From: Bradyrhizobium sp. CCBAU 051011
GTDB lineage: Bacteria; Pseudomonadota; Alphaproteobacteria; Rhizobiales; Xanthobacteraceae
Direction: 5' to 3'
NCBI RefSeq assembly: GCF_009930815.1
Contig: NZ_CP022222.1
Location: 3,824,501-3,888,500, forward strand
Length of the DNA: 64,000 nt
In this document: piece after piece, positions 1 to 64,000 of the stretch
Layout: each line of letters opens with the position of its first letter
Numbering within the stretch: position 1 is the stretch's first letter
Made by a program: the position numbers and the translations under genes
Notes under the pieces: generated by a model
Database searches by the model: none
Told to the model about the DNA's origin: nothing
What the model saw: the letters and a program-made list of their open reading frames with translations, nothing else

Positions 1-802
1 CGGTAAGGGCGGCGCGGCGCCGGCCAAGCCGCAAGCAGCGACCGCAAGCGGAGGCGGCGTTGGCGGCATTGACCTTCTGCCCTGGCCCAAGGTCGATTTC
101 GCAAAATTCGGGCCGGTCGAGCGCAAGGAGCTCGGCCGCATCAAGAAGATTTCCGCGGCCAATCTGCACCGCAACTGGGTCGTCATCCCGCACGTCACGA
201 CCCACGACGAGGCTGATATCACCGATCTCGAACAATTCCGTGTTCAGATGAACAAGGAGCTGGAGAAGAGCGGCGTAAAGCTCTCGCTCCTGCCGTTCAT
301 GGTCAAAGCCGCTGTAGCGACGCTGCAGAAGTTCCCGGAATTCAATGCGAGCCTCGATGGCGACGCGCTCGTCTACAAGAACTACTGGCACATCGGCTTT
401 GCCGCTGATACGCCGAATGGCCTGATGGTGCCGGTCATCCGCGATGCCGACAAGAAATCGGTGCCGGAAATCGCCAAGGAGATGAACGCCCTCGCCAAGC
501 TCGCGCGCGAAGGCAAGATCAAGCCCGACCAGATGCAGGGCGGGACTTTCTCGATCTCCTCGCTCGGCGGCATCGGCGGCATCTATTTCACGCCGATCAT
601 CAACGCGCCCGAGGTCGCGATCATGGGCGTCTGCAAGGGCTACTGGAAGCAGCACTCCTCCGACGGCAAGACATCGGACTGGCGGCTGACGCTACCGCTG
701 TCACTGTCCTGGGATCACCGCGTCATCGACGGCGCCGCGGCGGCGCGCTTCAACGTGTACTTCGCCAGCGTGCTCGCCGATTTGCGGCGCGTGCTGTTCT
801 GA
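1..802 (+). CDS. aceF: Pyruvate dehydrogenase E2, dihydrolipoamide acetyltransferase (3' part)
   Basis: The gene enters from the left edge; the first complete codon is at base 2 and 266 residues are visible. It has the end of an Ala/Pro/Gly linker, then the whole 2-oxoacid dehydrogenase acyltransferase catalytic domain (from about [12 protein letters not shown]). The active-site motif is [15 protein letters not shown] near bases 709-750, with the catalytic His and Asp of the HxxxDG signature. E2 transfers the acetyl group from lipoate to CoA. The E3 gene follows 16 bases downstream, which together with the DLLPW entry supports the pyruvate rather than the 2-oxoglutarate complex. The lipoyl and E1-binding parts lie outside the window. 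Confidence 0.93.
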
Positions 803-818
803 GATCGGGGGAAGCAGC

Positions 819-2570
819 ATGGCTCAGCAGATCGAAGTGAAGGTCCCCGATATCGGCGACTTCAAGGACGTTGCGGTGATCGAGGTCATGGTGAAGCCCG
901 GCGAGACCGTCGCGGTCGACACCAGCCTCATCATGGTCGAGTCCGACAAGGCGTCGATGGAGATTCCGTCCTCGCATGCCGGCGTCGTCAAGGAGGTCAG
1001 GGTCAAGGTTGACGACAAAGTCAGCGAAGGCTCGACAATCCTCGTGCTGGAGGCGGAGAGCGCGGCGGCCGCGCCCAAACCCGCGCCAGCAGCGCAGCCG
1101 GCGGCGACCGCCAGCCCGCCGCCGGCTGCACCTTCCGCCGCGTCCTATTCCGGCAAGGCGGATATCGAATGCGACATGCTGGTGCTGGGTGCCGGTCCCG
1201 GCGGTTACTCGGCTGCCTTCCGCGCCGCCGATCTCGGCATGAAGACCGTGCTGGTAGAGCGTTACGATACGCTCGGAGGCGTGTGTCTCAATGTCGGCTG
1301 TATCCCGAGCAAGGCGCTGCTGCATACGGCGTCCGTGATCGACGAGGTCAGGCATCTCCCCGACCATGGCATTTCTTTTGGAGCACCGCAGATTGAGCTT
1401 GGCAAGCTGCGCGCGTTCAAGGACGGCGTGATCAAGAAACTGACGGGCGGCCTCGCCGGCATGGCGAAGGCACGCAAGGTCGAGGTTGCGACCGGCGTCG
1501 GCGCCTTCCTCGACCCGCATCATCTCGAGATTGTCTCGGCCGGAGGCAAGAAGACGGTCAAGTTCGCCCACGCCATCATCGCTGCCGGCAGCCAGGCCGT
1601 GAAACTGCCGTTTCTGCCTGAGGATCCGCGCATCGTCGATTCGACCGGCGCGCTGGAGCTGAAATCGATCCCTAAGCGCATGCTGGTGATCGGCGGCGGC
1701 ATCATCGGACTCGAAATGGCGACGGTCTATTCGACGCTCGGCGCGCGCATCGACGTTGTCGAAATGCTCGACGGCCTGATGCAGGGGGCCGACCGTGACC
1801 TGGTCAAGGTCTGGGAGAAGATGAACGCGGGCCGTTTCGAGAAGGTCATGCTGAAGACCAGGACGGTGGGCGCGAAGGCGACCGAGGCCGGAATCGAGGT
1901 GAGCTTCGAGGGCGAGCAGGCGCCCGCCGGATCGCAGGTCTACGACCTCGTTCTCGTGTCGATCGGCCGCAGCCCGAACGGCAAGAAGATCGGCGCTGAA
2001 AAGGCCGGAATCGCGGTGACCGAGCGCGGCTTCATCGATGTCGACAAGCAGATGCGCACCAACGTGGCGCACATCTTCGCGATCGGAGACATCGTCGGGC
2101 AACCCATGCTGGCGCACAAGGCTGTGCATGAAGCCCACGTGGCCGCCGAAGTCGCCCACGGCGAAAAGTCGTATTTCGACGCGCGACAGATTCCCTCCGT
2201 CGCCTACACCGACCCTGAAGTTGCCTGGGCCGGCAGGACCGAGGAGCAGTGCAAGGCCGAGGGCATCAAGATCGGCAAGGCGGTCTTTCCATGGGCGGCC
2301 TCCGGCCGCGCCATCGCCAACGGTCGCGACGAGGGTTTTACCAAGCTGCTGTTCGACACCACGACACACCGCGTCATCGGCGGCGGCATCGTCGGGACGC
2401 ATGCCGGCGACCTGATCAGCGAAATCTGCCTTGCGATCGAGATGGGCTGCGAGCCGGCCGATATCGGCAAGACCATTCACCCGCATCCGACGCTTGGAGA
2501 GTCCATCGGCATGGCGGCCGAAGTGTTCGAGGGTCATTGCACGGACCTGCCGCCGCAGACGAAAAAGTGA
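819..2570 (+). CDS. lpdA: Dihydrolipoamide dehydrogenase (E3) with N-terminal lipoyl domain
   Basis: The product has 583 residues, about 110 longer than a plain E3 because a lipoyl domain is fused in front. The lipoyl lysine is K44 in ESDKAS. An Ala/Pro linker covers residues 81-108. The flavoprotein part starts with the FAD motif GAGPGG (124-129), has the redox disulfide C156/C161 in GGVCLNVGC, a second dinucleotide fold with GGGIIG, and the C-terminal HPHPTLGE that supplies the catalytic His-Glu pair. It reoxidises dihydrolipoamide with NAD+ in the pyruvate dehydrogenase complex. ATG at 819 is preceded by GGGGGAAGC. Lipoyl-E3 fusions occur in several proteobacterial PDH clusters. Confidence 0.95.
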
Positions 2571-2623
2571 CTGTGAAGTAAAACGGCGTACAGTCAGGGC
2601 GCGGTTGAATGAAGGAGACAGTC

Positions 2624-3598
2624 ATGGCTTCAAGAACGTGGCGAGTTCTTATCCTTCTCGCATTTGTTCTGCTTTCGCCCAAATTGGCGTCGGCGCGGGA
2701 GGCGCATTGGCCCCAAGTGCTTACGCTCGGCACCGCGTCGGAAGGCGGCACTTATTACGTCTATGGCGAAGGGCTGGCTCGATTGCTCTCGCAAGAACTC
2801 GGCATCGCGGTGGTGGCGCGACCAACTGGCGGCCCGGTCGATAATATCAAGCTGCTTGAGACCGGTGAAATTCAGCTGGCCTTCGTCACACAAGGCGTGG
2901 CGCTGCAAGCCTGGAACGCCAACGCTGCCTGGACCGATGGGCGGCAGTACCGGAACATGCGCGCCATGTTCGCGATGTACGATACGCCGTTTCAGTTTCA
3001 GGTGCTCAGTGACTCGCCGATTCAATCGTTTGCCGAGTTCGCCGGCAAACGTATCGGTGTCGGCCCCGAGGGCGGCACCACTGCTGCCTACTTTCCCGAG
3101 TTCCTCAAAGCCCTGAAACTCGAGGCCACCCTGGTTCACGGCGATTGGGCGGAGCTCGCGGAGAAGTCGGTGGCGCGAAGCATCGACGCGCTCGCGGTAG
3201 GCGCCGGCGTGCCGGCTCCGATGCTTATCGACATCGAGCGAAAGGCGAAGGTGCGCTACCTGCCTCTCACGCGGCAGGAGATCGCAACGCTGCGCCTGAC
3301 GATGCCGGAACTCTCGGCATCCGTTGTCGCGGCAGGTACGTACCCTACCTTGCGGCGCCGTTACGACACGGTCGGCCTGTTCAATTTTGCCGTCGCGCAC
3401 AAGGATTTGCCGGACGATCTGGTCACAGCCATCGTCAACACAGTGTTCGCCAATAACGATCGGATGATCGAATTTCATCCGGCGGCGGCGGAAACGATCC
3501 CCTCGAACATCACGCGCAACAATTTCATCCCGCTGCATGGCGGCGCGGTCAGTTGGTATCGCAGCAGGCTTACGCCCGGAGTTGTGAATGCGGACTGA
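2624..3598 (+). CDS. TAXI-family TRAP transporter solute-binding protein
   Basis: The product has 324 residues. I start it at ATG 2624 because GAAGGAGA lies just upstream (2611-2618), and the product then begins with a clean signal peptide (hydrophobic VLILLAFVLLS, cleavage near SAREA). The mature part begins LTLGTASEGGTYYVYGEG, the glycine-rich opening typical of TAXI periplasmic proteins, followed by NIKLLETGEIQLAFV and GKRIGVGPEGGTT. TAXI proteins normally feed a TRAP membrane subunit, and none is present nearby. The next gene is dctA, so the protein may work with another carrier or act as a sensor input. The ligand cannot be read from sequence. Confidence 0.85.
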   Translation: MASRTWRVLILLAFVLLSPKLASAREAHWPQVLTLGTASEGGTYYVYGEGLARLLSQELGIAVVARPTGGPVDNIKLLETGEIQLAFVTQGVALQAWNANAAWTDGRQYRNMRAMFAMYDTPFQFQVLSDSPIQSFAEFAGKRIGVGPEGGTTAAYFPEFLKALKLEATLVHGDWAELAEKSVARSIDALAVGAGVPAPMLIDIERKAKVRYLPLTRQEIATLRLTMPELSASVVAAGTYPTLRRRYDTVGLFNFAVAHKDLPDDLVTAIVNTVFANNDRMIEFHPAAAETIPSNITRNNFIPLHGGAVSWYRSRLTPGVVNAD

Positions 3599-3623
3599 GA
3601 AAAAACTTAGGGAGGAATGAGAT

Positions 3624-4994
3624 ATGGCAACGGCAGCAGCAACGACAGGCGGTCACCATTCCGTAAAATGGTATCAGCACCTCTATGTGCAGGTTTTGGC
3701 TGCAATCACGGCCGGCATATTACTGGGCCATTTTTATCCTCAGCTTGGCGAGCAGATGAAGCCGCTTGGCGATGCGTTTATCAAATGTATCAAGATGATT
3801 ATCGCCCCGATCATCTTCTTCACGGTTGTGCATGGTATCGCCAGCATGCGCGACATGAAGAAGGTCGGACGCGTTGGTTTGAAGGCATTGATCTATTTCG
3901 AAGTGCTGACGACGGCTGCGCTGATCATCGGGCTTATCGTTATCAATTTGTGGAAGCCTGGCGTCGGCATGAACGTCGATCTGTCGACCGTTGACACAAA
4001 ATCGATCGCGGCCTTCACCGCAAAAGCGAAGGAGCAGGGCACGGTCCAGTTTCTGATGGACATTATCCCGTCGACAGTCGTCGGCGCTTTTGCCCAAGGC
4101 GAAATCCTCCAGGTGTTGTTCTTTGCAATCCTGTTTGCATTTGGGTTGCAAGCTCTCGGTCAACACGGTGAGGGCGTGTTGCGGCTGATTGATGTGGTGA
4201 GCCACGTGTTCTTCAAGATCGTGGGCTACATCATGAAAGTTGCGCCGATCGGAGCGTTCGGCGCAATGGCGTTCACGATCGGCAAGTATGGGGTGGCGAC
4301 GCTGGTTTCGTTGGCCAACTTCATGTTGGCGTTCTACGTAACATGCTTGTTGTTCATCTTCGTCGTGCTCGGCGCCGTTGCTGCCCTTTGCGGCTTTTCG
4401 ATCTTCAAGTTCATCCGCTACATCAAGGAAGAACTCCTGATCGTGCTTGGCACTTCGTCGTCGGAATCGGTGCTGCCGCGTATGATCGCCAAGACTGAAA
4501 ATCTTGGCTGCGAAAAGTCGGTTGTCGGCCTGGTCATTCCTACCGGCTATTCGTTCAACCTCGATGGCACTTGTATTTACCTGACAATGGCGGCGATCTT
4601 CCTGGCGCAGGCGACCAATACGCCCCTAACGATCTGGCAAGAGCTCGGCATCATTGGCGTTCTGCTCCTTACATCCAAGGGCGCCGCTGGTGTCACGGGA
4701 TCCGGCTTCATCGTCCTGGCCGCAACACTTGCATCCGTCGGGACGATTCCGGTCGCGAGCATCGCCTTGATCCTTGGCATTGACCGCTTCATGTCGGAGG
4801 CGCGCGCGCTCACCAACCTTATCGGAAATGGCGTTGCGACAGTCGTTGTCGCCAAATGGGAAGGGGCGCTCGATGAAAGAATGCTCCATCAACGTCTGAA
4901 CCAGGAGAGCGATGTCGAAGCTGATGATCCGGAGTCCGTAAAGATTGCGGATGACGAGATAGAGGCCGGCGCGCCTCGGCCAGTCGTCGCTTGA
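3624..4994 (+). CDS. dctA: C4-dicarboxylate:cation symporter DctA
   Basis: This 456-residue inner-membrane protein belongs to the dicarboxylate/amino-acid:cation symporter family. It has about eight hydrophobic segments, a serine-rich reentrant loop ([12 protein letters not shown]) and the substrate/cation motif [15 protein letters not shown]. It imports succinate, fumarate and malate. GGAGG at 3611-3615 fixes the ATG at 3624. The gene lies 25 bases after the TAXI protein and before PHB genes, which suggests imported dicarboxylate feeds acetyl-CoA formation. No sigma-54 promoter is visible directly upstream, although a DctBD-like pair is encoded 10 kb downstream. Confidence 0.93.
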
Positions 4995-5038
4995 CCTTGA
5001 AAACGGAAGCGCAGGGAACACCGAACGAGGAGCTGATC

Positions 5039-6211
5039 ATGACTGAAGTAGTAATTGTGTCTGCCGCGCGGACGCCGGTTGGCTCCTTCAATGGGGCATT
5101 CGGATCGCTGACCGCGCATGAACTTGGGGCTGTGGCGATCAAGGGGGCGCTCGAGCGCGCCAAAGTCTCGCCGGAAGAAGTCGATGAAGTGATCCTTGGC
5201 CAGGTCCTTGCCGGCGGCGAGGGACAAAATCCGGCGCGGCAGGCTGCCATGGCGGCCGGCATTCCGCAGGAGAAGACGGCGTGGGGGATGAACCAGCTCT
5301 GCGGTTCTGGCCTGCGGTCGGTGGCCCTCGGCCTGCAGCAGATCGCCAACGGCGATGCGAAAGTCATCGTCGCCGGCGGCATGGAATCCATGTCGATGGC
5401 GCCGCACCTGTCGCACATGCGGAACGGCACCAAGATGGGTGATACCAAGTTCATCGACTCCATGCTGAAGGACGGCCTGCTGGATGCATTCCACGGCTAT
5501 CACATGGGAGTCACAGCGGAGAACATCGCCGCCAAATGGCAGATCACCCGGGAGGAGCAGGATGCGTTTGCCACCAGCTCGCAGAACAAGGCCGAGGACG
5601 CGCAGAAGGCCGGCAGGTTCAAGGACGAGATCGTTCCCGTTACCGTCAAGACCAGAAAGGGCGACGTCATCGTCGACCAGGATGAGTATATCCGCCCCGG
5701 CACGACACTGGACGCGCTGGCAAAGCTGAAGCCCGCCTTTAACAAGGAAGGCTCGGTGACCGCCGGCAACGCCTCGGGTCTCAACGACGGCGCGGCCGCG
5801 ATGGTGTTGATGAGCGCTGACGAGGCCAGCAAGCGTGGTCTCACGCCGCTTGCCAGGATCGTGTCCTGGGCGACCGCGGGCGTCGATCCCGCGGTGATGG
5901 GATCGGGGCCTATTCCGGCATCGCGTAAGGCGCTCGAAAAGGCCGGCTGGAAGGTCAAAGACCTCGATCTCGTCGAGGCCAACGAAGCCTTCGCGGCGCA
6001 GGCGATCGCCGTCAACAAGGACATGGGCTGGGATCCCTCGATCGTGAACGTGAACGGCGGCGCCATCGCCATCGGTCATCCGATCGGTGCGTCCGGCGCG
6101 CGCGTTCTGACGACGCTTCTGTTCGAGATGCAGAAGCGCGGCGCGAAGAAAGGCCTTGCCACGCTGTGCATTGGCGGCGGCATGGGCGTCGCCCTGACAG
6201 TCGAGCGCTAG
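5039..6211 (+). CDS. phaA: Acetyl-CoA acetyltransferase (beta-ketothiolase)
   Basis: The product has 390 residues. It condenses two acetyl-CoA to acetoacetyl-CoA, the first step of PHB synthesis. The N-terminal nucleophile motif is [13 protein letters not shown] (Cys near residue 88). The C-terminal motifs are [19 protein letters not shown] (catalytic His) and [10 protein letters not shown] (second catalytic Cys). I start at ATG 5039, after CGAGGAGC, giving the standard beginning [14 protein letters not shown]. phaB follows after 128 bases. Confidence 0.92.
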
Positions 6212-6339
6212 ACCAGCGGACCGGCTCCGGGCGTCGTGACCGGCGCCAGATGCGGACGGCGCCAAGCCGTCCGCGAACGACAACGGCTCCCCAAGAGCCG
6301 GCCAATACAAGATCAACCGATCAAGATCAGGAGGAGACG

Positions 6340-7065
6340 ATGTCCAGAGTTGCGGTTGTGACCGGCGGAACGCGAGGCATAGGTGAGGCGATCTCGATTG
6401 CGCTCAAGGCGGCCGGCTACAAAGTCGCTGCAAGCTATGCCGGCAATGACGAAGCGGCCACGAAGTTCAAGAGCGAGACCGGCATCAACGCCTACAAATG
6501 GGACGTGTCGAACTACGAGGCCTGCGTCGCAGGTCTGAAGCAGGTAGAGGCGGACCTCGGCCCCGTGGAGGTGCTGGTCAACAATGCCGGCATCACCAAG
6601 GACGGCATGTTCCACAAGATGACGCCGGACCAATGGTACGCGGTCATCAACACCAACCTGAACTCGCTGTTCAACATGACGAGGCCGGTGTGGGAAGGAA
6701 TGCGTGAGCGCAAGTTCGGCCGCGTGATCTGTATCTCCTCGATCAACGGCCAGAAGGGCCAGATGGGCCAGGTCAACTACTCCGCCGCCAAGGCGGGCGA
6801 CATGGGCTTCGTGAAGGCGCTGGCCCAGGAGGGAGCTCGCTCCGGCATTACCGTCAACACGATCTGCCCCGGTTATATCGCGACCGAAATGGTCAAGGCG
6901 ATCAACCCGGAAGTCGTGGCCAAGAACATCCTTCCCCAGATCCCGGTCGGTCGTCTGGGCGAACCGCACGAGATCGCGCGCACCGTCGTGTTCCTGGCAT
7001 CTGATGATGCCGGTTTCATCACGGGCTCGACGATATCCGCAAACGGCGGCCAGAGCATGGTCTGA
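6340..7065 (+). CDS. phaB: Acetoacetyl-CoA reductase
   Basis: The product is a 241-residue short-chain dehydrogenase that reduces acetoacetyl-CoA to (R)-3-hydroxybutyryl-CoA, usually with NADPH. It has the cofactor loop TGGTRGIG at the N terminus, NNAG (VLVNNAGITKDGMFHKM), the catalytic Ser in CISSINGQKGQ, and the Tyr/Lys pair in NYSAAKAGDMG. The PhaB-type sequence FHKMTPDQW is present. AGGAGGAG at 6329-6336 supports the ATG at 6340. The upstream gap (6212-6339) may carry its own promoter; I recognise none. Confidence 0.94.
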   Translation: MSRVAVVTGGTRGIGEAISIALKAAGYKVAASYAGNDEAATKFKSETGINAYKWDVSNYEACVAGLKQVEADLGPVEVLVNNAGITKDGMFHKMTPDQWYAVINTNLNSLFNMTRPVWEGMRERKFGRVICISSINGQKGQMGQVNYSAAKAGDMGFVKALAQEGARSGITVNTICPGYIATEMVKAINPEVVAKNILPQIPVGRLGEPHEIARTVVFLASDDAGFITGSTISANGGQSMV

Positions 7066-7073
7066 GCCCCGCC

Positions 7074-7517
7074 ATGTCGATGCAGCCACGAGGGGATCTG
7101 ACGACACGAACGCTCGCCATGCCTGCGGATGCGAATCCGAGCGGTGACATTTTTGGCGGCTGGGTGCTTTCGCAGATGGATATCGCGGGTGGCAACCATG
7201 CAGGCCAGCGTGCGCAGGGGCGTGTCGCAACGGTTGCGATCGAGGCGATGCATTTCATCAAGCCGGTGCACATCGGCGATGTTCTCTGCGTCTATGCCGC
7301 GGCCGAGCGTGTCGGGCGTACGTCGGTGGCGATTCGCCTGGAGGCCTGGGCACTGCGCAGCCGGTTAGGGGACCGTGTCAAGGTGACGGAGGGTATCTTT
7401 ACATTCGTCGCGCTCGACGGCGAGGGACGTCCTGCGCCGATCACGCCTGATCGACAAGAGGAAGCATCTCAACCGACAACGCCGCTTCAAACCCGGGACT
7501 GCACCAACAACCGATGA
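7074..7517 (+). CDS. Hotdog-fold acyl-CoA thioesterase (YciA-like)
   Basis: The 147-residue product has the YciA/BFIT hotdog signature: TRTLAMPADANPSGDIFGGW with the catalytic Asp, then QMDIAGG and AMHFIKPVHIGDVL. Such enzymes hydrolyse acyl-CoA thioesters to free CoA and acid. It starts 8 bases after phaB and precedes the phasin, so it is probably co-transcribed and may adjust acyl-CoA or CoA pools during PHB turnover. The ribosome site is weak. The exact acyl-CoA substrate is not readable from sequence. Confidence 0.86.
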   Translation: MSMQPRGDLTTRTLAMPADANPSGDIFGGWVLSQMDIAGGNHAGQRAQGRVATVAIEAMHFIKPVHIGDVLCVYAAAERVGRTSVAIRLEAWALRSRLGDRVKVTEGIFTFVALDGEGRPAPITPDRQEEASQPTTPLQTRDCTNNR

Positions 7518-7528
7518 AGGAGAGGGAA

Positions 7529-7954
7529 ATGTCCGACAACAAATCGAAGACAAACGACGCCGACTGGGGCTTTGCGGGGCTCGATTTCGCCAAGCTGGTC
7601 GAGTCTTGCCAGATCAGCGGTGTCGACATGATGGCGTTGATCGACACGGAGAAGAAGAACATCGACGCGCTCATAGAGGTCAATCGTTCGGCATATGACA
7701 GCTGGCGAAACCTGATGACCCGGCAGGCCGAGGTTTTTCAGGAAACCATGAAAGCGATCGTTGCCGAGGCAAGCGACGAATCTGTCGCGGGACGCCGCAC
7801 TGAATTGGCCAGGCAGGGATTCGAGAAGGCTCTGGCCAACATGCGCCAGCTTGCCGAGACGGCGGCCGAGTCCCAGAAGCAAACGATGGAAATATTGCAC
7901 CGGCGTTTCGAGGACGGCATGGCGCCCATGCGCAATGCCGGGCGGAGACCGTGA
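7529..7954 (+). CDS. phaP: Phasin family protein
   Basis: The 141-residue product is helical with no signal peptide. The sequence GLDFAKLVESCQISGVDMM, then ALIDTEKKNIDALIEVNRSA and QAEVFQETMKAI, follows the phasin pattern of amphipathic helices. Phasins coat PHB granules. I start at ATG 7529, since GAAGGAGAGGG (7515-7525) is its ribosome site; an in-frame ATG at 7514 overlaps that site and is unlikely. It follows the thioesterase after 11 bases. The C terminus (MAPMRNAGRRP) is short and basic. Confidence 0.87.
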   Translation: MSDNKSKTNDADWGFAGLDFAKLVESCQISGVDMMALIDTEKKNIDALIEVNRSAYDSWRNLMTRQAEVFQETMKAIVAEASDESVAGRRTELARQGFEKALANMRQLAETAAESQKQTMEILHRRFEDGMAPMRNAGRRP

Positions 7955-8024
7955 GGTCCTTCAAAGCAGGAGAGAGGTCGCTCGCACGGCCTCTCGAACA
8001 ACGGAATCAAGCTGAGGAAACACG

Positions 8025-10301
8025 ATGAACCAGGATCTGAGGGAAGCCGCACTCGAATATCATCGCCTGCCGAGGCCGGGAAAGATTTCCGTGGTGCCGA
8101 CCACGGCCATGGCGACACAGCGCGATCTGTCGCTGGCGTATTCGCCGGGCGTGGCGGAGCCTTGCCTGGTCATCGCCAAGGACCCGTTGCAGGCCGATGA
8201 GCTGACCGCGCGCAGCAATCTCGTGGCTGTCGTTACCAACGGCACGGCCGTCCTTGGCCTTGGTAATATCGGTCCGCTGGCGGGCAAGCCGGTCATGGAA
8301 GGCAAGGCGTGCCTGTTCAAGAAGTTCGCCGGGATCGACGTGTTTGATATCGAACTTGCGGAGGAGGATCCTGACGCACTGATCGAGACCATCGCCAGGA
8401 TGGAGCCGACCTTCGGCGGCATCAACCTCGAGGATATCAAGGCGCCGGAATGCTTCTACATCGAACAGAAGCTCCGCACTCGCATGAAGATTCCGGTCTT
8501 TCACGATGACCAGCATGGCACTGCGATCATCGCCGCCGCGGCAATCCTCAACGGCCTGAAGCTGGTCAAGAAGGACATTGCCGACGTCAAGCTGGTGTGC
8601 TCCGGCGCCGGCGCAGCGGCGCTTGCATGTCTCGATCTCATAGTCAGTCTTGGATTGCGGCATGATCGTATCATCGTGACCGACGCAAAAGGTGTGGTGT
8701 ATGCGGGCCGCACCGAGGGCATGGATGACAACAAGGCGCGCTATGCCGTAAAGACGGACGCGCGAAAGCTGGACGAGATCATCCAGGACGCGGATATCTT
8801 CCTCGGCTTGTCGGCCGGCAACGTGCTGACATCAGGTATGGTCAAGAAGATGGCGCGAGATCCCCTGATCTTCGCCATGGCCAACCCGATCCCGGAAATC
8901 ATGCCGGAGGACGCGCTGGCGGTTCGTCCCGATGCGATCATTGGAACGGGGCGGTCGGACTACCCCAACCAGATCAACAATGTTCTATGCTTCCCGTTCA
9001 TCTTCAGGGGCGCGCTGGACTGCGGGGCGACCACGATCAATGAGGAGATGAAGCTTGCGACCGTCCGCGCGCTGGCGGACCTGGCCATGACGGAAGTGCC
9101 CGAGGTGGTGGCCGCCGCGTACAAGGGGGAGAAGCTTCGCTTCGGCCGCGACTATCTCATTCCAAAGCCGCTCGACCCGCGGCTCATCGAGGTCGTCGCG
9201 CCGGCGGTGGCCAGGGCTGCGGCCGACAGCGGTGTCGCCAAGCGTCCGATCGCGGACATGGAAGCCTATCGCCAGCAGCTGAGCCGGTTCGTTTATCAGT
9301 CCGGCAACGCGATGCAGCCGGTCTTCTCGGTGGCGAAGGGCAGCGGCAAATCCCTGCTTCTGGCGGAGGGTGAGGACGAGCGCGTGCTGCGCGCTGCGCA
9401 GGTGGTCGTTGACGAGAGGATCGCAAGGCCCTTGTTGGTCGGCCGGCCGTCGACGATCGAGGATCGGATCAAGTCGTTCGATCTCCGGCTGAGGCCGGGC
9501 ATGGACTGCGACATCATCGATCCACATGATGCGGAGATCTATTCCAAATGCGCGGAAGTGTACCACTCGCGCAGAAAGCGCGACGGCGTATCGGCCGGCC
9601 TCGCTCTCTCGGAGACCCGAAGCAATGCGACCGTGCTCGCCTCGCTCCTTCTCGCAAGAGGCGTCGGTGACGCGATGCTGTGCGGGGTCATCGGCAGGAC
9701 ATCTGATCATCTGGCCGCCATTCGCAACGTGATCGGCACCCGCGACGATGTGCGGACGCTCGCCGTGATGCAGATGCTGATTCTGCCGCAGCATCAGCTG
9801 TTCATTTGCGACACCCATTGCCATCTTAATCCGACCGCCGATCAGGTCGCCGACATCGCCTTGCTGGCGGCGGCGGAGGTCAGGCGCTTCGGCATCACGC
9901 CGCGGGTGGCCTTGTTGTCGCATTCGAGCTTCGGCAGCTCCGCCGTTCCGGAAGCCAACAAGATGCGGGAAGCACGGGCGCTCATTCGCCAGCGGGCTCC
10001 CGATCTGGCGGTCGAGGGCGAAATGCGCGGGGACGCCGCACTGTCGCCATCCGTGCTTCACCACGAGTTTCCCGATTCAGGTTTCGAGGGACCGGCGAAC
10101 GTGCTGGTGATGCCGAATCTCGACGCCGCCAACATCTCCTACAATCTGCTCAGGATGGCGGCGGGCCAGGGACTGACGGTCGGCGGCATCCTGCTGGGGG
10201 CGGCAAAGCCGGCCCACATTCTCACGCCATCGTCCACGGTCCGGCGAATCGTGAACATGGCCGCCGTCGCGGTGGCAGACGCAGTCTCCGATAGAGCCTG
10301 A
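8025..10301 (+). CDS. maeB: NADP-dependent malic enzyme with C-terminal phosphotransacetylase-like domain
   Basis: The 758-residue product has a malic enzyme part of about 425 residues (motifs [45 protein letters not shown] [13 protein letters not shown]). A second part of about 330 residues resembles phosphotransacetylase ([34 protein letters not shown]). This is the long MaeB type, in which the second domain is thought to be regulatory. It decarboxylates malate to pyruvate with NADP+, making both pyruvate for PDH and NADPH for PhaB, which fits the neighbourhood. ATG 8025 follows GCTGAGGAAACACG. Confidence 0.95.
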
Positions 10302-10350
10302 TCCGGAGGACGCGTTTGGACGAGCTGTGAACTGATCGGTTGAGGCCATC

Positions 10351-11673
10351 ATGAGCAAGCCGCAGTTGGGAAAATCCCGGATTGTCATCGTCGGAGGCGG
10401 AGCCGGCGGATTGGAGCTTGCGACGCGCCTGGGCGACAAACACGGACGCAAGGGAAAGCTCGACATCACACTGGTCGAGCGAAAACGCACGCATGTGTGG
10501 AAGCCGAAGCTCCACGAGATTGCCGCCGGGAGCATGGATATCTCAGCTCACGAGGTCGATTATCTCGCGCAATCCTACTGGCACGGCTTTCGCTACCGGA
10601 TCGGGGAGATGATCGGGATCGATCGGGATCGCCGTCAGGTGCAGGTGGCGCCCTATTTCGATGCTGAAGGCCGCGAGGTCACGCCGAAGCGGACCTTCGA
10701 CTATGACGTCCTCGTCGTTGCCGTCGGAAGCCAGAACAACGACTTTGGCACGCCTGGAGTCGTGGACCATGCGATCAAGCTCGAATCGCAGTCGGATGCA
10801 CGGCGGTTCCACGAAAGAATGGTCAATGCGTGTATCCGCGCGCATGCCCAATCGTCACCTCTGGGAGCGCATCAATTGAAGGTCGCAATCATCGGGGCCG
10901 GTGCGACCGGCGTCGAACTTGCGGCCGAGCTCCACAGAACGACGCGTGAAGTGGTGGCGTACGGCCTCGATCAGGTCGATCCTCAGAAGGACATCAGGAT
11001 TACGCTGATTGAAGCCGCCGAACGGGTGCTTCCCGCCCTGCCGGAACGAGTCTCGAAAGAGACGGAGAAGTTGCTTGGCAAGCTTGGAGTCGATGTGCTG
11101 GTCGGCGCCAAGGTCTCCGAGGTCGGGTCCGACCATGTGAGCCTGACGGACGGCCGGATGATTCCCGCTGAATTGATCGTCTGGGCCGCGGGCGTCAAGG
11201 CGCCCGATTTCCTCAAGGACATCGCGGGTCTCGAAACCAACCGCATCAATCAGCTCGTCGTCCGGCCGACACTGCAAACAAGCCGCGACGACGGCATCTT
11301 TGCCATCGGCGACTGCGCGGCCTGCTCGTGGGGTGAGCGCGGCAACGTACCGCCGCGCGCGCAGGCGGCCCACCAGCAGGCCTCGCATCTCTATTCCCAG
11401 ATTCCGCGTTATCTGCGGGGCGAGCCGATCAAGGACTACAAGTATAAAGACTTCGGATCTCTGGTGTCGCTCGGCGAATTCAGCACGGTCGGCTCGATGA
11501 TGGGAGCGCTTGTGGGCGGCAACCTTGTCTTCGCGGGCATCTTCGCAAGGATGATGTACCTGTCTCTCTACAAGATGCACGAACACGCGCTGCACGGCTC
11601 GGTGAAAGTTGCGCTCGACACGTTGGCCCGCCTGATCACCCGGCGGACCGAGCCGCACGTGAAGCTTCATTGA
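10351..11673 (+). CDS. ndh: Type II NADH dehydrogenase (NDH-2), FAD-dependent
   Basis: The 440-residue product has two dinucleotide folds: FAD site IVIVGGGAGGLELATRL near residues 11-26 and NADH site VAIIGAGATGVELAAEL near 176-192. The quinone-side motif is FAIGDCAACSWGE, followed by PPRAQAAHQQASHLY and a hydrophobic C-terminal region for membrane association. NDH-2 passes electrons from NADH to quinone without pumping protons. It lies just before a quinol oxidase operon, so the two can form a short respiratory chain for disposing of NADH. The start ATG at 10351 has only a weak upstream purine stretch. Confidence 0.9.
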   Translation: MSKPQLGKSRIVIVGGGAGGLELATRLGDKHGRKGKLDITLVERKRTHVWKPKLHEIAAGSMDISAHEVDYLAQSYWHGFRYRIGEMIGIDRDRRQVQVAPYFDAEGREVTPKRTFDYDVLVVAVGSQNNDFGTPGVVDHAIKLESQSDARRFHERMVNACIRAHAQSSPLGAHQLKVAIIGAGATGVELAAELHRTTREVVAYGLDQVDPQKDIRITLIEAAERVLPALPERVSKETEKLLGKLGVDVLVGAKVSEVGSDHVSLTDGRMIPAELIVWAAGVKAPDFLKDIAGLETNRINQLVVRPTLQTSRDDGIFAIGDCAACSWGERGNVPPRAQAAHQQASHLYSQIPRYLRGEPIKDYKYKDFGSLVSLGEFSTVGSMMGALVGGNLVFAGIFARMMYLSLYKMHEHALHGSVKVALDTLARLITRRTEPHVKLH

Positions 11674-11762
11674 TGGCAGGTCGCAAACGGGATGAGCATC
11701 GCATCGACTGTTGCGTGTTCGACCGACCTCGATGCGCTGCGTCGAGAACGTAGGGGAAGCTG

Positions 11763-13154
11763 ATGGAGGCCGTGTTTCTCGCGCGCATACAGTTTGCCGC
11801 CAACATCACGTTCCACATTCTGTTTCCGTCGATCTCGATCGCGTTGGGCTGGGTACTGCTGTTCTTCAGGTTGAAGCATCTGCGCGCAACCGATCCGCAG
11901 CAGAAGCTCGATTGGCTCCGTGCCTACCGCTTGTGGACCAAGGTGTTCGCCCTGACATTCGCGCTCGGGGTCGTCAGCGGCGTCACCATGAGCTTCCAGT
12001 TCGGCACCAACTGGCCGGGCTACATGGAGCGCGTCGGCAATATCGCCGGCCCGTTGCTCGGCTATGAAGTGCTGACCGCATTCTTTCTGGAAGCGGGTTT
12101 TCTCGGCGTGATGCTGTTCGGTCACCGCCGCGTCGGAGAGATGGTTCACCTGGGAGCGACCTTCCTCGTCGCGCTCGGGACGCTGATGAGTGCGTTCTGG
12201 ATCCTGGGCCTTAATTCCTGGATGCAGACGCCGGCGGGATACGAAGTCATCGATGGGGTGTTTCACGCCAAGAACTGGCTGGAGATCATCTTCAATCCGT
12301 CCTTTCCGTATCGTTTGGTTCATATGACGCTGGCATCCGCGCTGACCTGCGCGTTCCTGCTTATCGGGATCAGCGCCTGGCAGCTCCTGAAAGGCGTAGC
12401 GACGGCCAGTGCCTCTCGCGTGCTGCGGACCGGGCTCATTTTCGCTGCCCTGATCGCGCCCGCACAAATGTTGGCGGGTGACCTTCATGGGCTCAATACA
12501 CTCAAGCATCAGCCGCAGAAGATCGCGGCCATGGAGGGTATCTGGGAGACGACGCGCGGTGCTCCATTGCTGCTGTTCGCGATCCCGGATGATGCGGCGA
12601 GAACGAACCGTTTCGAATTGCCTGTGCCGAAGCTCGCGAGCCTGATCCTCCGCCATGATGCAAATGGCGAAATCAAGGGGCTGAACGAGTTTCCATCGGC
12701 CCATCCGCCGGTCTTTCCGGTGTTCTGGTGCTTCCGGATCATGGTGGGGACCGGCATCCTGATGTTGCTGGTCAGCTGGATCGGTCTGTGGAGGCACTGG
12801 CGCGATGGCTGGGATTTCGCCCGGATGCCGCGACCAATGCTCAAGCTGTTTGCTGGAATGACCTTTGCCGGTTGGGTTGCAACCATTGCCGGATGGTATG
12901 TCACGGAAATCGGACGCCAGCCTTTCATTGTGTCGGGTCTCATTAGGACGGCCGATGTCGCCTCACGGGTCCCGTCGTCAAGCATTGCCTTGACGCTCGC
13001 AATCTACACTGCGCTCTATCTGGCCTTGCTCGCCGCGTATGTCGGCGTGCTGAAATACATGTCGGAAGCTGCGGAAAAGCCCACCGGCCCTATCACATCG
13101 AAAGACCTCGCGGAGAGCACGCACCAGTATCAGCGCCGGGGAGAATTCGCATGA
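11763..13154 (+). CDS. cydA: Cytochrome bd-type (cyanide-insensitive) ubiquinol oxidase subunit I
   Basis: The 463-residue protein has about nine membrane segments. The N-terminal FAANITFHILFPSISIALGW carries the conserved His haem ligand, and GRQPFIVSGLIRTADVAS is the CioA/CydA signature. The quinol loop is of the short type, so CIO (cyanide-insensitive) naming is reasonable. It oxidises quinol and reduces oxygen without proton pumping. AGGGGAAG at 11752-11759 supports ATG 11763. The next gene (subunit II) overlaps by 4 bases. I looked for an FNR/FixK box in 11674-11762 and saw none. Confidence 0.93.
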   Translation: MEAVFLARIQFAANITFHILFPSISIALGWVLLFFRLKHLRATDPQQKLDWLRAYRLWTKVFALTFALGVVSGVTMSFQFGTNWPGYMERVGNIAGPLLGYEVLTAFFLEAGFLGVMLFGHRRVGEMVHLGATFLVALGTLMSAFWILGLNSWMQTPAGYEVIDGVFHAKNWLEIIFNPSFPYRLVHMTLASALTCAFLLIGISAWQLLKGVATASASRVLRTGLIFAALIAPAQMLAGDLHGLNTLKHQPQKIAAMEGIWETTRGAPLLLFAIPDDAARTNRFELPVPKLASLILRHDANGEIKGLNEFPSAHPPVFPVFWCFRIMVGTGILMLLVSWIGLWRHWRDGWDFARMPRPMLKLFAGMTFAGWVATIAGWYVTEIGRQPFIVSGLIRTADVASRVPSSSIALTLAIYTALYLALLAAYVGVLKYMSEAAEKPTGPITSKDLAESTHQYQRRGEFA

Positions 13155-14155
13155 GTTCGATGTCGTTCGACGAACTACTCCCGCTCATCTTCATCGGGTT
13201 GATGGGGGTCTCGCTGCTCGTCTATGTCGTGAGCGACGGATACGATCTCGGGGTCGGCATGTTGATGCATCGAGCGACTCCCGAAGAGCGGGATACCATG
13301 GTCGCATCCATTGGCCCGTTCTGGGATGCCAACGAAACGTGGCTGGTCCTTGGCGTCGGCCTGCTCCTGGTTGCCTTCCCCAAGGCGCACGGACTGGTCC
13401 TGTCGGAATTGTACCTGCCGACCGCTCTCATGCTGGTCGGGCTGATCTTGCGCGGCGCTGCCTTTGATTTCAGGGTCAAGGCCAAGGCCGACCGGAAGGC
13501 GATGTGGGACCGCCTGTTCATCGCCGGGTCAATGCTCGCGTCCGTATGTCAGGGCTGGATGCTCGGCCGCTATATCAGCGGCTTCGGCGAGGGCTGGAAC
13601 TATCCGATCTTTGCTGGCGCAATTGCGATAGCGCTGCCGATGGCATACGCGCTGCTCGGTGCGACATGGCTGGTGATGAAGACAGACGGGCAACTCCAGG
13701 ACAAGGCGATCGAATGGAGCAAGATCGCCTGGCCACCGATGGTCCTTGGCTTGATCCTGATCTCGATGGCAACGCCGTGGATCAGCGAGACCGTTCGTGT
13801 CAGGTGGTTTACCTTGCCCGCGATGATTGCGGTGGCGTCGATCCCAATCACAACGGGCGTTGCGCTGCTGGCGGCGCGCCTCCTGCTCGGTTCGCCAGCC
13901 GTGCGTGGCAGCCTGTGCTGGCTGCCCTTCGCGTTGCTGGTGCTCGTCTTCTTCCTGAGTTTCCTCGGCCTCAGCTACAGCATCTATCCCTTCGTGGTGA
14001 TCGACAGGCTTACCGTCTGGCAGGCCGCCAGCAGCCCCGAGTCGCTCAAAATCATCCTGATCGGGGTTTGTGTCACGTTGCCCGTCATTATCGCCTACAC
14101 AGGATTTTCCTATCGCGTATTCCGGGGCAAGACCATAGAGTTGGACTATGCGTGA
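13151..14155 (+). CDS. cydB: Cytochrome bd-type ubiquinol oxidase subunit II
   Basis: The 334-residue membrane protein of the CydB/CioB family has the typical beginning LLPLIFIGLMGVSLLVYVVSDGYDLGVGML, where the DGYDLGVG motif is characteristic. It also has IGPFWDANETWLVLGVG, another hallmark. About eight membrane segments are visible. Its ATG overlaps the TGA of cydA (ATGA), so it is translationally coupled. The downstream kinase gene overlaps its end by 8 bases, so the regulator genes appear to belong to the same transcript. Confidence 0.94.
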   Translation: MSSMSFDELLPLIFIGLMGVSLLVYVVSDGYDLGVGMLMHRATPEERDTMVASIGPFWDANETWLVLGVGLLLVAFPKAHGLVLSELYLPTALMLVGLILRGAAFDFRVKAKADRKAMWDRLFIAGSMLASVCQGWMLGRYISGFGEGWNYPIFAGAIAIALPMAYALLGATWLVMKTDGQLQDKAIEWSKIAWPPMVLGLILISMATPWISETVRVRWFTLPAMIAVASIPITTGVALLAARLLLGSPAVRGSLCWLPFALLVLVFFLSFLGLSYSIYPFVVIDRLTVWQAASSPESLKIILIGVCVTLPVIIAYTGFSYRVFRGKTIELDYA

Positions 14156-16043
14156 GTGGTCGTCTGGGGTGGCCGACGCTCCTCGGTTTGTCCTGGTTCA
14201 CAAGATGACGGAGCTTCCATCCCTGGTGAACATCAAGAGGAGTCCCGAAGTCAGTTCAGTGGTATCGGGCTCCATACGTTGGCTTGTTCGTGGAACAGCT
14301 GCCCTTGCCCTGGTCGCTGCCGCTTCGTGGCTTGGATATGCCGTGTCATTCCAGCGCGGACTGGACCATTTGCACGTCGCTGCTCAGCAGCGGCTAGCGG
14401 TGGAAGCGGCCAGGCTCGACGGTCATCTCTCCAGATTTGAATATTTGCCGTCACTGCTTGAGACGTCCCCGAGCGTTTTACGACTGCTTGGCGATCCTGC
14501 TGATGCCGCGCTGCAGCAATCGGTTAGCCTGTACCTGAAGTCGATCAATCTGCTTGCGGGAGCTGACAACCTCTACGTCCTGGGCGTCTCCGGCGAGACG
14601 CTGGCCGCAGCCGATTTCGACAAACCGGGTACGCCGTTTGGCGAGAACCTGTCCTATCGCCCATATGTGAGCGAGGCTCTCTCGAAAGGCCGAGGAGCGT
14701 TTTTCGGTGTCGGCATTACCAGCGCCCGCGCTGGCTACTATCTCTCCTATGCCCTGAAGGAGGGCGGAGTGACGAGGGGCATCGCCACCGTCAAGGTCAA
14801 CCTCGATTCGTTTGAGCGCGCGTGGCGCGACATTGACAGCGATATTCTTCTGCTCGACGAGCGCCGGGTCGCGATACTTTCCTCTCGCGACGAGTGGCGC
14901 TTTCGTCCAATGGAGCCGCTGTCGCTTCAGATGCACGACGAGATTTCGCGATCCAAGCCATACGGAAACCACGAGCTCAGGCCGCTTCGATGGACTTTTG
15001 TTGCTCAGTTCTCGGACGGCGCTGCACGCGTCACCGTAGAAAACGGCGCGGCCTACACCGTCAGCGAACGGCCAATCAACCACGGTCAGTGGAAGCTGAT
15101 CCTTCTCGATGACGAGGCGCCAACACGGCAGACCGCGCTTATCATTGGCGCGATGTCGGGTCTCGCCGCCATTGTTGCGTTGCTGGTGGCCGGTCTCGTT
15201 GAGCAGCGCGGGCGAGCGATCAAGCAACGATTGGCCAACCAGGCGGCATTGCAGGCCGCAAACGACATGCTTGAGATCAGGGTGCAGGAACGAACCGCCG
15301 AACTGCGGGCTGCGCAGGATGAGCTTGTCCATGCCGGCAAGCTGGCCGCCCTCGGCCAGATGTCGGCCGGAATGGTGCACGAATTGAACCAGCCGTTGGC
15401 TGCGCTGCAGACCGCTGCCGACAATGCGATCTTGCTCGTTGATCGTGGGTCGATCGGCGATGCCCGTGGAAATCTCACCCGGATTGGCGAATTGATACGC
15501 CGGCTTGGGCGCCTGACCGGTCAGCTGCGGATTTTCGCGTACAAGTCGAGCAGCCCGCTTGACGTGGTCTCCGTTGAACAAGCCGTGGCTGAATCCCTCA
15601 AGATACTCGCCGCGCGCATCAAGGAGGGGCGAGTCGACGTCGTGACGGACATCGATGCGAATCTCTGCGTCGTTGCCGATCAGACGCGGTTGGAGCAGCT
15701 GTTGTGCAACATCGTGGCGAATGCGCTGGACGCTGTAGAGAGCGTGGAACAGAAGTCCGTCCTGATTCGAGCGACCAGGGAAGACGGGCAGATCCCTCGT
15801 TGCCGCATCGCCATCAGCAACAGCGGTCCGGCCATCGCGCCCGACGTTCTCCAGCGCATGTTCGAGCCGTTTGTGACGACCAAGCCTGCAGGAAAAGGGC
15901 TCGGCCTTGGTCTGATGCTCTCCAATCACATTGCGCGCTCTTTTGGTGGTGAGTTGCGTGCGCGAAACCTGATGCCGCGTGGTGCCGAATTTGTCGTGTT
16001 CCTTCCATTGGCCGACCCAACAGAGGCTTCGAATGAGCGATGA
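14148..16043 (+). CDS. DctB-like sensor histidine kinase
   Basis: The product is up to 631 residues. The start is uncertain between ATG 14148 (overlapping cydB) and ATG 14205; neither has a strong ribosome site. It has an N-terminal membrane segment, a periplasmic domain of about 280 residues with the DctB-style double Cache pattern (FGENLSYRPYVSEAL, GRGAFFGVG, YYLSYAL), and a second membrane segment (GAMSGLAAIVALLVAGLV). A coiled coil (QERTAELRAAQDELVHAGKL) and a HisKA domain follow, with the phospho-His in MVHELNQPLAAL (about H411), then a HATPase domain ending LGLGLMLSNHIARSFGG. DctB proteins sense C4-dicarboxylates. DctA and malic enzyme nearby favour that input. Confidence 0.87.
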   Translation: MREWSSGVADAPRFVLVHKMTELPSLVNIKRSPEVSSVVSGSIRWLVRGTAALALVAAASWLGYAVSFQRGLDHLHVAAQQRLAVEAARLDGHLSRFEYLPSLLETSPSVLRLLGDPADAALQQSVSLYLKSINLLAGADNLYVLGVSGETLAAADFDKPGTPFGENLSYRPYVSEALSKGRGAFFGVGITSARAGYYLSYALKEGGVTRGIATVKVNLDSFERAWRDIDSDILLLDERRVAILSSRDEWRFRPMEPLSLQMHDEISRSKPYGNHELRPLRWTFVAQFSDGAARVTVENGAAYTVSERPINHGQWKLILLDDEAPTRQTALIIGAMSGLAAIVALLVAGLVEQRGRAIKQRLANQAALQAANDMLEIRVQERTAELRAAQDELVHAGKLAALGQMSAGMVHELNQPLAALQTAADNAILLVDRGSIGDARGNLTRIGELIRRLGRLTGQLRIFAYKSSSPLDVVSVEQAVAESLKILAARIKEGRVDVVTDIDANLCVVADQTRLEQLLCNIVANALDAVESVEQKSVLIRATREDGQIPRCRIAISNSGPAIAPDVLQRMFEPFVTTKPAGKGLGLGLMLSNHIARSFGGELRARNLMPRGAEFVVFLPLADPTEASNER

Positions 16044-17409
16044 CCAATCAATCGGAGTGATCTACGTCGAGGACGATGACGATGTCCGGATCGGCGGCGT
16101 TCAGGCGCTCGAGCTTGCAGGATTTTCCGTTTCGGGATTCGTCTCGGTTGAATCCGCTAATGGAGCCGTTCGCTCCGAAATGCCGTTTGTCGTGGTCTGC
16201 GACGTGCGCCTGCGCGGCAAGAGCGGCCTTGACTGGCTGTCCGATCTGCGCCGACTGGACCATGATCTGCCGGTGATCCTGATCACCGGGCATGGCGATA
16301 TTTCCATGGCCGTGCAGGCAATGCGGAACGGTGCCTACGATTTCATCGAGAAGCCATGCTCCTCGGAGCAGCTCGTCTCGGTGGTGCGTAGAGCGGCCGA
16401 AAAGCGACGGCTCACCCTGGAAGTACGCTCGTTGCGATCTGTCCTGGCGGACCGCCAGGGCATCGAGGCGAGCTTGCTGGGACGGTCGCCGCAGATACAG
16501 GAAGTGCGCAGGCTCGTATCCACATTGGCCGCGACCAATGTTGACGTCACGATCTATGGCGAAACCGGAACCGGCAAGGATGTAGTTGCGCGCTGCCTCC
16601 ACAATCACAGCGGCCGACGCCGCGGCAATTATGTTGCGGTGAACTGCGGCGGCCTCCCCGAATCGCTGGTCGAGAGCGAGTTGTTCGGCCATGAGGTGGG
16701 AGCATTTACCGGCGCCACCCGTCAGCGTATCGGAAAGATCGAATATGCGAATAGCGGAACGCTGTTCCTCGACGAAATCGAAAGCATGCCGCTGAGCGTG
16801 CAGGTGAAGTTGCTGAGGTCGCTGCAGGACCGATCGATCGAGCGCGTCGGCTCGAACAAGCCAATTTCCGTGGATTGCCGTGTCGTTGCGGCGAGCAAGG
16901 CGAATTTGCTCGAGCTGAGCGAGAAAAAGCTGTTTCGCGCCGATCTCTACTATCGCCTCGGCGTCGCATTCGTCGAACTGCCGCCGCTCCGAGAACGGCG
17001 CGAGGATATTCCCTTGCTGTTCGAGCACTTCACGCTGGATGCCGCCAGACGGTTCGAGCGCGACGCGCCGCTATTGGACGAGCAGACGCTGTCCGTCTTG
17101 CTGGCCTATTCGTGGCCGGGAAACGTACGGGAGCTTCGCAACGTCGCCGATCGCTTCGTGGTTGGCGTGCTCGACGGCAAGGCCATCAACAAGTCCGGAC
17201 TTGGCGCGTCGGATGTGTCGTTGCCTCGACAATTGGAAAACATCGAGCGGTCGATCATCGAGGACGCGTTGCGGCGCAAGCAGGGCGACGTTCAGGCGAC
17301 TGCAATGCTTTTGGGTATCCCGAAGCAGACGTTATACGACAAGATCAAGCGTCTTTCCGTCAACGTTGACGGGATCAGAGAGGGGACAGTTGTTCGCTCC
17401 AGCTCCTGA
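16033..17409 (+). CDS. DctD-like sigma-54-dependent response regulator
   Basis: The product has 458 residues with start ATG 16033, inside the end of the kinase gene (11-base overlap). The receiver domain carries YVEDDDDV and phospho-Asp D57 (VVCDVRLRG), with Lys in FIEKP. The AAA+ domain has Walker A GETGTGKD near 176, the sigma-54 contact loop GAFTGA near 223 and LFLDEIESM. The C-terminal Fis-type helix-turn-helix includes ATAMLLGIPKQTLYDKIKRL. With the kinase it makes a DctBD-type pair that should activate sigma-54 promoters. I could not find a convincing sigma-54 site in the gaps of this 19-kb run, so its target may lie elsewhere. Confidence 0.9.
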   Translation: MSDDQSIGVIYVEDDDDVRIGGVQALELAGFSVSGFVSVESANGAVRSEMPFVVVCDVRLRGKSGLDWLSDLRRLDHDLPVILITGHGDISMAVQAMRNGAYDFIEKPCSSEQLVSVVRRAAEKRRLTLEVRSLRSVLADRQGIEASLLGRSPQIQEVRRLVSTLAATNVDVTIYGETGTGKDVVARCLHNHSGRRRGNYVAVNCGGLPESLVESELFGHEVGAFTGATRQRIGKIEYANSGTLFLDEIESMPLSVQVKLLRSLQDRSIERVGSNKPISVDCRVVAASKANLLELSEKKLFRADLYYRLGVAFVELPPLRERREDIPLLFEHFTLDAARRFERDAPLLDEQTLSVLLAYSWPGNVRELRNVADRFVVGVLDGKAINKSGLGASDVSLPRQLENIERSIIEDALRRKQGDVQATAMLLGIPKQTLYDKIKRLSVNVDGIREGTVVRSSS

Positions 17410-17573
17410 CGACAAAGAGCGGCCATTGCGAAGCCCCGGACCGGCTTGACGGCAGAAGCCATGGGACCGTCGAACAGCAGACAAGCTCTCGGCGCGTACG
17501 AGAGAAGGGCGCCAGACAGAAGCTGCCCGAACAGGAAACGAACGAGATCTTCAATCTGAGTGAGGGGTAAGTG

Positions 17574-19292
17574 ATGAACCGACCATTCAACGTTCCTGAC
17601 GAATTCGTCGATGGGTTCATGAAGGCGGGTGCGAGCCTGTGGCGATCGCTGGGGTGGGTGCCGAATGCCGATCGCGACGGCACGGCGTTCAGCTCAACCC
17701 TGAGTTCGTCAGGGCGTATCGCCGAGTTGCAGGCCGACCATTTGATGCGTCTTTACCAGCTCACGGAAAACGTCTTCAAATCGGCTGCAGGAATGCAGAC
17801 CGATGCGACGCTCGAACCCGTGCGCGGCGATCGCCGGTTCAACGGTGCGGAATGGCGGGACAATTCGCTCTACAGTCTGTTGAAGCAATGCTATCTCTTG
17901 AATTCGCGCTATTGCACTGACTTCGTCGAAGCGCTGGATCTGGACGAAAAGGAAAAGCATCGGCTGCGCTTCTTCACGCGCCAACTCGTCGAGGCGATGA
18001 GTCCGACCAATTTTGTCACCACCAATCCCGACGTCATCAAGCTCGCGAAGGATACCGAAGGCCAAAGCCTCAAGGCAGGCCTGGACAATTTGATGTCAGA
18101 TCTTGGCAGGGGCAGTCTGACGATCACGGACGAGGGCGCTTTCGAGGTCGGAAAGGATGTCGCGGCATCCAGGGGCGCGGTGGTATTCGAGAACGACCTG
18201 TTTCAACTCATTCAATATGAACCGGCGACGGAGCAGGTGGCTGTGCGGCCCTTGTTGATCGTGCCGCCCTGTATCAACAAGTTCTACATTCTTGACCTTC
18301 AGCCAGCCAATTCCTTCGTGCGGTTTGCGGTCGAGCACGGCATGACGGTCTTCATCGTTTCCTGGCGCAACCCGGATGCCTCTTGCGGGCATTTTGGGTG
18401 GGATGATTACGTCGAGCATGGCGCAATGCGCGCTATCGAGATCGCCCGTTCGATTTCCGGCGCCGACAAGGTCAACGTCGTCGGCTGGTGCGTCGGCGGC
18501 ACGATCCTGTCGTCTGCGCTCGCTATCCTGCGGACGCAAGGCGACGAATCGGTCGCCAGCGTGACACTGCTGACGACCATGCTCGATTTCCGCGAACCGG
18601 GTGATCTCGGCGTATTCGTGGACGAGGAGAGTGTGTGGCAGCGTGAGCAGACCATCGGGAATGGAGGCATCTACCGCGGCGCCGAGCTCGGATTCGTCTT
18701 CCAGACCCTGCGCTCGAAAGAGCTGATATGGCCGAACGTGATCAATAATTACCTGAAGGGGAAGTCGCCCGAGCGTTTCGATCTTCTGTTCTGGAATGCC
18801 GACGTAACCAATCTGCCGGGACCGATGTATTGCTGGTACATCAGGAACATGTACCTGGAGAACAATCTCCGGGAACCGAACAGACTGACGATGTGCAACA
18901 CGTCAGTCGATTTGGGGCGGGTCGATCTGCCTGCCTATGTTCTGGCGACCGTCGAGGATCATATCGTGCCGTGGCGGTCGGCCTATCGAACAACGGGCCT
19001 GTTCGGCGGCGACACGCGCTTTGTCCTCGGCGCGAGCGGACATATCGCCGGCGTGATCAATCCGGCGTCGAAGAACAAGAGAAGCTATTGGGTGTCGGAC
19101 AATCGATGCGACGATCCGGCGACGTGGCTGGCTGGCGCCGATGAAAAGCCCGGCAGCTGGTGGAACGACTGGATTGCCTGGCTCAAGCCATGGGCGGAAG
19201 AGCAACTGCCGGCGCGCACGCAACTCGGCAGCAACCTCTATCCTCCCGGTGAATCCGCGCCCGGCCGTTATGTGAAGGAAAAGGCGGCCTGA
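17574..19292 (+). CDS. phaC: Poly(3-hydroxyalkanoate) synthase, class I type
   Basis: The 572-residue product is slightly shorter than many class I synthases. It polymerises (R)-3-hydroxybutyryl-CoA. The lipase-like box GWCVGG holds the active-site Cys (about C306). The Asp of DHIVPW (about D462) and the His of SGHIAGV (about H490) complete the triad. Typical class I blocks are present: YEPATEQVAVRPLLIVPP, FIVSWRNPD and LFWNADVTNLPGPMY. GAGGGG at 17562 serves ATG 17574; a GTG immediately before it is an alternative. It is separated from phaAB by 10 kb of related metabolism and follows the two-component genes after 164 bases without recognisable features. Confidence 0.94.
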   Translation: MNRPFNVPDEFVDGFMKAGASLWRSLGWVPNADRDGTAFSSTLSSSGRIAELQADHLMRLYQLTENVFKSAAGMQTDATLEPVRGDRRFNGAEWRDNSLYSLLKQCYLLNSRYCTDFVEALDLDEKEKHRLRFFTRQLVEAMSPTNFVTTNPDVIKLAKDTEGQSLKAGLDNLMSDLGRGSLTITDEGAFEVGKDVAASRGAVVFENDLFQLIQYEPATEQVAVRPLLIVPPCINKFYILDLQPANSFVRFAVEHGMTVFIVSWRNPDASCGHFGWDDYVEHGAMRAIEIARSISGADKVNVVGWCVGGTILSSALAILRTQGDESVASVTLLTTMLDFREPGDLGVFVDEESVWQREQTIGNGGIYRGAELGFVFQTLRSKELIWPNVINNYLKGKSPERFDLLFWNADVTNLPGPMYCWYIRNMYLENNLREPNRLTMCNTSVDLGRVDLPAYVLATVEDHIVPWRSAYRTTGLFGGDTRFVLGASGHIAGVINPASKNKRSYWVSDNRCDDPATWLAGADEKPGSWWNDWIAWLKPWAEEQLPARTQLGSNLYPPGESAPGRYVKEKAA

Positions 19293-19408
19293 CGGGAAGC
19301 GAGACCTCGTTTGGCCGTTTCGTGCAATAGGCCCGCCGAATCTACGGTTGATGGGGAGGGCCCCGTCGGGTACTTGGCGGAATCGGCGTTTGGGGTTAGT
19401 TTGCTGCA

Positions 19409-19840
19409 ATGTTCGTTCGCTTCACGAGGTCGATTCGCGCTAAAGCGGGGTGGTTTGTCGCCCTGCTATATCTGTTTTGCGTGCTCGCGCCGGGCGTTGC
19501 GCTTGCTGTTGGCGATGCCGCGTCGTGCCTCTTGCATCAGATTCCCCCGGCCGCCGTGCATGTGCACGAGGACGCCTCGCACGAGCACCATGAGGTGCAC
19601 GGGAACCAGCAGTCGAGCCACCACGCCGACGCAGACCGCACCGAACACGATCATGCAAAGCACGGGCACGGCAAAACTTTGCCGGGACCTTGCTGCGCCA
19701 TGCTCTGCCTGTCCGCGCTCCCAGCCGATTTGCCCGGTCTGGCCAAGCCCTCGCAGCCAACCTCGATCTGCGTCTTAGAGAGGTTCCAGCGCTTGCCGGG
19801 CGAACCGCCCCCTCTGCACTATCGTCCTCCCATCGCCTGA
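19409..19840 (+). CDS. His-rich exported protein of a metal-handling cluster
   Basis: The 143-residue product has an N-terminal hydrophobic segment (WFVALLYLFCVLAPGVALA) that looks like a signal peptide or anchor. A histidine-dense stretch follows (residues 50-90: HVHEDASHEHHEVHG, SSHHADADRTEHDHAKHGHG), then PGPCCAMLCLSALPA. The His cluster and the CC..C motif suggest metal binding, and the genes downstream are copper proteins. I do not assign a family; it resembles the small Cys/His-rich proteins that often begin metal-resistance operons. No strong ribosome site is seen, so the start is tentative. Confidence 0.6.
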   Translation: MFVRFTRSIRAKAGWFVALLYLFCVLAPGVALAVGDAASCLLHQIPPAAVHVHEDASHEHHEVHGNQQSSHHADADRTEHDHAKHGHGKTLPGPCCAMLCLSALPADLPGLAKPSQPTSICVLERFQRLPGEPPPLHYRPPIA

Positions 19841-19921
19841 TCTGAAGTAACCAAACGTGGGCAGTGGTGCGCGCATCAGCGCGCGCCTGCCTGTGGTGAA
19901 TCAGAGATCAGGGATACATTC

Positions 19922-20233
19922 ATGTCTGCGCAGCTCGGGGCGAACTTCGCCGCCGTTCATTCGGCCGTGCAACAATTCAATAGACGCAAATCCGGAATCC
20001 TTCTCGTGGGAGTGGCCCTCGCGGCCGTCACTCTGGGAGGATGCATGGCGGCTACTGTTGCGCTAATTGGCAGCGATCCCGCGGACCCCAGCGTCAAGGT
20101 AGCCGGGGTCGGATACCGCTCAACAATTGCTCCTTACACCAGCCTTCGCCCGACCGCTCCGGCCCCGTGGCGCCAGCAGAACGAACGCGTCACTCCGGCC
20201 CCCAAGTCTGGCCAACAGGAGCGCGAACAATGA
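19922..20233 (+). CDS. Small putative lipoprotein
   Basis: The 103-residue product has a basic N-terminal region, a hydrophobic segment (GILLVGVALAAVTLGG) and a lipobox-like LGGC, then a Pro-rich polar tail (YTSLRPTAPAPWRQQNERV). Cys 41 would be lipidated if the first part acts as a long signal. Its TGA overlaps the ATG of the TolC-like gene, so it is probably coupled to it. I recognise no domain. A role as a partner of the outer-membrane protein is only inferred from position. Confidence 0.6.
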   Translation: MSAQLGANFAAVHSAVQQFNRRKSGILLVGVALAAVTLGGCMAATVALIGSDPADPSVKVAGVGYRSTIAPYTSLRPTAPAPWRQQNERVTPAPKSGQQEREQ

Positions 20234-21696
20234 ATCGGATTTTTCGAATTGCGCTAATCCCAGCAGGTCAGCTTCGATTGAGGCCGGCGTACCTGGCTGC
20301 ACTTCTTTCAACTGTTGCTTTGACGGGATGCGCGTCCTTCTCGGCCGATCGCGGAATGAATGTCGTCGCCACCGTTGCCGACGAGACGATCAAGAAGGAT
20401 GTGGTGTCCATTCGCACGGCCGATGATGCAAAGTGGGCGAGGACCGCCGTTCAAAGCCTTCTGCGTCGAGCCCTGACGGTGGATACCGCCGTCCAGGTCG
20501 CGCTCCTCAACAATCGGGGCCTGCAGGCGGCATACAACGAACTGGCATTGGCCGAAGCCGAGTTTGTCGGGGAAAGCCTGCCGCCCAATCCAACCTTCGC
20601 GATTTCTCGCATCGCAGGCAACGGCGGGTACGAGATCGAGCGTCAGGTCGTCGGCGACATTCTGGCGCTGGCCACCCTGCCGTTCCGGTCGGAGATTGCT
20701 CGTCAGCGCTTCCACAAGGCTCAGTTACGTGCGGCAGAGGAGACGCTGCGGCTCGCCGCCGAGGTCAGGCGCGCCTATTACGGTGCGGTCGGGGCCAACG
20801 AGCTTGTCGTCCTGTTTACCGATGCCAAGTCCACTGCGGAATCCACGGCGCAGCTCGCTTTGAAGCTCGGAGAGACCGGATCGCTGAACAAGCTTGATCA
20901 GGCCCGCGAACAGGTTTTTTACGCCGAGGTCACGGCCGATCTTGCGACGCTTCGTCAGGATGCGACAAGCTCCCGCGAGCGCCTGATCCGCCTACTTGGA
21001 CTGTGGGACGGCGACCTGGGCTTCCGGCTGCCAGAGAAGTTGCCGGCCTTGCCGCGCCGGCCGTTGTCGCTGCCGCTCATCGAGGTAGATGCCGTCGCAC
21101 ATCGGATCGATCTGCAGATGGCCCGCATCGAGTTGGGTCTTCTTGCGAAGTCGCTCAAGCTCACGGAGGCAATTCGGTTCGTCACGCTTCTCGATCTTGC
21201 GGGGATCGACAAGAAAACCCGCGAGCCGGAAGGCGCTCCATTCCGGGAACGCGGTTTCGACATTCAATTCCAGATCCCGATTTTCGATGGCGGCGAGGTG
21301 CGCGTCCGGCAAGCCACTGAAATCTACAACCAGGCATTCAATCGTCTGACCGAAAAAGCGGTGGACGTGCGATCGGAAGCGCGCGACGCATACCGCGTCT
21401 ACCGATCGCGCTACGACATCGCTAGCCATTACCAGCGCGAGATCCTTCCCTTGCGCCAGATCATCACTGAGGAGATGCAGCTTCGCTTCTCCAGCATGCA
21501 GATAGACGTGTTCGCGCTATTGACGGAAGCGCGGCAGCGTCTGGCCTCACTGCGCGCTGCAATCGACGCCAAGCGGCAATTCTGGCTGGCGCAATCCGAC
21601 CTGCAGACCGCCGTTAATGGCGGTGGCTCTGGCGCGACAAGAGAAACTCCAACGACGACAGCCGCGGCAGCGCCGGCGGCCAACGCCGGACACTAG
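20230..21696 (+). CDS. TolC-family outer membrane lipoprotein (metal-efflux type)
   Basis: I use ATG 20230, which overlaps the previous stop, giving 488 residues; this leaves a signal peptide ending in the lipobox LTGC. The body shows the outer-membrane efflux protein pattern, with two long coiled-coil repeats (LTVDTAVQVALLNNRGLQAAYNELALAEAEF and a second near SLNKLDQAREQVFYAEVTADL; EMQLRFSSMQIDVFALLTEARQR at the end) and PIFDGGEVRVRQA. These proteins form periplasm-spanning exit ducts, here similar to CusC/CzcC-type members. No RND pump or adaptor gene accompanies it in the window. The C-terminal tail is a low-complexity Ala/Thr stretch. Confidence 0.86.
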   Translation: MNRIFRIALIPAGQLRLRPAYLAALLSTVALTGCASFSADRGMNVVATVADETIKKDVVSIRTADDAKWARTAVQSLLRRALTVDTAVQVALLNNRGLQAAYNELALAEAEFVGESLPPNPTFAISRIAGNGGYEIERQVVGDILALATLPFRSEIARQRFHKAQLRAAEETLRLAAEVRRAYYGAVGANELVVLFTDAKSTAESTAQLALKLGETGSLNKLDQAREQVFYAEVTADLATLRQDATSSRERLIRLLGLWDGDLGFRLPEKLPALPRRPLSLPLIEVDAVAHRIDLQMARIELGLLAKSLKLTEAIRFVTLLDLAGIDKKTREPEGAPFRERGFDIQFQIPIFDGGEVRVRQATEIYNQAFNRLTEKAVDVRSEARDAYRVYRSRYDIASHYQREILPLRQIITEEMQLRFSSMQIDVFALLTEARQRLASLRAAIDAKRQFWLAQSDLQTAVNGGGSGATRETPTTTAAAAPAANAGH

Positions 21697-21708
21697 AGGA
21701 GATCGACG

Positions 21709-23082
21709 ATGTTTTCACGCAGAGGATTTCTCGGCACCGCGGCTCTTGTCGGCGCAAGCGCCGTGACCGGCCGTGTCCAGGCCGCAGCCATTCCCGAAGC
21801 GCCGACGATGGACAAGGCGGTGATGCAACCGCCGCTGCATCCGACGTCGGGCCCCGAGTATCGCCCGGTCGTTACGCTCAACGGCTGGACGCTGCCGTGG
21901 CGCATGAACGGCGACTGGAAGGAATTTCATCTCGTCGCCGAGCCCGTGGTGCGCGAATTCGCCGAAGGCATGAAGGCCAATCTATGGGGCTATAACGGCC
22001 AGGCTCCAGGGCCGACCATCGAGGCGGTGGAAGGCGACAAGGTTCGCATCTTCGTCACCAACCGCTTGCCCGAAGCCACCACCGTACATTGGCACGGCAT
22101 GATCTTGCCGTGCGGTATGGACGGCGTCGGCGGCGTTACCCAGCCGCACATCCCGCCCGGAAAAACCTTCGTCTACGAGTTCCAGCTCAAGCACAGCGGA
22201 ACGTTCATGTACCACCCGCATTCCGACGAGATGGTGCAGATGGCGATGGGCATGATGGGCATGTTCGTCGTTCATCCGCGCGATCAATCGTTCCGGCCGG
22301 TCGACCGCGACTTCGTCTTCGTGATGAGCAGCTATCTGATCGACCCCGGCACCTATTTGCCGAAGGTCAACGAGATGACTGACTTCAATATGTGGACCTG
22401 GAACAGCCGCGTGTTTCCCGGCATCGATCCGCTGCCGGTGCGCCTTGGCGATAGAGTGCGCGTTCGGATCGGCAATCTCACGATGACCAACCATCCGATC
22501 CATCTGCATGGTCACAAATTCGTGGTCTCGTGTACGGATGGCGGATGGGTTCCGGAAAGCGCGCAATGGCCGGAGACAACGACTGACGTGCCAGTCGGCG
22601 CTGTCAGAGCATTCGACGTGCTGGCGGATAACCCCGGTGACTGGGCGTTCCACTGCCACAAATCACACCACACCATGAACGCCATGGGCCACGACATGCG
22701 CAACATGATCGGCGTGTCGAAGAAGGACCTCGCCAAGGCCGTCGGCAAACTCGCACCCGACGCGATGGTGATGGGTTCGACCGGCATGTCGATGGGCACC
22801 ATGGAAATGCCCGCCCCGGACAACACGCTGCCCATGATGACCGGCACCGGCCAGTTCGGCCCAATCGAGATGGGCGGCATGTTCACGGTGATGAAGATCC
22901 GCGAGGGAATGGCGCGCGACGACTACTCCGATCCCGGCCCCTACAAATTCCCGCCCGGTACCGTCGCCTGGGAAGTAGCTGCGCCTGCAGCCGCGCCCGC
23001 GCGGCAAGAGACGCCGGCAACTTCCCCGCCGGCAACGAAAAACAAGGACCACAAGTCCATGCACAAGGGAATGAAGATGTAG
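21709..23082 (+). CDS. Multicopper oxidase, Tat-exported
   Basis: The 457-residue product has a twin-arginine signal (SRRGFLG then a hydrophobic stretch). Copper-ligand motifs of cupredoxin-type multicopper oxidases are visible: TTVHWHGMILP, MYHPHSDEM, HPIHLHGHKF and HCHKSHHTMNAMGHD, which together supply the type 1, 2 and 3 sites. A Met-rich region (MVMGSTGMSMGTMEMP) near residues 345-380 recalls CopA/CueO copper-binding inserts. The likely role is oxidation of Cu(I) in the periplasm for copper tolerance. GAGGAGATCG precedes ATG 21709, 12 bases after the TolC-like gene. The Lys/His/Met-rich C terminus may also bind metal. Confidence 0.91.
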   Translation: MFSRRGFLGTAALVGASAVTGRVQAAAIPEAPTMDKAVMQPPLHPTSGPEYRPVVTLNGWTLPWRMNGDWKEFHLVAEPVVREFAEGMKANLWGYNGQAPGPTIEAVEGDKVRIFVTNRLPEATTVHWHGMILPCGMDGVGGVTQPHIPPGKTFVYEFQLKHSGTFMYHPHSDEMVQMAMGMMGMFVVHPRDQSFRPVDRDFVFVMSSYLIDPGTYLPKVNEMTDFNMWTWNSRVFPGIDPLPVRLGDRVRVRIGNLTMTNHPIHLHGHKFVVSCTDGGWVPESAQWPETTTDVPVGAVRAFDVLADNPGDWAFHCHKSHHTMNAMGHDMRNMIGVSKKDLAKAVGKLAPDAMVMGSTGMSMGTMEMPAPDNTLPMMTGTGQFGPIEMGGMFTVMKIREGMARDDYSDPGPYKFPPGTVAWEVAAPAAAPARQETPATSPPATKNKDHKSMHKGMKM

Positions 23083-23141
23083 CAACTGTCCCGCGACTGC
23101 CTTGAACCGACGACCCTCGAACCGACAACGAGTAAACGACT

Positions 23142-23603
23142 ATGAAGAACATGACCACGACTACGCTGGCGCTGACTGCACTCGTCACGCTGGCTTGGCC
23201 CGCAAACGGCCACGACAAGAGCGCCCACGAAAGTTATTCGGCAGGCGAGCCCGGCAATCCCAAGAAGCGATCTCGTACCATCGAGGTCAAAATGAGTGAG
23301 ATGGAATACAATCCCTCGCGCATCGAGGTGAAGCGCGGCGAACAGATTCGCTTCGTGATCCGCAATGTGGGCAAGGAAGACCACGAATTTCTGCTCGCTA
23401 CCACGGAAGAAAATCTGAAGCACGCCGAGGACATGAAGAAGAATCCACACATGGAGCACGACGATCCGAACGGCGTTCGACTCAAACCGAGCAAGTCGGC
23501 GGAGATCGTCTGGAAGTTCACCAAGGCCGGCACGTTTGAATATTCGTGCCTGATCCCCGACCACCGCGACTACGGCATGATCGGCAAAGTCACGGTGAAG
23601 TGA
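23142..23603 (+). CDS. Periplasmic cupredoxin (plastocyanin-like)
   Basis: The 153-residue product has a signal peptide (TTLALTALVTLAWPANG). The blue-copper fold carries its ligands in EDHEFLLAT (His) and in the C-terminal loop FEYSCLIPDHRDYGMIGKV (Cys, His, Met). The preceding MSEMEYNPSRIEVKRGEQIRF is the usual first strands. It may shuttle electrons to or from the multicopper oxidase encoded 60 bases upstream, or buffer copper. The same-strand neighbours on both sides are copper proteins. Confidence 0.89.
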   Translation: MKNMTTTTLALTALVTLAWPANGHDKSAHESYSAGEPGNPKKRSRTIEVKMSEMEYNPSRIEVKRGEQIRFVIRNVGKEDHEFLLATTEENLKHAEDMKKNPHMEHDDPNGVRLKPSKSAEIVWKFTKAGTFEYSCLIPDHRDYGMIGKVTVK

Positions 23604-23637
23604 GACGAAGGCTCCAAGCCTCAAGAAGGAGACAACC

Positions 23638-23940
23638 ATGAAGAAACCAATTCCCACGCTGGCGGCCGCGATGTTCGCCACGATCTTGTCGCTGCCCGCT
23701 GCATATGCGCAAGGCAACGCCGCTCAAGGCGAGGTCAAGAAGATCGACGCGTCGGCCGGCAAGATCAGCCTCAAGCACGGACCGATCAAAAGCCTCGGAA
23801 TGGACGAGGGAATGACGATGGTCTTTCGCGTCAAGGACCCCGCCATGCTCAAGCAGGTCAAGGTCGGCGACAAGGTCGAGTTTGAAGCCGAGAACGCGGA
23901 TGGCGCGTACACCGTGACGAAGATGCAAAAGAGCAAGTGA
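23638..23940 (+). CDS. CusF-like periplasmic copper-binding protein
   Basis: The 100-residue product has a signal peptide ending near AYAQG. The mature part has the CusF OB-fold pattern GEVKKIDASAGKISLKHGPI, then MDEGMTMVFRVKDPAM and KVGDKVEFEAE. In CusF the copper ligands are a His and two Met with a nearby Trp. Here the His of KHGP and the Met of GMTMVF are in equivalent places, and I see no Trp. AGAAGGAG precedes ATG 23638. It is probably a periplasmic copper chaperone. Confidence 0.87.
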   Translation: MKKPIPTLAAAMFATILSLPAAYAQGNAAQGEVKKIDASAGKISLKHGPIKSLGMDEGMTMVFRVKDPAMLKQVKVGDKVEFEAENADGAYTVTKMQKSK

Positions 23941-23966
23941 GCGGAGCCCACTGCGCTATCGTCATT

Positions 23967-23995
23967 CCGGCTGCGCCGCGAAGCGGCGCATCCGG
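23967..23995. repeat. GC-rich hairpin after the copper genes
   Basis: TGCGCCGC (23972-23979) and GCGGCGCA (23983-23990) pair perfectly around a GAA loop, and CCGG flanks extend the dyad. It could end transcription of the copper operon or be a member of the short palindromic repeats common in this group; there is no T-run, so a simple terminator is not proven. Confidence 0.45.
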
Positions 23996-24046
23996 GTCGA
24001 CGCTATCAAGACGGCGTTAAAAGCCCGCAAAAGCAAGGTGAACCAC

Positions 24047-24532
24047 ATGAACGAAATGCGATACCGTATTGCCCGACGATCGTTTCTGGGCCTGATCGCT
24101 GCGGCAGTTGCAGGACAGATGGTCGGGCGGACCTTTGCCGCTGCACCCGCCATCACCGTCCATAAGGATCCAAACTGCGGCTGCTGTTCGCGCTGGATCG
24201 ACCATCTCCGAAGCACTGGTTTCTCGGTCGATGTGCACGAAACTGCTGATCTCGCACCGATAAGGCAGCAGCGCGGAATTCCGCGAGAGCTGGCTGCTTG
24301 CCACACTGCCGCAGTGAGCGGCTATGTCCTCGAAGGGCACGTGCCCGTGCTCGCAATTCAGCGCTTGCTGGCAGAGAGCCCCAACGCCAGGGGCCTCGCT
24401 GTTCCGGGCATGCCAATTGGTTCGCCGGGAATGGAGGGCGGCGAGCCTCAGCCTTACACGGTCGTGCTTTTCGGACCGGCTGGGCAAACCCCTTACATGC
24501 GGTTCATCGGAAATCGGCAGCTTGACAAATAG
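24047..24532 (+). CDS. DUF411 family protein (copper-associated)
   Basis: The 161-residue product has a twin-arginine-like N terminus (RRSFLGLIAAAVAGQM). The DUF411 core includes ITVHKDPNCGCCSRWIDHLR with the CGCC motif, then VSGYVLEGHVPVLAIQRLL and AVPGMPIGSPGME. These small periplasmic proteins recur in copper resistance clusters and probably bind metal through the cysteines. I chose ATG 24047, preceded by AAGG; a GTG at 24038 is the alternative. It stands apart from the CusF-like gene by 106 bases that contain a hairpin. Confidence 0.86.
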   Translation: MNEMRYRIARRSFLGLIAAAVAGQMVGRTFAAAPAITVHKDPNCGCCSRWIDHLRSTGFSVDVHETADLAPIRQQRGIPRELAACHTAAVSGYVLEGHVPVLAIQRLLAESPNARGLAVPGMPIGSPGMEGGEPQPYTVVLFGPAGQTPYMRFIGNRQLDK

Positions 24533-24612
24533 GTCTCCGGACCAGGCACTTTGAATCGGTCGGCATCGCTGAGATCGGCGCTTTAGCTGCGCTCTAAATG
24601 ATCCTCAACGTT

Positions 24613-24903
24613 CTAACTGCGTTGCAGCATTCTCCGCCCTAGAACAGGCGCTATCGCTCGCGGCCAGAGGTTGAAGAAGAAAACAAAAATGATCGCAACG
24701 ATCCAGCCGTAGACCATGCTCGCGACAAGACCGTAGATAAAGCTACCGACCGTGATCAGGTTGAAATTGGGAAAAAGAGCCGGCAGAAGTGCATGGCCTT
24801 TCAAATCCGGAAAGGCCAGCCAAAGCACCACGCACATTACGTAAATCACCTGAAACAACATGCAGGTGGCAAACATGGTTCGCACATAAGCAAGCTTGGT
24901 CAT
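24613..24903 (-). CDS. Small two-helix membrane protein (DUF5676-like)
   Basis: The 96-residue product has two hydrophobic helices (FATCMLFQVIYVMCVVLWL and LVASMVYGWIVAIIFVFFF) separated by a polar segment. The second helix with the pattern GSFIYGLVASMVYGWIVA resembles DUF5676 membrane proteins. The strand is opposite to the copper genes, with converging ends. The reading frame is consistent and the helices are clear, but the ribosome site is modest and the function is unknown. Confidence 0.6.
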   Translation of the reverse strand: MTKLAYVRTMFATCMLFQVIYVMCVVLWLAFPDLKGHALLPALFPNFNLITVGSFIYGLVASMVYGWIVAIIFVFFFNLWPRAIAPVLGRRMLQRS

Positions 24904-25014
24904 GTCCGTTCTCCCGTTTTAGGTATTCTCTCACGGAACGAACGCACCACCTTGATGGAGATCAATTTTGTCTGCCGCCCATGGCCTCCTTGACGCAGGA
25001 GACGAAGGCCACCT

Positions 25015-25209
25015 TCATTTTTTCTTCCCCTTTCCATGACGGCCCGGCGCAGATCCAAGAGCCTGTTGCGATGACCTGGCTTCCTCTGGCCTGGAGGCGT
25101 GAGGTCGTAGTCCACACCGTAGGTCATGACGGCATGTCGGATCCGGGTGTTCTTTGATCCACGCCAAAACTTCTTCGGTGGCCGCCGGAATGGGCCCACT
25201 TCCCTTCAC
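25015..25209 (-). pseudogene. Possible decayed small ORF
   Basis: On the minus strand a GTG-initiated frame reads TEEVLAWIKEHPDPTCRHD and then loses its character. The neighbouring frame picks up with RHAVMTYGVDYDLTPPGQR over the same place, near base 25130. This looks like one small protein with a one-base shift. I do not know the family, and both frames could be chance. Confidence 0.2.
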
Positions 25210-25441
25210 CTAGCGCGACAAGCTAGCCGCTACTTGGTTGCGGTTTCTCGTACGAACCTAACCCGATTTGGACATAGCTACCTATCGTGGACCAAGCCTC
25301 TGCAGGCCCAGACGATTCTGTGCCAATCTGATAGGTAGGAAGGAGGTAGACCAACGGCTGATGAAGCAGGTTGGGCGTCGTTTATCCTGTTCGTGCGACA
25401 ATGCCGCGAATCAACGATCAATAAGAAGAACCGTAGTCGGG

Positions 25442-25741
25442 TCGAATGTGGAGCGGTAGTCCGATGGCCGCCGAAGCGGACTAATGCGCAACAATGGATC
25501 AATGCCGCTGATTTGCCCGACGTGTCAAAGTTTTTCGCGGGATCGCTCAGGGCATCGACCAATTTGCTACTTTGCATGGGGTTGCTTTCGATATTTTGGT
25601 TGGAGCGGCTTGCCGAGCCGTAGCTCGCGGGCAGCGCCCGCCTTCGCCCAAGTGGGCTACGGCGCGGCAGCCTTCACTCGCTTCGCGAGCGAAGGTGGGC
25701 CCGGCAGGACTCGAACCTGCAACCAGACCGTTATGAGCGGC
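25442..25741. repeat. Left copy of long imperfect direct repeat
   Basis: This segment matches 33792-34118 with substitutions and one 40-base insertion in the right copy. Shared blocks include TCGAATGTG.AGCGGTAG, CTGATTTGCCCGACGTGTCA (25508 and 33858), CTACTTTGCATGGGGTTG, CGCCTTCGCCCAAGTGGGCT and, identical over 48 bases, the tRNA 3' portion at the right end. The two copies bracket the heat-shock block. Confidence 0.8.
25694..25741 (-). pseudogene. 3' fragment of tRNA-Ile2(CAU)
   Basis: These 48 bases are identical to 34071-34118 of the intact tRNA gene. On the minus strand they run from the anticodon stem-loop (CTCATAA) through the T arm to the acceptor 3' end. The 5' part (D arm and acceptor 5' strand) is absent; the sequence turns unrelated at 25742. 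This is what is left when an element inserts at a tRNA 3' end, or when the flank of a tRNA is duplicated. Confidence 0.85.
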
Positions 25742-26155
25742 AGAACACTGCGTTTTTGTTCGATTTCGATCGCGTTTGTTGCGTTCCAACCAGGTTGTTT
25801 CTGGTGCGAAGCTGGTGCGGTTCTCGGTTGCGGCCCTTGGCGAGTAGGCAACGCGTTCCGCGACCGCATGAGAAGCGAAAAGCATCTACTCAAATCGAGA
25901 CTTTCCGCTTGTGACCCAAAGCATCGCAATCGGCGCAGCCATGCTTTCTGCACCTCGCGTAAGACGAAGATGGTGTACGGCCGCCGAGCTCAAACGGTTC
26001 CTCCTGCAGCAGCCGAAGAACAGGTGACCTCGCACAGTGGTATCTCCCGCCGCTAATGCACCCGCGCGGCGTTTCCGCCGGGCTCTTCCACCCGAGACCG
26101 ATGGGCCGATTACGCGCACCTCAATGGAGGTCGACACGCGCAGGTCTGTGACCGC

Positions 26156-26395
26156 CTAGGCGGCTGTAGTCAGTCGCGACGTCCTGGCCGGATCAGCAGC
26201 GGCGCGGCGCGCCGCTACCGCCATCCAGTCCCGCAACAGTCCCTTGTCCTCCTTGGAAAACGACGCCCGCCGCTTAAGATCGTCGAACGTGTCATCGGGA
26301 TGGCATCGCTCGAAATCCTCTCGGATCAGCGATTCCAGGTAAATCCGTTCCTCCTCATTGGTTGGGGAGAGACCGTAACAGGAGCTGGTCGGCAT
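26156..26395 (-). CDS. Hypothetical small acidic/basic protein
   Basis: The 79-residue product is soluble with no signal peptide. It is charged and helical in character: SPTNEEERIYLESLIREDF, then DDTFDDLKRRASFSKEDKG. GAAGG lies just upstream of its ATG on the minus strand. It is read in the same direction as the glycosyltransferase gene and lies 41 bases after it, so it may be the last gene of that operon. I recognise no family. Confidence 0.45.
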   Translation of the reverse strand: MPTSSCYGLSPTNEEERIYLESLIREDFERCHPDDTFDDLKRRASFSKEDKGLLRDWMAVAARRAAADPARTSRLTTAA

Positions 26396-26436
26396 GGCTG
26401 ACCTTCGGTACTCGATTTCGGCATGATCCTGCTGTT

Positions 26437-27564
26437 TCAGTTATCCTTCCGTGCCGCGGACGATGGTTCTGCTCCGTGTCCGCCGATGGTCGCCGAACGG
26501 GCGGCGAGTGTCGAAAGTCGGCCGTCGGGCGCGTTGTGCTCTCGGAGCATCTTTTGATAGAGCCTCACGTAGTCCGTTGTCATTCGGGCGGCGGAGAAGC
26601 GCTCCTCGAAGCGCGCACGGATCGCCTTGCGGTCGAGGGCCAGCAGCCCGGGAATGGCTCGCACCGCCTCGTCGACGTCAGACACGATGCGGCCGGTTAG
26701 TCCGTCCTCGACGATCTCAGGGACCGACCCGCGGCGGAAGGCAAGCACCGGGGTACCACATGCCATAGCTTCGATCATCACGAGACCGAATGGTTCGGGC
26801 CAGTCGATCGGGAACAGTAATGCGGCAGCTTGGCCGAGAAATTCGTTCTTTGTGGTTTCGTTGATCTCGCCGACGAATTCGACGCCGCTTCCTTGCAGCA
26901 TCGGAGCGATAACGTCGCGGAAATAGCCGTCATCTGCTTTATCGACCTTTGCCGCGATCTTGAGTGGAAGGCGGGCCGCCCGTGCAATCGCGATAGCACG
27001 GTCCGGCCGTTTCTCTGGGGAGATGCGCCCAAGAAATGCGAGGTAGCAGCCTTTCGGTTCGAAATTCGGCGTCAGTAGGTCGAGCGGCAGGCCGTGATGA
27101 ACTGTCCCGACAAAGTTTGCGCTTGGCAGCGGCATCCGCTGCGCATTTGAAATCGATACCAGCGGCATGTCCGAGAAACGCCGGTAGAAAGGCATGTGGT
27201 CGGCAAGGTCCTGTCTGCCGTGAAGGGTGGTTAGCGTGCGCGCACGCTCCGGGCGAAACTGCGGGAAGTGCATGTAGTCGATGTGGAAGTGGAGGAGGTC
27301 GAAGTCGTCGGCGCGCTCACGCACCTTGTCGAGCATAATCATGTGGTGGGGCACTGCGTCGCGGACGTTCGGCTCGAGGCGTAAGGCGCGAGGCGTGCAG
27401 GGTACAAGTTCGGCAGAGGTGATGGAATCCTCGCTCGCGAACAGTGTCACTTGGTGTCCTTGCCGAACCAACTCCTCCGTCAGGTATGAGACGACCCGCT
27501 CCGTTCCTCCATAGAGCCGCGGCGGCACGCTCTCGTACAGCGGGGCAATCTGAGCAATCCTCAT
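26437..27564 (-). CDS. Family 4 glycosyltransferase
   Basis: The 375-residue product starts at MRIAQIAPLYESVPP, with GAAGGA upstream; a longer in-frame start at 27603 lacks support. The N-terminal domain has the GT4 loop PPRLYGGTERVVSYL. The C-terminal domain has YLAFLGRISPEKRPDRAI and the sugar-nucleotide motif WPEPFGLVMIEAMACGTPVLAF (E-x7-E). It transfers a sugar from an activated donor; donor and acceptor are not readable. Its place among stress proteins suggests a role in envelope or compatible-solute glycosylation, but that is only contextual. The C-terminal 40 residues are low in conserved character. Confidence 0.87.
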   Translation of the reverse strand: MRIAQIAPLYESVPPRLYGGTERVVSYLTEELVRQGHQVTLFASEDSITSAELVPCTPRALRLEPNVRDAVPHHMIMLDKVRERADDFDLLHFHIDYMHFPQFRPERARTLTTLHGRQDLADHMPFYRRFSDMPLVSISNAQRMPLPSANFVGTVHHGLPLDLLTPNFEPKGCYLAFLGRISPEKRPDRAIAIARAARLPLKIAAKVDKADDGYFRDVIAPMLQGSGVEFVGEINETTKNEFLGQAAALLFPIDWPEPFGLVMIEAMACGTPVLAFRRGSVPEIVEDGLTGRIVSDVDEAVRAIPGLLALDRKAIRARFEERFSAARMTTDYVRLYQKMLREHNAPDGRLSTLAARSATIGGHGAEPSSAARKDN

Positions 27565-27662
27565 TTCAGTCCGTCCTTCGTTACTCTGGGCCGGGCTTGC
27601 CAATGGCCGCCCCGTTGTTCACGAGCTTGGCCGCGCCACCAGAGGTGCCGCGGCCCCGGATC

Positions 27663-28169
27663 TCACTGAGACTCCGACGATTCAGCGACATTGCTTTGAC
27701 TTCTGAGTTGAGAAAGCTCCTCGGCCAGTCTGTGCTCGACGAACCGCCGCTCGTTTTCCGTCAAGTGCGTTGCGAGCAAGCGGCGATACCGCCGAACATT
27801 GGCCTCACTGCTCCACCGTGACTTCGCCGAGATGGCGATGCGGGGCTGGCGATTTCTCGCTGCTTGCTGTGCTTGGGCGCTGAACCGTACGGCAGCGGCT
27901 CCGACCCCAGGCGCATTCTCCTCCTCGTCGAGCTGCCGCAACGCTGCGAGGATGTCCTCGAGATGCATGGGAGCCGCGAGCCCCGGAATCTTGCGAAGGG
28001 CTGGGCAGGAATCGACGGCGTACAGGTCCGAAGCCCAGGAGGAGAGAATGACCCGTTTCTCAGGAGGCGACAGCACCTCGTCATTCAGGACATCGGCTGG
28101 CGAATTATAGTGGGATACAGGATGAAATCGGGCATCCACGCTGCCCGTCAAACGATCAGGGCGGCTCAT
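27663..28169 (-). CDS. Hypothetical protein next to Hsp20 genes
   Basis: The 168-residue product is soluble. The N-terminal half has VDARFHPVSHYNSPADVLND and SPPEKRVILSSWASDLYAVD, then an acidic linker. The C-terminal part is basic and helical (RRYRRLLATHLTENERRFV, EHRLAEELSQLRSQ). AGGAGATCAAG-type purines upstream of the ATG support the start. It is read with the two Hsp20 genes. No family is recognised; the SSWASD block may bind other cluster proteins, but nothing in the sequence shows it. Confidence 0.62.
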   Translation of the reverse strand: MSRPDRLTGSVDARFHPVSHYNSPADVLNDEVLSPPEKRVILSSWASDLYAVDSCPALRKIPGLAAPMHLEDILAALRQLDEEENAPGVGAAAVRFSAQAQQAARNRQPRIAISAKSRWSSEANVRRYRRLLATHLTENERRFVEHRLAEELSQLRSQSNVAESSESQ

Positions 28170-28240
28170 GTCTTGATCTCCTCTTGTTCCTTTCTCCAGG
28201 CGATGGCGGACGGCGGCGCTGACACCGCCGTCCTGGCACG

Positions 28241-28744
28241 TTAGTTGGTGGTGTTGATGGCGATCCGTTTGACACTCTGGCTGGCCTGCTCGGTCTTCGG
28301 CAGGTTCACCGTGAGAATGCCATTGCGGAAGTTGGCTTCGGCTTTGTCTTCCTGGACGCCATCGAGCGGGATACGGCGCTCGAACGAGCCGTAGTAGCGC
28401 TCGCTATAACGCCCGCCATTGTCGTGTTCGGCCTTCTTCTCACCGCGGATCGACAGGACGCCGTTGGCGATTTCGACCTGGACGTCCTTTTCGCTCAGTC
28501 CCGGAAGCTCGGCGGAAACCGTCACGGTCTTGTCGGTTTCGTTGAGCTCGATGCGCGGCCAACCGAACTGGCCTTCCATCAGCGGGGCGCCGAGCCGGCC
28601 GACGCTGCCGAAGCTGCCAAACCCGCGGAAGACGTCGTCGAAAAGACGATTCATCTCGCGGTGAAGCGTCAGAAACGGATCGTAAGCCTCGCCCCTCGTG
28701 AGCTGCTGGTTCTTATTCCACGGAATTAGATCGCGAATTGCCAT
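28241..28744 (-). CDS. Small heat-shock protein (Hsp20), class with long N terminus
   Basis: The 167-residue product starts at MAIRDLIPWNKNQQ with AGAAAGGAG upstream; the extra 24 codons of the longer frame have no support. It has an alpha-crystallin domain of about 95 residues (RIELNETDKTVTVSAELPGL, EKDVQVEIANGVLSIRGEKK) and the C-terminal LPKTEQ plus VKRIAI, an IxI-like motif. The N-terminal region RGFGSFGSVGRL is flexible. It is an ATP-independent chaperone that holds unfolding proteins. It lies 80 bases after the other Hsp20 gene and probably shares its promoter. Confidence 0.93.
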   Translation of the reverse strand: MAIRDLIPWNKNQQLTRGEAYDPFLTLHREMNRLFDDVFRGFGSFGSVGRLGAPLMEGQFGWPRIELNETDKTVTVSAELPGLSEKDVQVEIANGVLSIRGEKKAEHDNGGRYSERYYGSFERRIPLDGVQEDKAEANFRNGILTVNLPKTEQASQSVKRIAINTTN

Positions 28745-28824
28745 GTTGGACTCCTTTCTGTCAGGTGCGCCGGCTGTGCGGATGCCGCCCCCGTGCGCAC
28801 CAATGTCGTTAGACACCGACGGCG

Positions 28825-29268
28825 TCAGGCCGCCTGCTTGTGGGTGATCTGCTCGGCGCCGCCGATCGGAATGCTGCGGGGCTTCATGGCCTCGGGCAGC
28901 TCGCGGGCGAGCTCGATCCGCAGCAGCCCGTTATCAAACGCCGCCGTCTTCACCTGCACATAGTCGGCTAGGTTGAATTGGCGCTTGAAGCCTTTGGCCG
29001 GGATGCCGCGATAGAGATAATCGCGTTTCGCCTCGTCGGCCTTGCGGCCCTCGACGGTCAGCACGTTCTGCTCGGCCGTGATCGCGATCTCGTCCGGGCT
29101 GAAGCCGGCGAGCGCGAGCGAGATCTGGTAATGATCTTCGCCCAGCCGTTCGATGTTGTAGGGCGGATAGTTTTCCTCGACGGTCCTTTGTGTCTCGTCG
29201 AGCAGGTCGAAGATGCGATCGAACCCGATGGTCGATCGCCATAGGGGGGTGAAATCGAAGTTCCTCAT
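28825..29268 (-). CDS. hspA: Small heat-shock protein (Hsp20/IbpA class)
   Basis: The 147-residue product has the IbpA-like beginning MRNFDFTPLWRSTIGFDRIF, then NIERLGEDHYQISLALAGF, VLTVEGRKADE and the IPI-like tail (PRSIPIGGAEQ). It starts at ATG 29268; the ribosome site AGGAGG is at 29277-29282 and is buried in the RNA thermometer. The start region (GGACTTGGCT then ATGAGG) is nearly the same as the known Bradyrhizobium hspA ROSE start. This is the first gene of the minus-strand run hsp20-hsp20-hypothetical-glycosyltransferase. The symbol is by analogy. Confidence 0.93.
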   Translation of the reverse strand: MRNFDFTPLWRSTIGFDRIFDLLDETQRTVEENYPPYNIERLGEDHYQISLALAGFSPDEIAITAEQNVLTVEGRKADEAKRDYLYRGIPAKGFKRQFNLADYVQVKTAAFDNGLLRIELARELPEAMKPRSIPIGGAEQITHKQAA

Positions 29269-29381
29269 AGCCAAGTCCTCCTAAGAGCAAGATGGATACG
29301 AAGGAGCGCAGGACACCGGTCCGGCGCCCAGTTCAGTCTGCCGGACCCGATCTGGCATCCGGCGCCGCAGCCTTGCGGCAA
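29269..29381 (-). promoter_or_regulatory. ROSE-type RNA thermometer in the hsp20 5' UTR
   Basis: On the minus strand the leader ends CATCTTGCTCTTAGGAGGAC, then TTGGCT and ATG. The TTGCTC motif (29285-29290) is placed to pair with the AGGAGG ribosome site (29277-29282), which is the defining final hairpin of ROSE elements known from Bradyrhizobium hspA. GC-rich hairpins fill the upstream part. At low temperature the ribosome site is closed and at heat shock it opens. Confidence 0.87.
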
Positions 29382-29387
29382 AAACAG

Positions 29388-29415
29388 AACTAGGAGAAAG
29401 GGCAATGGTTTCAAG
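29388..29415 (-). promoter_or_regulatory. Sigma-32-like heat-shock promoter for hsp20
   Basis: On the minus strand CTTGAAA (29409-29415) is followed after 14 bases by CCTAGTT (29388-29394), a heat-shock sigma pattern. The groES promoter has the same pair (CTTGAAG and CCTAGGT, 15 bases). The expected start is near 29381, giving the ROSE leader. Confidence 0.65.
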
Positions 29416-29707
29416 GTTCTTGCTGAAATTTTTCTGGCCGAAGGTTACGCCGCCAGGCGCTGCAGTCCCGCTTCGGCCTCGCGGGCGAGACGCGTGCCCT
29501 GCGGCGCTCCTTGCCGGAAAGGCCGTCCCGCTCCAGCAAGCTTCGGCAATGCACAATGACCCGCCGTTCGCTCTCGATCAGGAAGCATGTACCGCGTCAG
29601 GGAGGGCGGATCGGGCAGCTCGGAGCCTTGGGGCCGGTGTGCCAATTCGAACATTCTTGCACTCGAGGCGCGACCCGCGAGCAGCGCCGATCGCGCCGCT
29701 TTGGGAC

Positions 29708-30037
29708 TCAGCTCACTCGCGGGAGGCTGCGCTCATGCTCGGATGGAATTTGGAAGAGACCGGGCTGCATATTGTACGGCAATAGCAAGGTATCGGTCTT
29801 GAAAAGCGGCGCGCTCGGCTTCCAGCTCATCCAGCGCATCGACTCTAAATAGGGAATGGGTGGGAGCGGAAGCAAGTTGCCAGCCCTGTCGAGCGCCGGT
29901 CTGGGCGTGCTGTCCATGCCCCATGCGCCAAGCGGCAGAAACATCGTCGCCATGGCAAAGGCGCCTGCGACGATCCTGCTGGCGCTGCGTCCGGAAGTCT
30001 CCGCACGAGCGGAGCCGAGTGTGTACGACCTGATCAT
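29708..30037 (-). CDS. Hypothetical exported protein
   Basis: The 109-residue product has a basic start, then a signal-like hydrophobic segment (ASRIVAGAFAMATMFLPLGAWG), then a Pro/Trp/Leu-rich mature part (PLPPIPYLESMRWMSWKPSAP, FKTDTLLLP). AGGAGGATGAG precedes the ATG. The 39-residue ORF upstream ends inside that ribosome site, so the two may be coupled. Downstream, 29416-29707 contains nothing I recognise. The family is unknown; the order relative to groEL suggests a late gene of the groESL transcript. Confidence 0.55.
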   Translation of the reverse strand: MIRSYTLGSARAETSGRSASRIVAGAFAMATMFLPLGAWGMDSTPRPALDRAGNLLPLPPIPYLESMRWMSWKPSAPLFKTDTLLLPYNMQPGLFQIPSEHERSLPRVS

Positions 30038-30038
30038 C

Positions 30039-30158
30039 TCATCCTCCTGTCCTTGGAAAACTGATCCATGCGATCGTGAGAAGGCTGAGGGCGAACATGA
30101 GCCAATGCATTACAGTCGCCCCGCTCTTGCGCGATCGATCTCGAATGCGAGTGCTCAT
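30039..30158 (-). CDS. Putative 39-residue membrane peptide
   Basis: On the minus strand ATG at 30158 is preceded by AGGGAG. The product begins MSTRIRDRSRKSGATVMHW, then a single hydrophobic helix (LMFALSLLTIAWISF). It ends with GGATGA, where the stop overlaps the ribosome site of the next gene. The basic start plus one helix would place it in the inner membrane. It could also be chance; coding support is limited to the ribosome site and the coupling. Confidence 0.38.
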   Translation of the reverse strand: MSTRIRDRSRKSGATVMHWLMFALSLLTIAWISFPRTGG

Positions 30159-30211
30159 CTGAAGCTCCCTGGTGCTTGTGTTTTCCTTTATCCTAGTGGT
30201 TGGGGAGAGAG

Positions 30212-30231
30212 CCCGGCCGTCTCCGGCCGGT
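30212..30231 (-). terminator. Hairpin after groEL
   Basis: CCGGCCG and CGGCCGG form a perfect stem around TCTC about 12 bases past the groEL stop on the minus strand. No T-run follows, so termination may be partial or the hairpin may only protect the message. Confidence 0.35.
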
Positions 30232-30242
30232 CTCGTGCTTGA

Positions 30243-32227
<1,985 letters not shown>

Positions 32228-32297
32228 GCGCATCCTCCTTGTCAGGTCAGCGATGTCTAAAAAGCCGGGTCCGGAACCGGCCCCCAGGCGCAAAACG

Positions 32298-32326
32298 ACC
32301 TAGGAAGAGAAAAAAAGCGCTTCAAG
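32298..32326 (-). promoter_or_regulatory. Sigma-32-like promoter of groESL
   Basis: On the minus strand CTTGAAG (32320-32326) and CCTAGGT (32298-32304) are separated by 15 bases, matching the pair found before the hsp20 gene. It lies 71 bases upstream of the groES start. Confidence 0.6.
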
Positions 32327-32462
32327 GGGTACGGCAAAAATTTTTTGTCACTCCGGACCTCCGACTGCCAAGGCCCCTTGAACGGCCATTTCCGCTCACC
32401 CAGCTTATCGGCGCCGAGGTCACCACTGGGGGCCGCCAGGCACATTTTGTCGGGGAGAAACC

Positions 32463-33560
<1,098 letters not shown>

Positions 33561-34069
33561 ACCGTCGTCTGCGATTGGGTCCCTATGCAGAAGTGATTGT
33601 CGTGGAGAGACCGTAGCGCGATCGCATGTGGAGCGGCAGTTTAAGGACCGTAGAACTGATGAGATGAGCGACGAAACGATGCGTTTCTGGTGCGGTAGCT
33701 CGACAGCCGGCCAAATGATGATCTGATAAGTGATCGTTTCGTGCGATGAGCCCGCCGAATCTGCGACCAGAAAGGAGATGCCATCGTCAAATCGAATGTG
33801 CAGCGGTAGGTTGATGGCCGCTGAAGCAGAGCGATGAGCGACGATCGAACAGTGCCCCTGATTTGCCCGACGTGTCAAAATGCTTTCGAGCGATCGCTCA
33901 AAGTCACCGGCTACTTTGCATGGGGTTGTTTTCGATATTTTTGTTGGGGGCGGTGGCTGTCCGGCCCGCCTTCGCCCAAGTGGGCTTCGGCGCGGAAGCC
34001 TTCACTCGCTTCGCTCGGAGAGGTCAAGGGCTGGCCTGCCTAGCCGTAGCTCGCGAAGCGAGCGAAGGC
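33561..34069. other. Gene-free stretch downstream of the protease
   Basis: No coding sequence is convincing here. It contains a partial third match to the repeat start (ATGTGGAGCGGCAGT near 33625-33640) and then the right copy of the direct repeat, running into the tRNA gene. Confidence 0.5.
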
Positions 34070-34118
34070 TGGTGGGCCCGGCAGGACTCGAACCTGCAAC
34101 CAGACCGTTATGAGCGGC
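33792..34118. repeat. Right copy of long imperfect direct repeat
   Basis: This is the partner of 25442-25741, 8.4 kb away in the same orientation. It ends inside the intact tRNA-Ile2 gene. A block around 34018-34058 is extra compared with the left copy and includes TCGCGAAGCGAGCGAA-type short palindromes. Confidence 0.8.
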
Positions 34119-34145
34119 CGGCTCTAACCATTGAGCTACAGGCCC
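34070..34145 (-). tRNA. tRNA-Ile2 (anticodon CAU)
   Basis: The 76-base cloverleaf with encoded CCA starts GGGCCTGTAGCTC on the minus strand. It has D stem GCTC/GAGC, anticodon stem GGCCG/CGGTC, loop CTCATAA (anticodon CAT), T stem GCAGG/CCTGC with TTCGAGT, and acceptor pairing GGGCCTG with CGGGCCC. The body is close to bacterial tRNA-Ile2, whose CAU is modified to lysidine to read AUA, rather than to initiator or elongator Met tRNAs. That assignment is by sequence resemblance. Confidence 0.93.
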
Positions 34146-34316
34146 CGCCGCGGAGCGGCCGCGGGAAGGGCGGCCGGCAACGGTGCTGGCATCGTTTACA
34201 GGCATGACAGCGATACGGCAATGCCGGGTTGGGAGCCAAGAACAGGCTTTCATCGGGCCCCGCGCTTGCCTACAACCTCCATTGCATCATTCGTCACCGA
34301 ACGCTTGAGGCTAGAA

Positions 34317-35282
34317 ATGAAACTCGCTGGGATCGTCTGGGCCGGCCTGCTCCTGTTCGCCGGCGCCGCCGCGGCGCAGGAGGGAGGCAAGGCCATTACC
34401 AAAACCACAATCAGCCTGGGGACCGCGACGCCGGGTGGTGGCTTCCCGGTCTATGGCAATGCGTTCGCGGAAATCCTGAATGCGGCCGATCCGGGGCTCT
34501 CGATCGAGCCGCGCAATACCAAGGGCTCCAACGAAAACATTCCGCTGCTGGAATCCGACCAGCTCGACATCGCGCTGATCGCGGGAGAGCCCGCCTACGA
34601 GGCCTTCATGGGCATCGGCCGGCCAGCGACAAAGCTGAAAATCCTGACCGCGATGTATTCCAGCCCCGGCATGTTCGTGGTGCGGGCGGACAGCCCCTAC
34701 AAGACGATCAAGGATCTGGTCGGCCAGCCGGTCGCCTTCGGCGCCAGGGGCTCGGGCCTGCCGATCCTGTCGCGTTACATCCTCGACGGAATCGGGCTGA
34801 AGCAGGACGAGGACTTCAAGTCGATCTATCTCGACCGTGCCGGCGACGGTCCGGCCATGGTGCAGGACGGGCGCGCCGCCGCTCTGTGGGGCGCCGGCAT
34901 CGGCTGGCCGGGTTTTGCCGCGATGGCGCAGGCGCCCGGTGGCGCCCGGTTCATCGCGCCGGACGCGGCCGAGATCGCGCGCGTCCGCGCCAAGCACACC
35001 TTCCTCAAGCCATTGACGGTCCCGGCCAACAGCTATCCGAACCAGCCAGCAGCCATCGATTCCATCGGCTCATGGAGTTTTGTGCTCGCCCGCGAAAGCC
35101 TGCCTGATGACGTCGCCTACCGCCTCGCGCGCACCCTGCATGGGCAGGAGGCCGCGCTGTGCAAGAAGTTGCCGCAGGCTTGCGAGACCACGGCGGCGAA
35201 CACCGTTGCCGCCGCACCGAATGCGGCGCTGATTCATCCCGGGGTGATGAAGTATTTTAGGGAAGCAGGAATAGTGAAATAG
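34317..35282 (+). CDS. TAXI-family TRAP transporter solute-binding protein
   Basis: I start this 321-residue product at ATG 34317 (GAGG nearby), which gives a signal peptide (LAGIVWAGLLLFAGAAAAQ). The TAXI opening is TISLGTATPGGGFPVYGNAF, with ENIPLLESDQLDIALIAGE and GQPVAFGARGSGLPILSRYI. It is distinct from the TAXI protein at 2624. No TRAP membrane subunit lies beside it. The ligand is not readable. An inverted repeat after the stop (35290-35329) separates it from the convergent ABC binding protein gene. Confidence 0.86.
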   Translation: MKLAGIVWAGLLLFAGAAAAQEGGKAITKTTISLGTATPGGGFPVYGNAFAEILNAADPGLSIEPRNTKGSNENIPLLESDQLDIALIAGEPAYEAFMGIGRPATKLKILTAMYSSPGMFVVRADSPYKTIKDLVGQPVAFGARGSGLPILSRYILDGIGLKQDEDFKSIYLDRAGDGPAMVQDGRAAALWGAGIGWPGFAAMAQAPGGARFIAPDAAEIARVRAKHTFLKPLTVPANSYPNQPAAIDSIGSWSFVLARESLPDDVAYRLARTLHGQEAALCKKLPQACETTAANTVAAAPNAALIHPGVMKYFREAGIVK

Positions 35283-35289
35283 GCGAATA

Positions 35290-35329
35290 GCGAGTGGCGA
35301 ATAGCGAATGGTTCGCTTTCGCCACTCGC
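35290..35329. terminator. Inverted repeat between convergent genes
   Basis: GCGAGTGGCGA (35290-35300) and TCGCCACTCGC (35319-35329) are perfect reverse complements around an 18-base loop, placed between two converging genes. Direct copies of GCGAATAGCGA and CGCCACTCG overlap it. It is probably a two-way terminator. Confidence 0.55.
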
Positions 35330-35339
35330 CACTCGCGTC

Positions 35340-36551
35340 CTATTTCTTCGCCATCGCGCACGCCGGGTCCGGCGGGCCGAACGCTTCGTCGCCCGGGATC
35401 TTGGCGAGGATCTGATAATAGTCCCACGGATATTTCGATTCCTCGGGCTTCTTGACCTGCACCAGCCACAGGTCGTGCACCATCAGATTGTCCTCGCGCA
35501 GTTTGCCGTTGCGGGAGAAAAAATCCTCGATCGGCTTTTCGCGCATCTTCGCCGCGACCTTCAGCGGCTCGTCGGTGCCGGTCTCCTTGATGGCGTTGAG
35601 ATAGCTCGTGACCGACGAATAAACACCGGCCTGCCACATCGTCGGCATCCGGTTCATCTTGGCGAAATAGCGCTTTGACCATTCGCGGGTCTTGTCGTCC
35701 ATGTCCCAGTAGAACGATGTTGTCAGCAACAGGCCTTGCGCTGCCGGTAACCCAAGCGAATGGATGTCGGTGATCAGCGCGAGCAATGCCGCCATCTGCT
35801 GACCGCCCTTGAGCACGCCGAACTCCGCGGCGGTCTTGATCTCGTTCATGTTGTTGGGCGGACCGGCCGCGATGCCGATGATCTTGGCCTTGGACGCCTG
35901 CGCCTGCAGCACGAAGGATGACAAATCAGGCGTGGCGAGCGGCGGGCGCACCGAGCCCAGCACCTTGCCGCCATTGGCGGTGACGACGCTCGAGGCATCG
36001 CGTTCGAGCGAATGGCCGAACGCATAGTCGTCGGTGATGAAGAACCAGCTATCGCCGCCGCGCTTCACCACCGCCTGCGCGGTGCCGACCGCGAGCGAAC
36101 GGGTATCGATCACCCACTGCATCGCGTAAGGCGAACAGGATTTGCCGTGGAAGTCGGCGGTGAGGGTCGAATGCGTGATGAACAGCTTCTTCTTCTCATT
36201 GGCGATGCCTTGCACCGCAAGCCCCACCGCGGATACCGGCACGTCGACGATCAGATCGACCTGATCGACGTCGTACCAGCGCCGGGCGATGCCGCCGCCG
36301 ATGTCGGGCTTGAGCTGGTGGTCGCCGACGATGATGCTGATCGGCTTGCCCACCACCTTGCCGCCGAAATCGTCGATCGCCATTTGCGCTGACGTGACCG
36401 AGCCCTGGCCGGTCGGCGTCGCCGCCGGGCCGTTCATGTCGGTGAGGACGCCGATCTTGACCACATCGTCTGAAATTTGTGCGAGCGCCGCGGTCGATGC
36501 CAGCATCGCGGCCGCAAGCACGGTAAGCCTGGATAGGTTCCTGGCGAACAT
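35340..36551 (-). CDS. ABC transporter substrate-binding protein (branched-chain amino acid type)
   Basis: The 403-residue product has a signal peptide (LTVLAAAMLASTAALAQ). The Leu/Ile/Val-binding fold shows VVKIGVLTDMNGPAATPTG, GQGSVTSAQMAIDDFGGK, then PVSAVGLAVQGIANEKKKLF and ERDASSVVTANGGKVLGSVR. Such proteins bind amino acids, amides or aromatic acids and hand them to a LivHMGF-type importer. No importer genes are adjacent, so it is an orphan here, as many paralogues are in this group. The convergent neighbour is a TAXI protein. Confidence 0.87.
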   Translation of the reverse strand: MFARNLSRLTVLAAAMLASTAALAQISDDVVKIGVLTDMNGPAATPTGQGSVTSAQMAIDDFGGKVVGKPISIIVGDHQLKPDIGGGIARRWYDVDQVDLIVDVPVSAVGLAVQGIANEKKKLFITHSTLTADFHGKSCSPYAMQWVIDTRSLAVGTAQAVVKRGGDSWFFITDDYAFGHSLERDASSVVTANGGKVLGSVRPPLATPDLSSFVLQAQASKAKIIGIAAGPPNNMNEIKTAAEFGVLKGGQQMAALLALITDIHSLGLPAAQGLLLTTSFYWDMDDKTREWSKRYFAKMNRMPTMWQAGVYSSVTSYLNAIKETGTDEPLKVAAKMREKPIEDFFSRNGKLREDNLMVHDLWLVQVKKPEESKYPWDYYQILAKIPGDEAFGPPDPACAMAKK

Positions 36552-36733
36552 CCCTGTCTTCTCCCTGGAATCGGCGCGTTGGCCGTTGGTGTTTTTCGGG
36601 CGGTTGCCCCGCCAATTGGTCTCATTTGCAACTATTTTGCCCCCGCGTCAATGTGGCCGAATGGAGCGGTTCGCCTCCCGAGCGGTATCTGGTTCTGTTT
36701 CCTTTCGGCGCGATTCAGGGCATAGGGCGAACC

Positions 36734-37846
36734 ATGACCACGCCGCAGCGCCTGCCGACCTCCCTTACGCCGCTTGATAGGGCGCTCGCCGCCCTCCTGC
36801 AGGGCGTAGGGCCCGTCGCGCCGGCAGAACTAACGCTTGTCGAAGCGCTGCGTTGCATTGCCGCCGAGATGCCGCCGCTTCAGGCTCATCCGCCCCGCGA
36901 CGTCGCGGCGGTGGACGGCTACGCATTTTTTGCGCGCGATCTCGTCGGCGCATCCTCCTATTCGCCGTTGCCGTTGTCGACGCCGCCGATCTGGGTCGAG
37001 GCCGGCGATGCGATCCCGGAGGCTTGCGACTGTGTACTCGATTCCGCTTCCGTCGATGTGTCCGGTCCGCTGCCGCAGGTGCTGGAGGAGGCGATCCCGG
37101 GGCAGGGCGTCCGCCGGGCCGGCGGCGATATCGCCGCGGGCAGTTTTGTCGTGGACGCCGGGCGGCGTGTGTTGCCGCGCCATCTCCTGATCGCGCGCGC
37201 TGCCGGCCTGGAACGCTTGAAGGTCCGTCGTCCGCGGCTGCGCATCGTCAATGTTCCCGGTCGCAATGTGACGGCGGACCTGATCATCGAGAGCGCGCGA
37301 GCTATCGGCACCGAGATCGTCTCTTCCACTGCCGCAGGCCGCGATGCCGGATCAATTGCGGCGGCACTGGATGACGGCGCATGCGATCTGCTCCTGATCG
37401 TCGGCGGCTCCGGCGTTGGCCGCACCGATGCGGCGGTGACGGCATTGGCTGCGCGCGGCAAAATTCTCGCCCACGGCATTGCCCTGCAGCCCGGCCGCAC
37501 CTCGGCCGTCGGGCGCGTCGGCAATACGCCCGTCGTCGTTTTGCCGGGCGCGCCGGATCAGGCGCTAGCCGCATGGTGGACGCTGGCGCTTCCCGTGCTC
37601 GATCGCCTCTCGGGCCGCCGCCCGCGCAAGACAGTCAATTTGCCGCTGGCGCGCAAGATTGCATCCAGCGTCGGTATCGCCGAGATCGTGTTGCTGCAGC
37701 GGAAGCAGGATATGTGGGCCGCGCTAGCGGTGGGCGAATTGTCGCTGGATGCGATCGCCCGCGCCGAAGCCTGGCTCGTAGTATCAGGCGGCTCGGAAGG
37801 ATTTGCGGCAGGCAGCCCAGTCGATGCCTATATGTTGCGGGAGTGA
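36734..37846 (+). CDS. MoeA-like molybdopterin-binding protein, divergent
   Basis: The 370-residue product is in MoeA order but eroded: VAAVDGYAFFARDL replaces the usual SAMDGYA motif, VGGSGVGRTDAAV stands where SGGVSVGxxD is expected, and PGAPDQALAAW where PGNPVS is expected. Loss of these key residues argues against normal molybdate insertion. It starts at ATG 36734 (preceded by GGGCGAACC). The next gene, a MoeA-PBP fusion, starts one base after its stop, so the two are coupled and may work together as a sensor or carrier of molybdenum cofactor. Confidence 0.76.
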   Translation: MTTPQRLPTSLTPLDRALAALLQGVGPVAPAELTLVEALRCIAAEMPPLQAHPPRDVAAVDGYAFFARDLVGASSYSPLPLSTPPIWVEAGDAIPEACDCVLDSASVDVSGPLPQVLEEAIPGQGVRRAGGDIAAGSFVVDAGRRVLPRHLLIARAAGLERLKVRRPRLRIVNVPGRNVTADLIIESARAIGTEIVSSTAAGRDAGSIAAALDDGACDLLLIVGGSGVGRTDAAVTALAARGKILAHGIALQPGRTSAVGRVGNTPVVVLPGAPDQALAAWWTLALPVLDRLSGRRPRKTVNLPLARKIASSVGIAEIVLLQRKQDMWAALAVGELSLDAIARAEAWLVVSGGSEGFAAGSPVDAYMLRE

Positions 37847-37847
37847 A

Positions 37848-39809
37848 ATGAGTTCAGGCATGACCAATACGTCCTCGCCGAGAGATCGCGACAATAACGA
37901 GCAGGATCAGTTCCTGACGATCCTGTCGCGTGAGGATGCGCTGGCGCGTTTCGAAGCCGCCTTGTTCCCGCGTCCGGTGCCGGGAGAGAAGCGTCCGCTC
38001 GCTGACGCGCTCGGCTGCGCGCTTGCCGAAGACGTGACGGCGCCGGTCGACGTGCCGCCGTTCGATCGCTCCAACGTCGATGGCTTTGCGGTGCGTTCCG
38101 CCGATCTCGCTTCCGCCGGTGAAGCTTCACCGGTGCGCGTGATGCTGAACGATGAGGTGATCGCCTGCGGCACTGCGCCGACACGGCCGGTCTTGTCCGG
38201 AACAGCCACGCCGATCGCGACCGGCGGTCCGGTGCCGCGCGGCGCCGACGCCGTCGTCATGGTCGAGCATACGCAGCCAATGGGATATCGCGCGATCGAA
38301 ATCCGCCGCGCCGCTTCGCCCGGGCAGTTCGTGTCCTATGCCGGTTCCGATATCGCCCGCGGCGAGGTTCTGCTGCGCGCCGGCACTGTCATCGGCTCGC
38401 GCGAGATCGGCATGCTGGCGGCCTGCGGAATCGCGAATGTGGCCGTCGCGCGCAGGCTGCGCGTCGCCATCATCTCGACCGGTGACGAACTGGTGCAGCC
38501 CGGCCAACCGCTGCGGCCGGCCGCAATTTACGACACCAACGGCGCGATCGTGACGGCGGCGATCTCGGAGAACGGTGGCGAGGCTCGCTTTTTCGGCGCG
38601 ATCCCCGACGACGAAGCGCAACTCGAAGCCGCGATGCGCGAGGCGCTCGCGAGCAGCGACATGCTGGTGCTGTCAGGCGGCACTTCGAAAGGCGCGGGCG
38701 ATGTCTCACACCGCATCATCGGCCGCCTCGGCAAGCCCGGCATCATCGCCCATGGCGTGGCGCTGAAGCCCGGCAAGCCGCTGTGCCTGGCGGTATGCGA
38801 CGGCAAACCAGTGATCATCCTGCCGGGATTTCCGACCTCGGCGATGTTCACCTTCCACGACATGATCGTGCCGGTGCTGCGGCGAATGGCCGGCCTGCCG
38901 CCGCGTTCGGACGCCAAGGTCAATGCGCGCATGCCGGTGCGGATCGCATCCGAACTCGGCCGCACCGAATTCGTCATGGTGTCGCTGGTCGAAGGGGCGG
39001 ACGGGCTGATTGCGTATCCTACGGGCAAGGGTTCCGGCGCCATCACCTCGTTCGCGCAGGCCGACGGTTTTCTAAAGATCGATGCGCTCGCGGACCAGAT
39101 GCCGGCGGGCAGCGAGGCTGAGGTGACGCTGTTCACGCCGCATGTGCGGGCGCCCGATCTCGTCATCGTCGGCAGCCATTGTACCGGGCTCGACCTCGTC
39201 ACCGCGCCGCTGGCGCATGCCGGGCTCGTCGTGCGCTCGATCGCCGTCGGCAGCCTCGGCGGGCTCGCGGCCGCCAAACGCGGCGAATGCGATTTTGCGC
39301 CGATCCATTTGTTCGACGAGAAGAGCGAAACCTACAACACGCCCTATCTTGCCGAGGGTTTGGAACTGGTGCCCGGCTGGCGTCGCATGCAGGGCATCGT
39401 GTTTCGCAGGGGCGACCGGCGTTTCGAAGGCTTGAGCGCCGAGGAGGCGGTGCGCGCGGCAATCGCCGATTCCGCCTGCATCATGGTCAACCGCAACCAG
39501 GGCGCCGGCACGCGCATCCTGATCGACCGGCTGCTCGGTGGCGCGCGTCCCGATGGTTACTGGAATCAGCCGCGCTCGCACAATGCGGTAGCGGCAGCCG
39601 TTGCGCAGCATCGTGCCGATTGGGGCATGACCATTGCGCCGGTCGCGCATGCGTCAAACCTGGGTTTCATTCCCTTTGCCGAAGAGCATTATGATTTCGC
39701 GCTGGTGACGGCTCGCAAGCAACGGCCGGCCGTGCAGGCGTTTCTCGATGCGCTGGCGTCGGAGGCGGGCCGCACGGCGCTGCAGCAGGCGGGTTTCCGG
39801 CCGGCCTGA
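37848..39809 (+). CDS. MoeA fused to a periplasmic-binding-protein-like domain
   Basis: The 653-residue product starts at ATG 37848, after GGGAG. Residues 1 to about 420 are MoeA-like (FDRSNVDGFAVRSADL, GGPVPRGADAVVMVEH, SGGTSKGAGD, PGFPTSAMFTF). Residues from about 430 are a PBP-like domain (LVIVGSHCTGLDLVTAPL, CDFAPIHLFDEKSETYN, VNRNQGAGTRILIDRLLG). No signal peptide is present, so the domain acts in the cytoplasm, probably sensing a small ligand such as the oxyanion or cofactor. Fusions of this kind are known as molybdopterin biosynthesis proteins in archaea and some bacteria. It overlaps none and leads into a FAD enzyme gene. Confidence 0.89.
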   Translation: MSSGMTNTSSPRDRDNNEQDQFLTILSREDALARFEAALFPRPVPGEKRPLADALGCALAEDVTAPVDVPPFDRSNVDGFAVRSADLASAGEASPVRVMLNDEVIACGTAPTRPVLSGTATPIATGGPVPRGADAVVMVEHTQPMGYRAIEIRRAASPGQFVSYAGSDIARGEVLLRAGTVIGSREIGMLAACGIANVAVARRLRVAIISTGDELVQPGQPLRPAAIYDTNGAIVTAAISENGGEARFFGAIPDDEAQLEAAMREALASSDMLVLSGGTSKGAGDVSHRIIGRLGKPGIIAHGVALKPGKPLCLAVCDGKPVIILPGFPTSAMFTFHDMIVPVLRRMAGLPPRSDAKVNARMPVRIASELGRTEFVMVSLVEGADGLIAYPTGKGSGAITSFAQADGFLKIDALADQMPAGSEAEVTLFTPHVRAPDLVIVGSHCTGLDLVTAPLAHAGLVVRSIAVGSLGGLAAAKRGECDFAPIHLFDEKSETYNTPYLAEGLELVPGWRRMQGIVFRRGDRRFEGLSAEEAVRAAIADSACIMVNRNQGAGTRILIDRLLGGARPDGYWNQPRSHNAVAAAVAQHRADWGMTIAPVAHASNLGFIPFAEEHYDFALVTARKQRPAVQAFLDALASEAGRTALQQAGFRPA

Positions 39810-39865
39810 CGCGCTCGCGAAGTGTAAGAAGCCGCCAACAGAAGCGGCTCGGGGCAGGGGTGGGA

Positions 39866-40996
39866 ATGGCAACACCGCTATCGATTGCGATTGTTGGCGC
39901 CGGCATGGGCGGGCTTGCGACCGCCGCGGCGCTGCGGCGGGTCGGCATCGACGTCACCGTGTACGAGCAGGCCACGCAATTCGCGCGGATCGGGGCCGGC
40001 ATCCAGATCGGCTGCAACGCCATGAAGGTGCTGCGCGGGCTTGGACTTGAAGCACGGCTGCGCGAACAATCCTTCTATCCGCGTTCCTGGAACAATCGCG
40101 ACTGGCGCACCGGCGACGTCAAGTTCGACATGATCTTCGGCGAGAGCGCCGAACAGAAGTTTGGCGCGCCCTATCTCTTGGCGCATCGCGGCGATCTGCA
40201 TGCCGCGCTCGCAAGCGCCGTTCCCGATCGATGCGTCAAGCTCAATCACAAGCTGGTCGGCCTTGATGAGACCGGCGAGGGCGTCCGGCTCGCCTTTGCC
40301 AATGGCGCAACGGTGACGGCCGACGCCGTGATCGGCGCCGACGGCATTCATTCGCTGGTGAGGGACATTCTGTTCGGCGCGTCGCCGGTCAGCTTTACCG
40401 GGCGCATCGCCTACCGCACCACCTATCCCGCCGCGCTGCTCGGCGGTGCAAAAATCGACGACTGCACCAAATGGTGGGGCGAGGACCGCCATATCGTCAT
40501 CTACTACGTCAAGCCGGACCGCAGCGAGATCTACCTCGTCACCAGCCAGCCGGAGCCGGATTTCCGGATCGAGTCATGGTCGGCGAAGGGCGATGTCGTC
40601 GAGTTACGAAAGACCTTCGTTGGCTTCCATAGCCAGGTCGAACAGGTGCTTGCCGCATGTCCTGACGTGCACAAATGGGCGATCGTCGATCGCCATTCGC
40701 TGGAACGATGGGCAGATCGCAACGTCACGCTGCTCGGCGATGCCTGCCATCCGATGACGCCCTACATGGCGCAGGGGGCGGCGATGGCGATCGAGGATGC
40801 GGCCGTATTGTCGCGCTGCCTTGACGGAGTGGAGCGGGAAGGCGTCGCGAAGGCGTTTCGCCGCTTCGAGGCGACGCGCAAGGCCCGGACGGAACGTATT
40901 CAAGCGACCTCGCGTGCCAACACCTGGCTCAGCGGAAAGACCGATACCGACTGGGTCTATGGTTACGACGCCTGGACGGTGCCGCTGGCGGCGTAA
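39866..40996 (+). CDS. FAD-dependent monooxygenase (salicylate/6-hydroxynicotinate type)
   Basis: The 376-residue product has FAD motif VGAGMGGLATAAALRRVG at the N terminus, the DG motif VIGADGIHSLVR, and the GD motif TLLGDACHPMTPYMAQGA. It hydroxylates an aromatic ring using NAD(P)H and oxygen; the substrate is not readable. GGGGCAGGGG precedes ATG 39866. An upstream GTG in frame is less likely. It is 56 bases after the MoeA-PBP gene; a functional link to molybdenum is unclear. Confidence 0.87.
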   Translation: MATPLSIAIVGAGMGGLATAAALRRVGIDVTVYEQATQFARIGAGIQIGCNAMKVLRGLGLEARLREQSFYPRSWNNRDWRTGDVKFDMIFGESAEQKFGAPYLLAHRGDLHAALASAVPDRCVKLNHKLVGLDETGEGVRLAFANGATVTADAVIGADGIHSLVRDILFGASPVSFTGRIAYRTTYPAALLGGAKIDDCTKWWGEDRHIVIYYVKPDRSEIYLVTSQPEPDFRIESWSAKGDVVELRKTFVGFHSQVEQVLAACPDVHKWAIVDRHSLERWADRNVTLLGDACHPMTPYMAQGAAMAIEDAAVLSRCLDGVEREGVAKAFRRFEATRKARTERIQATSRANTWLSGKTDTDWVYGYDAWTVPLAA

Positions 40997-41003
40997 GTTC
41001 TCG

Positions 41004-41684
41004 TTAGGCTTGAATGCGCAACAACTCGCTGATGATCCGGGGCTTCATCCAGCCGACATTGTCGACAATCTCCCGGCGCAAGGCGTCCTGTTCGGCTTCG
41101 TATCGCTCGCGCGTGATGCCGCGGCCGCCGGTCGCGGTAATTCCGAATGCTTCCAGCGCGGCATCATGGCGCCGCTTCCATTCGATCACGCGCCTGGTCA
41201 TGACTTCCGTAACCGCCGGCACCGTGCCGGGATGGCCTGCCAATTCGCAGGCCTCCTTGGTGCGGACATCCGCGGCCAGCATGAGCACGTTCCAGTCGTC
41301 GTACCCGATGAGGTTCATCTGGGCATACAGAAACGCACCATGTTCGCCGTCCCAGATAGTGTGGTCGATGACCAGAAAAGGCACGGCGCGGCAGTAGCCG
41401 TAGCGCGTGGTCATGTCGCGGTTGAAAGCCTCGGTGCGCTGATCCAGCCGCTGCTTGGCCGCGGCGAAGAGAGCGATGTAGTCATCTGCCGTCGGCAGAA
41501 TGTTGCGCGCATCATCCGGTGCAAAGCCAACTTCCCGCAGAAATTTGCCGATCTTTGGATCGTCCCAGAGTTCTTTGGGGAAAACGCGGGTCACACCGTC
41601 CGCGTCCGGCGCCGGACGCATCGTCTCCTTGAATTCGGCAAAGCTTTGCTGGTTCGTGCCGAAAGTCGTCCTGCGTCCGAACAT
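41004..41684 (-). CDS. Hypothetical protein (226 residues)
   Basis: The product is soluble with no signal peptide. Recognisable blocks are SFAEFKETMRPAPDADGV, RVFPKELWDDPKIGKFLREV, VIDHTIWDGEHGAFLYAQM and RRVIEWKRRHDAALEAFGI. I chose ATG 41684 with GAGG upstream, because the GTG two codons before has no better site. The codon pattern looks real and the frame is long without interruption. No family is recognised; it converges with the FAD monooxygenase gene (7-base gap). Confidence 0.66.
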   Translation of the reverse strand: MFGRRTTFGTNQQSFAEFKETMRPAPDADGVTRVFPKELWDDPKIGKFLREVGFAPDDARNILPTADDYIALFAAAKQRLDQRTEAFNRDMTTRYGYCRAVPFLVIDHTIWDGEHGAFLYAQMNLIGYDDWNVLMLAADVRTKEACELAGHPGTVPAVTEVMTRRVIEWKRRHDAALEAFGITATGGRGITRERYEAEQDALRREIVDNVGWMKPRIISELLRIQA

Positions 41685-41796
41685 TGCCACGCCTCGCGTT
41701 AAATCCGCCGCGGCTATTGTATCGGCGAGTACATTAAATCGTATTTAATCCGAATCTGAAATCACGACCGGTTTCGTCAATACATAGAGCCCGGTG

Positions 41797-42024
41797 TTAC
41801 TTGCGAGGCAGGTAAAGGAAGTGGTTACGCTGTTCGGCCTCGGCCAGCGTGCGCTGTGCTGCGGGCGTCAGGATTTTCACAGTCGCCGGCACCTCGACGA
41901 TCTTGTCGCTACCCGTCCACATTCTGGCAAGCTCGCGCATCCGAGAAACGAGCAGCGCGATATCCAGGACGAAATCGATCACCCTGACGAAAAAGGCCAA
42001 AAGACCCCATACGATCTGGCTCAT
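41797..42024 (-). CDS. Small single-helix membrane protein
   Basis: The 75-residue product has one N-terminal hydrophobic helix (MSQIVWGLLAFFVRVIDFVLDIALLV) and a charged C-terminal part (VPATVKILTPAAQRTLAEAEQR). The start ATG at 42024 has no strong ribosome site, so the evidence is composition and frame. Function unknown. Confidence 0.5.
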   Translation of the reverse strand: MSQIVWGLLAFFVRVIDFVLDIALLVSRMRELARMWTGSDKIVEVPATVKILTPAAQRTLAEAEQRNHFLYLPRK

Positions 42025-42225
42025 CGGCAAGTCTCGAGCCTGCGGGACATGGACGGTAGTCGTAAACGTCCGTGATCGAGTTCAGTCCGGCAGGACGCCG
42101 CTCCCGCCAGCGTGACGCGCTGCAAGTCGTACCGCGTGAACCTGGCAGGTGCGCGCCGCGACCAAGCGGGTGGAAGGGAGCGCGACACGCATCAGTCGAA
42201 GCGCTCGATCGCGCGGAATGATCCC

Positions 42226-42501
42226 ATGACGCTGTCCGGACACCTGAACTTCCGCAAGATCGCGGCCCTCGTCGCCGCCGCCGGCACTCTGTTCTGGATC
42301 TATACCTTCCATGCGATCTACCCGACGCCTGGCAGCGACGGCGGTTTTCATCTGATAGCTATTCTTCTGCTTAGTGCGATCTTCGGAATATTCTTTCTGC
42401 CGGCGTGGTTCCTCGTCGCCATCGGTCGGTTGCCGAAATTAGCCACCGCCTGGGGCCTGTGCGGCCTGATCGCATTCGCGGTGATCTGGACGGACTTCTG
42501 A
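42226..42501 (+). CDS. Small integral membrane protein (91 residues)
   Basis: Three hydrophobic segments are visible (IAALVAAAGTLFWIYTF, LIAILLLSAIFGIFFLPAWFLVAIG, LCGLIAFAVIW), with GGAA just before ATG 42226. The longer frame from 42112 starts with unconvincing charged sequence. No family is recognised; it converges with mobA. Confidence 0.6.
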   Translation: MTLSGHLNFRKIAALVAAAGTLFWIYTFHAIYPTPGSDGGFHLIAILLLSAIFGIFFLPAWFLVAIGRLPKLATAWGLCGLIAFAVIWTDF

Positions 42502-42527
42502 CGGAATTTCCGAAATCCTCGTTCTTC

Positions 42528-43157
42528 TCAGGCTTCCGGAGCCTCGTCCGCCGCGGCCAGCCGTTCGGCTTCGGCGATGTCATCCACCGTGTTCGCATTG
42601 AAGAAGGGATCGAGCGGCTCGGTCCGCCAGGCCACAGTGGCAAGCTTATAGCGCGCGGTCCAGCGGTCGATTTTCCTGATGTCCTCGACGACAAGCGCAT
42701 GGCGCAACTCGTCGCGCAAGGCGACGCTCCATAACCCGATGACCGGATGCGATTGGCCGCTGGAAGCGGCGACCGCGAGCTCTGCATTTTCATCAATCAG
42801 CGCCTGATGCAGGCGCGAGGCCAGATCGCGCGGCAGGAACGGACAGTCCGCGGCTGCGCTCAGCACCAGAGCCACCTCGGGCCGGTTCGCCGCCATCCAG
42901 TCAAGCGCGGCCAGGATGCCGGCGAGGGGGCCAGGGAAATCGGCGACGCCGTCGGCGATCACCGGTAGCCCGAACGCAGCGAAGCGGGCGGGATCGCCGT
43001 TGGCATTGAGGATCAATCCGTCGCATTGCGGCGCAAGCCGCGCGATCACGCGATCGAGGATGGTGCGACCGGCGATCGTGCGCATCGCCTTGTCGCCGCC
43101 GCCCATCCGCCGCGCCAGCCCGCCGGCAAGCAGAACGCCAGGAATCTTACTCGTCAC
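42528..43157 (-). CDS. mobA: Molybdenum cofactor guanylyltransferase MobA
   Basis: The 209-residue product links GMP to molybdopterin, making the bis-MGD used by formate dehydrogenase. The nucleotide motif is [20 protein letters not shown], followed by [20 protein letters not shown] and [17 protein letters not shown] start it at GTG 43157, which overlaps the end of fdhD by 11 bases on the same strand; the 40 extra codons upstream read fdhD sequence in another frame. The pairing fdhD-mobA fits its role for the formate dehydrogenase encoded at 52-57 kb. Confidence 0.91.
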
Positions 43158-44037
43158 GTTCTTCGCCCTTGCGCTTGTGCCGCGCGGATTCCTCCTCGAC
43201 ATAGTCGAGGTTCTGATCGAACACGATCCGCTCCTGTCCCGACAATACGATGAAGCGTTTGCCCCTCGTGCGGCCAACCAATGTCAGTCCGACCTGCCGC
43301 GCCAGTTCGACACCCCACGCCGTAAAGCCCGAGCGCGAGACCAGAATGGGAATGCCCATCCGCACCGTCTTGATCACCATCTCGGAGGTCAGGCGGCCGG
43401 TGGTGTAGAGGATCTTGTCGGCGGGATCGACGCCGTGGCGATAGATCCAGCCCGCGATCTTGTCGACGGCGTTGTGGCGGCCGACGTCTTCGGTGTAGCA
43501 GACGGGCGTGCCTTCCTTGCACAGCACGCAGCCATGGATCGCGCCGGCTTCCAGATAGAGCGAGGGCATAGTATTTATCGTACGCGTCATCTCGTAGAGC
43601 CAGGAAGTACGCAACTCGGCCTTCGGCAGCGCCACGCTTTCGACGGCTTCGAGCAGATCGCCGAATGCGGTGCCCTGTGCGCAGCCTGAAGTCTGCGTAC
43701 GCTTCTTCAGCTTGGCCTCAAAATTGGTGTGATGCTCGGTGCGAACCACCACCACCTGCAGGTCGTCGTGATATTCGACCTCGGTGACGACATCGTCGTA
43801 CTTCAGCATGTTCTGGTTCAGGAGGTAGCCGAGCGCCAGATACTCCGGATAGTCGCCGATCGTCATCATGGTGACGATCTCCTGCGCGTTCAGGTACAGC
43901 GTCAGCGGCCGCTCCACCGGCACCCGGATTTCGACCGCAGCACCCGTCTGGTCGGTTCCGGCAACGCGCTCCGTCAGCCGCGGATCCTCAGGATTCGGCA
44001 CGATCAGGGGGGCGGGCGCTTTTTCCATCTTCATCAT
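43147..44037 (-). CDS. fdhD: Formate dehydrogenase accessory sulfurtransferase FdhD
   Basis: The 296-residue product has family blocks [57 protein letters not shown] and [20 protein letters not shown]. FdhD moves sulfur to the molybdenum cofactor of formate dehydrogenase. The usual SCGxCG cysteine pair is represented by TSGCAQGTA with one Cys, while a separate HGCVLCKEG carries a CxxC later. Start: ATG 44037 or one codon later. Its end overlaps mobA. Confidence 0.93.
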
Positions 44038-44108
44038 AGGATACAGCGTAGCATGACATTATCTGTAGGCTGATATAAGCACCGGAGCTAGCAAGTCACG
44101 GTTTACTC

Positions 44109-44198
44109 CGTCATGGCCGGGCTTGTCCCGGCCATCCACGTCTTTCTTTCGGCGATAGAACCAAGACGTGGATGCCCGGGATCAGCCCGGGCATGACG
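44109..44198. repeat. 36-bp inverted repeat element
   Basis: The arms 44109-44144 and 44163-44198 are reverse complements except for about four positions; both contain CGTCATG at the outer end and ACGTGGAT/ATCCACGT inside. It lies between divergent fdhD and mobB. It matches the form of the palindromic intergenic repeats that are frequent in Bradyrhizobium; any promoter role is unknown. Confidence 0.65.
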
Positions 44199-44228
44199 AT
44201 CCATGAAGAACTGCCGGCGGAGAACGTA

Positions 44229-44756
44229 ATGAAAGTAATAGGCCTCGCGGGATGGAGCGGCGCCGGCAAGACCACCTTGCTGACGCGGGCGATCCCGCAA
44301 TTCGCAAAACAGGGGCTACGGGTCTCCGTCATCAAGCACGCCCATCATGCCTTCGATGTCGACGTGCCCGGCAAGGATTCCTGGCGGCACCGCGAGGCCG
44401 GCGCGGCCGAAGTTCTGGTGTCGTCCGGCCGGCGCTGGGCGCTGATGCATGAGCTGCGCGGCGCGCATGAACCGCGACTGCCGGAACTGCTGGCGAAGAT
44501 GTCGCCGGTGGATCTCGTCGTCGTCGAGGGCTTCAAGCGCGAGCCGCATCGCAAGATCGAGGTCTATCGCGCCGCGAATGAAAAGCCGCTGCTGTTCCCC
44601 GACGATCCCGGCATTGTCGGCATCGCGACCGATACGGCGGTTGAAACCAAGCTGCCGACTGCCCATCTCGACGATATCGAGGCCGTGGCCGCGATGATGT
44701 TGCGGTCGGCGATCTCGCTCGAAGACGTGCTGGCCAAATGCGAAGCTGAGGGCTGA
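44229..44756 (+). CDS. mobB: Molybdopterin-guanine dinucleotide biosynthesis protein MobB
   Basis: The 175-residue P-loop protein has the Walker A stretch GWSGAGKTTLLTRAIPQF, followed by VIKHAHHAFDVDVPGKDSWR and the family motif VVVEGFKREPHRKIEVYR. It assists MobA. I start at ATG 44229 after GCGGAGAACGTA. moeA begins 8 bases after its stop, so mobB-moeA-tusA form one transcript. Confidence 0.93.
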   Translation: MKVIGLAGWSGAGKTTLLTRAIPQFAKQGLRVSVIKHAHHAFDVDVPGKDSWRHREAGAAEVLVSSGRRWALMHELRGAHEPRLPELLAKMSPVDLVVVEGFKREPHRKIEVYRAANEKPLLFPDDPGIVGIATDTAVETKLPTAHLDDIEAVAAMMLRSAISLEDVLAKCEAEG

Positions 44757-44764
44757 TCAGGCAC

Positions 44765-46021
44765 ATGGCGCAATTGTCCGACGATTGCTTTGCCTTCGGC
44801 GGTCCGATGATGTCGGTCGATGAGGCCGTGGGCCTCATCGCCACGCGCGTGACGCCGGTCGTGGATATCGAGACGGTAGCGCTCGCCGGCGCCGATGGCC
44901 GCATTCTTGCGCATGAAATGTTGGCGCCACTGCCGCTGCCGCCCTTCACCAATTCCGCCGTCGATGGCTATGCGGTTTCAAGTCGCGACCTGCCGCAGAA
45001 CGACGAACAGGCATTTGCTATTGTCGGCCGCGTCCAGGCGGGCAGTTCCGCATCCGCACCGCTCAAGCCGGGGCACGCGATGCGCATTTTCACCGGCGCG
45101 CCGATGCCCGAAGGCGCCGACACCGTGTTTATGCAGGAGGACGTCCGCGTCGACGGCGACAAGGTCGTGCTTCCCGCCGGCCTCAAGCCCGGCGCCAATG
45201 TACGCCCCGCGGGCGAGGATATCCCTTCAGGCTTTGCGGCCTTGCAGCCCGGCCAGCGGCTGCGGCCGCAGGATGTCGCGCTTGCCGCGGCGTTCGGCCT
45301 GACCGAGCTCGATGTCGTCAGGCGCCTGCGCGTCGCCGTGTTCTCCACGGGCAACGAGATCGCTTCGCCCGGCGAAGCGCGCGCCGCGGCGCAACTATTC
45401 GACTCCAACCGCTTCATGCTGATGGCGATGTTGTCGCGACTCGGCTGCGACGTCAGCGATCTCGGCATCATCAGGGACGATCGCGCTTCGCTGGCCCGCG
45501 CGCTGCAGGAGGTCGCCGGCAGCCATGATTTGATCCTTACAACCGGCGGCGTCTCGACCGGCGAGGAGGATCATGTCAAGGCAAGCGTCGAAAGCGTCGG
45601 CCGGCTGGTGCTGTGGCGGATGGCGATCAAGCCGGGACGGCCCGTCGCGATGGGCATCATCAACGGCACCCCCTTCATCGGATTGCCGGGCAATCCGGTG
45701 GCGAGTTTTGTCACTTTCGTTCACGTGGTGCGGCCGACCATCCTGGCGCTTTCGGGCGGGCGGCCGGAGCCGATTTTGCCGATGCCGGTTCGCGCCGCCT
45801 TCAGTTACAAGAAGAAGATCTCACGCCGTGAATATGTTCGCGTCAGCTTGCGCAAGGCGACCGACGGCGGGCTGGAGGCGGTGAAGTTTCCGCGCGAAGG
45901 CGCCGGGCTTTTGTCGTCGCTGGCGGACACCGACGGCCTAGTCGAACTCGGCGAAGACGTCACGCAGGTTACGCCCGGCCAGACGGTCGGGTTCCTGTCC
46001 TATGCAAGCCTGATCAACTGA
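44765..46021 (+). CDS. moeA: Molybdopterin molybdotransferase MoeA
   Basis: The 418-residue product has canonical motifs, unlike the paralogue at 36734: FTNSAVDGYAVSSRDL, FTGAPMPEGADTVFMQED, TTGGVSTGEEDHVK and PGNPVASFVTFVHVVRP. It inserts molybdate into adenylated molybdopterin. It follows mobB closely and precedes a TusA-like sulfur carrier, so it is the general-purpose MoeA for the formate dehydrogenase cofactor. Confidence 0.94.
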   Translation: MAQLSDDCFAFGGPMMSVDEAVGLIATRVTPVVDIETVALAGADGRILAHEMLAPLPLPPFTNSAVDGYAVSSRDLPQNDEQAFAIVGRVQAGSSASAPLKPGHAMRIFTGAPMPEGADTVFMQEDVRVDGDKVVLPAGLKPGANVRPAGEDIPSGFAALQPGQRLRPQDVALAAAFGLTELDVVRRLRVAVFSTGNEIASPGEARAAAQLFDSNRFMLMAMLSRLGCDVSDLGIIRDDRASLARALQEVAGSHDLILTTGGVSTGEEDHVKASVESVGRLVLWRMAIKPGRPVAMGIINGTPFIGLPGNPVASFVTFVHVVRPTILALSGGRPEPILPMPVRAAFSYKKKISRREYVRVSLRKATDGGLEAVKFPREGAGLLSSLADTDGLVELGEDVTQVTPGQTVGFLSYASLIN

Positions 46022-46061
46022 GTCCGTTGACGATGCAGGCCCCCTTCGCCATGGTCGGCGC

Positions 46062-46313
46062 ATGACGACGACAAAACTCGATCTCGCCGGACTGAAATGC
46101 CCGCTGCCGGCCCTAAAGACGCGCAAGGCACTGAAGACGCTGCCGCCGGGCGACCGGTTGGAAGTGCTCTGCACCGATCCGCTGTCGGTGATCGATATCC
46201 CGAATCTCATTCGCGAGACCGGCGACAAGGTCGAAATCACCGAGCGCAGCCAGGACCGCATTGTTTTCTTGATAGAAAAAGCAAATGGGTCAATAGAAAA
46301 GGCGAATGCCTGA
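46062..46313 (+). CDS. TusA-like sulfur carrier
   Basis: The 83-residue product has the TusA motif LDLAGLKCPLPALKTRKAL with the CPxP cysteine, then PPGDRLEVLCTDPLSVIDIP. These proteins pass persulfide sulfur. In E. coli TusA helps supply FdhD, so its place in a formate/Moco cluster suggests it feeds sulfur to FdhD or Moco synthesis. A second Cys (VLCTDP) is also typical. The last ten residues are repetitive (KANGSIEKANA). Confidence 0.87.
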   Translation: MTTTKLDLAGLKCPLPALKTRKALKTLPPGDRLEVLCTDPLSVIDIPNLIRETGDKVEITERSQDRIVFLIEKANGSIEKANA

Positions 46314-46398
46314 GCAGTGAGGGCCGCACGCGTCAATTAGACGAGTTCACTGCGGCGCGTGATTGCCGGGTGCGACAATCGGACCTACAACTCCCGGC

Positions 46399-47829
46399 AT
46401 GAACCTCCCGACATCGAAGGCGAGTGCGGCGATATCCCCTGCGGACGAACCGGCGGCCAAGCCAGGCAAATCGGCTGGCGGCCCCGAGTTCGGCGCGCTG
46501 GCGCAGGCCTCGATCCTGATCGTCGACGACGAGCCCGGAATGCGCAATTTTCTGGTGCGCACGCTGGGGCCGCGCTGCAAGCACGTGGAAGAGGCCGCCG
46601 ATACTGACGAAGCCTCGCGCAAGCTCGACAAAAATCGATTCGACGTCGTCATCCTCGACAACATCATGCCGGGCAAGAACGGTGTCGACTGGCTGGCGGA
46701 GCAGCGGGCCGTCGGCTTCTTTGCCGACGCCATCCTGATCACGGCCTACGCCGATCTCGACACCGCGATCCAGGCGCTGCGCGCCGGTGCGGTCGATTTC
46801 GTGTTGAAACCGTTTCGCTCGAACCAGATCCTGAACGCTGTGGCCCGCTGCCTCGACCGTGTCAGGCTGCAGCGCGAGAATTATGTTCTTCGCTATGCGC
46901 TGCGCGCATCCTCCGACCGCACCTTCCTGCGTGACAATCTGATCGGAGAATCGCCGGCGGCCCGAAGCGTGCGGGAAACCATCGCCCGTGTTGCCCGCCT
47001 GCCGACGTCGATCCTGCTCACCGGTGAATCCGGCACCGGCAAGGAAGTTGCCGCGCGCTCGATTCATTCGCTGTCCGACCGCGCCGACAAGCCGTTCGTG
47101 CCGGTGAACTGCGCGGCGATTCCGCCTGAAATGATCGAGGGCGAGCTGTTCGGCCACATCAAGGGCGCCTTCACCGGCGCGGACAGCGGCCGCGAGGGTC
47201 TGTTCCTCTATGCCCATGGCGGCACGCTGTTCCTCGATGAAATCGGCGAACTGCCGCTGCCGATGCAGAGCAAGTTGCTCCGCGTGCTGGAGGACCGCCG
47301 CGTCCGTCCCGTCGGCTCCGAGCGTGAAGTGCCGGTCGACCTTCGCCTCATCTTTGCGACCAATGCCGATCTGCAGAAGGAAGTGGAGAGGGGGCGCTTC
47401 CGTGCCGATCTGTATTACCGCCTCAACGTCATGCAGATTCATCTGCCGCTGTTGAAGGATCGCGGCGATGACGTGCAGGAACTCGCCACCATTTTCATGA
47501 ACAAGCTCTCGATACAGCTCGGCATGCCGCCGGTTGCGATCGACAGCTCAGTGCGCGCCGCACTGGCGAGTTACGATTGGCCGGGCAATGTGCGCGAGTT
47601 GCGCAATCTGATCGAGCGCGCCTTGATCCTCGGCGCGTTCCCGGACGATTTCGCCGGGCCGCCGCGCAATGACGGGCAGGCCGCCAGCGCTGACAGTCTC
47701 GCGGATCTGGAGCGTCGGCACATTCTTTCGGTGCTGAAGGAGACCGGCGGTAACCGCGAGGAGGCGGCGCGGCGGCTCGGCATCTCGCGCAAGACAATCG
47801 ATCGCAAACTTGCGTTATGGAATGGCTGA
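46399..47829 (+). CDS. Sigma-54-dependent response regulator (formate cluster)
   Basis: The 476-residue product starts at ATG 46399; the TTG at 46363 is weaker. The receiver domain has [12 protein letters not shown] and phospho-Asp D87 ([13 protein letters not shown]), with Lys in FVLKPF. The AAA+ domain has GESGTGKE near residue 209, [14 protein letters not shown] near 255 and [11 protein letters not shown]. The Fis-type DNA-binding end has [20 protein letters not shown]. It should activate sigma-54 promoters when phosphorylated. The kinase gene overlaps it by 8 bases, and the consensus sigma-54 site at 49937 lies right after that pair. Confidence 0.92.
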
Positions 47830-49909
47830 CCGGGCAGGCAGCATCGACGCGCCGGTACGCGGGCAATCCGTCCGCTTCCGCCTGCTTGCCATTGCACTGC
47901 TGCCGATGCTGGTCATCCTGCCGCTTCTGCTTGGCGTAGCCATCTATCGCTGGAATGCGAGATTTGACGCCACGCTGATTTCGAAGGTGAACGGCGATCT
48001 CACCATCGCGCATCAATATCTCGCCCGCATTCTGGAAAAGACCGGTGTTCAGATCCGAGGGCTCAGTCTCTCGTTCCGCTTCCGCGAGGTGGAAGAGCGT
48101 GAAACCCTCGCCGCCGTGGTGGATTTGCTCGAACAGTCCCGTAAGGAGATCGGCCTCGACTTTCTCTATCTGATGGACGCCGCTGGCAAGGTCGTCGCCT
48201 CGTCACCCCCGCTCAAGGGTGCGCCGAGGGCCGACTGGCCGATCATCAGGTCGGCATTGTCGGGCGAATCCATGTCGACGGGCATCGACATCTTTACCAA
48301 CGACGAACTTGCGGCGATCTCGCCCGCGCTGGCCGAGCGGGCGCGTCTCGATCTGGTGCCGACGCCAAACGCGGTGCCGACCGATCGCAGCACGGACACG
48401 AGCGGCATGGTGGTGCATGCTGCTGCCCGCGCAACGGCGCCCGGAGGAGGGCCGGCCGCGCTGGTCGGCGGGATTCTGCTGAACCAGAATCTCGAGTTCA
48501 TCGATACGATCAACGACCTTGTCTATCGCGAAGCGAGCCTGCCCGAGGGCAGCCAGGGCACGGCGACGCTGTTTCTCGACGACGTGCGGATATCGACCAA
48601 TGTCCGCCTGTTCGAGGGACGGCGCGCGCTCGGAACGCGGGTGTCGGCGGCAGTCCGTTCGGCGGTGCTGGGGGAAGGGCGTACCTGGCTGGACAGCGCT
48701 TTCGTCGTCAACGACTGGTACATCTCGGCCTACGAGCCGCTGGTCGACACCTATGGCAAGCGCGTCGGCATGCTCTATGTCGGATTTCTGCAGAAGCCGT
48801 TCAACGATGCGAAGTTCGAGACGCTCCTGATCATCGCGCTCGCCTTCATCGTGATCACGGGGGCGACGGTGCCGATTTTCCTGCGCTGGGCGCAATCGGT
48901 CTTCATGCCGCTCGAACGGGTCACGGCGACCATCGGCGAAGTCGAGAGCGGCAACCTGTCCGCCCGCACCAAACTGCCGGCGTCGGGCGATGAGATCGGC
49001 CGTGTGGCGGTTCACCTGGATACGCTGCTGGACCAGATTCAGGAGCGCGATCGCCAGTTGCGCGAGTGGAACGAGGAGCTGAACACGCGGGTCCGCGAGC
49101 GAACGCGGGACCTCGAGCATGCCAATCTGAAGCTGGAGGCGACGACCAAGCAGCTCATCATGTCCGAGAAGCTCGCCGCCATCGGCGAGATCACCGCGGG
49201 CGTGGCGCATGAGATCAACAATCCCATCGCGGTGATGCAGGGCAATCTCGACGTCATCCGCAGCGTGATCGGCGCCGACGTCGACAAGGCCAAGGTCGAG
49301 TTCCGGCTGCTGGATGAGCAGATCCACCGCATCAGCCAGATCGTCATGAAACTTCTCCAGTTCGCCCGGCCGGAGGAATATGCCGGCTATGTCGAGCGCC
49401 ATGCGCCGGGAAGCGTCGTGCTGGATTGCTTGCCGCTGGTCCAGCATCTCCTGAACAAGACCGAAATCAATGTCGTGCGGGAAGATCGGGCGAGCCGCCT
49501 GGTCCTGATGAACCGCACGGAGTTACAGCAGGTCGTGATCAACCTGATCGTCAACGCCATCCACGCCATGCCCGACGGCGGCACGTTAACTCTCCGCTCC
49601 TTCGACGCCGATCGCGATGGGAACCCGGGCATTGCAATCGAAGTGGCCGACACCGGCATCGGCATGAGCGCGGACATCATGGAGAAGGTGTTCGACCCCT
49701 TCTTCACATCTAAGCGCCGCGAAGGCACCGGCCTTGGCCTATCGATCAGCCAGACGCTGGTGAAGCGCCAGCGCGGCCAGATCACCGTCGAAAGCCAGAT
49801 CGGCTCGGGGAGCACATTCCGCTGTGGCTGCCGGAAGCGAGCTGATCGGACATTTTGTCCGGAGGCGGTCTGGACATTTTGTCCGCCGACGCGGGAGCCA
49901 TCCCGCTAA
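47822..49909 (+). CDS. Sensor histidine kinase (partner of the sigma-54 regulator)
   Basis: The product has 695 residues from ATG 47822, overlapping the regulator gene. It has an N-terminal membrane segment (LLAIALLPMLVILPLLLGVAI), a Cache-type periplasmic domain (single Cache 3/2 style, VGMLYVGFLQKPF at its end), a second membrane segment (LIIALAFIVITGATVPIFL) and a HAMP domain. HisKA follows with phospho-His about H463 (TAGVAHEINNPIAVMQG), then a HATPase domain (GTGLGLSISQTLVKRQRG). After GSGSTFR the frame reads CGCRKRADR and on. One added base near 49822 would give RLWLPEAS and a stop at 49843, so the tail of about 22 residues is likely a frameshift product. Confidence 0.88.
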   Translation: MADRAGSIDAPVRGQSVRFRLLAIALLPMLVILPLLLGVAIYRWNARFDATLISKVNGDLTIAHQYLARILEKTGVQIRGLSLSFRFREVEERETLAAVVDLLEQSRKEIGLDFLYLMDAAGKVVASSPPLKGAPRADWPIIRSALSGESMSTGIDIFTNDELAAISPALAERARLDLVPTPNAVPTDRSTDTSGMVVHAAARATAPGGGPAALVGGILLNQNLEFIDTINDLVYREASLPEGSQGTATLFLDDVRISTNVRLFEGRRALGTRVSAAVRSAVLGEGRTWLDSAFVVNDWYISAYEPLVDTYGKRVGMLYVGFLQKPFNDAKFETLLIIALAFIVITGATVPIFLRWAQSVFMPLERVTATIGEVESGNLSARTKLPASGDEIGRVAVHLDTLLDQIQERDRQLREWNEELNTRVRERTRDLEHANLKLEATTKQLIMSEKLAAIGEITAGVAHEINNPIAVMQGNLDVIRSVIGADVDKAKVEFRLLDEQIHRISQIVMKLLQFARPEEYAGYVERHAPGSVVLDCLPLVQHLLNKTEINVVREDRASRLVLMNRTELQQVVINLIVNAIHAMPDGGTLTLRSFDADRDGNPGIAIEVADTGIGMSADIMEKVFDPFFTSKRREGTGLGLSISQTLVKRQRGQITVESQIGSGSTFRCGCRKRADRTFCPEAVWTFCPPTREPSR
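49847..49885. promoter_or_regulatory. Two tandem 15-bp palindromes, possible activator sites
   Basis: CGGACATTTTGTCCG (49847-49861) is a perfect 6-3-6 palindrome. A second copy, TGGACATTTTGTCCG (49871-49885), differs in one base; the centres are 24 bases apart. They lie 52-90 bases before a consensus sigma-54 promoter, the normal place for activator binding. They begin two bases after the inferred ancestral stop of the kinase gene. An insertion-sequence end is the alternative reading. Confidence 0.55.
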
Positions 49910-49936
49910 GTGATTGATTTTCTGTATCGCGCCATT

Positions 49937-49952
49937 TGGCACGTCGATTGCT
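49937..49952 (+). promoter_or_regulatory. Sigma-54 (-24/-12) promoter before the OFA transporter
   Basis: TGGCACGTCGATTGCT fits the sigma-54 consensus at every fixed position (TGGCAC, 5-base gap, TTGCT). Transcription would start near 49963, leaving about 260 bases of leader before ATG 50223 in which I see no gene or other feature. Confidence 0.75.
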
Positions 49953-50222
49953 GTCTTTCCTTCTCGGGGAGTGGGGTGGGGAGGGCGCGATGACCGAGTG
50001 TTCGCTCGCAAAGTTGGCGACTGCGCAAACGCGTTCGGTTGCTTGCTGCTTTCCTGACCCGCTTGCGCCGCACTTCAAACGACTTTGCGTCGACACCCAC
50101 TCCGATCGGTCGCATGCGCATCACAGGCCCTGCGCATACGGTTGGCGCCTCGCGGCCCCCTCATCCCATCCTTCAACTTTCCAACGATGTGCCGGTAAGG
50201 CCACGAACCCGGAGGTTTTTCT

Positions 50223-51875
50223 ATGAGTACAGCCGATGCCACGCTTGCACCGTCAGGTGCGCTCGGGCTCCTCGACAAGGAGCGAACGATCGCGACAGCC
50301 GGCTTCAACCGCTGGCTGGTGCCGCCGGCCGCGCTCTGCATCCATCTCTGCATCGGCATGGCCTATGGCTTCAGCGTGTTCTGGCTGCCGCTGTCGCGCG
50401 CGATCGGGCTGAGTGCGCCGAAGGCCTGCCAGGACATGACGCTGGTGCAGGAGCTCTTCACCACCACCTGCGACTGGAAGGTCGCCAGCATGGGCTGGAT
50501 GTACACGCTGTTCTTCGTGCTGCTCGGCATTGCCGCCGCAGTGTGGGGCGGCTGGCTCGAGCGCGTCGGCCCCCGCAAGGCGGGCTTCGTCTCGGCGATG
50601 TGCTGGTGCGGCGGGCTCTTCCTCGGCGCGATCGGCATCTACACGCACCAGCTCTGGCTGCTGTGGCTCGGCTCGGGTGTGATCGGCGGCGTCGGTCTCG
50701 GCCTCGGTTACATTTCGCCGGTGTCGACGCTGGTGAAATGGTTCCCGGACCGGCGCGGCATGGCGACCGGCATGGCGATCATGGGCTTTGGCGGCGGCGC
50801 CATGATCGGCGCGCCGCTGGCCAATCTCCTGATGAACTATTTCAAGACCCCAACCTCGGTCGGCGTCTGGGAAACCTTCGTTGCGATGGGCGTGATCTAC
50901 TTCGTGTTCATGATGATCGGCGCCTTCCGCTATCGCATTCCGCCGGCGGGCTGGCGGCCCGAGGGCTGGACGCCGCCGACCAAGGCCAATGCGATGATCT
51001 CGCAGAACCACGTTCATCTGAAGGACGCGCACAAGACGCCGCAGTTCTGGCTGATCTGGTGGGTGCTCTGCCTCAACGTGTCGGCAGGCATCGGCGTGAT
51101 CGGCATGGCTTCGCCGATGCTGCAGGAAATCTTCGCCGGCAAGCTGATCGGATTGCCCGATGTCGGCTTCAATCAGCTCGACGCGACGCAGAAGGCGACG
51201 ATTGCAGGCATTGCGGCCGGCTTCGCCGGACTGCTCTCGCTGTTCAATATCGGCGGCCGCTTCATCTGGGCCTCGCTGTCGGACAAGATCGGACGCAAGA
51301 ACACTTACTACACGTTCTTCATCCTCGGCATCGTGCTCTACGCGCTGGCGCCGACCTTCGCGGCGATGGGCTCGAAGCTTCTGTTCGTGCTCGGCTTCGG
51401 TATCATCCTTTCGATGTATGGCGGCGGCTTCGCCACCGTGCCGGCCTATCTCGCCGACATGTTCGGAACGCAGTTCGTCGGCGCCATTCATGGCCGTCTG
51501 CTGACGGCCTGGTCGACGGCCGGCATCATCGGTCCCGTGGTCGTGAACTACATCCGCGAGTTTCAGCTTGCGGCCGGCGTTCCGCGTGACCAGCTCTACA
51601 ACACCACGATGTATATCCTGTGCGCGATGCTGATCGCGGGCCTGATCTGCAACTATCTGATCAAGCCGGTCGATGCGAAGTGGCACATGAGCGATGCCGA
51701 GGTCGCCAAGCTGCAGGCCGCGACGGCGAACGCCGGGGCTTCGGGCCCGTCAGGCTCCTATGGCATCGGCTTCGGCGGGCTCGACGCCAAAGCCGCGCTG
51801 TTCTGGGCCTTCGTCGGCATCCCGCTGGCCTGGGGCGTGTGGAAGACGCTGGAAAGCGCCGTCAAGATCTTGTGA
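50223..51875 (+). CDS. Oxalate/formate antiporter-family (OFA) MFS transporter
   Basis: The 550-residue membrane protein has about twelve helices of the major facilitator type plus an extra one at the C terminus. MFS loop motifs are GGWLERVGPRKAGFVSAM and SLSDKIGRKNTYYTF. OFA-type blocks are CIGMAYGFSVFWLPLS and KWFPDRRGMATGMAIMGFGGG. The C-terminal addition KAALFWAFVGIPLAWGVWKTL looks like a separate small helix protein that often accompanies such carriers, here fused. GGAGG precedes ATG 50223. Adjacent formate dehydrogenase and sigma-54 promoter suggest it brings in formate or exchanges oxalate for formate. Confidence 0.92.
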   Translation: MSTADATLAPSGALGLLDKERTIATAGFNRWLVPPAALCIHLCIGMAYGFSVFWLPLSRAIGLSAPKACQDMTLVQELFTTTCDWKVASMGWMYTLFFVLLGIAAAVWGGWLERVGPRKAGFVSAMCWCGGLFLGAIGIYTHQLWLLWLGSGVIGGVGLGLGYISPVSTLVKWFPDRRGMATGMAIMGFGGGAMIGAPLANLLMNYFKTPTSVGVWETFVAMGVIYFVFMMIGAFRYRIPPAGWRPEGWTPPTKANAMISQNHVHLKDAHKTPQFWLIWWVLCLNVSAGIGVIGMASPMLQEIFAGKLIGLPDVGFNQLDATQKATIAGIAAGFAGLLSLFNIGGRFIWASLSDKIGRKNTYYTFFILGIVLYALAPTFAAMGSKLLFVLGFGIILSMYGGGFATVPAYLADMFGTQFVGAIHGRLLTAWSTAGIIGPVVVNYIREFQLAAGVPRDQLYNTTMYILCAMLIAGLICNYLIKPVDAKWHMSDAEVAKLQAATANAGASGPSGSYGIGFGGLDAKAALFWAFVGIPLAWGVWKTLESAVKIL

Positions 51876-51882
51876 CCTTTCA

Positions 51883-51913
51883 CGGCGTCGCGGGCAGGCG
51901 GCCCGCGACGCCG
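51883..51913 (+). terminator. Rho-independent-type terminator after the OFA gene
   Basis: A perfect 13-bp stem (CGGCGTCGCGGGC / GCCCGCGACGCCG) around AGGCG lies 7 bases after the stop and is followed by CTTTTTT at 51925-51931. Together with the promoter-like site at 52134 it separates the transporter from the dehydrogenase operon. The rest of 51932-52133 shows nothing else. Confidence 0.78.
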
Positions 51914-52133
51914 TTCTCGATCCGTCTTTTTTCAATGCCGGATTCAAATCGAGCTATCAAAAATCCAGATCAATGCGCATTCGCAATCGCAGCATGAGAC
52001 GGCTTTATTGATCTCTGGACTAAATTGGCGTTCTCATCCGCCCATCAGGCAAACGGATAGAACGTGGTCGCTCCGGTGGGGACAGGATCGAAAGCTCGCG
52101 GCCTGTGTTGCCTTAAATAGCTGATAAATCTCT

Positions 52134-52149
52134 TGGCATCTGGCATGCC
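52134..52149 (+). promoter_or_regulatory. Sigma-54-like promoter before the formate dehydrogenase operon
   Basis: TGGCATCTGGCATGCC has GG and GC at the right 10-base distance and five of six bases of TGGCAC, but ATGC replaces TTGC. It is weaker than the site at 49937. It lies 45 bases before the start codon. I see no copy of the palindromes of 49847-49885 in front of it. Confidence 0.45.
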
Positions 52150-52193
52150 ACGAATTAGAGTTCTTCCAGATTGTCAGGGAACGAGACGTTTCG

Positions 52194-53912
52194 ATGGATC
52201 ACGACGTACACGACCTACAAAAAGTCCGGGCGTTCGACCATCCGGGTGCGGGACGGAAGCGCGCCAAGGCGACACCGAAGGGCCGTCAGGTCGACCCCAC
52301 CGCCGCCCACGAGATCGAACTCCTGCTCGGCGACCGGCCGCGGCGGCGCGACCTCCTGATCGAGCATCTGCACCTGATCCAGGACAAGTATCACCAGATC
52401 TCGGCGGCGCATCTGGCGGCGCTGGCCGACGAGATGAAGCTGTCGTTTGCGGAAGTGTTCGAGACCGCGACGTTCTATGCGCATTTCGACGTGGTGAAGG
52501 AAGGCGCGCCCGACATCGCGCCGCTCACAATCCGGGTCTGCGATTCCCTGACCTGCGCCATGATGGGCGCGGAGAAGCTGCTGCATGAATTGCAGGACAA
52601 GGCCGGTCCCGGCATTCGCGTGGTGCGCGCGCCCTGTGTCGGCCGCTGCGATACTGCGCCCACCGCCGAAGTCGGTCATCACTTCGTCGATCATGCCACG
52701 GTGGCGAACGTGTTCGCTGCCGCCAAGGCCGGCCACACCCATGCGCATCTGCCCAAATATGTCGACTATGACGCCTATGTTGCTGATGGCGGCTACAAGC
52801 TGCTGAACCGTCTGCGCTCCGGCGCGATGACGAAAGAAGATCTGCTGAAATCGCTCGACGACGCCTCGCTGCGCGGGCTCGGCGGCGCCGGCTTCCCGAC
52901 GGGACGGAAGTGGCGCGCGGTGCTCGGCGAGCCCGGCCCACGGCTGATGGCGATCAACGGCGACGAGGGCGAGCCCGGCACCTTCAAGGATCGCTTCTAT
53001 CTCGAAACGGACCCGCATCGCTTCATCGAGGGCATGCTGATCGGCGCCCATGTGGTCGAGGCCACCGACGTCTACATTTACCTGCGCGACGAATACCCGG
53101 CCTCGCGCGAAATCCTCGAACGCGAGATTGCAAAACTGCCGCCTGGCGGTCCCGTGCTGCACATGCGCCGCGGCGCCGGCGCCTATATCTGCGGCGAGGA
53201 ATCCTCGCTGCTCGAATCGATCGAGGGCAAGCGCGGCCTGCCTCGGCACAAGCCGCCTTATCCGTTCCAGGTCGGCCTGTTCGGCTTGCCGACGCTGATC
53301 AACAACATCGAGACGCTGTGGTGGGTGCGCGACATCGTCGAGAAGGGCGCCGACTGGTGGAAGAGCCACGGCCGCAACGACCGTCATGGCCTGCGCAGCT
53401 ATTCGGTTTCAGGCCGCGTGAAGAATCCCGGCATGAAGCTGGCGCCCGCAGGCGTCACCGTGCGCGAACTGATCGATGAGTTCTGCGGCGGCATGGCAGA
53501 TGGGCACACCTTCCACGCTTACCTTCCGGGCGGCGCGTCGGGCGGCATTTTGCCGGCCTCGATGGACAACATCCCGCTCGATTTCGGCACGCTGGAAAAA
53601 TACGGTTGCTTCATCGGCTCGGCCGCCGTCGTCATCATGTCCGAGCAGGACAGCGTGAAGGGCGCGGCGCTGAACCTGATGAAATTCTTCGAGGATGAAA
53701 GCTGCGGCCAGTGCACACCGTGCCGGGTCGGCACCCAGAAGGCGGCGCTGTTGATGCAGCGTCCGGTCTGGGACCGTGAATTGCTCGATCAATTGAGCCA
53801 GGCGATGCGCGATGCCTCGATCTGCGGGCTTGGACAAGCCGCCTCGAATCCGCTGACGTCAGTGATCAAATATTTTCCGGAAGAATTCGTGCCGAGAGAG
53901 GCCGCGGAATGA
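52194..53912 (+). CDS. fdsB: NAD-dependent formate dehydrogenase, fused gamma-beta subunit
   Basis: The 572-residue product has two parts. Residues 1 to about 170 are NuoE-like, with the [2Fe-2S] cysteines CDSLTC and CVGRCD. The rest is NuoF-like: SLRGLGGAGFPTGRKW (FMN/NADH), RRGAGAYICGEESSLLESIE, and the [4Fe-4S] motif ESCGQCTPCRVGT with SICGLG. In most Fds enzymes these are two subunits (FdsG and FdsB). It passes electrons from formate to NAD+. The 4-base overlap with the alpha gene (ATGA) shows coupling. A weak ribosome site precedes ATG 52194. Confidence 0.94.
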   Translation: MDHDVHDLQKVRAFDHPGAGRKRAKATPKGRQVDPTAAHEIELLLGDRPRRRDLLIEHLHLIQDKYHQISAAHLAALADEMKLSFAEVFETATFYAHFDVVKEGAPDIAPLTIRVCDSLTCAMMGAEKLLHELQDKAGPGIRVVRAPCVGRCDTAPTAEVGHHFVDHATVANVFAAAKAGHTHAHLPKYVDYDAYVADGGYKLLNRLRSGAMTKEDLLKSLDDASLRGLGGAGFPTGRKWRAVLGEPGPRLMAINGDEGEPGTFKDRFYLETDPHRFIEGMLIGAHVVEATDVYIYLRDEYPASREILEREIAKLPPGGPVLHMRRGAGAYICGEESSLLESIEGKRGLPRHKPPYPFQVGLFGLPTLINNIETLWWVRDIVEKGADWWKSHGRNDRHGLRSYSVSGRVKNPGMKLAPAGVTVRELIDEFCGGMADGHTFHAYLPGGASGGILPASMDNIPLDFGTLEKYGCFIGSAAVVIMSEQDSVKGAALNLMKFFEDESCGQCTPCRVGTQKAALLMQRPVWDRELLDQLSQAMRDASICGLGQAASNPLTSVIKYFPEEFVPREAAE

Positions 53913-56674
53913 CCAAGATTCAATTCGAGCTCGACGGCAAGCAAGTCGAGGCCAATGCGGGCGAGACCATCTGGCAAGTGGCAAAACGCCACCAGAAAGA
54001 GATCCCGCATCTCTGCTATTCGCCTGAGCCCGACTACCGGCCCGACGGCAATTGCCGTGCCTGCATGGTCGAGATCGAGGGCGAGCGCGTGCTGGCCGCG
54101 TCTTGCAAGCGCACCCCGAGCGTCGGCATGAAGGTAAAGACCGAGAGCGCGCGCGCGGTCGCCGCGCAGAAGATGGTGATGGAACTTCTGGTCGCAGACC
54201 AGCCGGCGCGCGAGACCTCGCACGATCCCGATTCGAAATTCTGGAACTGGGCCGAAAAGGTCGAGGTCACCGAGAGCCGTTTCCCGGCCGCCGAGCGCTG
54301 GTCGAGCGACACCAGCCACCCCGCAATGAGCGTCAATCTTGATGCCTGCATCCAGTGCGGCCTCTGCGTGCGCGCCTGCCGCGAGGTGCAGGTCAACGAC
54401 GTCATCGGCATGGCCTATCGCAATGCCGGCGCCAAGATCGTGTTCGACTTCGACGATCCCATGGGCGAATCGACCTGCGTCGCTTGCGGCGAATGCGTGC
54501 AGGCGTGCCCGACCGGCGCGCTGATGCCGTCGGTGATGCTCGACGAGAAGCAGACCCGCGTCACCTATGCGGACAAGAAGGTGGACTCGCTGTGCCCGTT
54601 CTGCGGCGTCGGCTGCCAGGTCACCTATCAGGTCAAGGACGAGAAGGTCATCTATGCCGAAGGCCGCGACGGCCCGGCCAACCATAACCGCCTTTGCGTC
54701 AAGGGCCGCTTTGGCTTTGACTACATCCACCACCCGCATCGGTTGACCAAGCCGCTGGTGCGGCTGCCGAACGCGAAGAAGGACGCCAACGACCAGGTCG
54801 ATCCGGCCAATCCGTTCACGCATTTCCGCGAAGCGTCGTGGGAAGAGGCGCTGGATATTGCGGCCAAGGGCCTCGTGAAAATTCGCGACGAGAAGGGCGT
54901 CAAGGCGCTCGCCGGCTTCGGCTCGGCGAAGGGATCGAACGAGGAAGCCTACCTGTTCCAGAAGCTGGTTCGTACCGGCTTCGGCTCGAACAATGTCGAC
55001 CATTGCACCCGGCTGTGCCACGCCTCCTCGGTGGCGGCGCTGTTCGAAGGTCTGAGTTCGGGCGCGGTGTCGGCGCCGTTCGCAGCCGCAATGGACGCCG
55101 AGGTCATCATCGTGATCGGTGCCAACCCGACGGTGAACCATCCGGTCGCCGCGACCTACATCAAGAACGCGGCGAAGAAGGGCGCGAAACTCTTCGTGCT
55201 GGATCCGCGCAGGCAGGCGCTGTCGCGTCACGCGACGAAGCATTTGCAGTTCAAGCCGGGCTCCGACGTCGCCATGCTCAATGCGATGATCAACACGATC
55301 ATCACCGAGGGCCTGACCGACGACCAGTACATTGCGGGTTACACCGAGGGATTCCAGGACCTCGAGGAGAAGATCAAGGAGTTCACGCCGGAGAAGATGG
55401 CGCCGATCTGCGGCATCGATGCCGAGACCCTGCGCGAGGTCGCCAGAACCTACGCCCGCGCGAAGTCCTCGATCATCTTCTGGGGCATGGGCATCAGCCA
55501 GCATGTCCACGGCACCGATAACGCGCGCTGCCTGATTGCGCTTGCCCTGATCACCGGCCAGGTCGGCCGTCCCGGCACTGGGTTGCATCCGCTCCGCGGT
55601 CAGAACAACGTGCAGGGCGCCTCCGACGCCGGCCTGATCCCGATGTTCCTGCCCGACTACCAGCCCGTCGGCCGCGACGACATGCGCGGCAACTTCGAGA
55701 AGCTGTGGGACCAGGACCTCGATCCCGTCCGCGGCCTCACCGTGGTCGAGATCATGAATGCGATCCACGCCGGCGAGATCACGGGCATGTATATCGAGGG
55801 CGAGAACCCGGCGATGTCCGACCCCGATCTCCAGCATGCGCGCCATGCGCTCGCCATGCTCGATCATCTCGTGGTGCAAGATCTCTTTGTCACCGAGACC
55901 GCGTTCCACGCCGACGTCATCCTGCCGGCCTCTGCGTTCGCGGAAAAGGACGGTTCGTTCACCAACACCGATCGCCGCGTGCAGCTCGCGCGCCAGGTGA
56001 TCAAGCCGCCGGGTGACGCGCGGCAGGATCTCTGGATCATCCAGGAGATCGGCAAGCGCATGGGGCTGCCGTGGAATTATTCGGGTCCCGGCGACGTCTA
56101 CACCGAGATGGCGCAGCTGATGCCCTCGCTCAAGAACATCAGCTGGGAACGGTTGGTGCGCGAAGGAGCCGTCACCTATCCGGCGGATGATCCGAGCAAG
56201 CCCGGCAATGAGATCATCTTCACGACCGGCTTCCCGACCGCGAGCGGCCGCGGCAAGATCGTGCCCGCCAAAGTGATCCCGCCGGATGAGCTGCCCGACA
56301 CCGAATATCCGATGGTGCTGTCCACGGGGCGCGTGCTCGAGCACTGGCACACCGGCTCGATGACGCGGCGTGCGCAGGTGCTCGATCAGATCGAGCCCGA
56401 GGCGGTGGCGTTCATGTCGCCGAAGGACATGCGGCGCTTAAGCGTCTGGCCCGGCGATTTCATCCGCCTGGAGACCCGCCGCGGCGCCGTCGAGGTCAAG
56501 GTGCGCTCCGACCGCGACGTGCCGGAGAACATGGTGTTCATGCCGTTCTGCTACGCGGAGGCGGCTGCGAACCTGCTCACCAACCCCGCGCTCGATCCGT
56601 TCGGAAAAATCCCCGAATTCAAGTTCTGCGCCGTGCGCGCGGAAAAGGTGGCGCTGCAGTCGGCGGCGGAGTAG
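53909..56674 (+). CDS. fdsA: NAD-dependent formate dehydrogenase, alpha (molybdenum) subunit
   Basis: The 921-residue product has an N-terminal [2Fe-2S] domain (CYSPEPDYRPDGNCRACM), two [4Fe-4S] ferredoxin motifs (CIQCGLCVRACREV and CVACGECVQACPTGAL), and the [4Fe-4S] cysteines CPFCGVGCQ of the molybdopterin domain. In NNVDHCTRLCHASS the second Cys is the molybdenum ligand, standing where E. coli FdhF has Sec. The C-terminal dinucleotide-binding region includes TGRVLEHWHTGSMTRR. It oxidises formate to CO2 in the cytoplasm with bis-MGD supplied by MobA/MoeA and sulfurated by FdhD. A small hairpin (56681-56696) follows the stop. Confidence 0.96.
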   Translation: MTKIQFELDGKQVEANAGETIWQVAKRHQKEIPHLCYSPEPDYRPDGNCRACMVEIEGERVLAASCKRTPSVGMKVKTESARAVAAQKMVMELLVADQPARETSHDPDSKFWNWAEKVEVTESRFPAAERWSSDTSHPAMSVNLDACIQCGLCVRACREVQVNDVIGMAYRNAGAKIVFDFDDPMGESTCVACGECVQACPTGALMPSVMLDEKQTRVTYADKKVDSLCPFCGVGCQVTYQVKDEKVIYAEGRDGPANHNRLCVKGRFGFDYIHHPHRLTKPLVRLPNAKKDANDQVDPANPFTHFREASWEEALDIAAKGLVKIRDEKGVKALAGFGSAKGSNEEAYLFQKLVRTGFGSNNVDHCTRLCHASSVAALFEGLSSGAVSAPFAAAMDAEVIIVIGANPTVNHPVAATYIKNAAKKGAKLFVLDPRRQALSRHATKHLQFKPGSDVAMLNAMINTIITEGLTDDQYIAGYTEGFQDLEEKIKEFTPEKMAPICGIDAETLREVARTYARAKSSIIFWGMGISQHVHGTDNARCLIALALITGQVGRPGTGLHPLRGQNNVQGASDAGLIPMFLPDYQPVGRDDMRGNFEKLWDQDLDPVRGLTVVEIMNAIHAGEITGMYIEGENPAMSDPDLQHARHALAMLDHLVVQDLFVTETAFHADVILPASAFAEKDGSFTNTDRRVQLARQVIKPPGDARQDLWIIQEIGKRMGLPWNYSGPGDVYTEMAQLMPSLKNISWERLVREGAVTYPADDPSKPGNEIIFTTGFPTASGRGKIVPAKVIPPDELPDTEYPMVLSTGRVLEHWHTGSMTRRAQVLDQIEPEAVAFMSPKDMRRLSVWPGDFIRLETRRGAVEVKVRSDRDVPENMVFMPFCYAEAAANLLTNPALDPFGKIPEFKFCAVRAEKVALQSAAE

Positions 56675-56781
56675 GGCGGCGGTCCTTCGACGGACCACAA
56701 AAGTCAAATCCGACCTGATCATGCACATGGCGGCAAGGGCCGTTGTCGAACCCGCACAAGTGACGGCGGGCTCACTGGTGG

Positions 56782-57618
56782 CTACGCGGCCGGAATAAAC
56801 GCATATCCCTGCCCATCTTCGACAATTCTACCAATGCCTGGTCGATCTAGGTGAGCGCCGGCTAGCCACGTATGTGTATCCGCTGCGTTTTGGAGCAGCT
56901 TGATCCGGCTAGCCCTCGCTATGGACTCGTCATCGTCATGGGCCCAAGTAAGCTCGGGACGGGCAAACTGCGCAGCAGGAACGTGGATCAGGTCGCCGCA
57001 GAATAAGATCTCGTCCTCGTCAGTGCTGAGGAGATAACCCATATGGCCCGGAGCGTGCCCAGGTATTGCCACCGCCAGCAAATGATCGGCCAGCCGGTCT
57101 CCTCCGTTAATTGGGGCAAGGAGCGGACGAAACTCAGCTAGATTTGGCTCGGCAAGGAACCCCCCAACGGCTTCCTCCCCTATCACGATCTTGCTCAGGT
57201 TGTTAAATACCCGTCGACCGTCAGGCGTCAGAAGGCCATTGATGTGGTCGCCATGAGCATGAGTGAGGGCGACCGTCGTGATTGATGACGTGTAGATGCC
57301 TGCCTCCGCCATCGCCTCCCCGAGGTGACCCATGGAGGGCTCCCAACTCCCGCCCGCTCCACAATCAATCAAAACGCGGTCGATGCCAGAGCGATCGAAT
57401 AGGAAGCAGTTGACCGACAATCGAACTAGAGAATTGTCCCGGTGAGGCGATTCAGTCTGCCTACGTATTCTGTTGTTGGGATACTTGAGGGATTCGGCGG
57501 GCAGGTCGACATATCCATCAGAGAGTGACCAAATCCTCCATGACCCCGAAGCGCAGCCCAAGGTGTTGGCGCTTTGTGACAGAAATTCCACGGACAACCT
57601 GCCAAGTGGGTGATTCAC
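56782..57618 (-). CDS. MBL-fold metallo-hydrolase (lactonase-like)
   Basis: The 278-residue product has metal motif TVALTHAHGDHINGL (HxHxDH), later VAIPGHAPGHMGYLL and EILFCGDLIHVPAAQ. The layout resembles quorum-quenching or other MBL hydrolases of about 280 residues. No signal peptide is clear. The start is a GTG at 57618 without a visible ribosome site; an internal start in LSVEFLSQ is possible. It follows the NTF2-like gene by 22 bases on the same strand. The region is visibly lower in GC and uses different codons from the formate operon. Confidence 0.86.
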   Translation of the reverse strand: MNHPLGRLSVEFLSQSANTLGCASGSWRIWSLSDGYVDLPAESLKYPNNRIRRQTESPHRDNSLVRLSVNCFLFDRSGIDRVLIDCGAGGSWEPSMGHLGEAMAEAGIYTSSITTVALTHAHGDHINGLLTPDGRRVFNNLSKIVIGEEAVGGFLAEPNLAEFRPLLAPINGGDRLADHLLAVAIPGHAPGHMGYLLSTDEDEILFCGDLIHVPAAQFARPELTWAHDDDESIARASRIKLLQNAADTHTWLAGAHLDRPGIGRIVEDGQGYAFIPAA

Positions 57619-57640
57619 TTTTTAAAACGGCACCGAACCG

Positions 57641-58168
57641 CTAGGTTTTCGAAGTCATGACTTTCTGAGCGATCTTCCAGGTTCCGTTGACCTTTAAGCA
57701 TGACAACAGGTCGGTGAAGTAACGAGGCGGAATCTGTAATTTCAACTTCACAAGCGCGAGCTCTCCCTCAACGTCTATTGACAGGATCTGATCCTGGCGT
57801 TTGAGGCCCTGTTCTTTTGGTGCCTTCAAATTGCGGACGGCTGCCAGCCAGGTCGCAATTGGCGTCACGCTCACGTCGCCGTCGTCGCCGACCTTGGTCA
57901 CGGAACTCAGGGGATGAAATATGGACGCAAACTTGTCTGCATCCATTTCATAAGCACCGTCAAAATACGTCTGCGCTAGAGAGCGCAAGGCATGAGCATC
58001 GGCATCCATAAGCTTGTTATCCGTAGGGTTGTTGTTTGGAACGGGAGGAGACTGCGCATAGCTGATCGTCCGGTCTCCAAGCATCAAACCAGGAGCGCTG
58101 ACGAGCGTAGCTCCAAAAGTCACGCTGGCAGATCGGCTCAAAAATGCCCGTCGATCCATTTTTGACAT
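57641..58168 (-). CDS. NTF2/SnoaL-like exported protein
   Basis: The 175-residue product has a twin-arginine-type signal (MDRRAFLSRSASVTFGATL). The mature part has the small cone fold pattern ALRSLAQTYFDGAYEMDADK, FHPLSSVTKVGDDGDV and IDVEGELALVKLKLQIPPRY, ending WKIAQKVM, which fits the lumazine-binding-like branch of NTF2 proteins. AGGGAGAGC precedes the ATG. It is divergent from a LysR regulator across 161 bases, so it and the MBL gene are the likely targets. The substrate is unknown. Confidence 0.76.
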   Translation of the reverse strand: MSKMDRRAFLSRSASVTFGATLVSAPGLMLGDRTISYAQSPPVPNNNPTDNKLMDADAHALRSLAQTYFDGAYEMDADKFASIFHPLSSVTKVGDDGDVSVTPIATWLAAVRNLKAPKEQGLKRQDQILSIDVEGELALVKLKLQIPPRYFTDLLSCLKVNGTWKIAQKVMTSKT

Positions 58169-58286
58169 TTTTGCTCTCCCTAAAAGTGAGTTTCAGTTGC
58201 GCTCTTCAGAAGCCGGCAAAAACGTACGGAAAGTTGCCTCAAATCTTGCTGTGGCCAAATCTAGGACAACGTGGCTTATGAAACTA

Positions 58287-58301
58287 GCCATGTTGCATGG
58301 C
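58287..58301. promoter_or_regulatory. Palindrome in the LysR divergent gap
   Basis: GCCATG-TTG-CATGGC is a perfect 15-bp dyad lying between copies of GGCTTATGA (58272-58280) and GGGCTTATGA (58304-58313). It is 29 bases before the LysR start. Such sites in divergent gaps are typical LysR operators, though this one is not a T-N11-A match. Confidence 0.4.
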
Positions 58302-58329
58302 ATGGGCTTATGAGTGATATTCATAGATC

Positions 58330-59211
58330 ATGAGAAACGAACTGAACGAACTTGCCACGTTTGCAGTCGTCGCCAGTGAACGAAGCTTTACGCGAGCTGC
58401 GGCAAAGATTGGTGTGTCTCAGTCGGCCCTGAGCCACACGATCCGGGGACTTGAGCAACGGCTCGAGTTGCAGCTTCTTGCTCGAACGACCAAGAGCGTC
58501 GCACCAACCGCCGCAGGGGCAGCTCTTTTGAAAGAACTGTCTCCGGCACTTGAGCAAATTGCTCGTGCTATCAACGAAGCCCGAAACGTTCGGCACCGAG
58601 CTGCAGGGCGCCTTCGAATTGTAATGTCCCGGTCGGCTGCTGTGATGGTATTGTTGCCGCGGCTCACGGCATTCGCGGAAGCCTACCCTGACATCGTTCT
58701 TGATGTTGTTACTGTCACTGGCCCTGTAGACCTCGTTGCGGGCGAGTTCGACGCCGGTATTCAACTCGGCGAGTACATTCAAAAGGACATGATCGCGGTG
58801 CGGGTCACGCAAGAGCTGCGATTGGCGGTGATCGGATCGCCTGGCTATTTTTCATCACGAAACATTCCTCGGAAGCCCAAGGATCTAAATGACCATCGAT
58901 GCATAGGCCTGCGTCTTCCAGGCGGTCCATATCGGTGGGAATTCGAGAAAGGACGAAAGGCGATCACTGTTGGCGTGAATGGCCCGCTCATAATCGATGA
59001 TACCCACCTGGTGATTCAGGCGGCACTCGCTGGCGCCGGCCTAGGACTCGCATTCGAAGAGCAGGTCGCAGAGCATGTTGCGAAGCGTCGCCTTATTCGC
59101 GTGCTCGAGGACTGGACGCCGCCAATTCCCGGATTCTTCATGTATTACCCCAGTCGTAAGCATCAGCCGGCTGCTCTGTCTGCACTATCGAACGCGCTGC
59201 GAGCCTCTTAA
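58330..59211 (+). CDS. LysR-family transcriptional regulator
   Basis: The 293-residue product has an N-terminal winged helix (NELATFAVVASERSFTRAAA, then VSQSALSHTIRGLEQRL) and the effector domain (RLRIVMSRSAAVMVLLPRL, DLVAGEFDAGIQLGEYIQKD, LVIQAALAGAGLGLAFEEQ). It is typical in length. It is divergent from the NTF2-like/MBL pair and probably controls it. The frame begins at ATG 58330 with a weak purine tract upstream. Confidence 0.91.
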   Translation: MRNELNELATFAVVASERSFTRAAAKIGVSQSALSHTIRGLEQRLELQLLARTTKSVAPTAAGAALLKELSPALEQIARAINEARNVRHRAAGRLRIVMSRSAAVMVLLPRLTAFAEAYPDIVLDVVTVTGPVDLVAGEFDAGIQLGEYIQKDMIAVRVTQELRLAVIGSPGYFSSRNIPRKPKDLNDHRCIGLRLPGGPYRWEFEKGRKAITVGVNGPLIIDDTHLVIQAALAGAGLGLAFEEQVAEHVAKRRLIRVLEDWTPPIPGFFMYYPSRKHQPAALSALSNALRAS

Positions 59212-59258
59212 CAACCAGCAGTGTCTGGGTGGCCACCACGTCACGAACTGCCTGCTCA

Positions 59259-60428
59259 TCACTTCGCCGGAAGAACAAAGGTCTGGCCGGGATAAATCAG
59301 GTTGGGATTTCGGATCTGTTCCCGGTTCGCCTTGTAAATCACGGAATAGCGCGTGCCCGCGCCGTACGAGAGCTGGCTGAGACGCCACAGGCTGTCGCCG
59401 CGGGAGACCGTGGTAGTCGTGATCTTCGGCACGACCACGGCGGAGGACGAGCCGCCGTCTGGCAAAACAATGCCGCCCGCGGCCGCAAGCTGTGGCTGTT
59501 GTGGGGTGCCCGAGTCGGCGCGCTTGGGCTGCCCCGACACGGATGCGGTCACCGCGGTGTCGGGAACGTTGAACGGCACCTCGGCGCGTGCACGCACCGA
59601 GCCTGAGCTCGACGCTTCGTCCAGCCTGACACGGTAGCTGCCCGGCGAGACCCCTTCGTTGATCGTGACCGCAAAACGTCCATCCGCGCCGGCCGTCACC
59701 GAGGTAACGAAGCTGTCGTTGAGATAAAGCCGCAAGCCTGCGCCGGGGCGCGCCTGGCCGCTCACATGGAATTTGCCGCCCGGCTCGATCTCGACGGCCT
59801 CCACAACCACGGCGCCGGCCGCCGGCTTTGACCCAGCCGGCTGCGACAGCACGACAGTGGGCTTGTCCGGCGTCACCAGCGCCACCATCGGCCGTTCGGT
59901 CGATTTCGGCTCCAGCGCCGTTGTTACGCGCTGCTTCGACGTCGTCTGTTTGCCGTCCGCCTGTTTGGCGCGCAGCGTCAGGTCGTAAGTGCCTGACGGA
60001 AGTCGAGGCGGGATCATGACGAATTGTCCGGATGGATCCGCGACCGCGCGATCATGCACCTCGCCGTTACGCAGCAGCTCCACCGTTGCGCCTGGCGCCG
60101 CCCGACCCGCGATGACCGCGTCGCCTGAGGGCTCGATACGGGCAATGTCGAACGTCGGCACGCCGTCGCTGTTCTCCGGCGATGGTGGCGGTCCGATCAG
60201 CGCGTCCACGACGGCGTTAGCTTCCGCTTTCGCCGCTGCCAGTGGGGCCGGACTCTGTTTTAGCCCGTCAGACGAGGGTCCTGAGATCGCCGGCGCATTT
60301 GTTGCGGCGGTGGTATCAGCCGGCGCGTCGCGGCGAACGTAGAAGATGGCGGCGGCAGCCGCCACGCCACAGGCCGCAACAAGAGCAATGATGGGGATGA
60401 TTGTTCGGCTCGCCGATATGGCAGTCAT
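59259..60428 (-). CDS. LysM domain protein, membrane-anchored
   Basis: The 389-residue product has an N-terminal membrane segment (TIIPIIALVAACGVAAAAAIFY), a long Ala/Pro/Ser-rich region with beta-sandwich-like repeats (IEPSGDAVIAGRAAPGATVEL and VEIEPGGKFHVSGQARPGAG share a pattern; LYLNDSFVTSVTAGADGRF follows), and a C-terminal LysM (SRGDSLWRLSQLSYGAGTRY, NPNLIYPGQTFVLP). It would sit in the periplasm and bind peptidoglycan. The repeats with E-P-G-G suggest Ig-like modules. Standalone gene. Confidence 0.87.
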   Translation of the reverse strand: MTAISASRTIIPIIALVAACGVAAAAAIFYVRRDAPADTTAATNAPAISGPSSDGLKQSPAPLAAAKAEANAVVDALIGPPPSPENSDGVPTFDIARIEPSGDAVIAGRAAPGATVELLRNGEVHDRAVADPSGQFVMIPPRLPSGTYDLTLRAKQADGKQTTSKQRVTTALEPKSTERPMVALVTPDKPTVVLSQPAGSKPAAGAVVVEAVEIEPGGKFHVSGQARPGAGLRLYLNDSFVTSVTAGADGRFAVTINEGVSPGSYRVRLDEASSSGSVRARAEVPFNVPDTAVTASVSGQPKRADSGTPQQPQLAAAGGIVLPDGGSSSAVVVPKITTTTVSRGDSLWRLSQLSYGAGTRYSVIYKANREQIRNPNLIYPGQTFVLPAK

Positions 60429-60525
60429 GGTACTCGTCCGTCTGCCGGATCGTTGGCTCGGCGGTACTCTATACCGTATCGGACGGGGAGGGTACCGGGA
60501 AAATGCGGGCCTTCGGCTCGCTACC

Positions 60526-61551
60526 CTACAACCAGCCGGCGCGGCGAAAGCGCCAGAACAATCCCGCGCACACGAGCAGGATGGTGCCGATCACGCCGAA
60601 ATAGCCGTATTCCCACTCCAGTTCCGGCATATGCTTGAAGTTCATGCCGTAGATGCCGGCGATCGCGGTCGGGACCGCGATGATGGCGAGCCATGACGCC
60701 AGCTTCTTGGATACCGCAGTTTCCTGCGCCTGGCCGACTAGCAGGCTCGCCTCGAAGGCAAACGCCAGCACCTCGCGAAGCGAGTCGATCCGCTCCTGCA
60801 CGGTACGGACATGATCAGTGACGTCTCGGAACAGCGGCCGCATCGCCGGCCGCACCATCGGCAAATTGTCGTGCTCGAGCCGGCGGCAGACCTCGACCAG
60901 CGGGCCGACCGCATTGCGCAGGCGCAACAGGTCGCGACGCAGCATATACAGCCGCTCGATCTGCGCCCGCGTCATCGCGCTTGCGAGTACCTGTTCCTCC
61001 ATCGCTTCGACTTCTTCCTGGATGGTCTCGATCACAGGTGAGTAATTGTCGACGATGAAATCTAGGATGGCGTAGAGAATGTAGTCCTCGCCGCGGGCGA
61101 GCGCGCGTGGGCAACTCTCGCAGCGCTCGCGAACCGCCTTGTAGGACGTCGAGGCGCCGTGGCGCACCGAGACGATGTATCCCTCGCCGACGAACAGATG
61201 CGTCTCGCCGAATGCGATGCTGTTGCCATCGAGCTGCGCGGTCCGCGCCACGATGAACAGCGCGTCGCCATACTGTTCGATCTTCGGCCGCTGATGCGCA
61301 TGGTCGGCATCCTCGATCGCAAGGTCATGCAACTCGAACTGCTACTGCACGCGGCGCAGTACGGCGATATCGGGTTCGTGGAGTCCGATCCAGACCACGT
61401 GGTCGGGCTTGCTGCGCCAACCCGAGGCTTCATCGATGGCGATGTTGGCGATACGCCGACCTTCGACGTAGACGCCGGCCGCGACCACGCCATCGGAGGT
61501 GACCGGCTCGGTTTTTACAATGCCTGGCGATGCGACGTTCATGGCTTCCAC
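60526..61551 (-). pseudogene. corA: CorA-type magnesium channel gene with an in-frame amber codon
   Basis: The N-terminal part (61342-61551) reads VTSDGVVAAGVYVEGRRIAN then DHVVWIGLHEPDIAVLRRVQ and stops at TAG (61342-61344). The same frame continues directly as QFELHDLAIEDADHAHQRPK. Only one base change, CAG to TAG, breaks it, giving 342 codons in all. The rest is intact: CorA coiled coil (VEAMEEQVLASAMTRAQIER), GMN motif (IAGIYGMNFKHMPELEWEYG) and the final membrane helices. A start in the second part (TTG 61332) would lack the N-terminal strand. Confidence 0.87.
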
Positions 61552-61797
61552 CCTCGACTGGTTGCTGCCGAAACTTGCTTCGCGGCGTTATTTTCCAAGA
61601 GGCTAGCACCACGAAATCCGCCGTCAATGCGATCGGGGCAAAGATATTCCCGCAACCCATTTCGACGATTGGTGAACCCTGCGGATCTTTATGCCGTACC
61701 TATGTGAAAGGGCCGCCGTGCCTCTCGAAATCCTATGTGCGTCGCCGCATGTTCGATTATCCGGCGCGCGGTTCGCGCCACATCGGGAGCATGGAAC

Positions 61798-62205
61798 ATG
61801 ACTCTTCTCTATTCGTATGGTCCGGCTGGTGGCTTCTCCATTGGCCGCCCGTTCCGTCGCGTACGGAGCGCACTGAGAACAATCCACCGCGCGATCGCCG
61901 TCGCAAGGATCCGCCGGCTGCGCAACGAACTGCGGCTGCACGCCGCGACCCGCGCGAACTGGGCACGCTCGCACCAACCCGACGCAGACGCGCATGGTGA
62001 CCGGTTTCCGCGCCAGCCGCTGCATCTCGGCGAAAATGGGATTTTTGACATGCGACAAGTTTCATCCGTATCGACCGCGCTGTTGCGCGCACTGGCCCGC
62101 TTGCTGACATGGTTCGGCAACGAACCGATCAGAGCCTATCGCCCGGAAGCCTATTATATGCGCGGTCCTGGACCGGCGTGGCGGGCAAAGCACGGCGAGG
62201 GCTGA
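61798..62205 (+). CDS. Small basic protein resembling DUF1127, probably frameshifted
   Basis: The product has 135 residues from ATG 61798 (GGGAG upstream). The first 80 look natural: SYGPAGGFSIGRPFRRVRS, then RAIAVARIRRLRNELRLHAA, which is the basic helical pattern of DUF1127-type proteins, then RFPRQPLHLGE. An extra A near 62032-62036 would give GEKWDF and a stop at 62046-62048. As read, the frame runs on for another 50 residues over the end of the dapA relic, so that tail is likely spurious. Confidence 0.42.
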   Translation: MTLLYSYGPAGGFSIGRPFRRVRSALRTIHRAIAVARIRRLRNELRLHAATRANWARSHQPDADAHGDRFPRQPLHLGENGIFDMRQVSSVSTALLRALARLLTWFGNEPIRAYRPEAYYMRGPGPAWRAKHGEG

Positions 62206-62881
62206 CCAGGATCTCATCGGAAAGATCGGCGATAGCGGCCTCGACCAACGACTTTGCCGTTCCGTCCAACGGCACGAGCGGCAGGCGCGTATCGGGCCGG
62301 ATCAGGCCGAGCAGCGCCAGCGCACATTTCAGAGCCGCTGGATGATCAGCGGCCAGCAATTCGGCGATTGGTTGTAGTTGGTATGTATGGAGCGCTCGGC
62401 ATAATACCGGGACGATGTTGGCTACCGCCGAAACGCAGCCGTGGCCGCCGGCGGTCATATAAGCCGACGCCGTGGCGTCATCGCCGGTCCGTAGACGGAA
62501 GTTCGGCGGCAGCCGCGGTCGCAGGCGGGCAGGGCGCGCGATATTGCAGGTGCCGTCCAGCAACCCGATAAACTGCGCTGACTCGGCCAGCCTCGACAGC
62601 GTCGTGTCGGTCAATTCGCGGACGGTCCGTGCTGGGATATCGTGCAGGATCATCGGCAGCGCGGTGGACGCGGCGATGGCGCGGAAATGCGCGGCCACGC
62701 CCTCCTGCATCGGCTTGTTATAGTAGGGCACGACAGACAGCACGGCATCGGCGCCGGCACGCTCGGCCCGCATCGTCAATTCGATCGCGCGATCGGTTGA
62801 GTTTGATCCAGCGCCCGCAACGACGCGTGTGCGGCCTTGTGCAATCTCGACGGCGCAACGATTGCGGCCGTCGACCTTCAC
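62129..62881 (-). pseudogene. Decayed dihydrodipicolinate synthase (dapA) paralogue
   Basis: The product has 250 codons, matching DapA from about residue 55 onward: GRTRVVAGAGSNSTDRAIEL, GADAVLSVVPYYNKPMQEGV, then ALPMILHDIPARTVREL. The catalytic Tyr position is His (LHDIP). The Schiff-base Lys (usually in GVKDATGN) is Leu in IGLLDGTCNIARP. The first TIM-barrel strands with the TT pair are gone; a palindromic-repeat-like segment lies at the break (62889-62926). It cannot be an active DapA and may be untranslated. Confidence 0.8.
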
Positions 62882-62888
62882 ATACCAC

Positions 62889-62926
62889 TGCCGGGGATTA
62901 TGGGTCTCTGCGTTCGCCGGGACGAC
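62889..62926. repeat. Short intergenic repeat at the broken dapA end
   Basis: The minus strand reads GTCGTCCCGGCGAACGCAGA then GACCCATAATCCCCGGC, a form I know as a common intergenic repeat of Bradyrhizobium genomes (established by familiarity only). It sits exactly where the dapA homology is lost. Confidence 0.35.
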
Positions 62927-62936
62927 AGCGCGGTCT

Positions 62937-62953
62937 TTATAGGATTCCTATAA
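62937..62953. promoter_or_regulatory. 17-bp perfect palindrome upstream of the kdp genes
   Basis: TTATAGGA-T-TCCTATAA is an exact dyad 110 bases before the first small ORF of the kdp region. A second CCTATG/CATAGG pair is at 62980 and 63048. It may bind a regulator or hold a promoter; no known KdpE site is claimed. Confidence 0.4.
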
Positions 62954-63062
62954 CGTCGCCATCCCTCCCGTCTCGAAAACCTATGCGCCAGGTGGCACGT
63001 CACCACCATCCAATATGCCGGTCACCCGTTCGGCCGGCGGTTACGTCGCATAGGAACATCCC

Positions 63063-63146
63063 ATGGTGGACATTGTCATGCTGGCGCTCGGGCTCGGCTT
63101 CTTCGTGGCAGGCATCGGTTACGCCTACGCCTGCGAACGGTTTTAG
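63063..63146 (+). CDS. 27-residue membrane peptide at the head of the kdp operon
   Basis: It begins MVDIVMLALGLGFF, then VAGIGYAYACERF, a single hydrophobic helix with a charged end. The AACATCCC before the ATG is not a strong ribosome site. It ends 11 bases before kdpF. The similarity of CERF to the RPERF end of KdpF hints at related or duplicated small subunits. Confidence 0.6.
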   Translation: MVDIVMLALGLGFFVAGIGYAYACERF

Positions 63147-63157
63147 AGGAGCGCGCC

Positions 63158-63247
63158 ATGATCTTTGATTTCTCGCTTGCCGGCCTCGTCTCGCTCGGCC
63201 TGTTGTTCTACCTGACCTACGCGCTGCTGCGGCCAGAACGGTTCTGA
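63158..63247 (+). CDS. kdpF: KdpF small subunit of the potassium-transporting ATPase
   Basis: The 29-residue peptide has one hydrophobic helix and ends YLTYALLRPERF, which is the KdpF hallmark. It stabilises the KdpABC complex. GAGGAGCGC precedes the ATG. Confidence 0.87.
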   Translation: MIFDFSLAGLVSLGLLFYLTYALLRPERF

Positions 63248-63254
63248 GTTCGTC

Positions 63255-63350
63255 ATGACAACGCTCGCCGCCATCATGCTGGCATTCGTTGCGACCACGG
63301 CGTTGCTCGTCGTTCTCACCAACCTGTTGTTGACTGCACGGAAATCTTGA
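63255..63350 (+). CDS. 31-residue membrane peptide between kdpF and kdpA
   Basis: It begins MTTLAAIMLAFVATTALLVV, then LTNLLLTARKS, again a single helix. The start is 7 bases after the kdpF stop and the end is 9 bases before kdpA. The tight spacing supports translation; no name is known to me. Confidence 0.58.
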   Translation: MTTLAAIMLAFVATTALLVVLTNLLLTARKS

Positions 63351-63359
63351 GGCTTTGCT

Positions 63360-64000
63360 ATGACACTCATCGGCTGGATTCAGATCATTCTCTACTGCGC
63401 CGTCGTCGTCGCGCTGGTAAAGCCGCTCGGCTGGTACATGACGCGCGTCTTCAACGGCGAGTCCACCTTTCTGTCTCCGGTGCTGCGCCCGGTCGAACGC
63501 GGGCTGTACTGGATCGGCGGCGTCGATGAGACGCGCGAGCAGCATTGGCTGACCTATACGGTGGCGATGCTGCTGTTCCATGTCGGCGGCTTCCTCATCA
63601 TCTACGGCCTGATGCGGCTACAGGCGCTGTTGCCGCTCAATCCGGCGGAGCAATCCGCCGTCGCCCCGGATCTGTCCTTCAACACGGCGATCTCGTTCAT
63701 CACCAACACCAACTGGCAGAACTACGGCGGCGAGAGCACGGTATCGTACCTGGTGCAGATGCTGGGGCTGACGCATCAGAACTTCCTGTCGGCGGCAACC
63801 GGGATCGCGCTGGCGGTGGCGCTGATCCGCGGCTTTTCCCGCTCCTCGATGCGCACCATCGGCAATTTCTGGGTCGATGTAACCCGCTGCGCCCTCTATG
63901 TGCTGCTGCCGATCTGCATCGTCTACACGCTGTTCCTGGTCTGGCAGGGCATGCCGCAGACGCTCGGCGCTTATGTCGAGGCGACGACACTGGAGGGTGC
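63360..64000 (+). CDS. kdpA: Potassium-transporting ATPase subunit KdpA (5' part)
   Basis: 213 residues are visible; the gene runs off the window. It begins [20 protein letters not shown], then [21 protein letters not shown], the first selectivity loop [20 protein letters not shown] and [20 protein letters not shown]. KdpA forms the K+ pathway of the P-type KdpFABC pump used at low potassium. It follows the 31-residue ORF, with ATG 63360. Confidence 0.97.

What the first reader, a model, noticed from the sequence alone, without database searches (positions are those of the whole stretch)
46399..49952. Sigma-54 two-component pair next to a consensus sigma-54 promoter and tandem palindromes
The regulator has GAFTGA and the promoter TGGCAC-N5-TTGCT is perfect. 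Two 15-bp palindromes (CGGACATTTTGTCCG and a one-mismatch copy, 24 bp apart) sit where activator sites belong. The gene controlled is an oxalate/formate-type transporter. This looks like a complete local control circuit.
Basis: partly seen in the sequence, partly recalled or inferred. Interest (0 to 1): 0.76.

Follow-up and report, generated by a model that had tools for sequence, protein, structure and literature searches.

The report
Formate-sensing sigma-54 switch for a transporter
A soil bacterium carries a two-part sensor switch, probably triggered by formate, whose paired DNA landing sites sit in front of a carboxylate transporter gene beside a formate-burning enzyme; the same layout recurs in many relatives, and in some of them it appears to have been redirected to protein-protecting stress genes.

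Summary
Two GGACATTTTGTCC cores (centres -109 and -85 from the inferred start) precede a perfect -24/-12 promoter. They are the only exact copies in the 9.1-Mb genome. In 80 loci found by the kinase protein alone (the best 80 of 492), 58 carry GGACA-N3-TGTCC upstream of a sigma-54 promoter; 319 control palindromes reach at most 2 of 80. The sites stay with the transporter when gene order differs. Best reading: a complete local circuit, with one correction: the evidence points to formate, not oxalate. The kinase sensor matches by sequence the two formate-bound receptors 8py0/8py1, the next PDB hit being insignificant; the reported formate contacts are kept in 119 of 119 kinases compared. The transporter lacks OxlT's oxalate lysine in 100 of 100 sequences, whereas a carrier beside the genome's frc-oxc genes has it. 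A related regulator clade has the same architecture before dnaK, groESL, clpB and other genes. Binding, ligand and induction are inferred.

The parts
46399..47829 (+). Response regulator, NtrC type: receiver, AAA+ with GAFTGA, Fis-type helix-turn-helix ending in [10 protein letters not shown]
   Evidence: Pfam Response_reg, Sigma54_activat, HTH_8; recognition-helix region nearly invariant in most relatives listed
47822..49909 (+). Sensor histidine kinase with double Cache sensor; ATG 47822 overlaps the regulator stop; frame shifted by -1 near the C-terminus, so the open frame runs through the palindromes
   Evidence: Pfam sCache_3_3, HAMP, HisKA, HATPase_c; C-terminus compared with 31 relatives; sensor model pLDDT 87.3
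48587..48637 (+). Formate-contact triad R245, T248, T261 (sensor numbering) in the membrane-proximal Cache module
   Evidence: same spacing as R142, T145, T158 of PacF; kept in 119 of 119 kinases compared
49847..49861 (.). Distal activator-site palindrome, centre -109 from inferred +1
49871..49885 (.). Proximal activator-site palindrome, centre -85 from inferred +1
49907..49919 (-). IHF-like site AATCAATCACTTA (perfect to WATCAANNNNTTR), centre -50
   Evidence: consensus recalled
49937..49952 (+). Sigma-54 promoter TGGCACG-N4-TTGCT; inferred start of transcription 49963
50223..51875 (+). MFS transporter of the OFA family, probably a monocarboxylate carrier (R346 kept, the OxlT K355 equivalent is W430)
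51884..51912 (+). GC-rich hairpin after the transporter gene, with arm changes that keep pairing in relatives; possible terminator or attenuator before the FDH genes
   Evidence: read by eye from the four-sequence alignment; position
52194..53912 (+). NAD-linked formate dehydrogenase beta subunit (fused GB)
   Evidence: closest solved structure is the tungsten FDH beta subunit of 7e5z/7vw6
53909..56674 (+). Formate dehydrogenase alpha subunit
   Evidence: TIGR01591 over cut-off; closest 7vw6, tungsten-containing FDH
43147..44037 (-). fdhD, FDH maturation
   Evidence: Pfam FdhD-NarQ
44172..46021 (+). mobB and moeA, molybdenum/tungsten cofactor genes
   Evidence: Pfam MobB, MoeA
46062..46313 (+). 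tusA-like sulfur carrier
   Evidence: Pfam TusA

Best explanation
This is a local two-component circuit. The membrane kinase senses formate outside the cytoplasm through its membrane-proximal Cache module and phosphorylates the NtrC-type regulator encoded by the overlapping gene. Regulator dimers bind the two GGACA-N3-TGTCC palindromes at -109 and -85, assemble on them, and reach the sigma-54 polymerase at -24/-12 by a DNA bend at the IHF-like site at -50. This switches on an MFS monocarboxylate (probably formate) transporter beside the formate dehydrogenase that consumes the substrate. Shown by sequence: genes, domains, sites, spacing, conservation and co-occurrence. Inferred: binding, phosphorelay, ligand, transport substrate and direction, induction.
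For: (1) Sites: 58 of 80 kinase-located loci have an exact site 60-145 nt upstream of a sigma-54 match, against at most 2 of 80 for 319 control palindromes; in a second, overlapping kinase-located set 19 of 24 against 0. (2) Geometry: 72 of 80 loci have a site set; of 144 sites 65 lie at -84..-88 and 63 at -105..-110, with little conservation outside the 13-bp core. (3) Co-occurrence in 149 genomes: 14 with both, 4 kinase only, 2 pattern only, 129 neither. (4) Sites stay upstream of the transporter where the order is different (L040, L104-L108). (5) IHF-like element: 0-1 mismatch in 17 of 26, 32 of 38 and 18 of 21 promoters that were chosen for a proximal site, against 0.7-1.8% of letter shuffles. 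(6) Formate: sequence matches to 8py0 (4.9e-5) and 8py1 (8.4e-5), the next PDB hit at 0.09; triad in 119 of 119; FDH subunit genes in 44 of 80 loci. (7) Transporter: with the oxalate locus of the same genome as a contrast.
Against: No binding, ligand or expression data exist. 22 of 80 loci fail the strict test and 12 of 80 have no exact palindrome. Of nine plasmid loci fetched (of 117 records with a match) only three pass (L117, L118, L125); of the five Rhodobacterales ones four have no exact site and L121 has two without a sigma-54 match of score 10. The triad is also present in the other sCache_3_3 proteins found in the same genomes, so it marks the domain family rather than this kinase. Outside Bradyrhizobium only 20 of 47 full loci have FDH subunits nearby. 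The transporter scores nearest to an L-lactate model (317.7, cut-off 320). FDH may have its own promoter. The kinase C-terminus is frameshifted in this genome. In the formate receptor Atu0526 the key-arginine mutant lost chemotaxis but bound formate more tightly.
Confidence: 0.7

Rival explanations
1. The same circuit, but the signal and cargo are another small monocarboxylate (lactate, glyoxylate, acetate), and the neighbouring formate dehydrogenase is only a frequent companion.
For: The transporter is closest to the SfMCT L-lactate model, 317.7 bits against a 320 cut-off, and of four homologues scanned the 42% one (L071) passes it with 322.7. 27 of 47 non-Bradyrhizobium full loci have no FDH subunit in reach.
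Against: Only formate-bound receptors match the sensor significantly by sequence in the PDB; triad 119 of 119; unrelated FDH types recur next to the kinase.
Confidence: 0.2
2. Oxalate circuit: an OxlT-like oxalate/formate antiporter induced by oxalate.
For: OFA family membership in the broad sense; the genome has frc and oxc over their cut-offs.
Against: The OxlT K355 equivalent is W in 100 of 100 sequences (the role of K355 is recalled). TIGR04259 scores 129 against a cut-off of 335 and TIGR00890 152 against 375. frc-oxc lie about 1.2 Mb away with an OFA-like carrier beside them that has both R and K, and no exact palindrome in the 20 kb around.
Confidence: 0.04
3. The palindromes are not the regulator's sites: a repressor's operator, or RNA hairpins that terminate the kinase transcript.
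For: In Bradyrhizobium they follow the kinase stop directly, and each could fold as a short hairpin.
Against: Terminator scan at chance level (1 found, 2.1 expected). The three middle bases are partly conserved and the sites keep their distance to sigma-54 promoters in front of other genes and in other gene orders. Presence follows the kinase gene across genomes.
Confidence: 0.04

Closest known systems
DctB/DctD and other NtrC-family two-component circuits (AtoC and AtoS are the nearest NCBIfam models)
   Same: Periplasmic Cache kinase, sigma-54 AAA+ regulator, paired upstream sites (for DctD recalled), transporter target; the DctB sensor is among the structural neighbours
   Different: Nearest models stay far below their cut-offs (AtoC 381 against 714, AtoS 174 against 646); site sequence GGACA-N3-TGTCC; formate-type triad; FDH neighbourhood
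Formate chemoreceptors PacF, McpF, Atu0526 and the formate-bound receptors 8py0/8py1
   Same: Arg-x2-Thr-x12-Thr at the spacing of the PacF contacts, and sequence match to 8py0/8py1
   Different: Those are chemotaxis receptors, and PacF binds formate in its distal module; here the domain is the membrane-proximal module of a double Cache and drives a histidine kinase and transcription
E. coli FhlA (recalled)
   Same: Sigma-54 activator answering to formate
   Different: FhlA binds formate itself, in the cytoplasm, with no kinase; here sensing would be extracytoplasmic through a phosphorelay
OxlT oxalate:formate antiporter (8hpj)
   Same: Fold family and the conserved arginine
   Different: Oxalate lysine (role recalled) replaced by tryptophan in 100 of 100 sequences
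SfMCT-type L-lactate transporter (6g9x)
   Same: Best curated model and best PDB hit
   Different: 317.7 bits, just under the 320 cut-off; substrate untested
Bradyrhizobium groESL under NifA and sigma-54 (recalled)
   Same: Sigma-54 control of chaperonin genes
   Different: There the activator is NifA; in the stress clade found here the site is GGACA-N3-TGTCC and the regulator is a paralogue of the window's

Membership tests
NtrC-family response regulator (sigma-54 activator) | Receiver + AAA+ with GAFTGA + Fis-type HTH | tested here: met
NtrC-family response regulator (sigma-54 activator) | Specific binding to upstream sites and activation in vitro | not testable with these tools
   needs gel shift and transcription assay
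Sigma-54 promoter with enhancer | GG/GC at -24/-12, consensus match | tested here: met
   11 of 11 consensus positions
Sigma-54 promoter with enhancer | Activator sites about 80-150 bp upstream | tested here: met
   -109 and -85 from the inferred start; range as stated in PMC13207237, passage read
Sigma-54 promoter with enhancer | IHF site between enhancer and promoter (frequent, not obligatory) | tested here: met
   consensus match only, centre -50; IHF binding not tested
Formate-binding Cache receptors | Arg-x2-Thr-x12-Thr contacts | tested here: met
Formate-binding Cache receptors | Sequence relation to a formate-bound structure | tested here: met
   8py0 E 4.9e-5, 8py1 E 8.4e-5
Formate-binding Cache receptors | Measured formate binding | not testable with these tools
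   none
OxlT oxalate:formate antiporter | Arg272 and Lys355 substrate pair (recalled) | tested here: not met
   R kept, K replaced by W in 100 of 100 sequences
OxlT oxalate:formate antiporter | Curated model TIGR04259 over cut-off | tested here: not met
   129 against 335 bits
SfMCT L-lactate transporter (NF049980) | Curated model over cut-off | tested here: not met
   317.7 against 320 bits
FDH1-type NAD formate dehydrogenase (tungsten, 7vw6) | Alpha subunit plus fused GB beta subunit, closest to 7vw6/7e5z | tested here: met
   1701 and 1002 bits; metal content not testable

The most novel reading that the evidence does not exclude
An undescribed alphaproteobacterial family of formate-sensing sigma-54 two-component systems uses one promoter grammar (GGACA-N3-TGTCC at about -108 and -85, IHF at -50, -24/-12). 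It first controlled monocarboxylate uptake beside formate dehydrogenases. One daughter clade was then redirected, keeping sensor triad and grammar, to a set containing dnaK, groESL, clpB, superoxide dismutase, DUF308/HdeD-like and other genes, so that extracellular formate would act as an alarm for acid or protein stress.
Probability: 0.45. Interest if true: 0.75.

Novelty: new member of a known kind. Interest (0 to 1): 0.6.

Why it matters
Formate is a central one-carbon metabolite. How these soil and plant-associated bacteria would sense it for transcription was not described in the titles, abstract starts or passages that I saw in ten literature searches (several lists were capped). The promoter grammar is precise enough to read regulons out of genomes, names the ligand to test, and gives a candidate formate-responsive part for one-carbon biotechnology. 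The chaperone-linked clade would be a clean case of rewiring in which sensor and DNA code stay and the targets change.

Tried and rejected
Insertion-element ends: rejected, two exact copies in the genome. Other sites in this genome: GGACANNNTGTCC occurs at 9 places against 5 for the reversed control; apart from the two here none lies 46-76 nt before a sigma-54-like match. That pattern needs an exact palindrome, so promoters with mismatched sites could be missed. Terminator reading: chance level. Oxalate reading: rejected. FDH under the same promoter: left open; there is a 318-bp gap, a conserved hairpin, and in L049 about 4 kb between transporter and FDH. Pfam gave no hit for the short Hsp20-like reading frame in L041, so I do not count hsp20. 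Pairs found by pattern rather than protein are not used as the statistical test, because they are selected on the site. Of 25 strong kinase hits I used 24; G092 was left out because only a 3-kb locus was held (it has the pair), and weak hits (E above 1e-60) were left out. G858 and G892 carry the pattern without the kinase and were kept in the 2x2 table. The pair in L039 has no sigma-54 match and no kinase in its 20 kb. Structure search alone was not relied on for the ligand, because many amino-acid receptors rank as high. The primary paper on the formate triad (PNAS 2025, Monteagudo-Cascales et al.) is not held; its residues are quoted from passages of PMC12501870.
Full report
What is in the window. 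The genes run mobA and fdhD (minus strand), then mobB, moeA, tusA, regulator, kinase, transporter, and the two formate dehydrogenase subunits on the plus strand. The regulator has receiver, AAA+ and Fis-type HTH domains; the kinase has Cache, HAMP, HisKA and HATPase domains. The FDH subunits are closest to the tungsten-containing FDH in 7vw6 and 7e5z.

The observation. Taking the second G of TGGCAC as -24, the start would be 49963 and the palindrome centres -109 and -85. The 13-bp core occurs exactly twice in the 9.1-Mb genome. The combined pattern occurs at one promoter in this genome, and its reversed control at none in the 8 genomes tested.

Conservation. A first look with a 23-bp spacing pattern found 21 of 98 genomes of the genus (this genome was among the 98 and was missed because its spacing is 24). 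In 19 of the 21 the pair lies between this kinase and this transporter; the other two are promoters of the stress clade described below. These loci were chosen by the site, so I repeated the test on loci chosen only by the kinase sensor protein. In 24 such loci (of 25 strong hits; regions) 19 carry an exact GGACA-N3-TGTCC 60-145 nt upstream of a sigma-54 match, and none of 319 other palindromes of equal GC does in any locus. In 80 named loci (the best 80 of 492 confirmed, so the closer relatives) it is 58, against at most 2 for any control; 68 of 80 have an exact site, while spacers of 0-2 and 4-8 give 0-2 of 80. Some organisms occur in both sets. With one mismatch allowed, 72 of 80 have a site set, and 144 sites show a 13-bp core and little conservation beyond it.

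Geometry and a third element. Of the 144 sites 65 lie at -84..-88 and 63 at -105..-110; 7 lie at -128..-130, 8 at -142/-143 or -100, 1 at -121. An alignment of ten Bradyrhizobium promoters shows islands at both palindromes, at the promoter and at one further block. That block, AATCAATCACTTA here at 49907-49919, is a perfect IHF consensus match (consensus recalled) centred at -50. I scored 85 promoters chosen for a proximal site at -84..-88: 0-1 mismatch in 17 of 26 of the Bradyrhizobium group (two of the 26 loci are MAGs named Pseudolabrys and Bradyrhizobiaceae), 32 of 38 others and 18 of 21 of the stress set; letter shuffles reach that in 0.7-1.8%. Nine of the 26 have two mismatches, which shuffles reach in 7%. 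In the earlier set of 37 transporter promoters several distant ones (L100-L102, L109, L071, L074) have no convincing IHF match.

Does the site belong to this regulator? In 149 genomes of the family, kinase and full pattern occur together in 14, kinase alone in 4, pattern alone in 2, neither in 129; Fisher p about 2e-14, not corrected for relatedness. The five genomes with only weak kinase-sensor hits were counted as lacking it. The site stays upstream of the transporter where the order is RR-site-MFS-HK (L040) or site-MFS-RR-HK (L104-L108). In one distant relative (L074; regulator 50% identical, altered recognition helix) the place is taken by a changed palindrome, GGGGCATTTTGCCCC; a single case, so only suggestive. 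L102 has only degenerate copies. L072 and L073 show no pair; L070 has a degenerate pair about 7 kb away from its kinase.

The signal. The modelled sensor (pLDDT 87.3) is a double Cache. Structure search lists many Cache receptors, among them two crystallised with formate. By sequence the proximal module hits only those two with E below 0.08, 8py0 and 8py1. In PacF changes of R142, T145 and T158 affect formate binding (PMC12501870, passages); an sCache_3_3 domain with the reported formate contacts was assigned formate in a gut survey (PMC12415202, passages); Atu0526 is a formate receptor whose R115A mutant lost chemotaxis although it bound formate more tightly (PMC8698456, passages). The window's kinase has R245, T248 and T261 at the PacF spacing, and all three are kept in 119 of 119 kinases compared, some genomes being represented twice. 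Caution: the other sCache_3_3 proteins found in these genomes have the triad too, and the gut survey could assign a ligand to only one kinase sensor (indole).

The cargo. The carrier keeps OxlT's Arg272 but has Trp for Lys355 (residue roles recalled; positions from the alignment), in this protein and in 100 of 100 homologous sequences, some genomes twice. It falls well below the oxalate/formate models and just below an L-lactate model. The genome holds oxc and frc about 1.2 Mb away, with an OFA-like carrier (28% identical) beside them that has both Arg and Lys, and no exact palindrome in those 20 kb. So the likely oxalate carrier is elsewhere, and the window's is better read as a monocarboxylate carrier.

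Neighbourhood. FDH subunits lie in 44 of 80 loci, in 20 of 47 full-length loci outside Bradyrhizobium. They are of different types: the fused type here, FdsGB(A)-like sets (L070, L071, L074, Ponticoccus L119) and, as I read them, membrane-type sets (L072, L073). An Alloyangia plasmid has the kinase beside a 63% identical FDH alpha subunit and tusA. Of nine plasmid loci three (Shinella, Rhizobium, Sinorhizobium) pass the strict site test; a Methylorubrum extorquens one has one exact site with a weak promoter match; the five Rhodobacterales ones do not pass. Whether FDH is transcribed from the window's promoter is open: after the transporter comes a conserved hairpin, and FDH has its own conserved upstream block.

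A redirected clade. A regulator tree of 49 proteins places L038, L041, L042, L103, L204, L205 and L235 in one supported clade (99/97) that joins the transporter-linked L040 (100/99); the root is drawn at the midpoint, so the direction of change is inferred. In these genomes the same layout (two sites with up to one mismatch each, or in one case one site, and a sigma-54 match) precedes dnaK, groES-groEL, clpB, Fe-superoxide dismutase, DUF308, bestrophin and FdhE genes, and lies 0.6-0.8 kb before an FlK-type thioesterase gene and an FdhF-like oxidoreductase gene followed by cydA. The sensor triad is kept in the kinases of this clade that were in the set. The window's genome shows no second system: one kinase hit and one promoter with an exact site.

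An oddity. In this genome the kinase frame is shifted by -1 near the end, so its last residues differ from the 31 relatives and the open frame passes through the palindromes. It may be a sequencing error or a recent change; the sites are unaffected.

Print. The listings of ten literature searches showed no paper describing this circuit; some searches listed only 8 of 96, 15 of 219, 15 of 29 and 15 of 300 papers. Passages of seven papers were read, no paper in full. [quoted passage not shown] it does not mention this regulator in the passages seen. The library holds open-licence papers only, so this is a weak negative.

Verdict. A well-supported new formate-type member of a known kind, with an unexpected redirected branch. 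Steps from binding onward are inference.

Noticed in passing
L041, L042, L103, L116, L204 (Rhizobium sp. ICMP 5592), L205 (Mesorhizobium atlanticum): A paralogous regulator clade has the same -108/-85 palindrome layout and sigma-54 promoter in front of dnaK, groESL, clpB and other stress genes.
   Followed up: partly
window 49820-49909: Kinase reading frame shifted by -1 near its end relative to 31 relatives; the open frame runs through both palindromes.
   Followed up: partly
window 51884-51912: GC-rich hairpin directly after the transporter gene with arm changes that keep pairing in relatives.
   Followed up: no
window 52134-52149: TGGCATCTGGCATGCC, kept in two of the three relatives aligned (the third was cut off), upstream of the FDH genes; possibly a second, weaker sigma-54-like element or another operator.
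   Followed up: no
L237 (G000:C1:7721763-7722083): A second sCache_3_3 protein of about 600 aa in the same genome with the same Arg-Thr-Thr spacing; possibly a formate chemoreceptor.
   Followed up: no
L119, L124 (Ponticoccus, Leisingera plasmids): Near-palindromes precede the transporter but no sigma-54 consensus was found there; these relatives may use another promoter type.
   Followed up: no
L098 (G831): Site and sigma-54 promoter precede an AMP-binding enzyme gene instead of the transporter.
   Followed up: no
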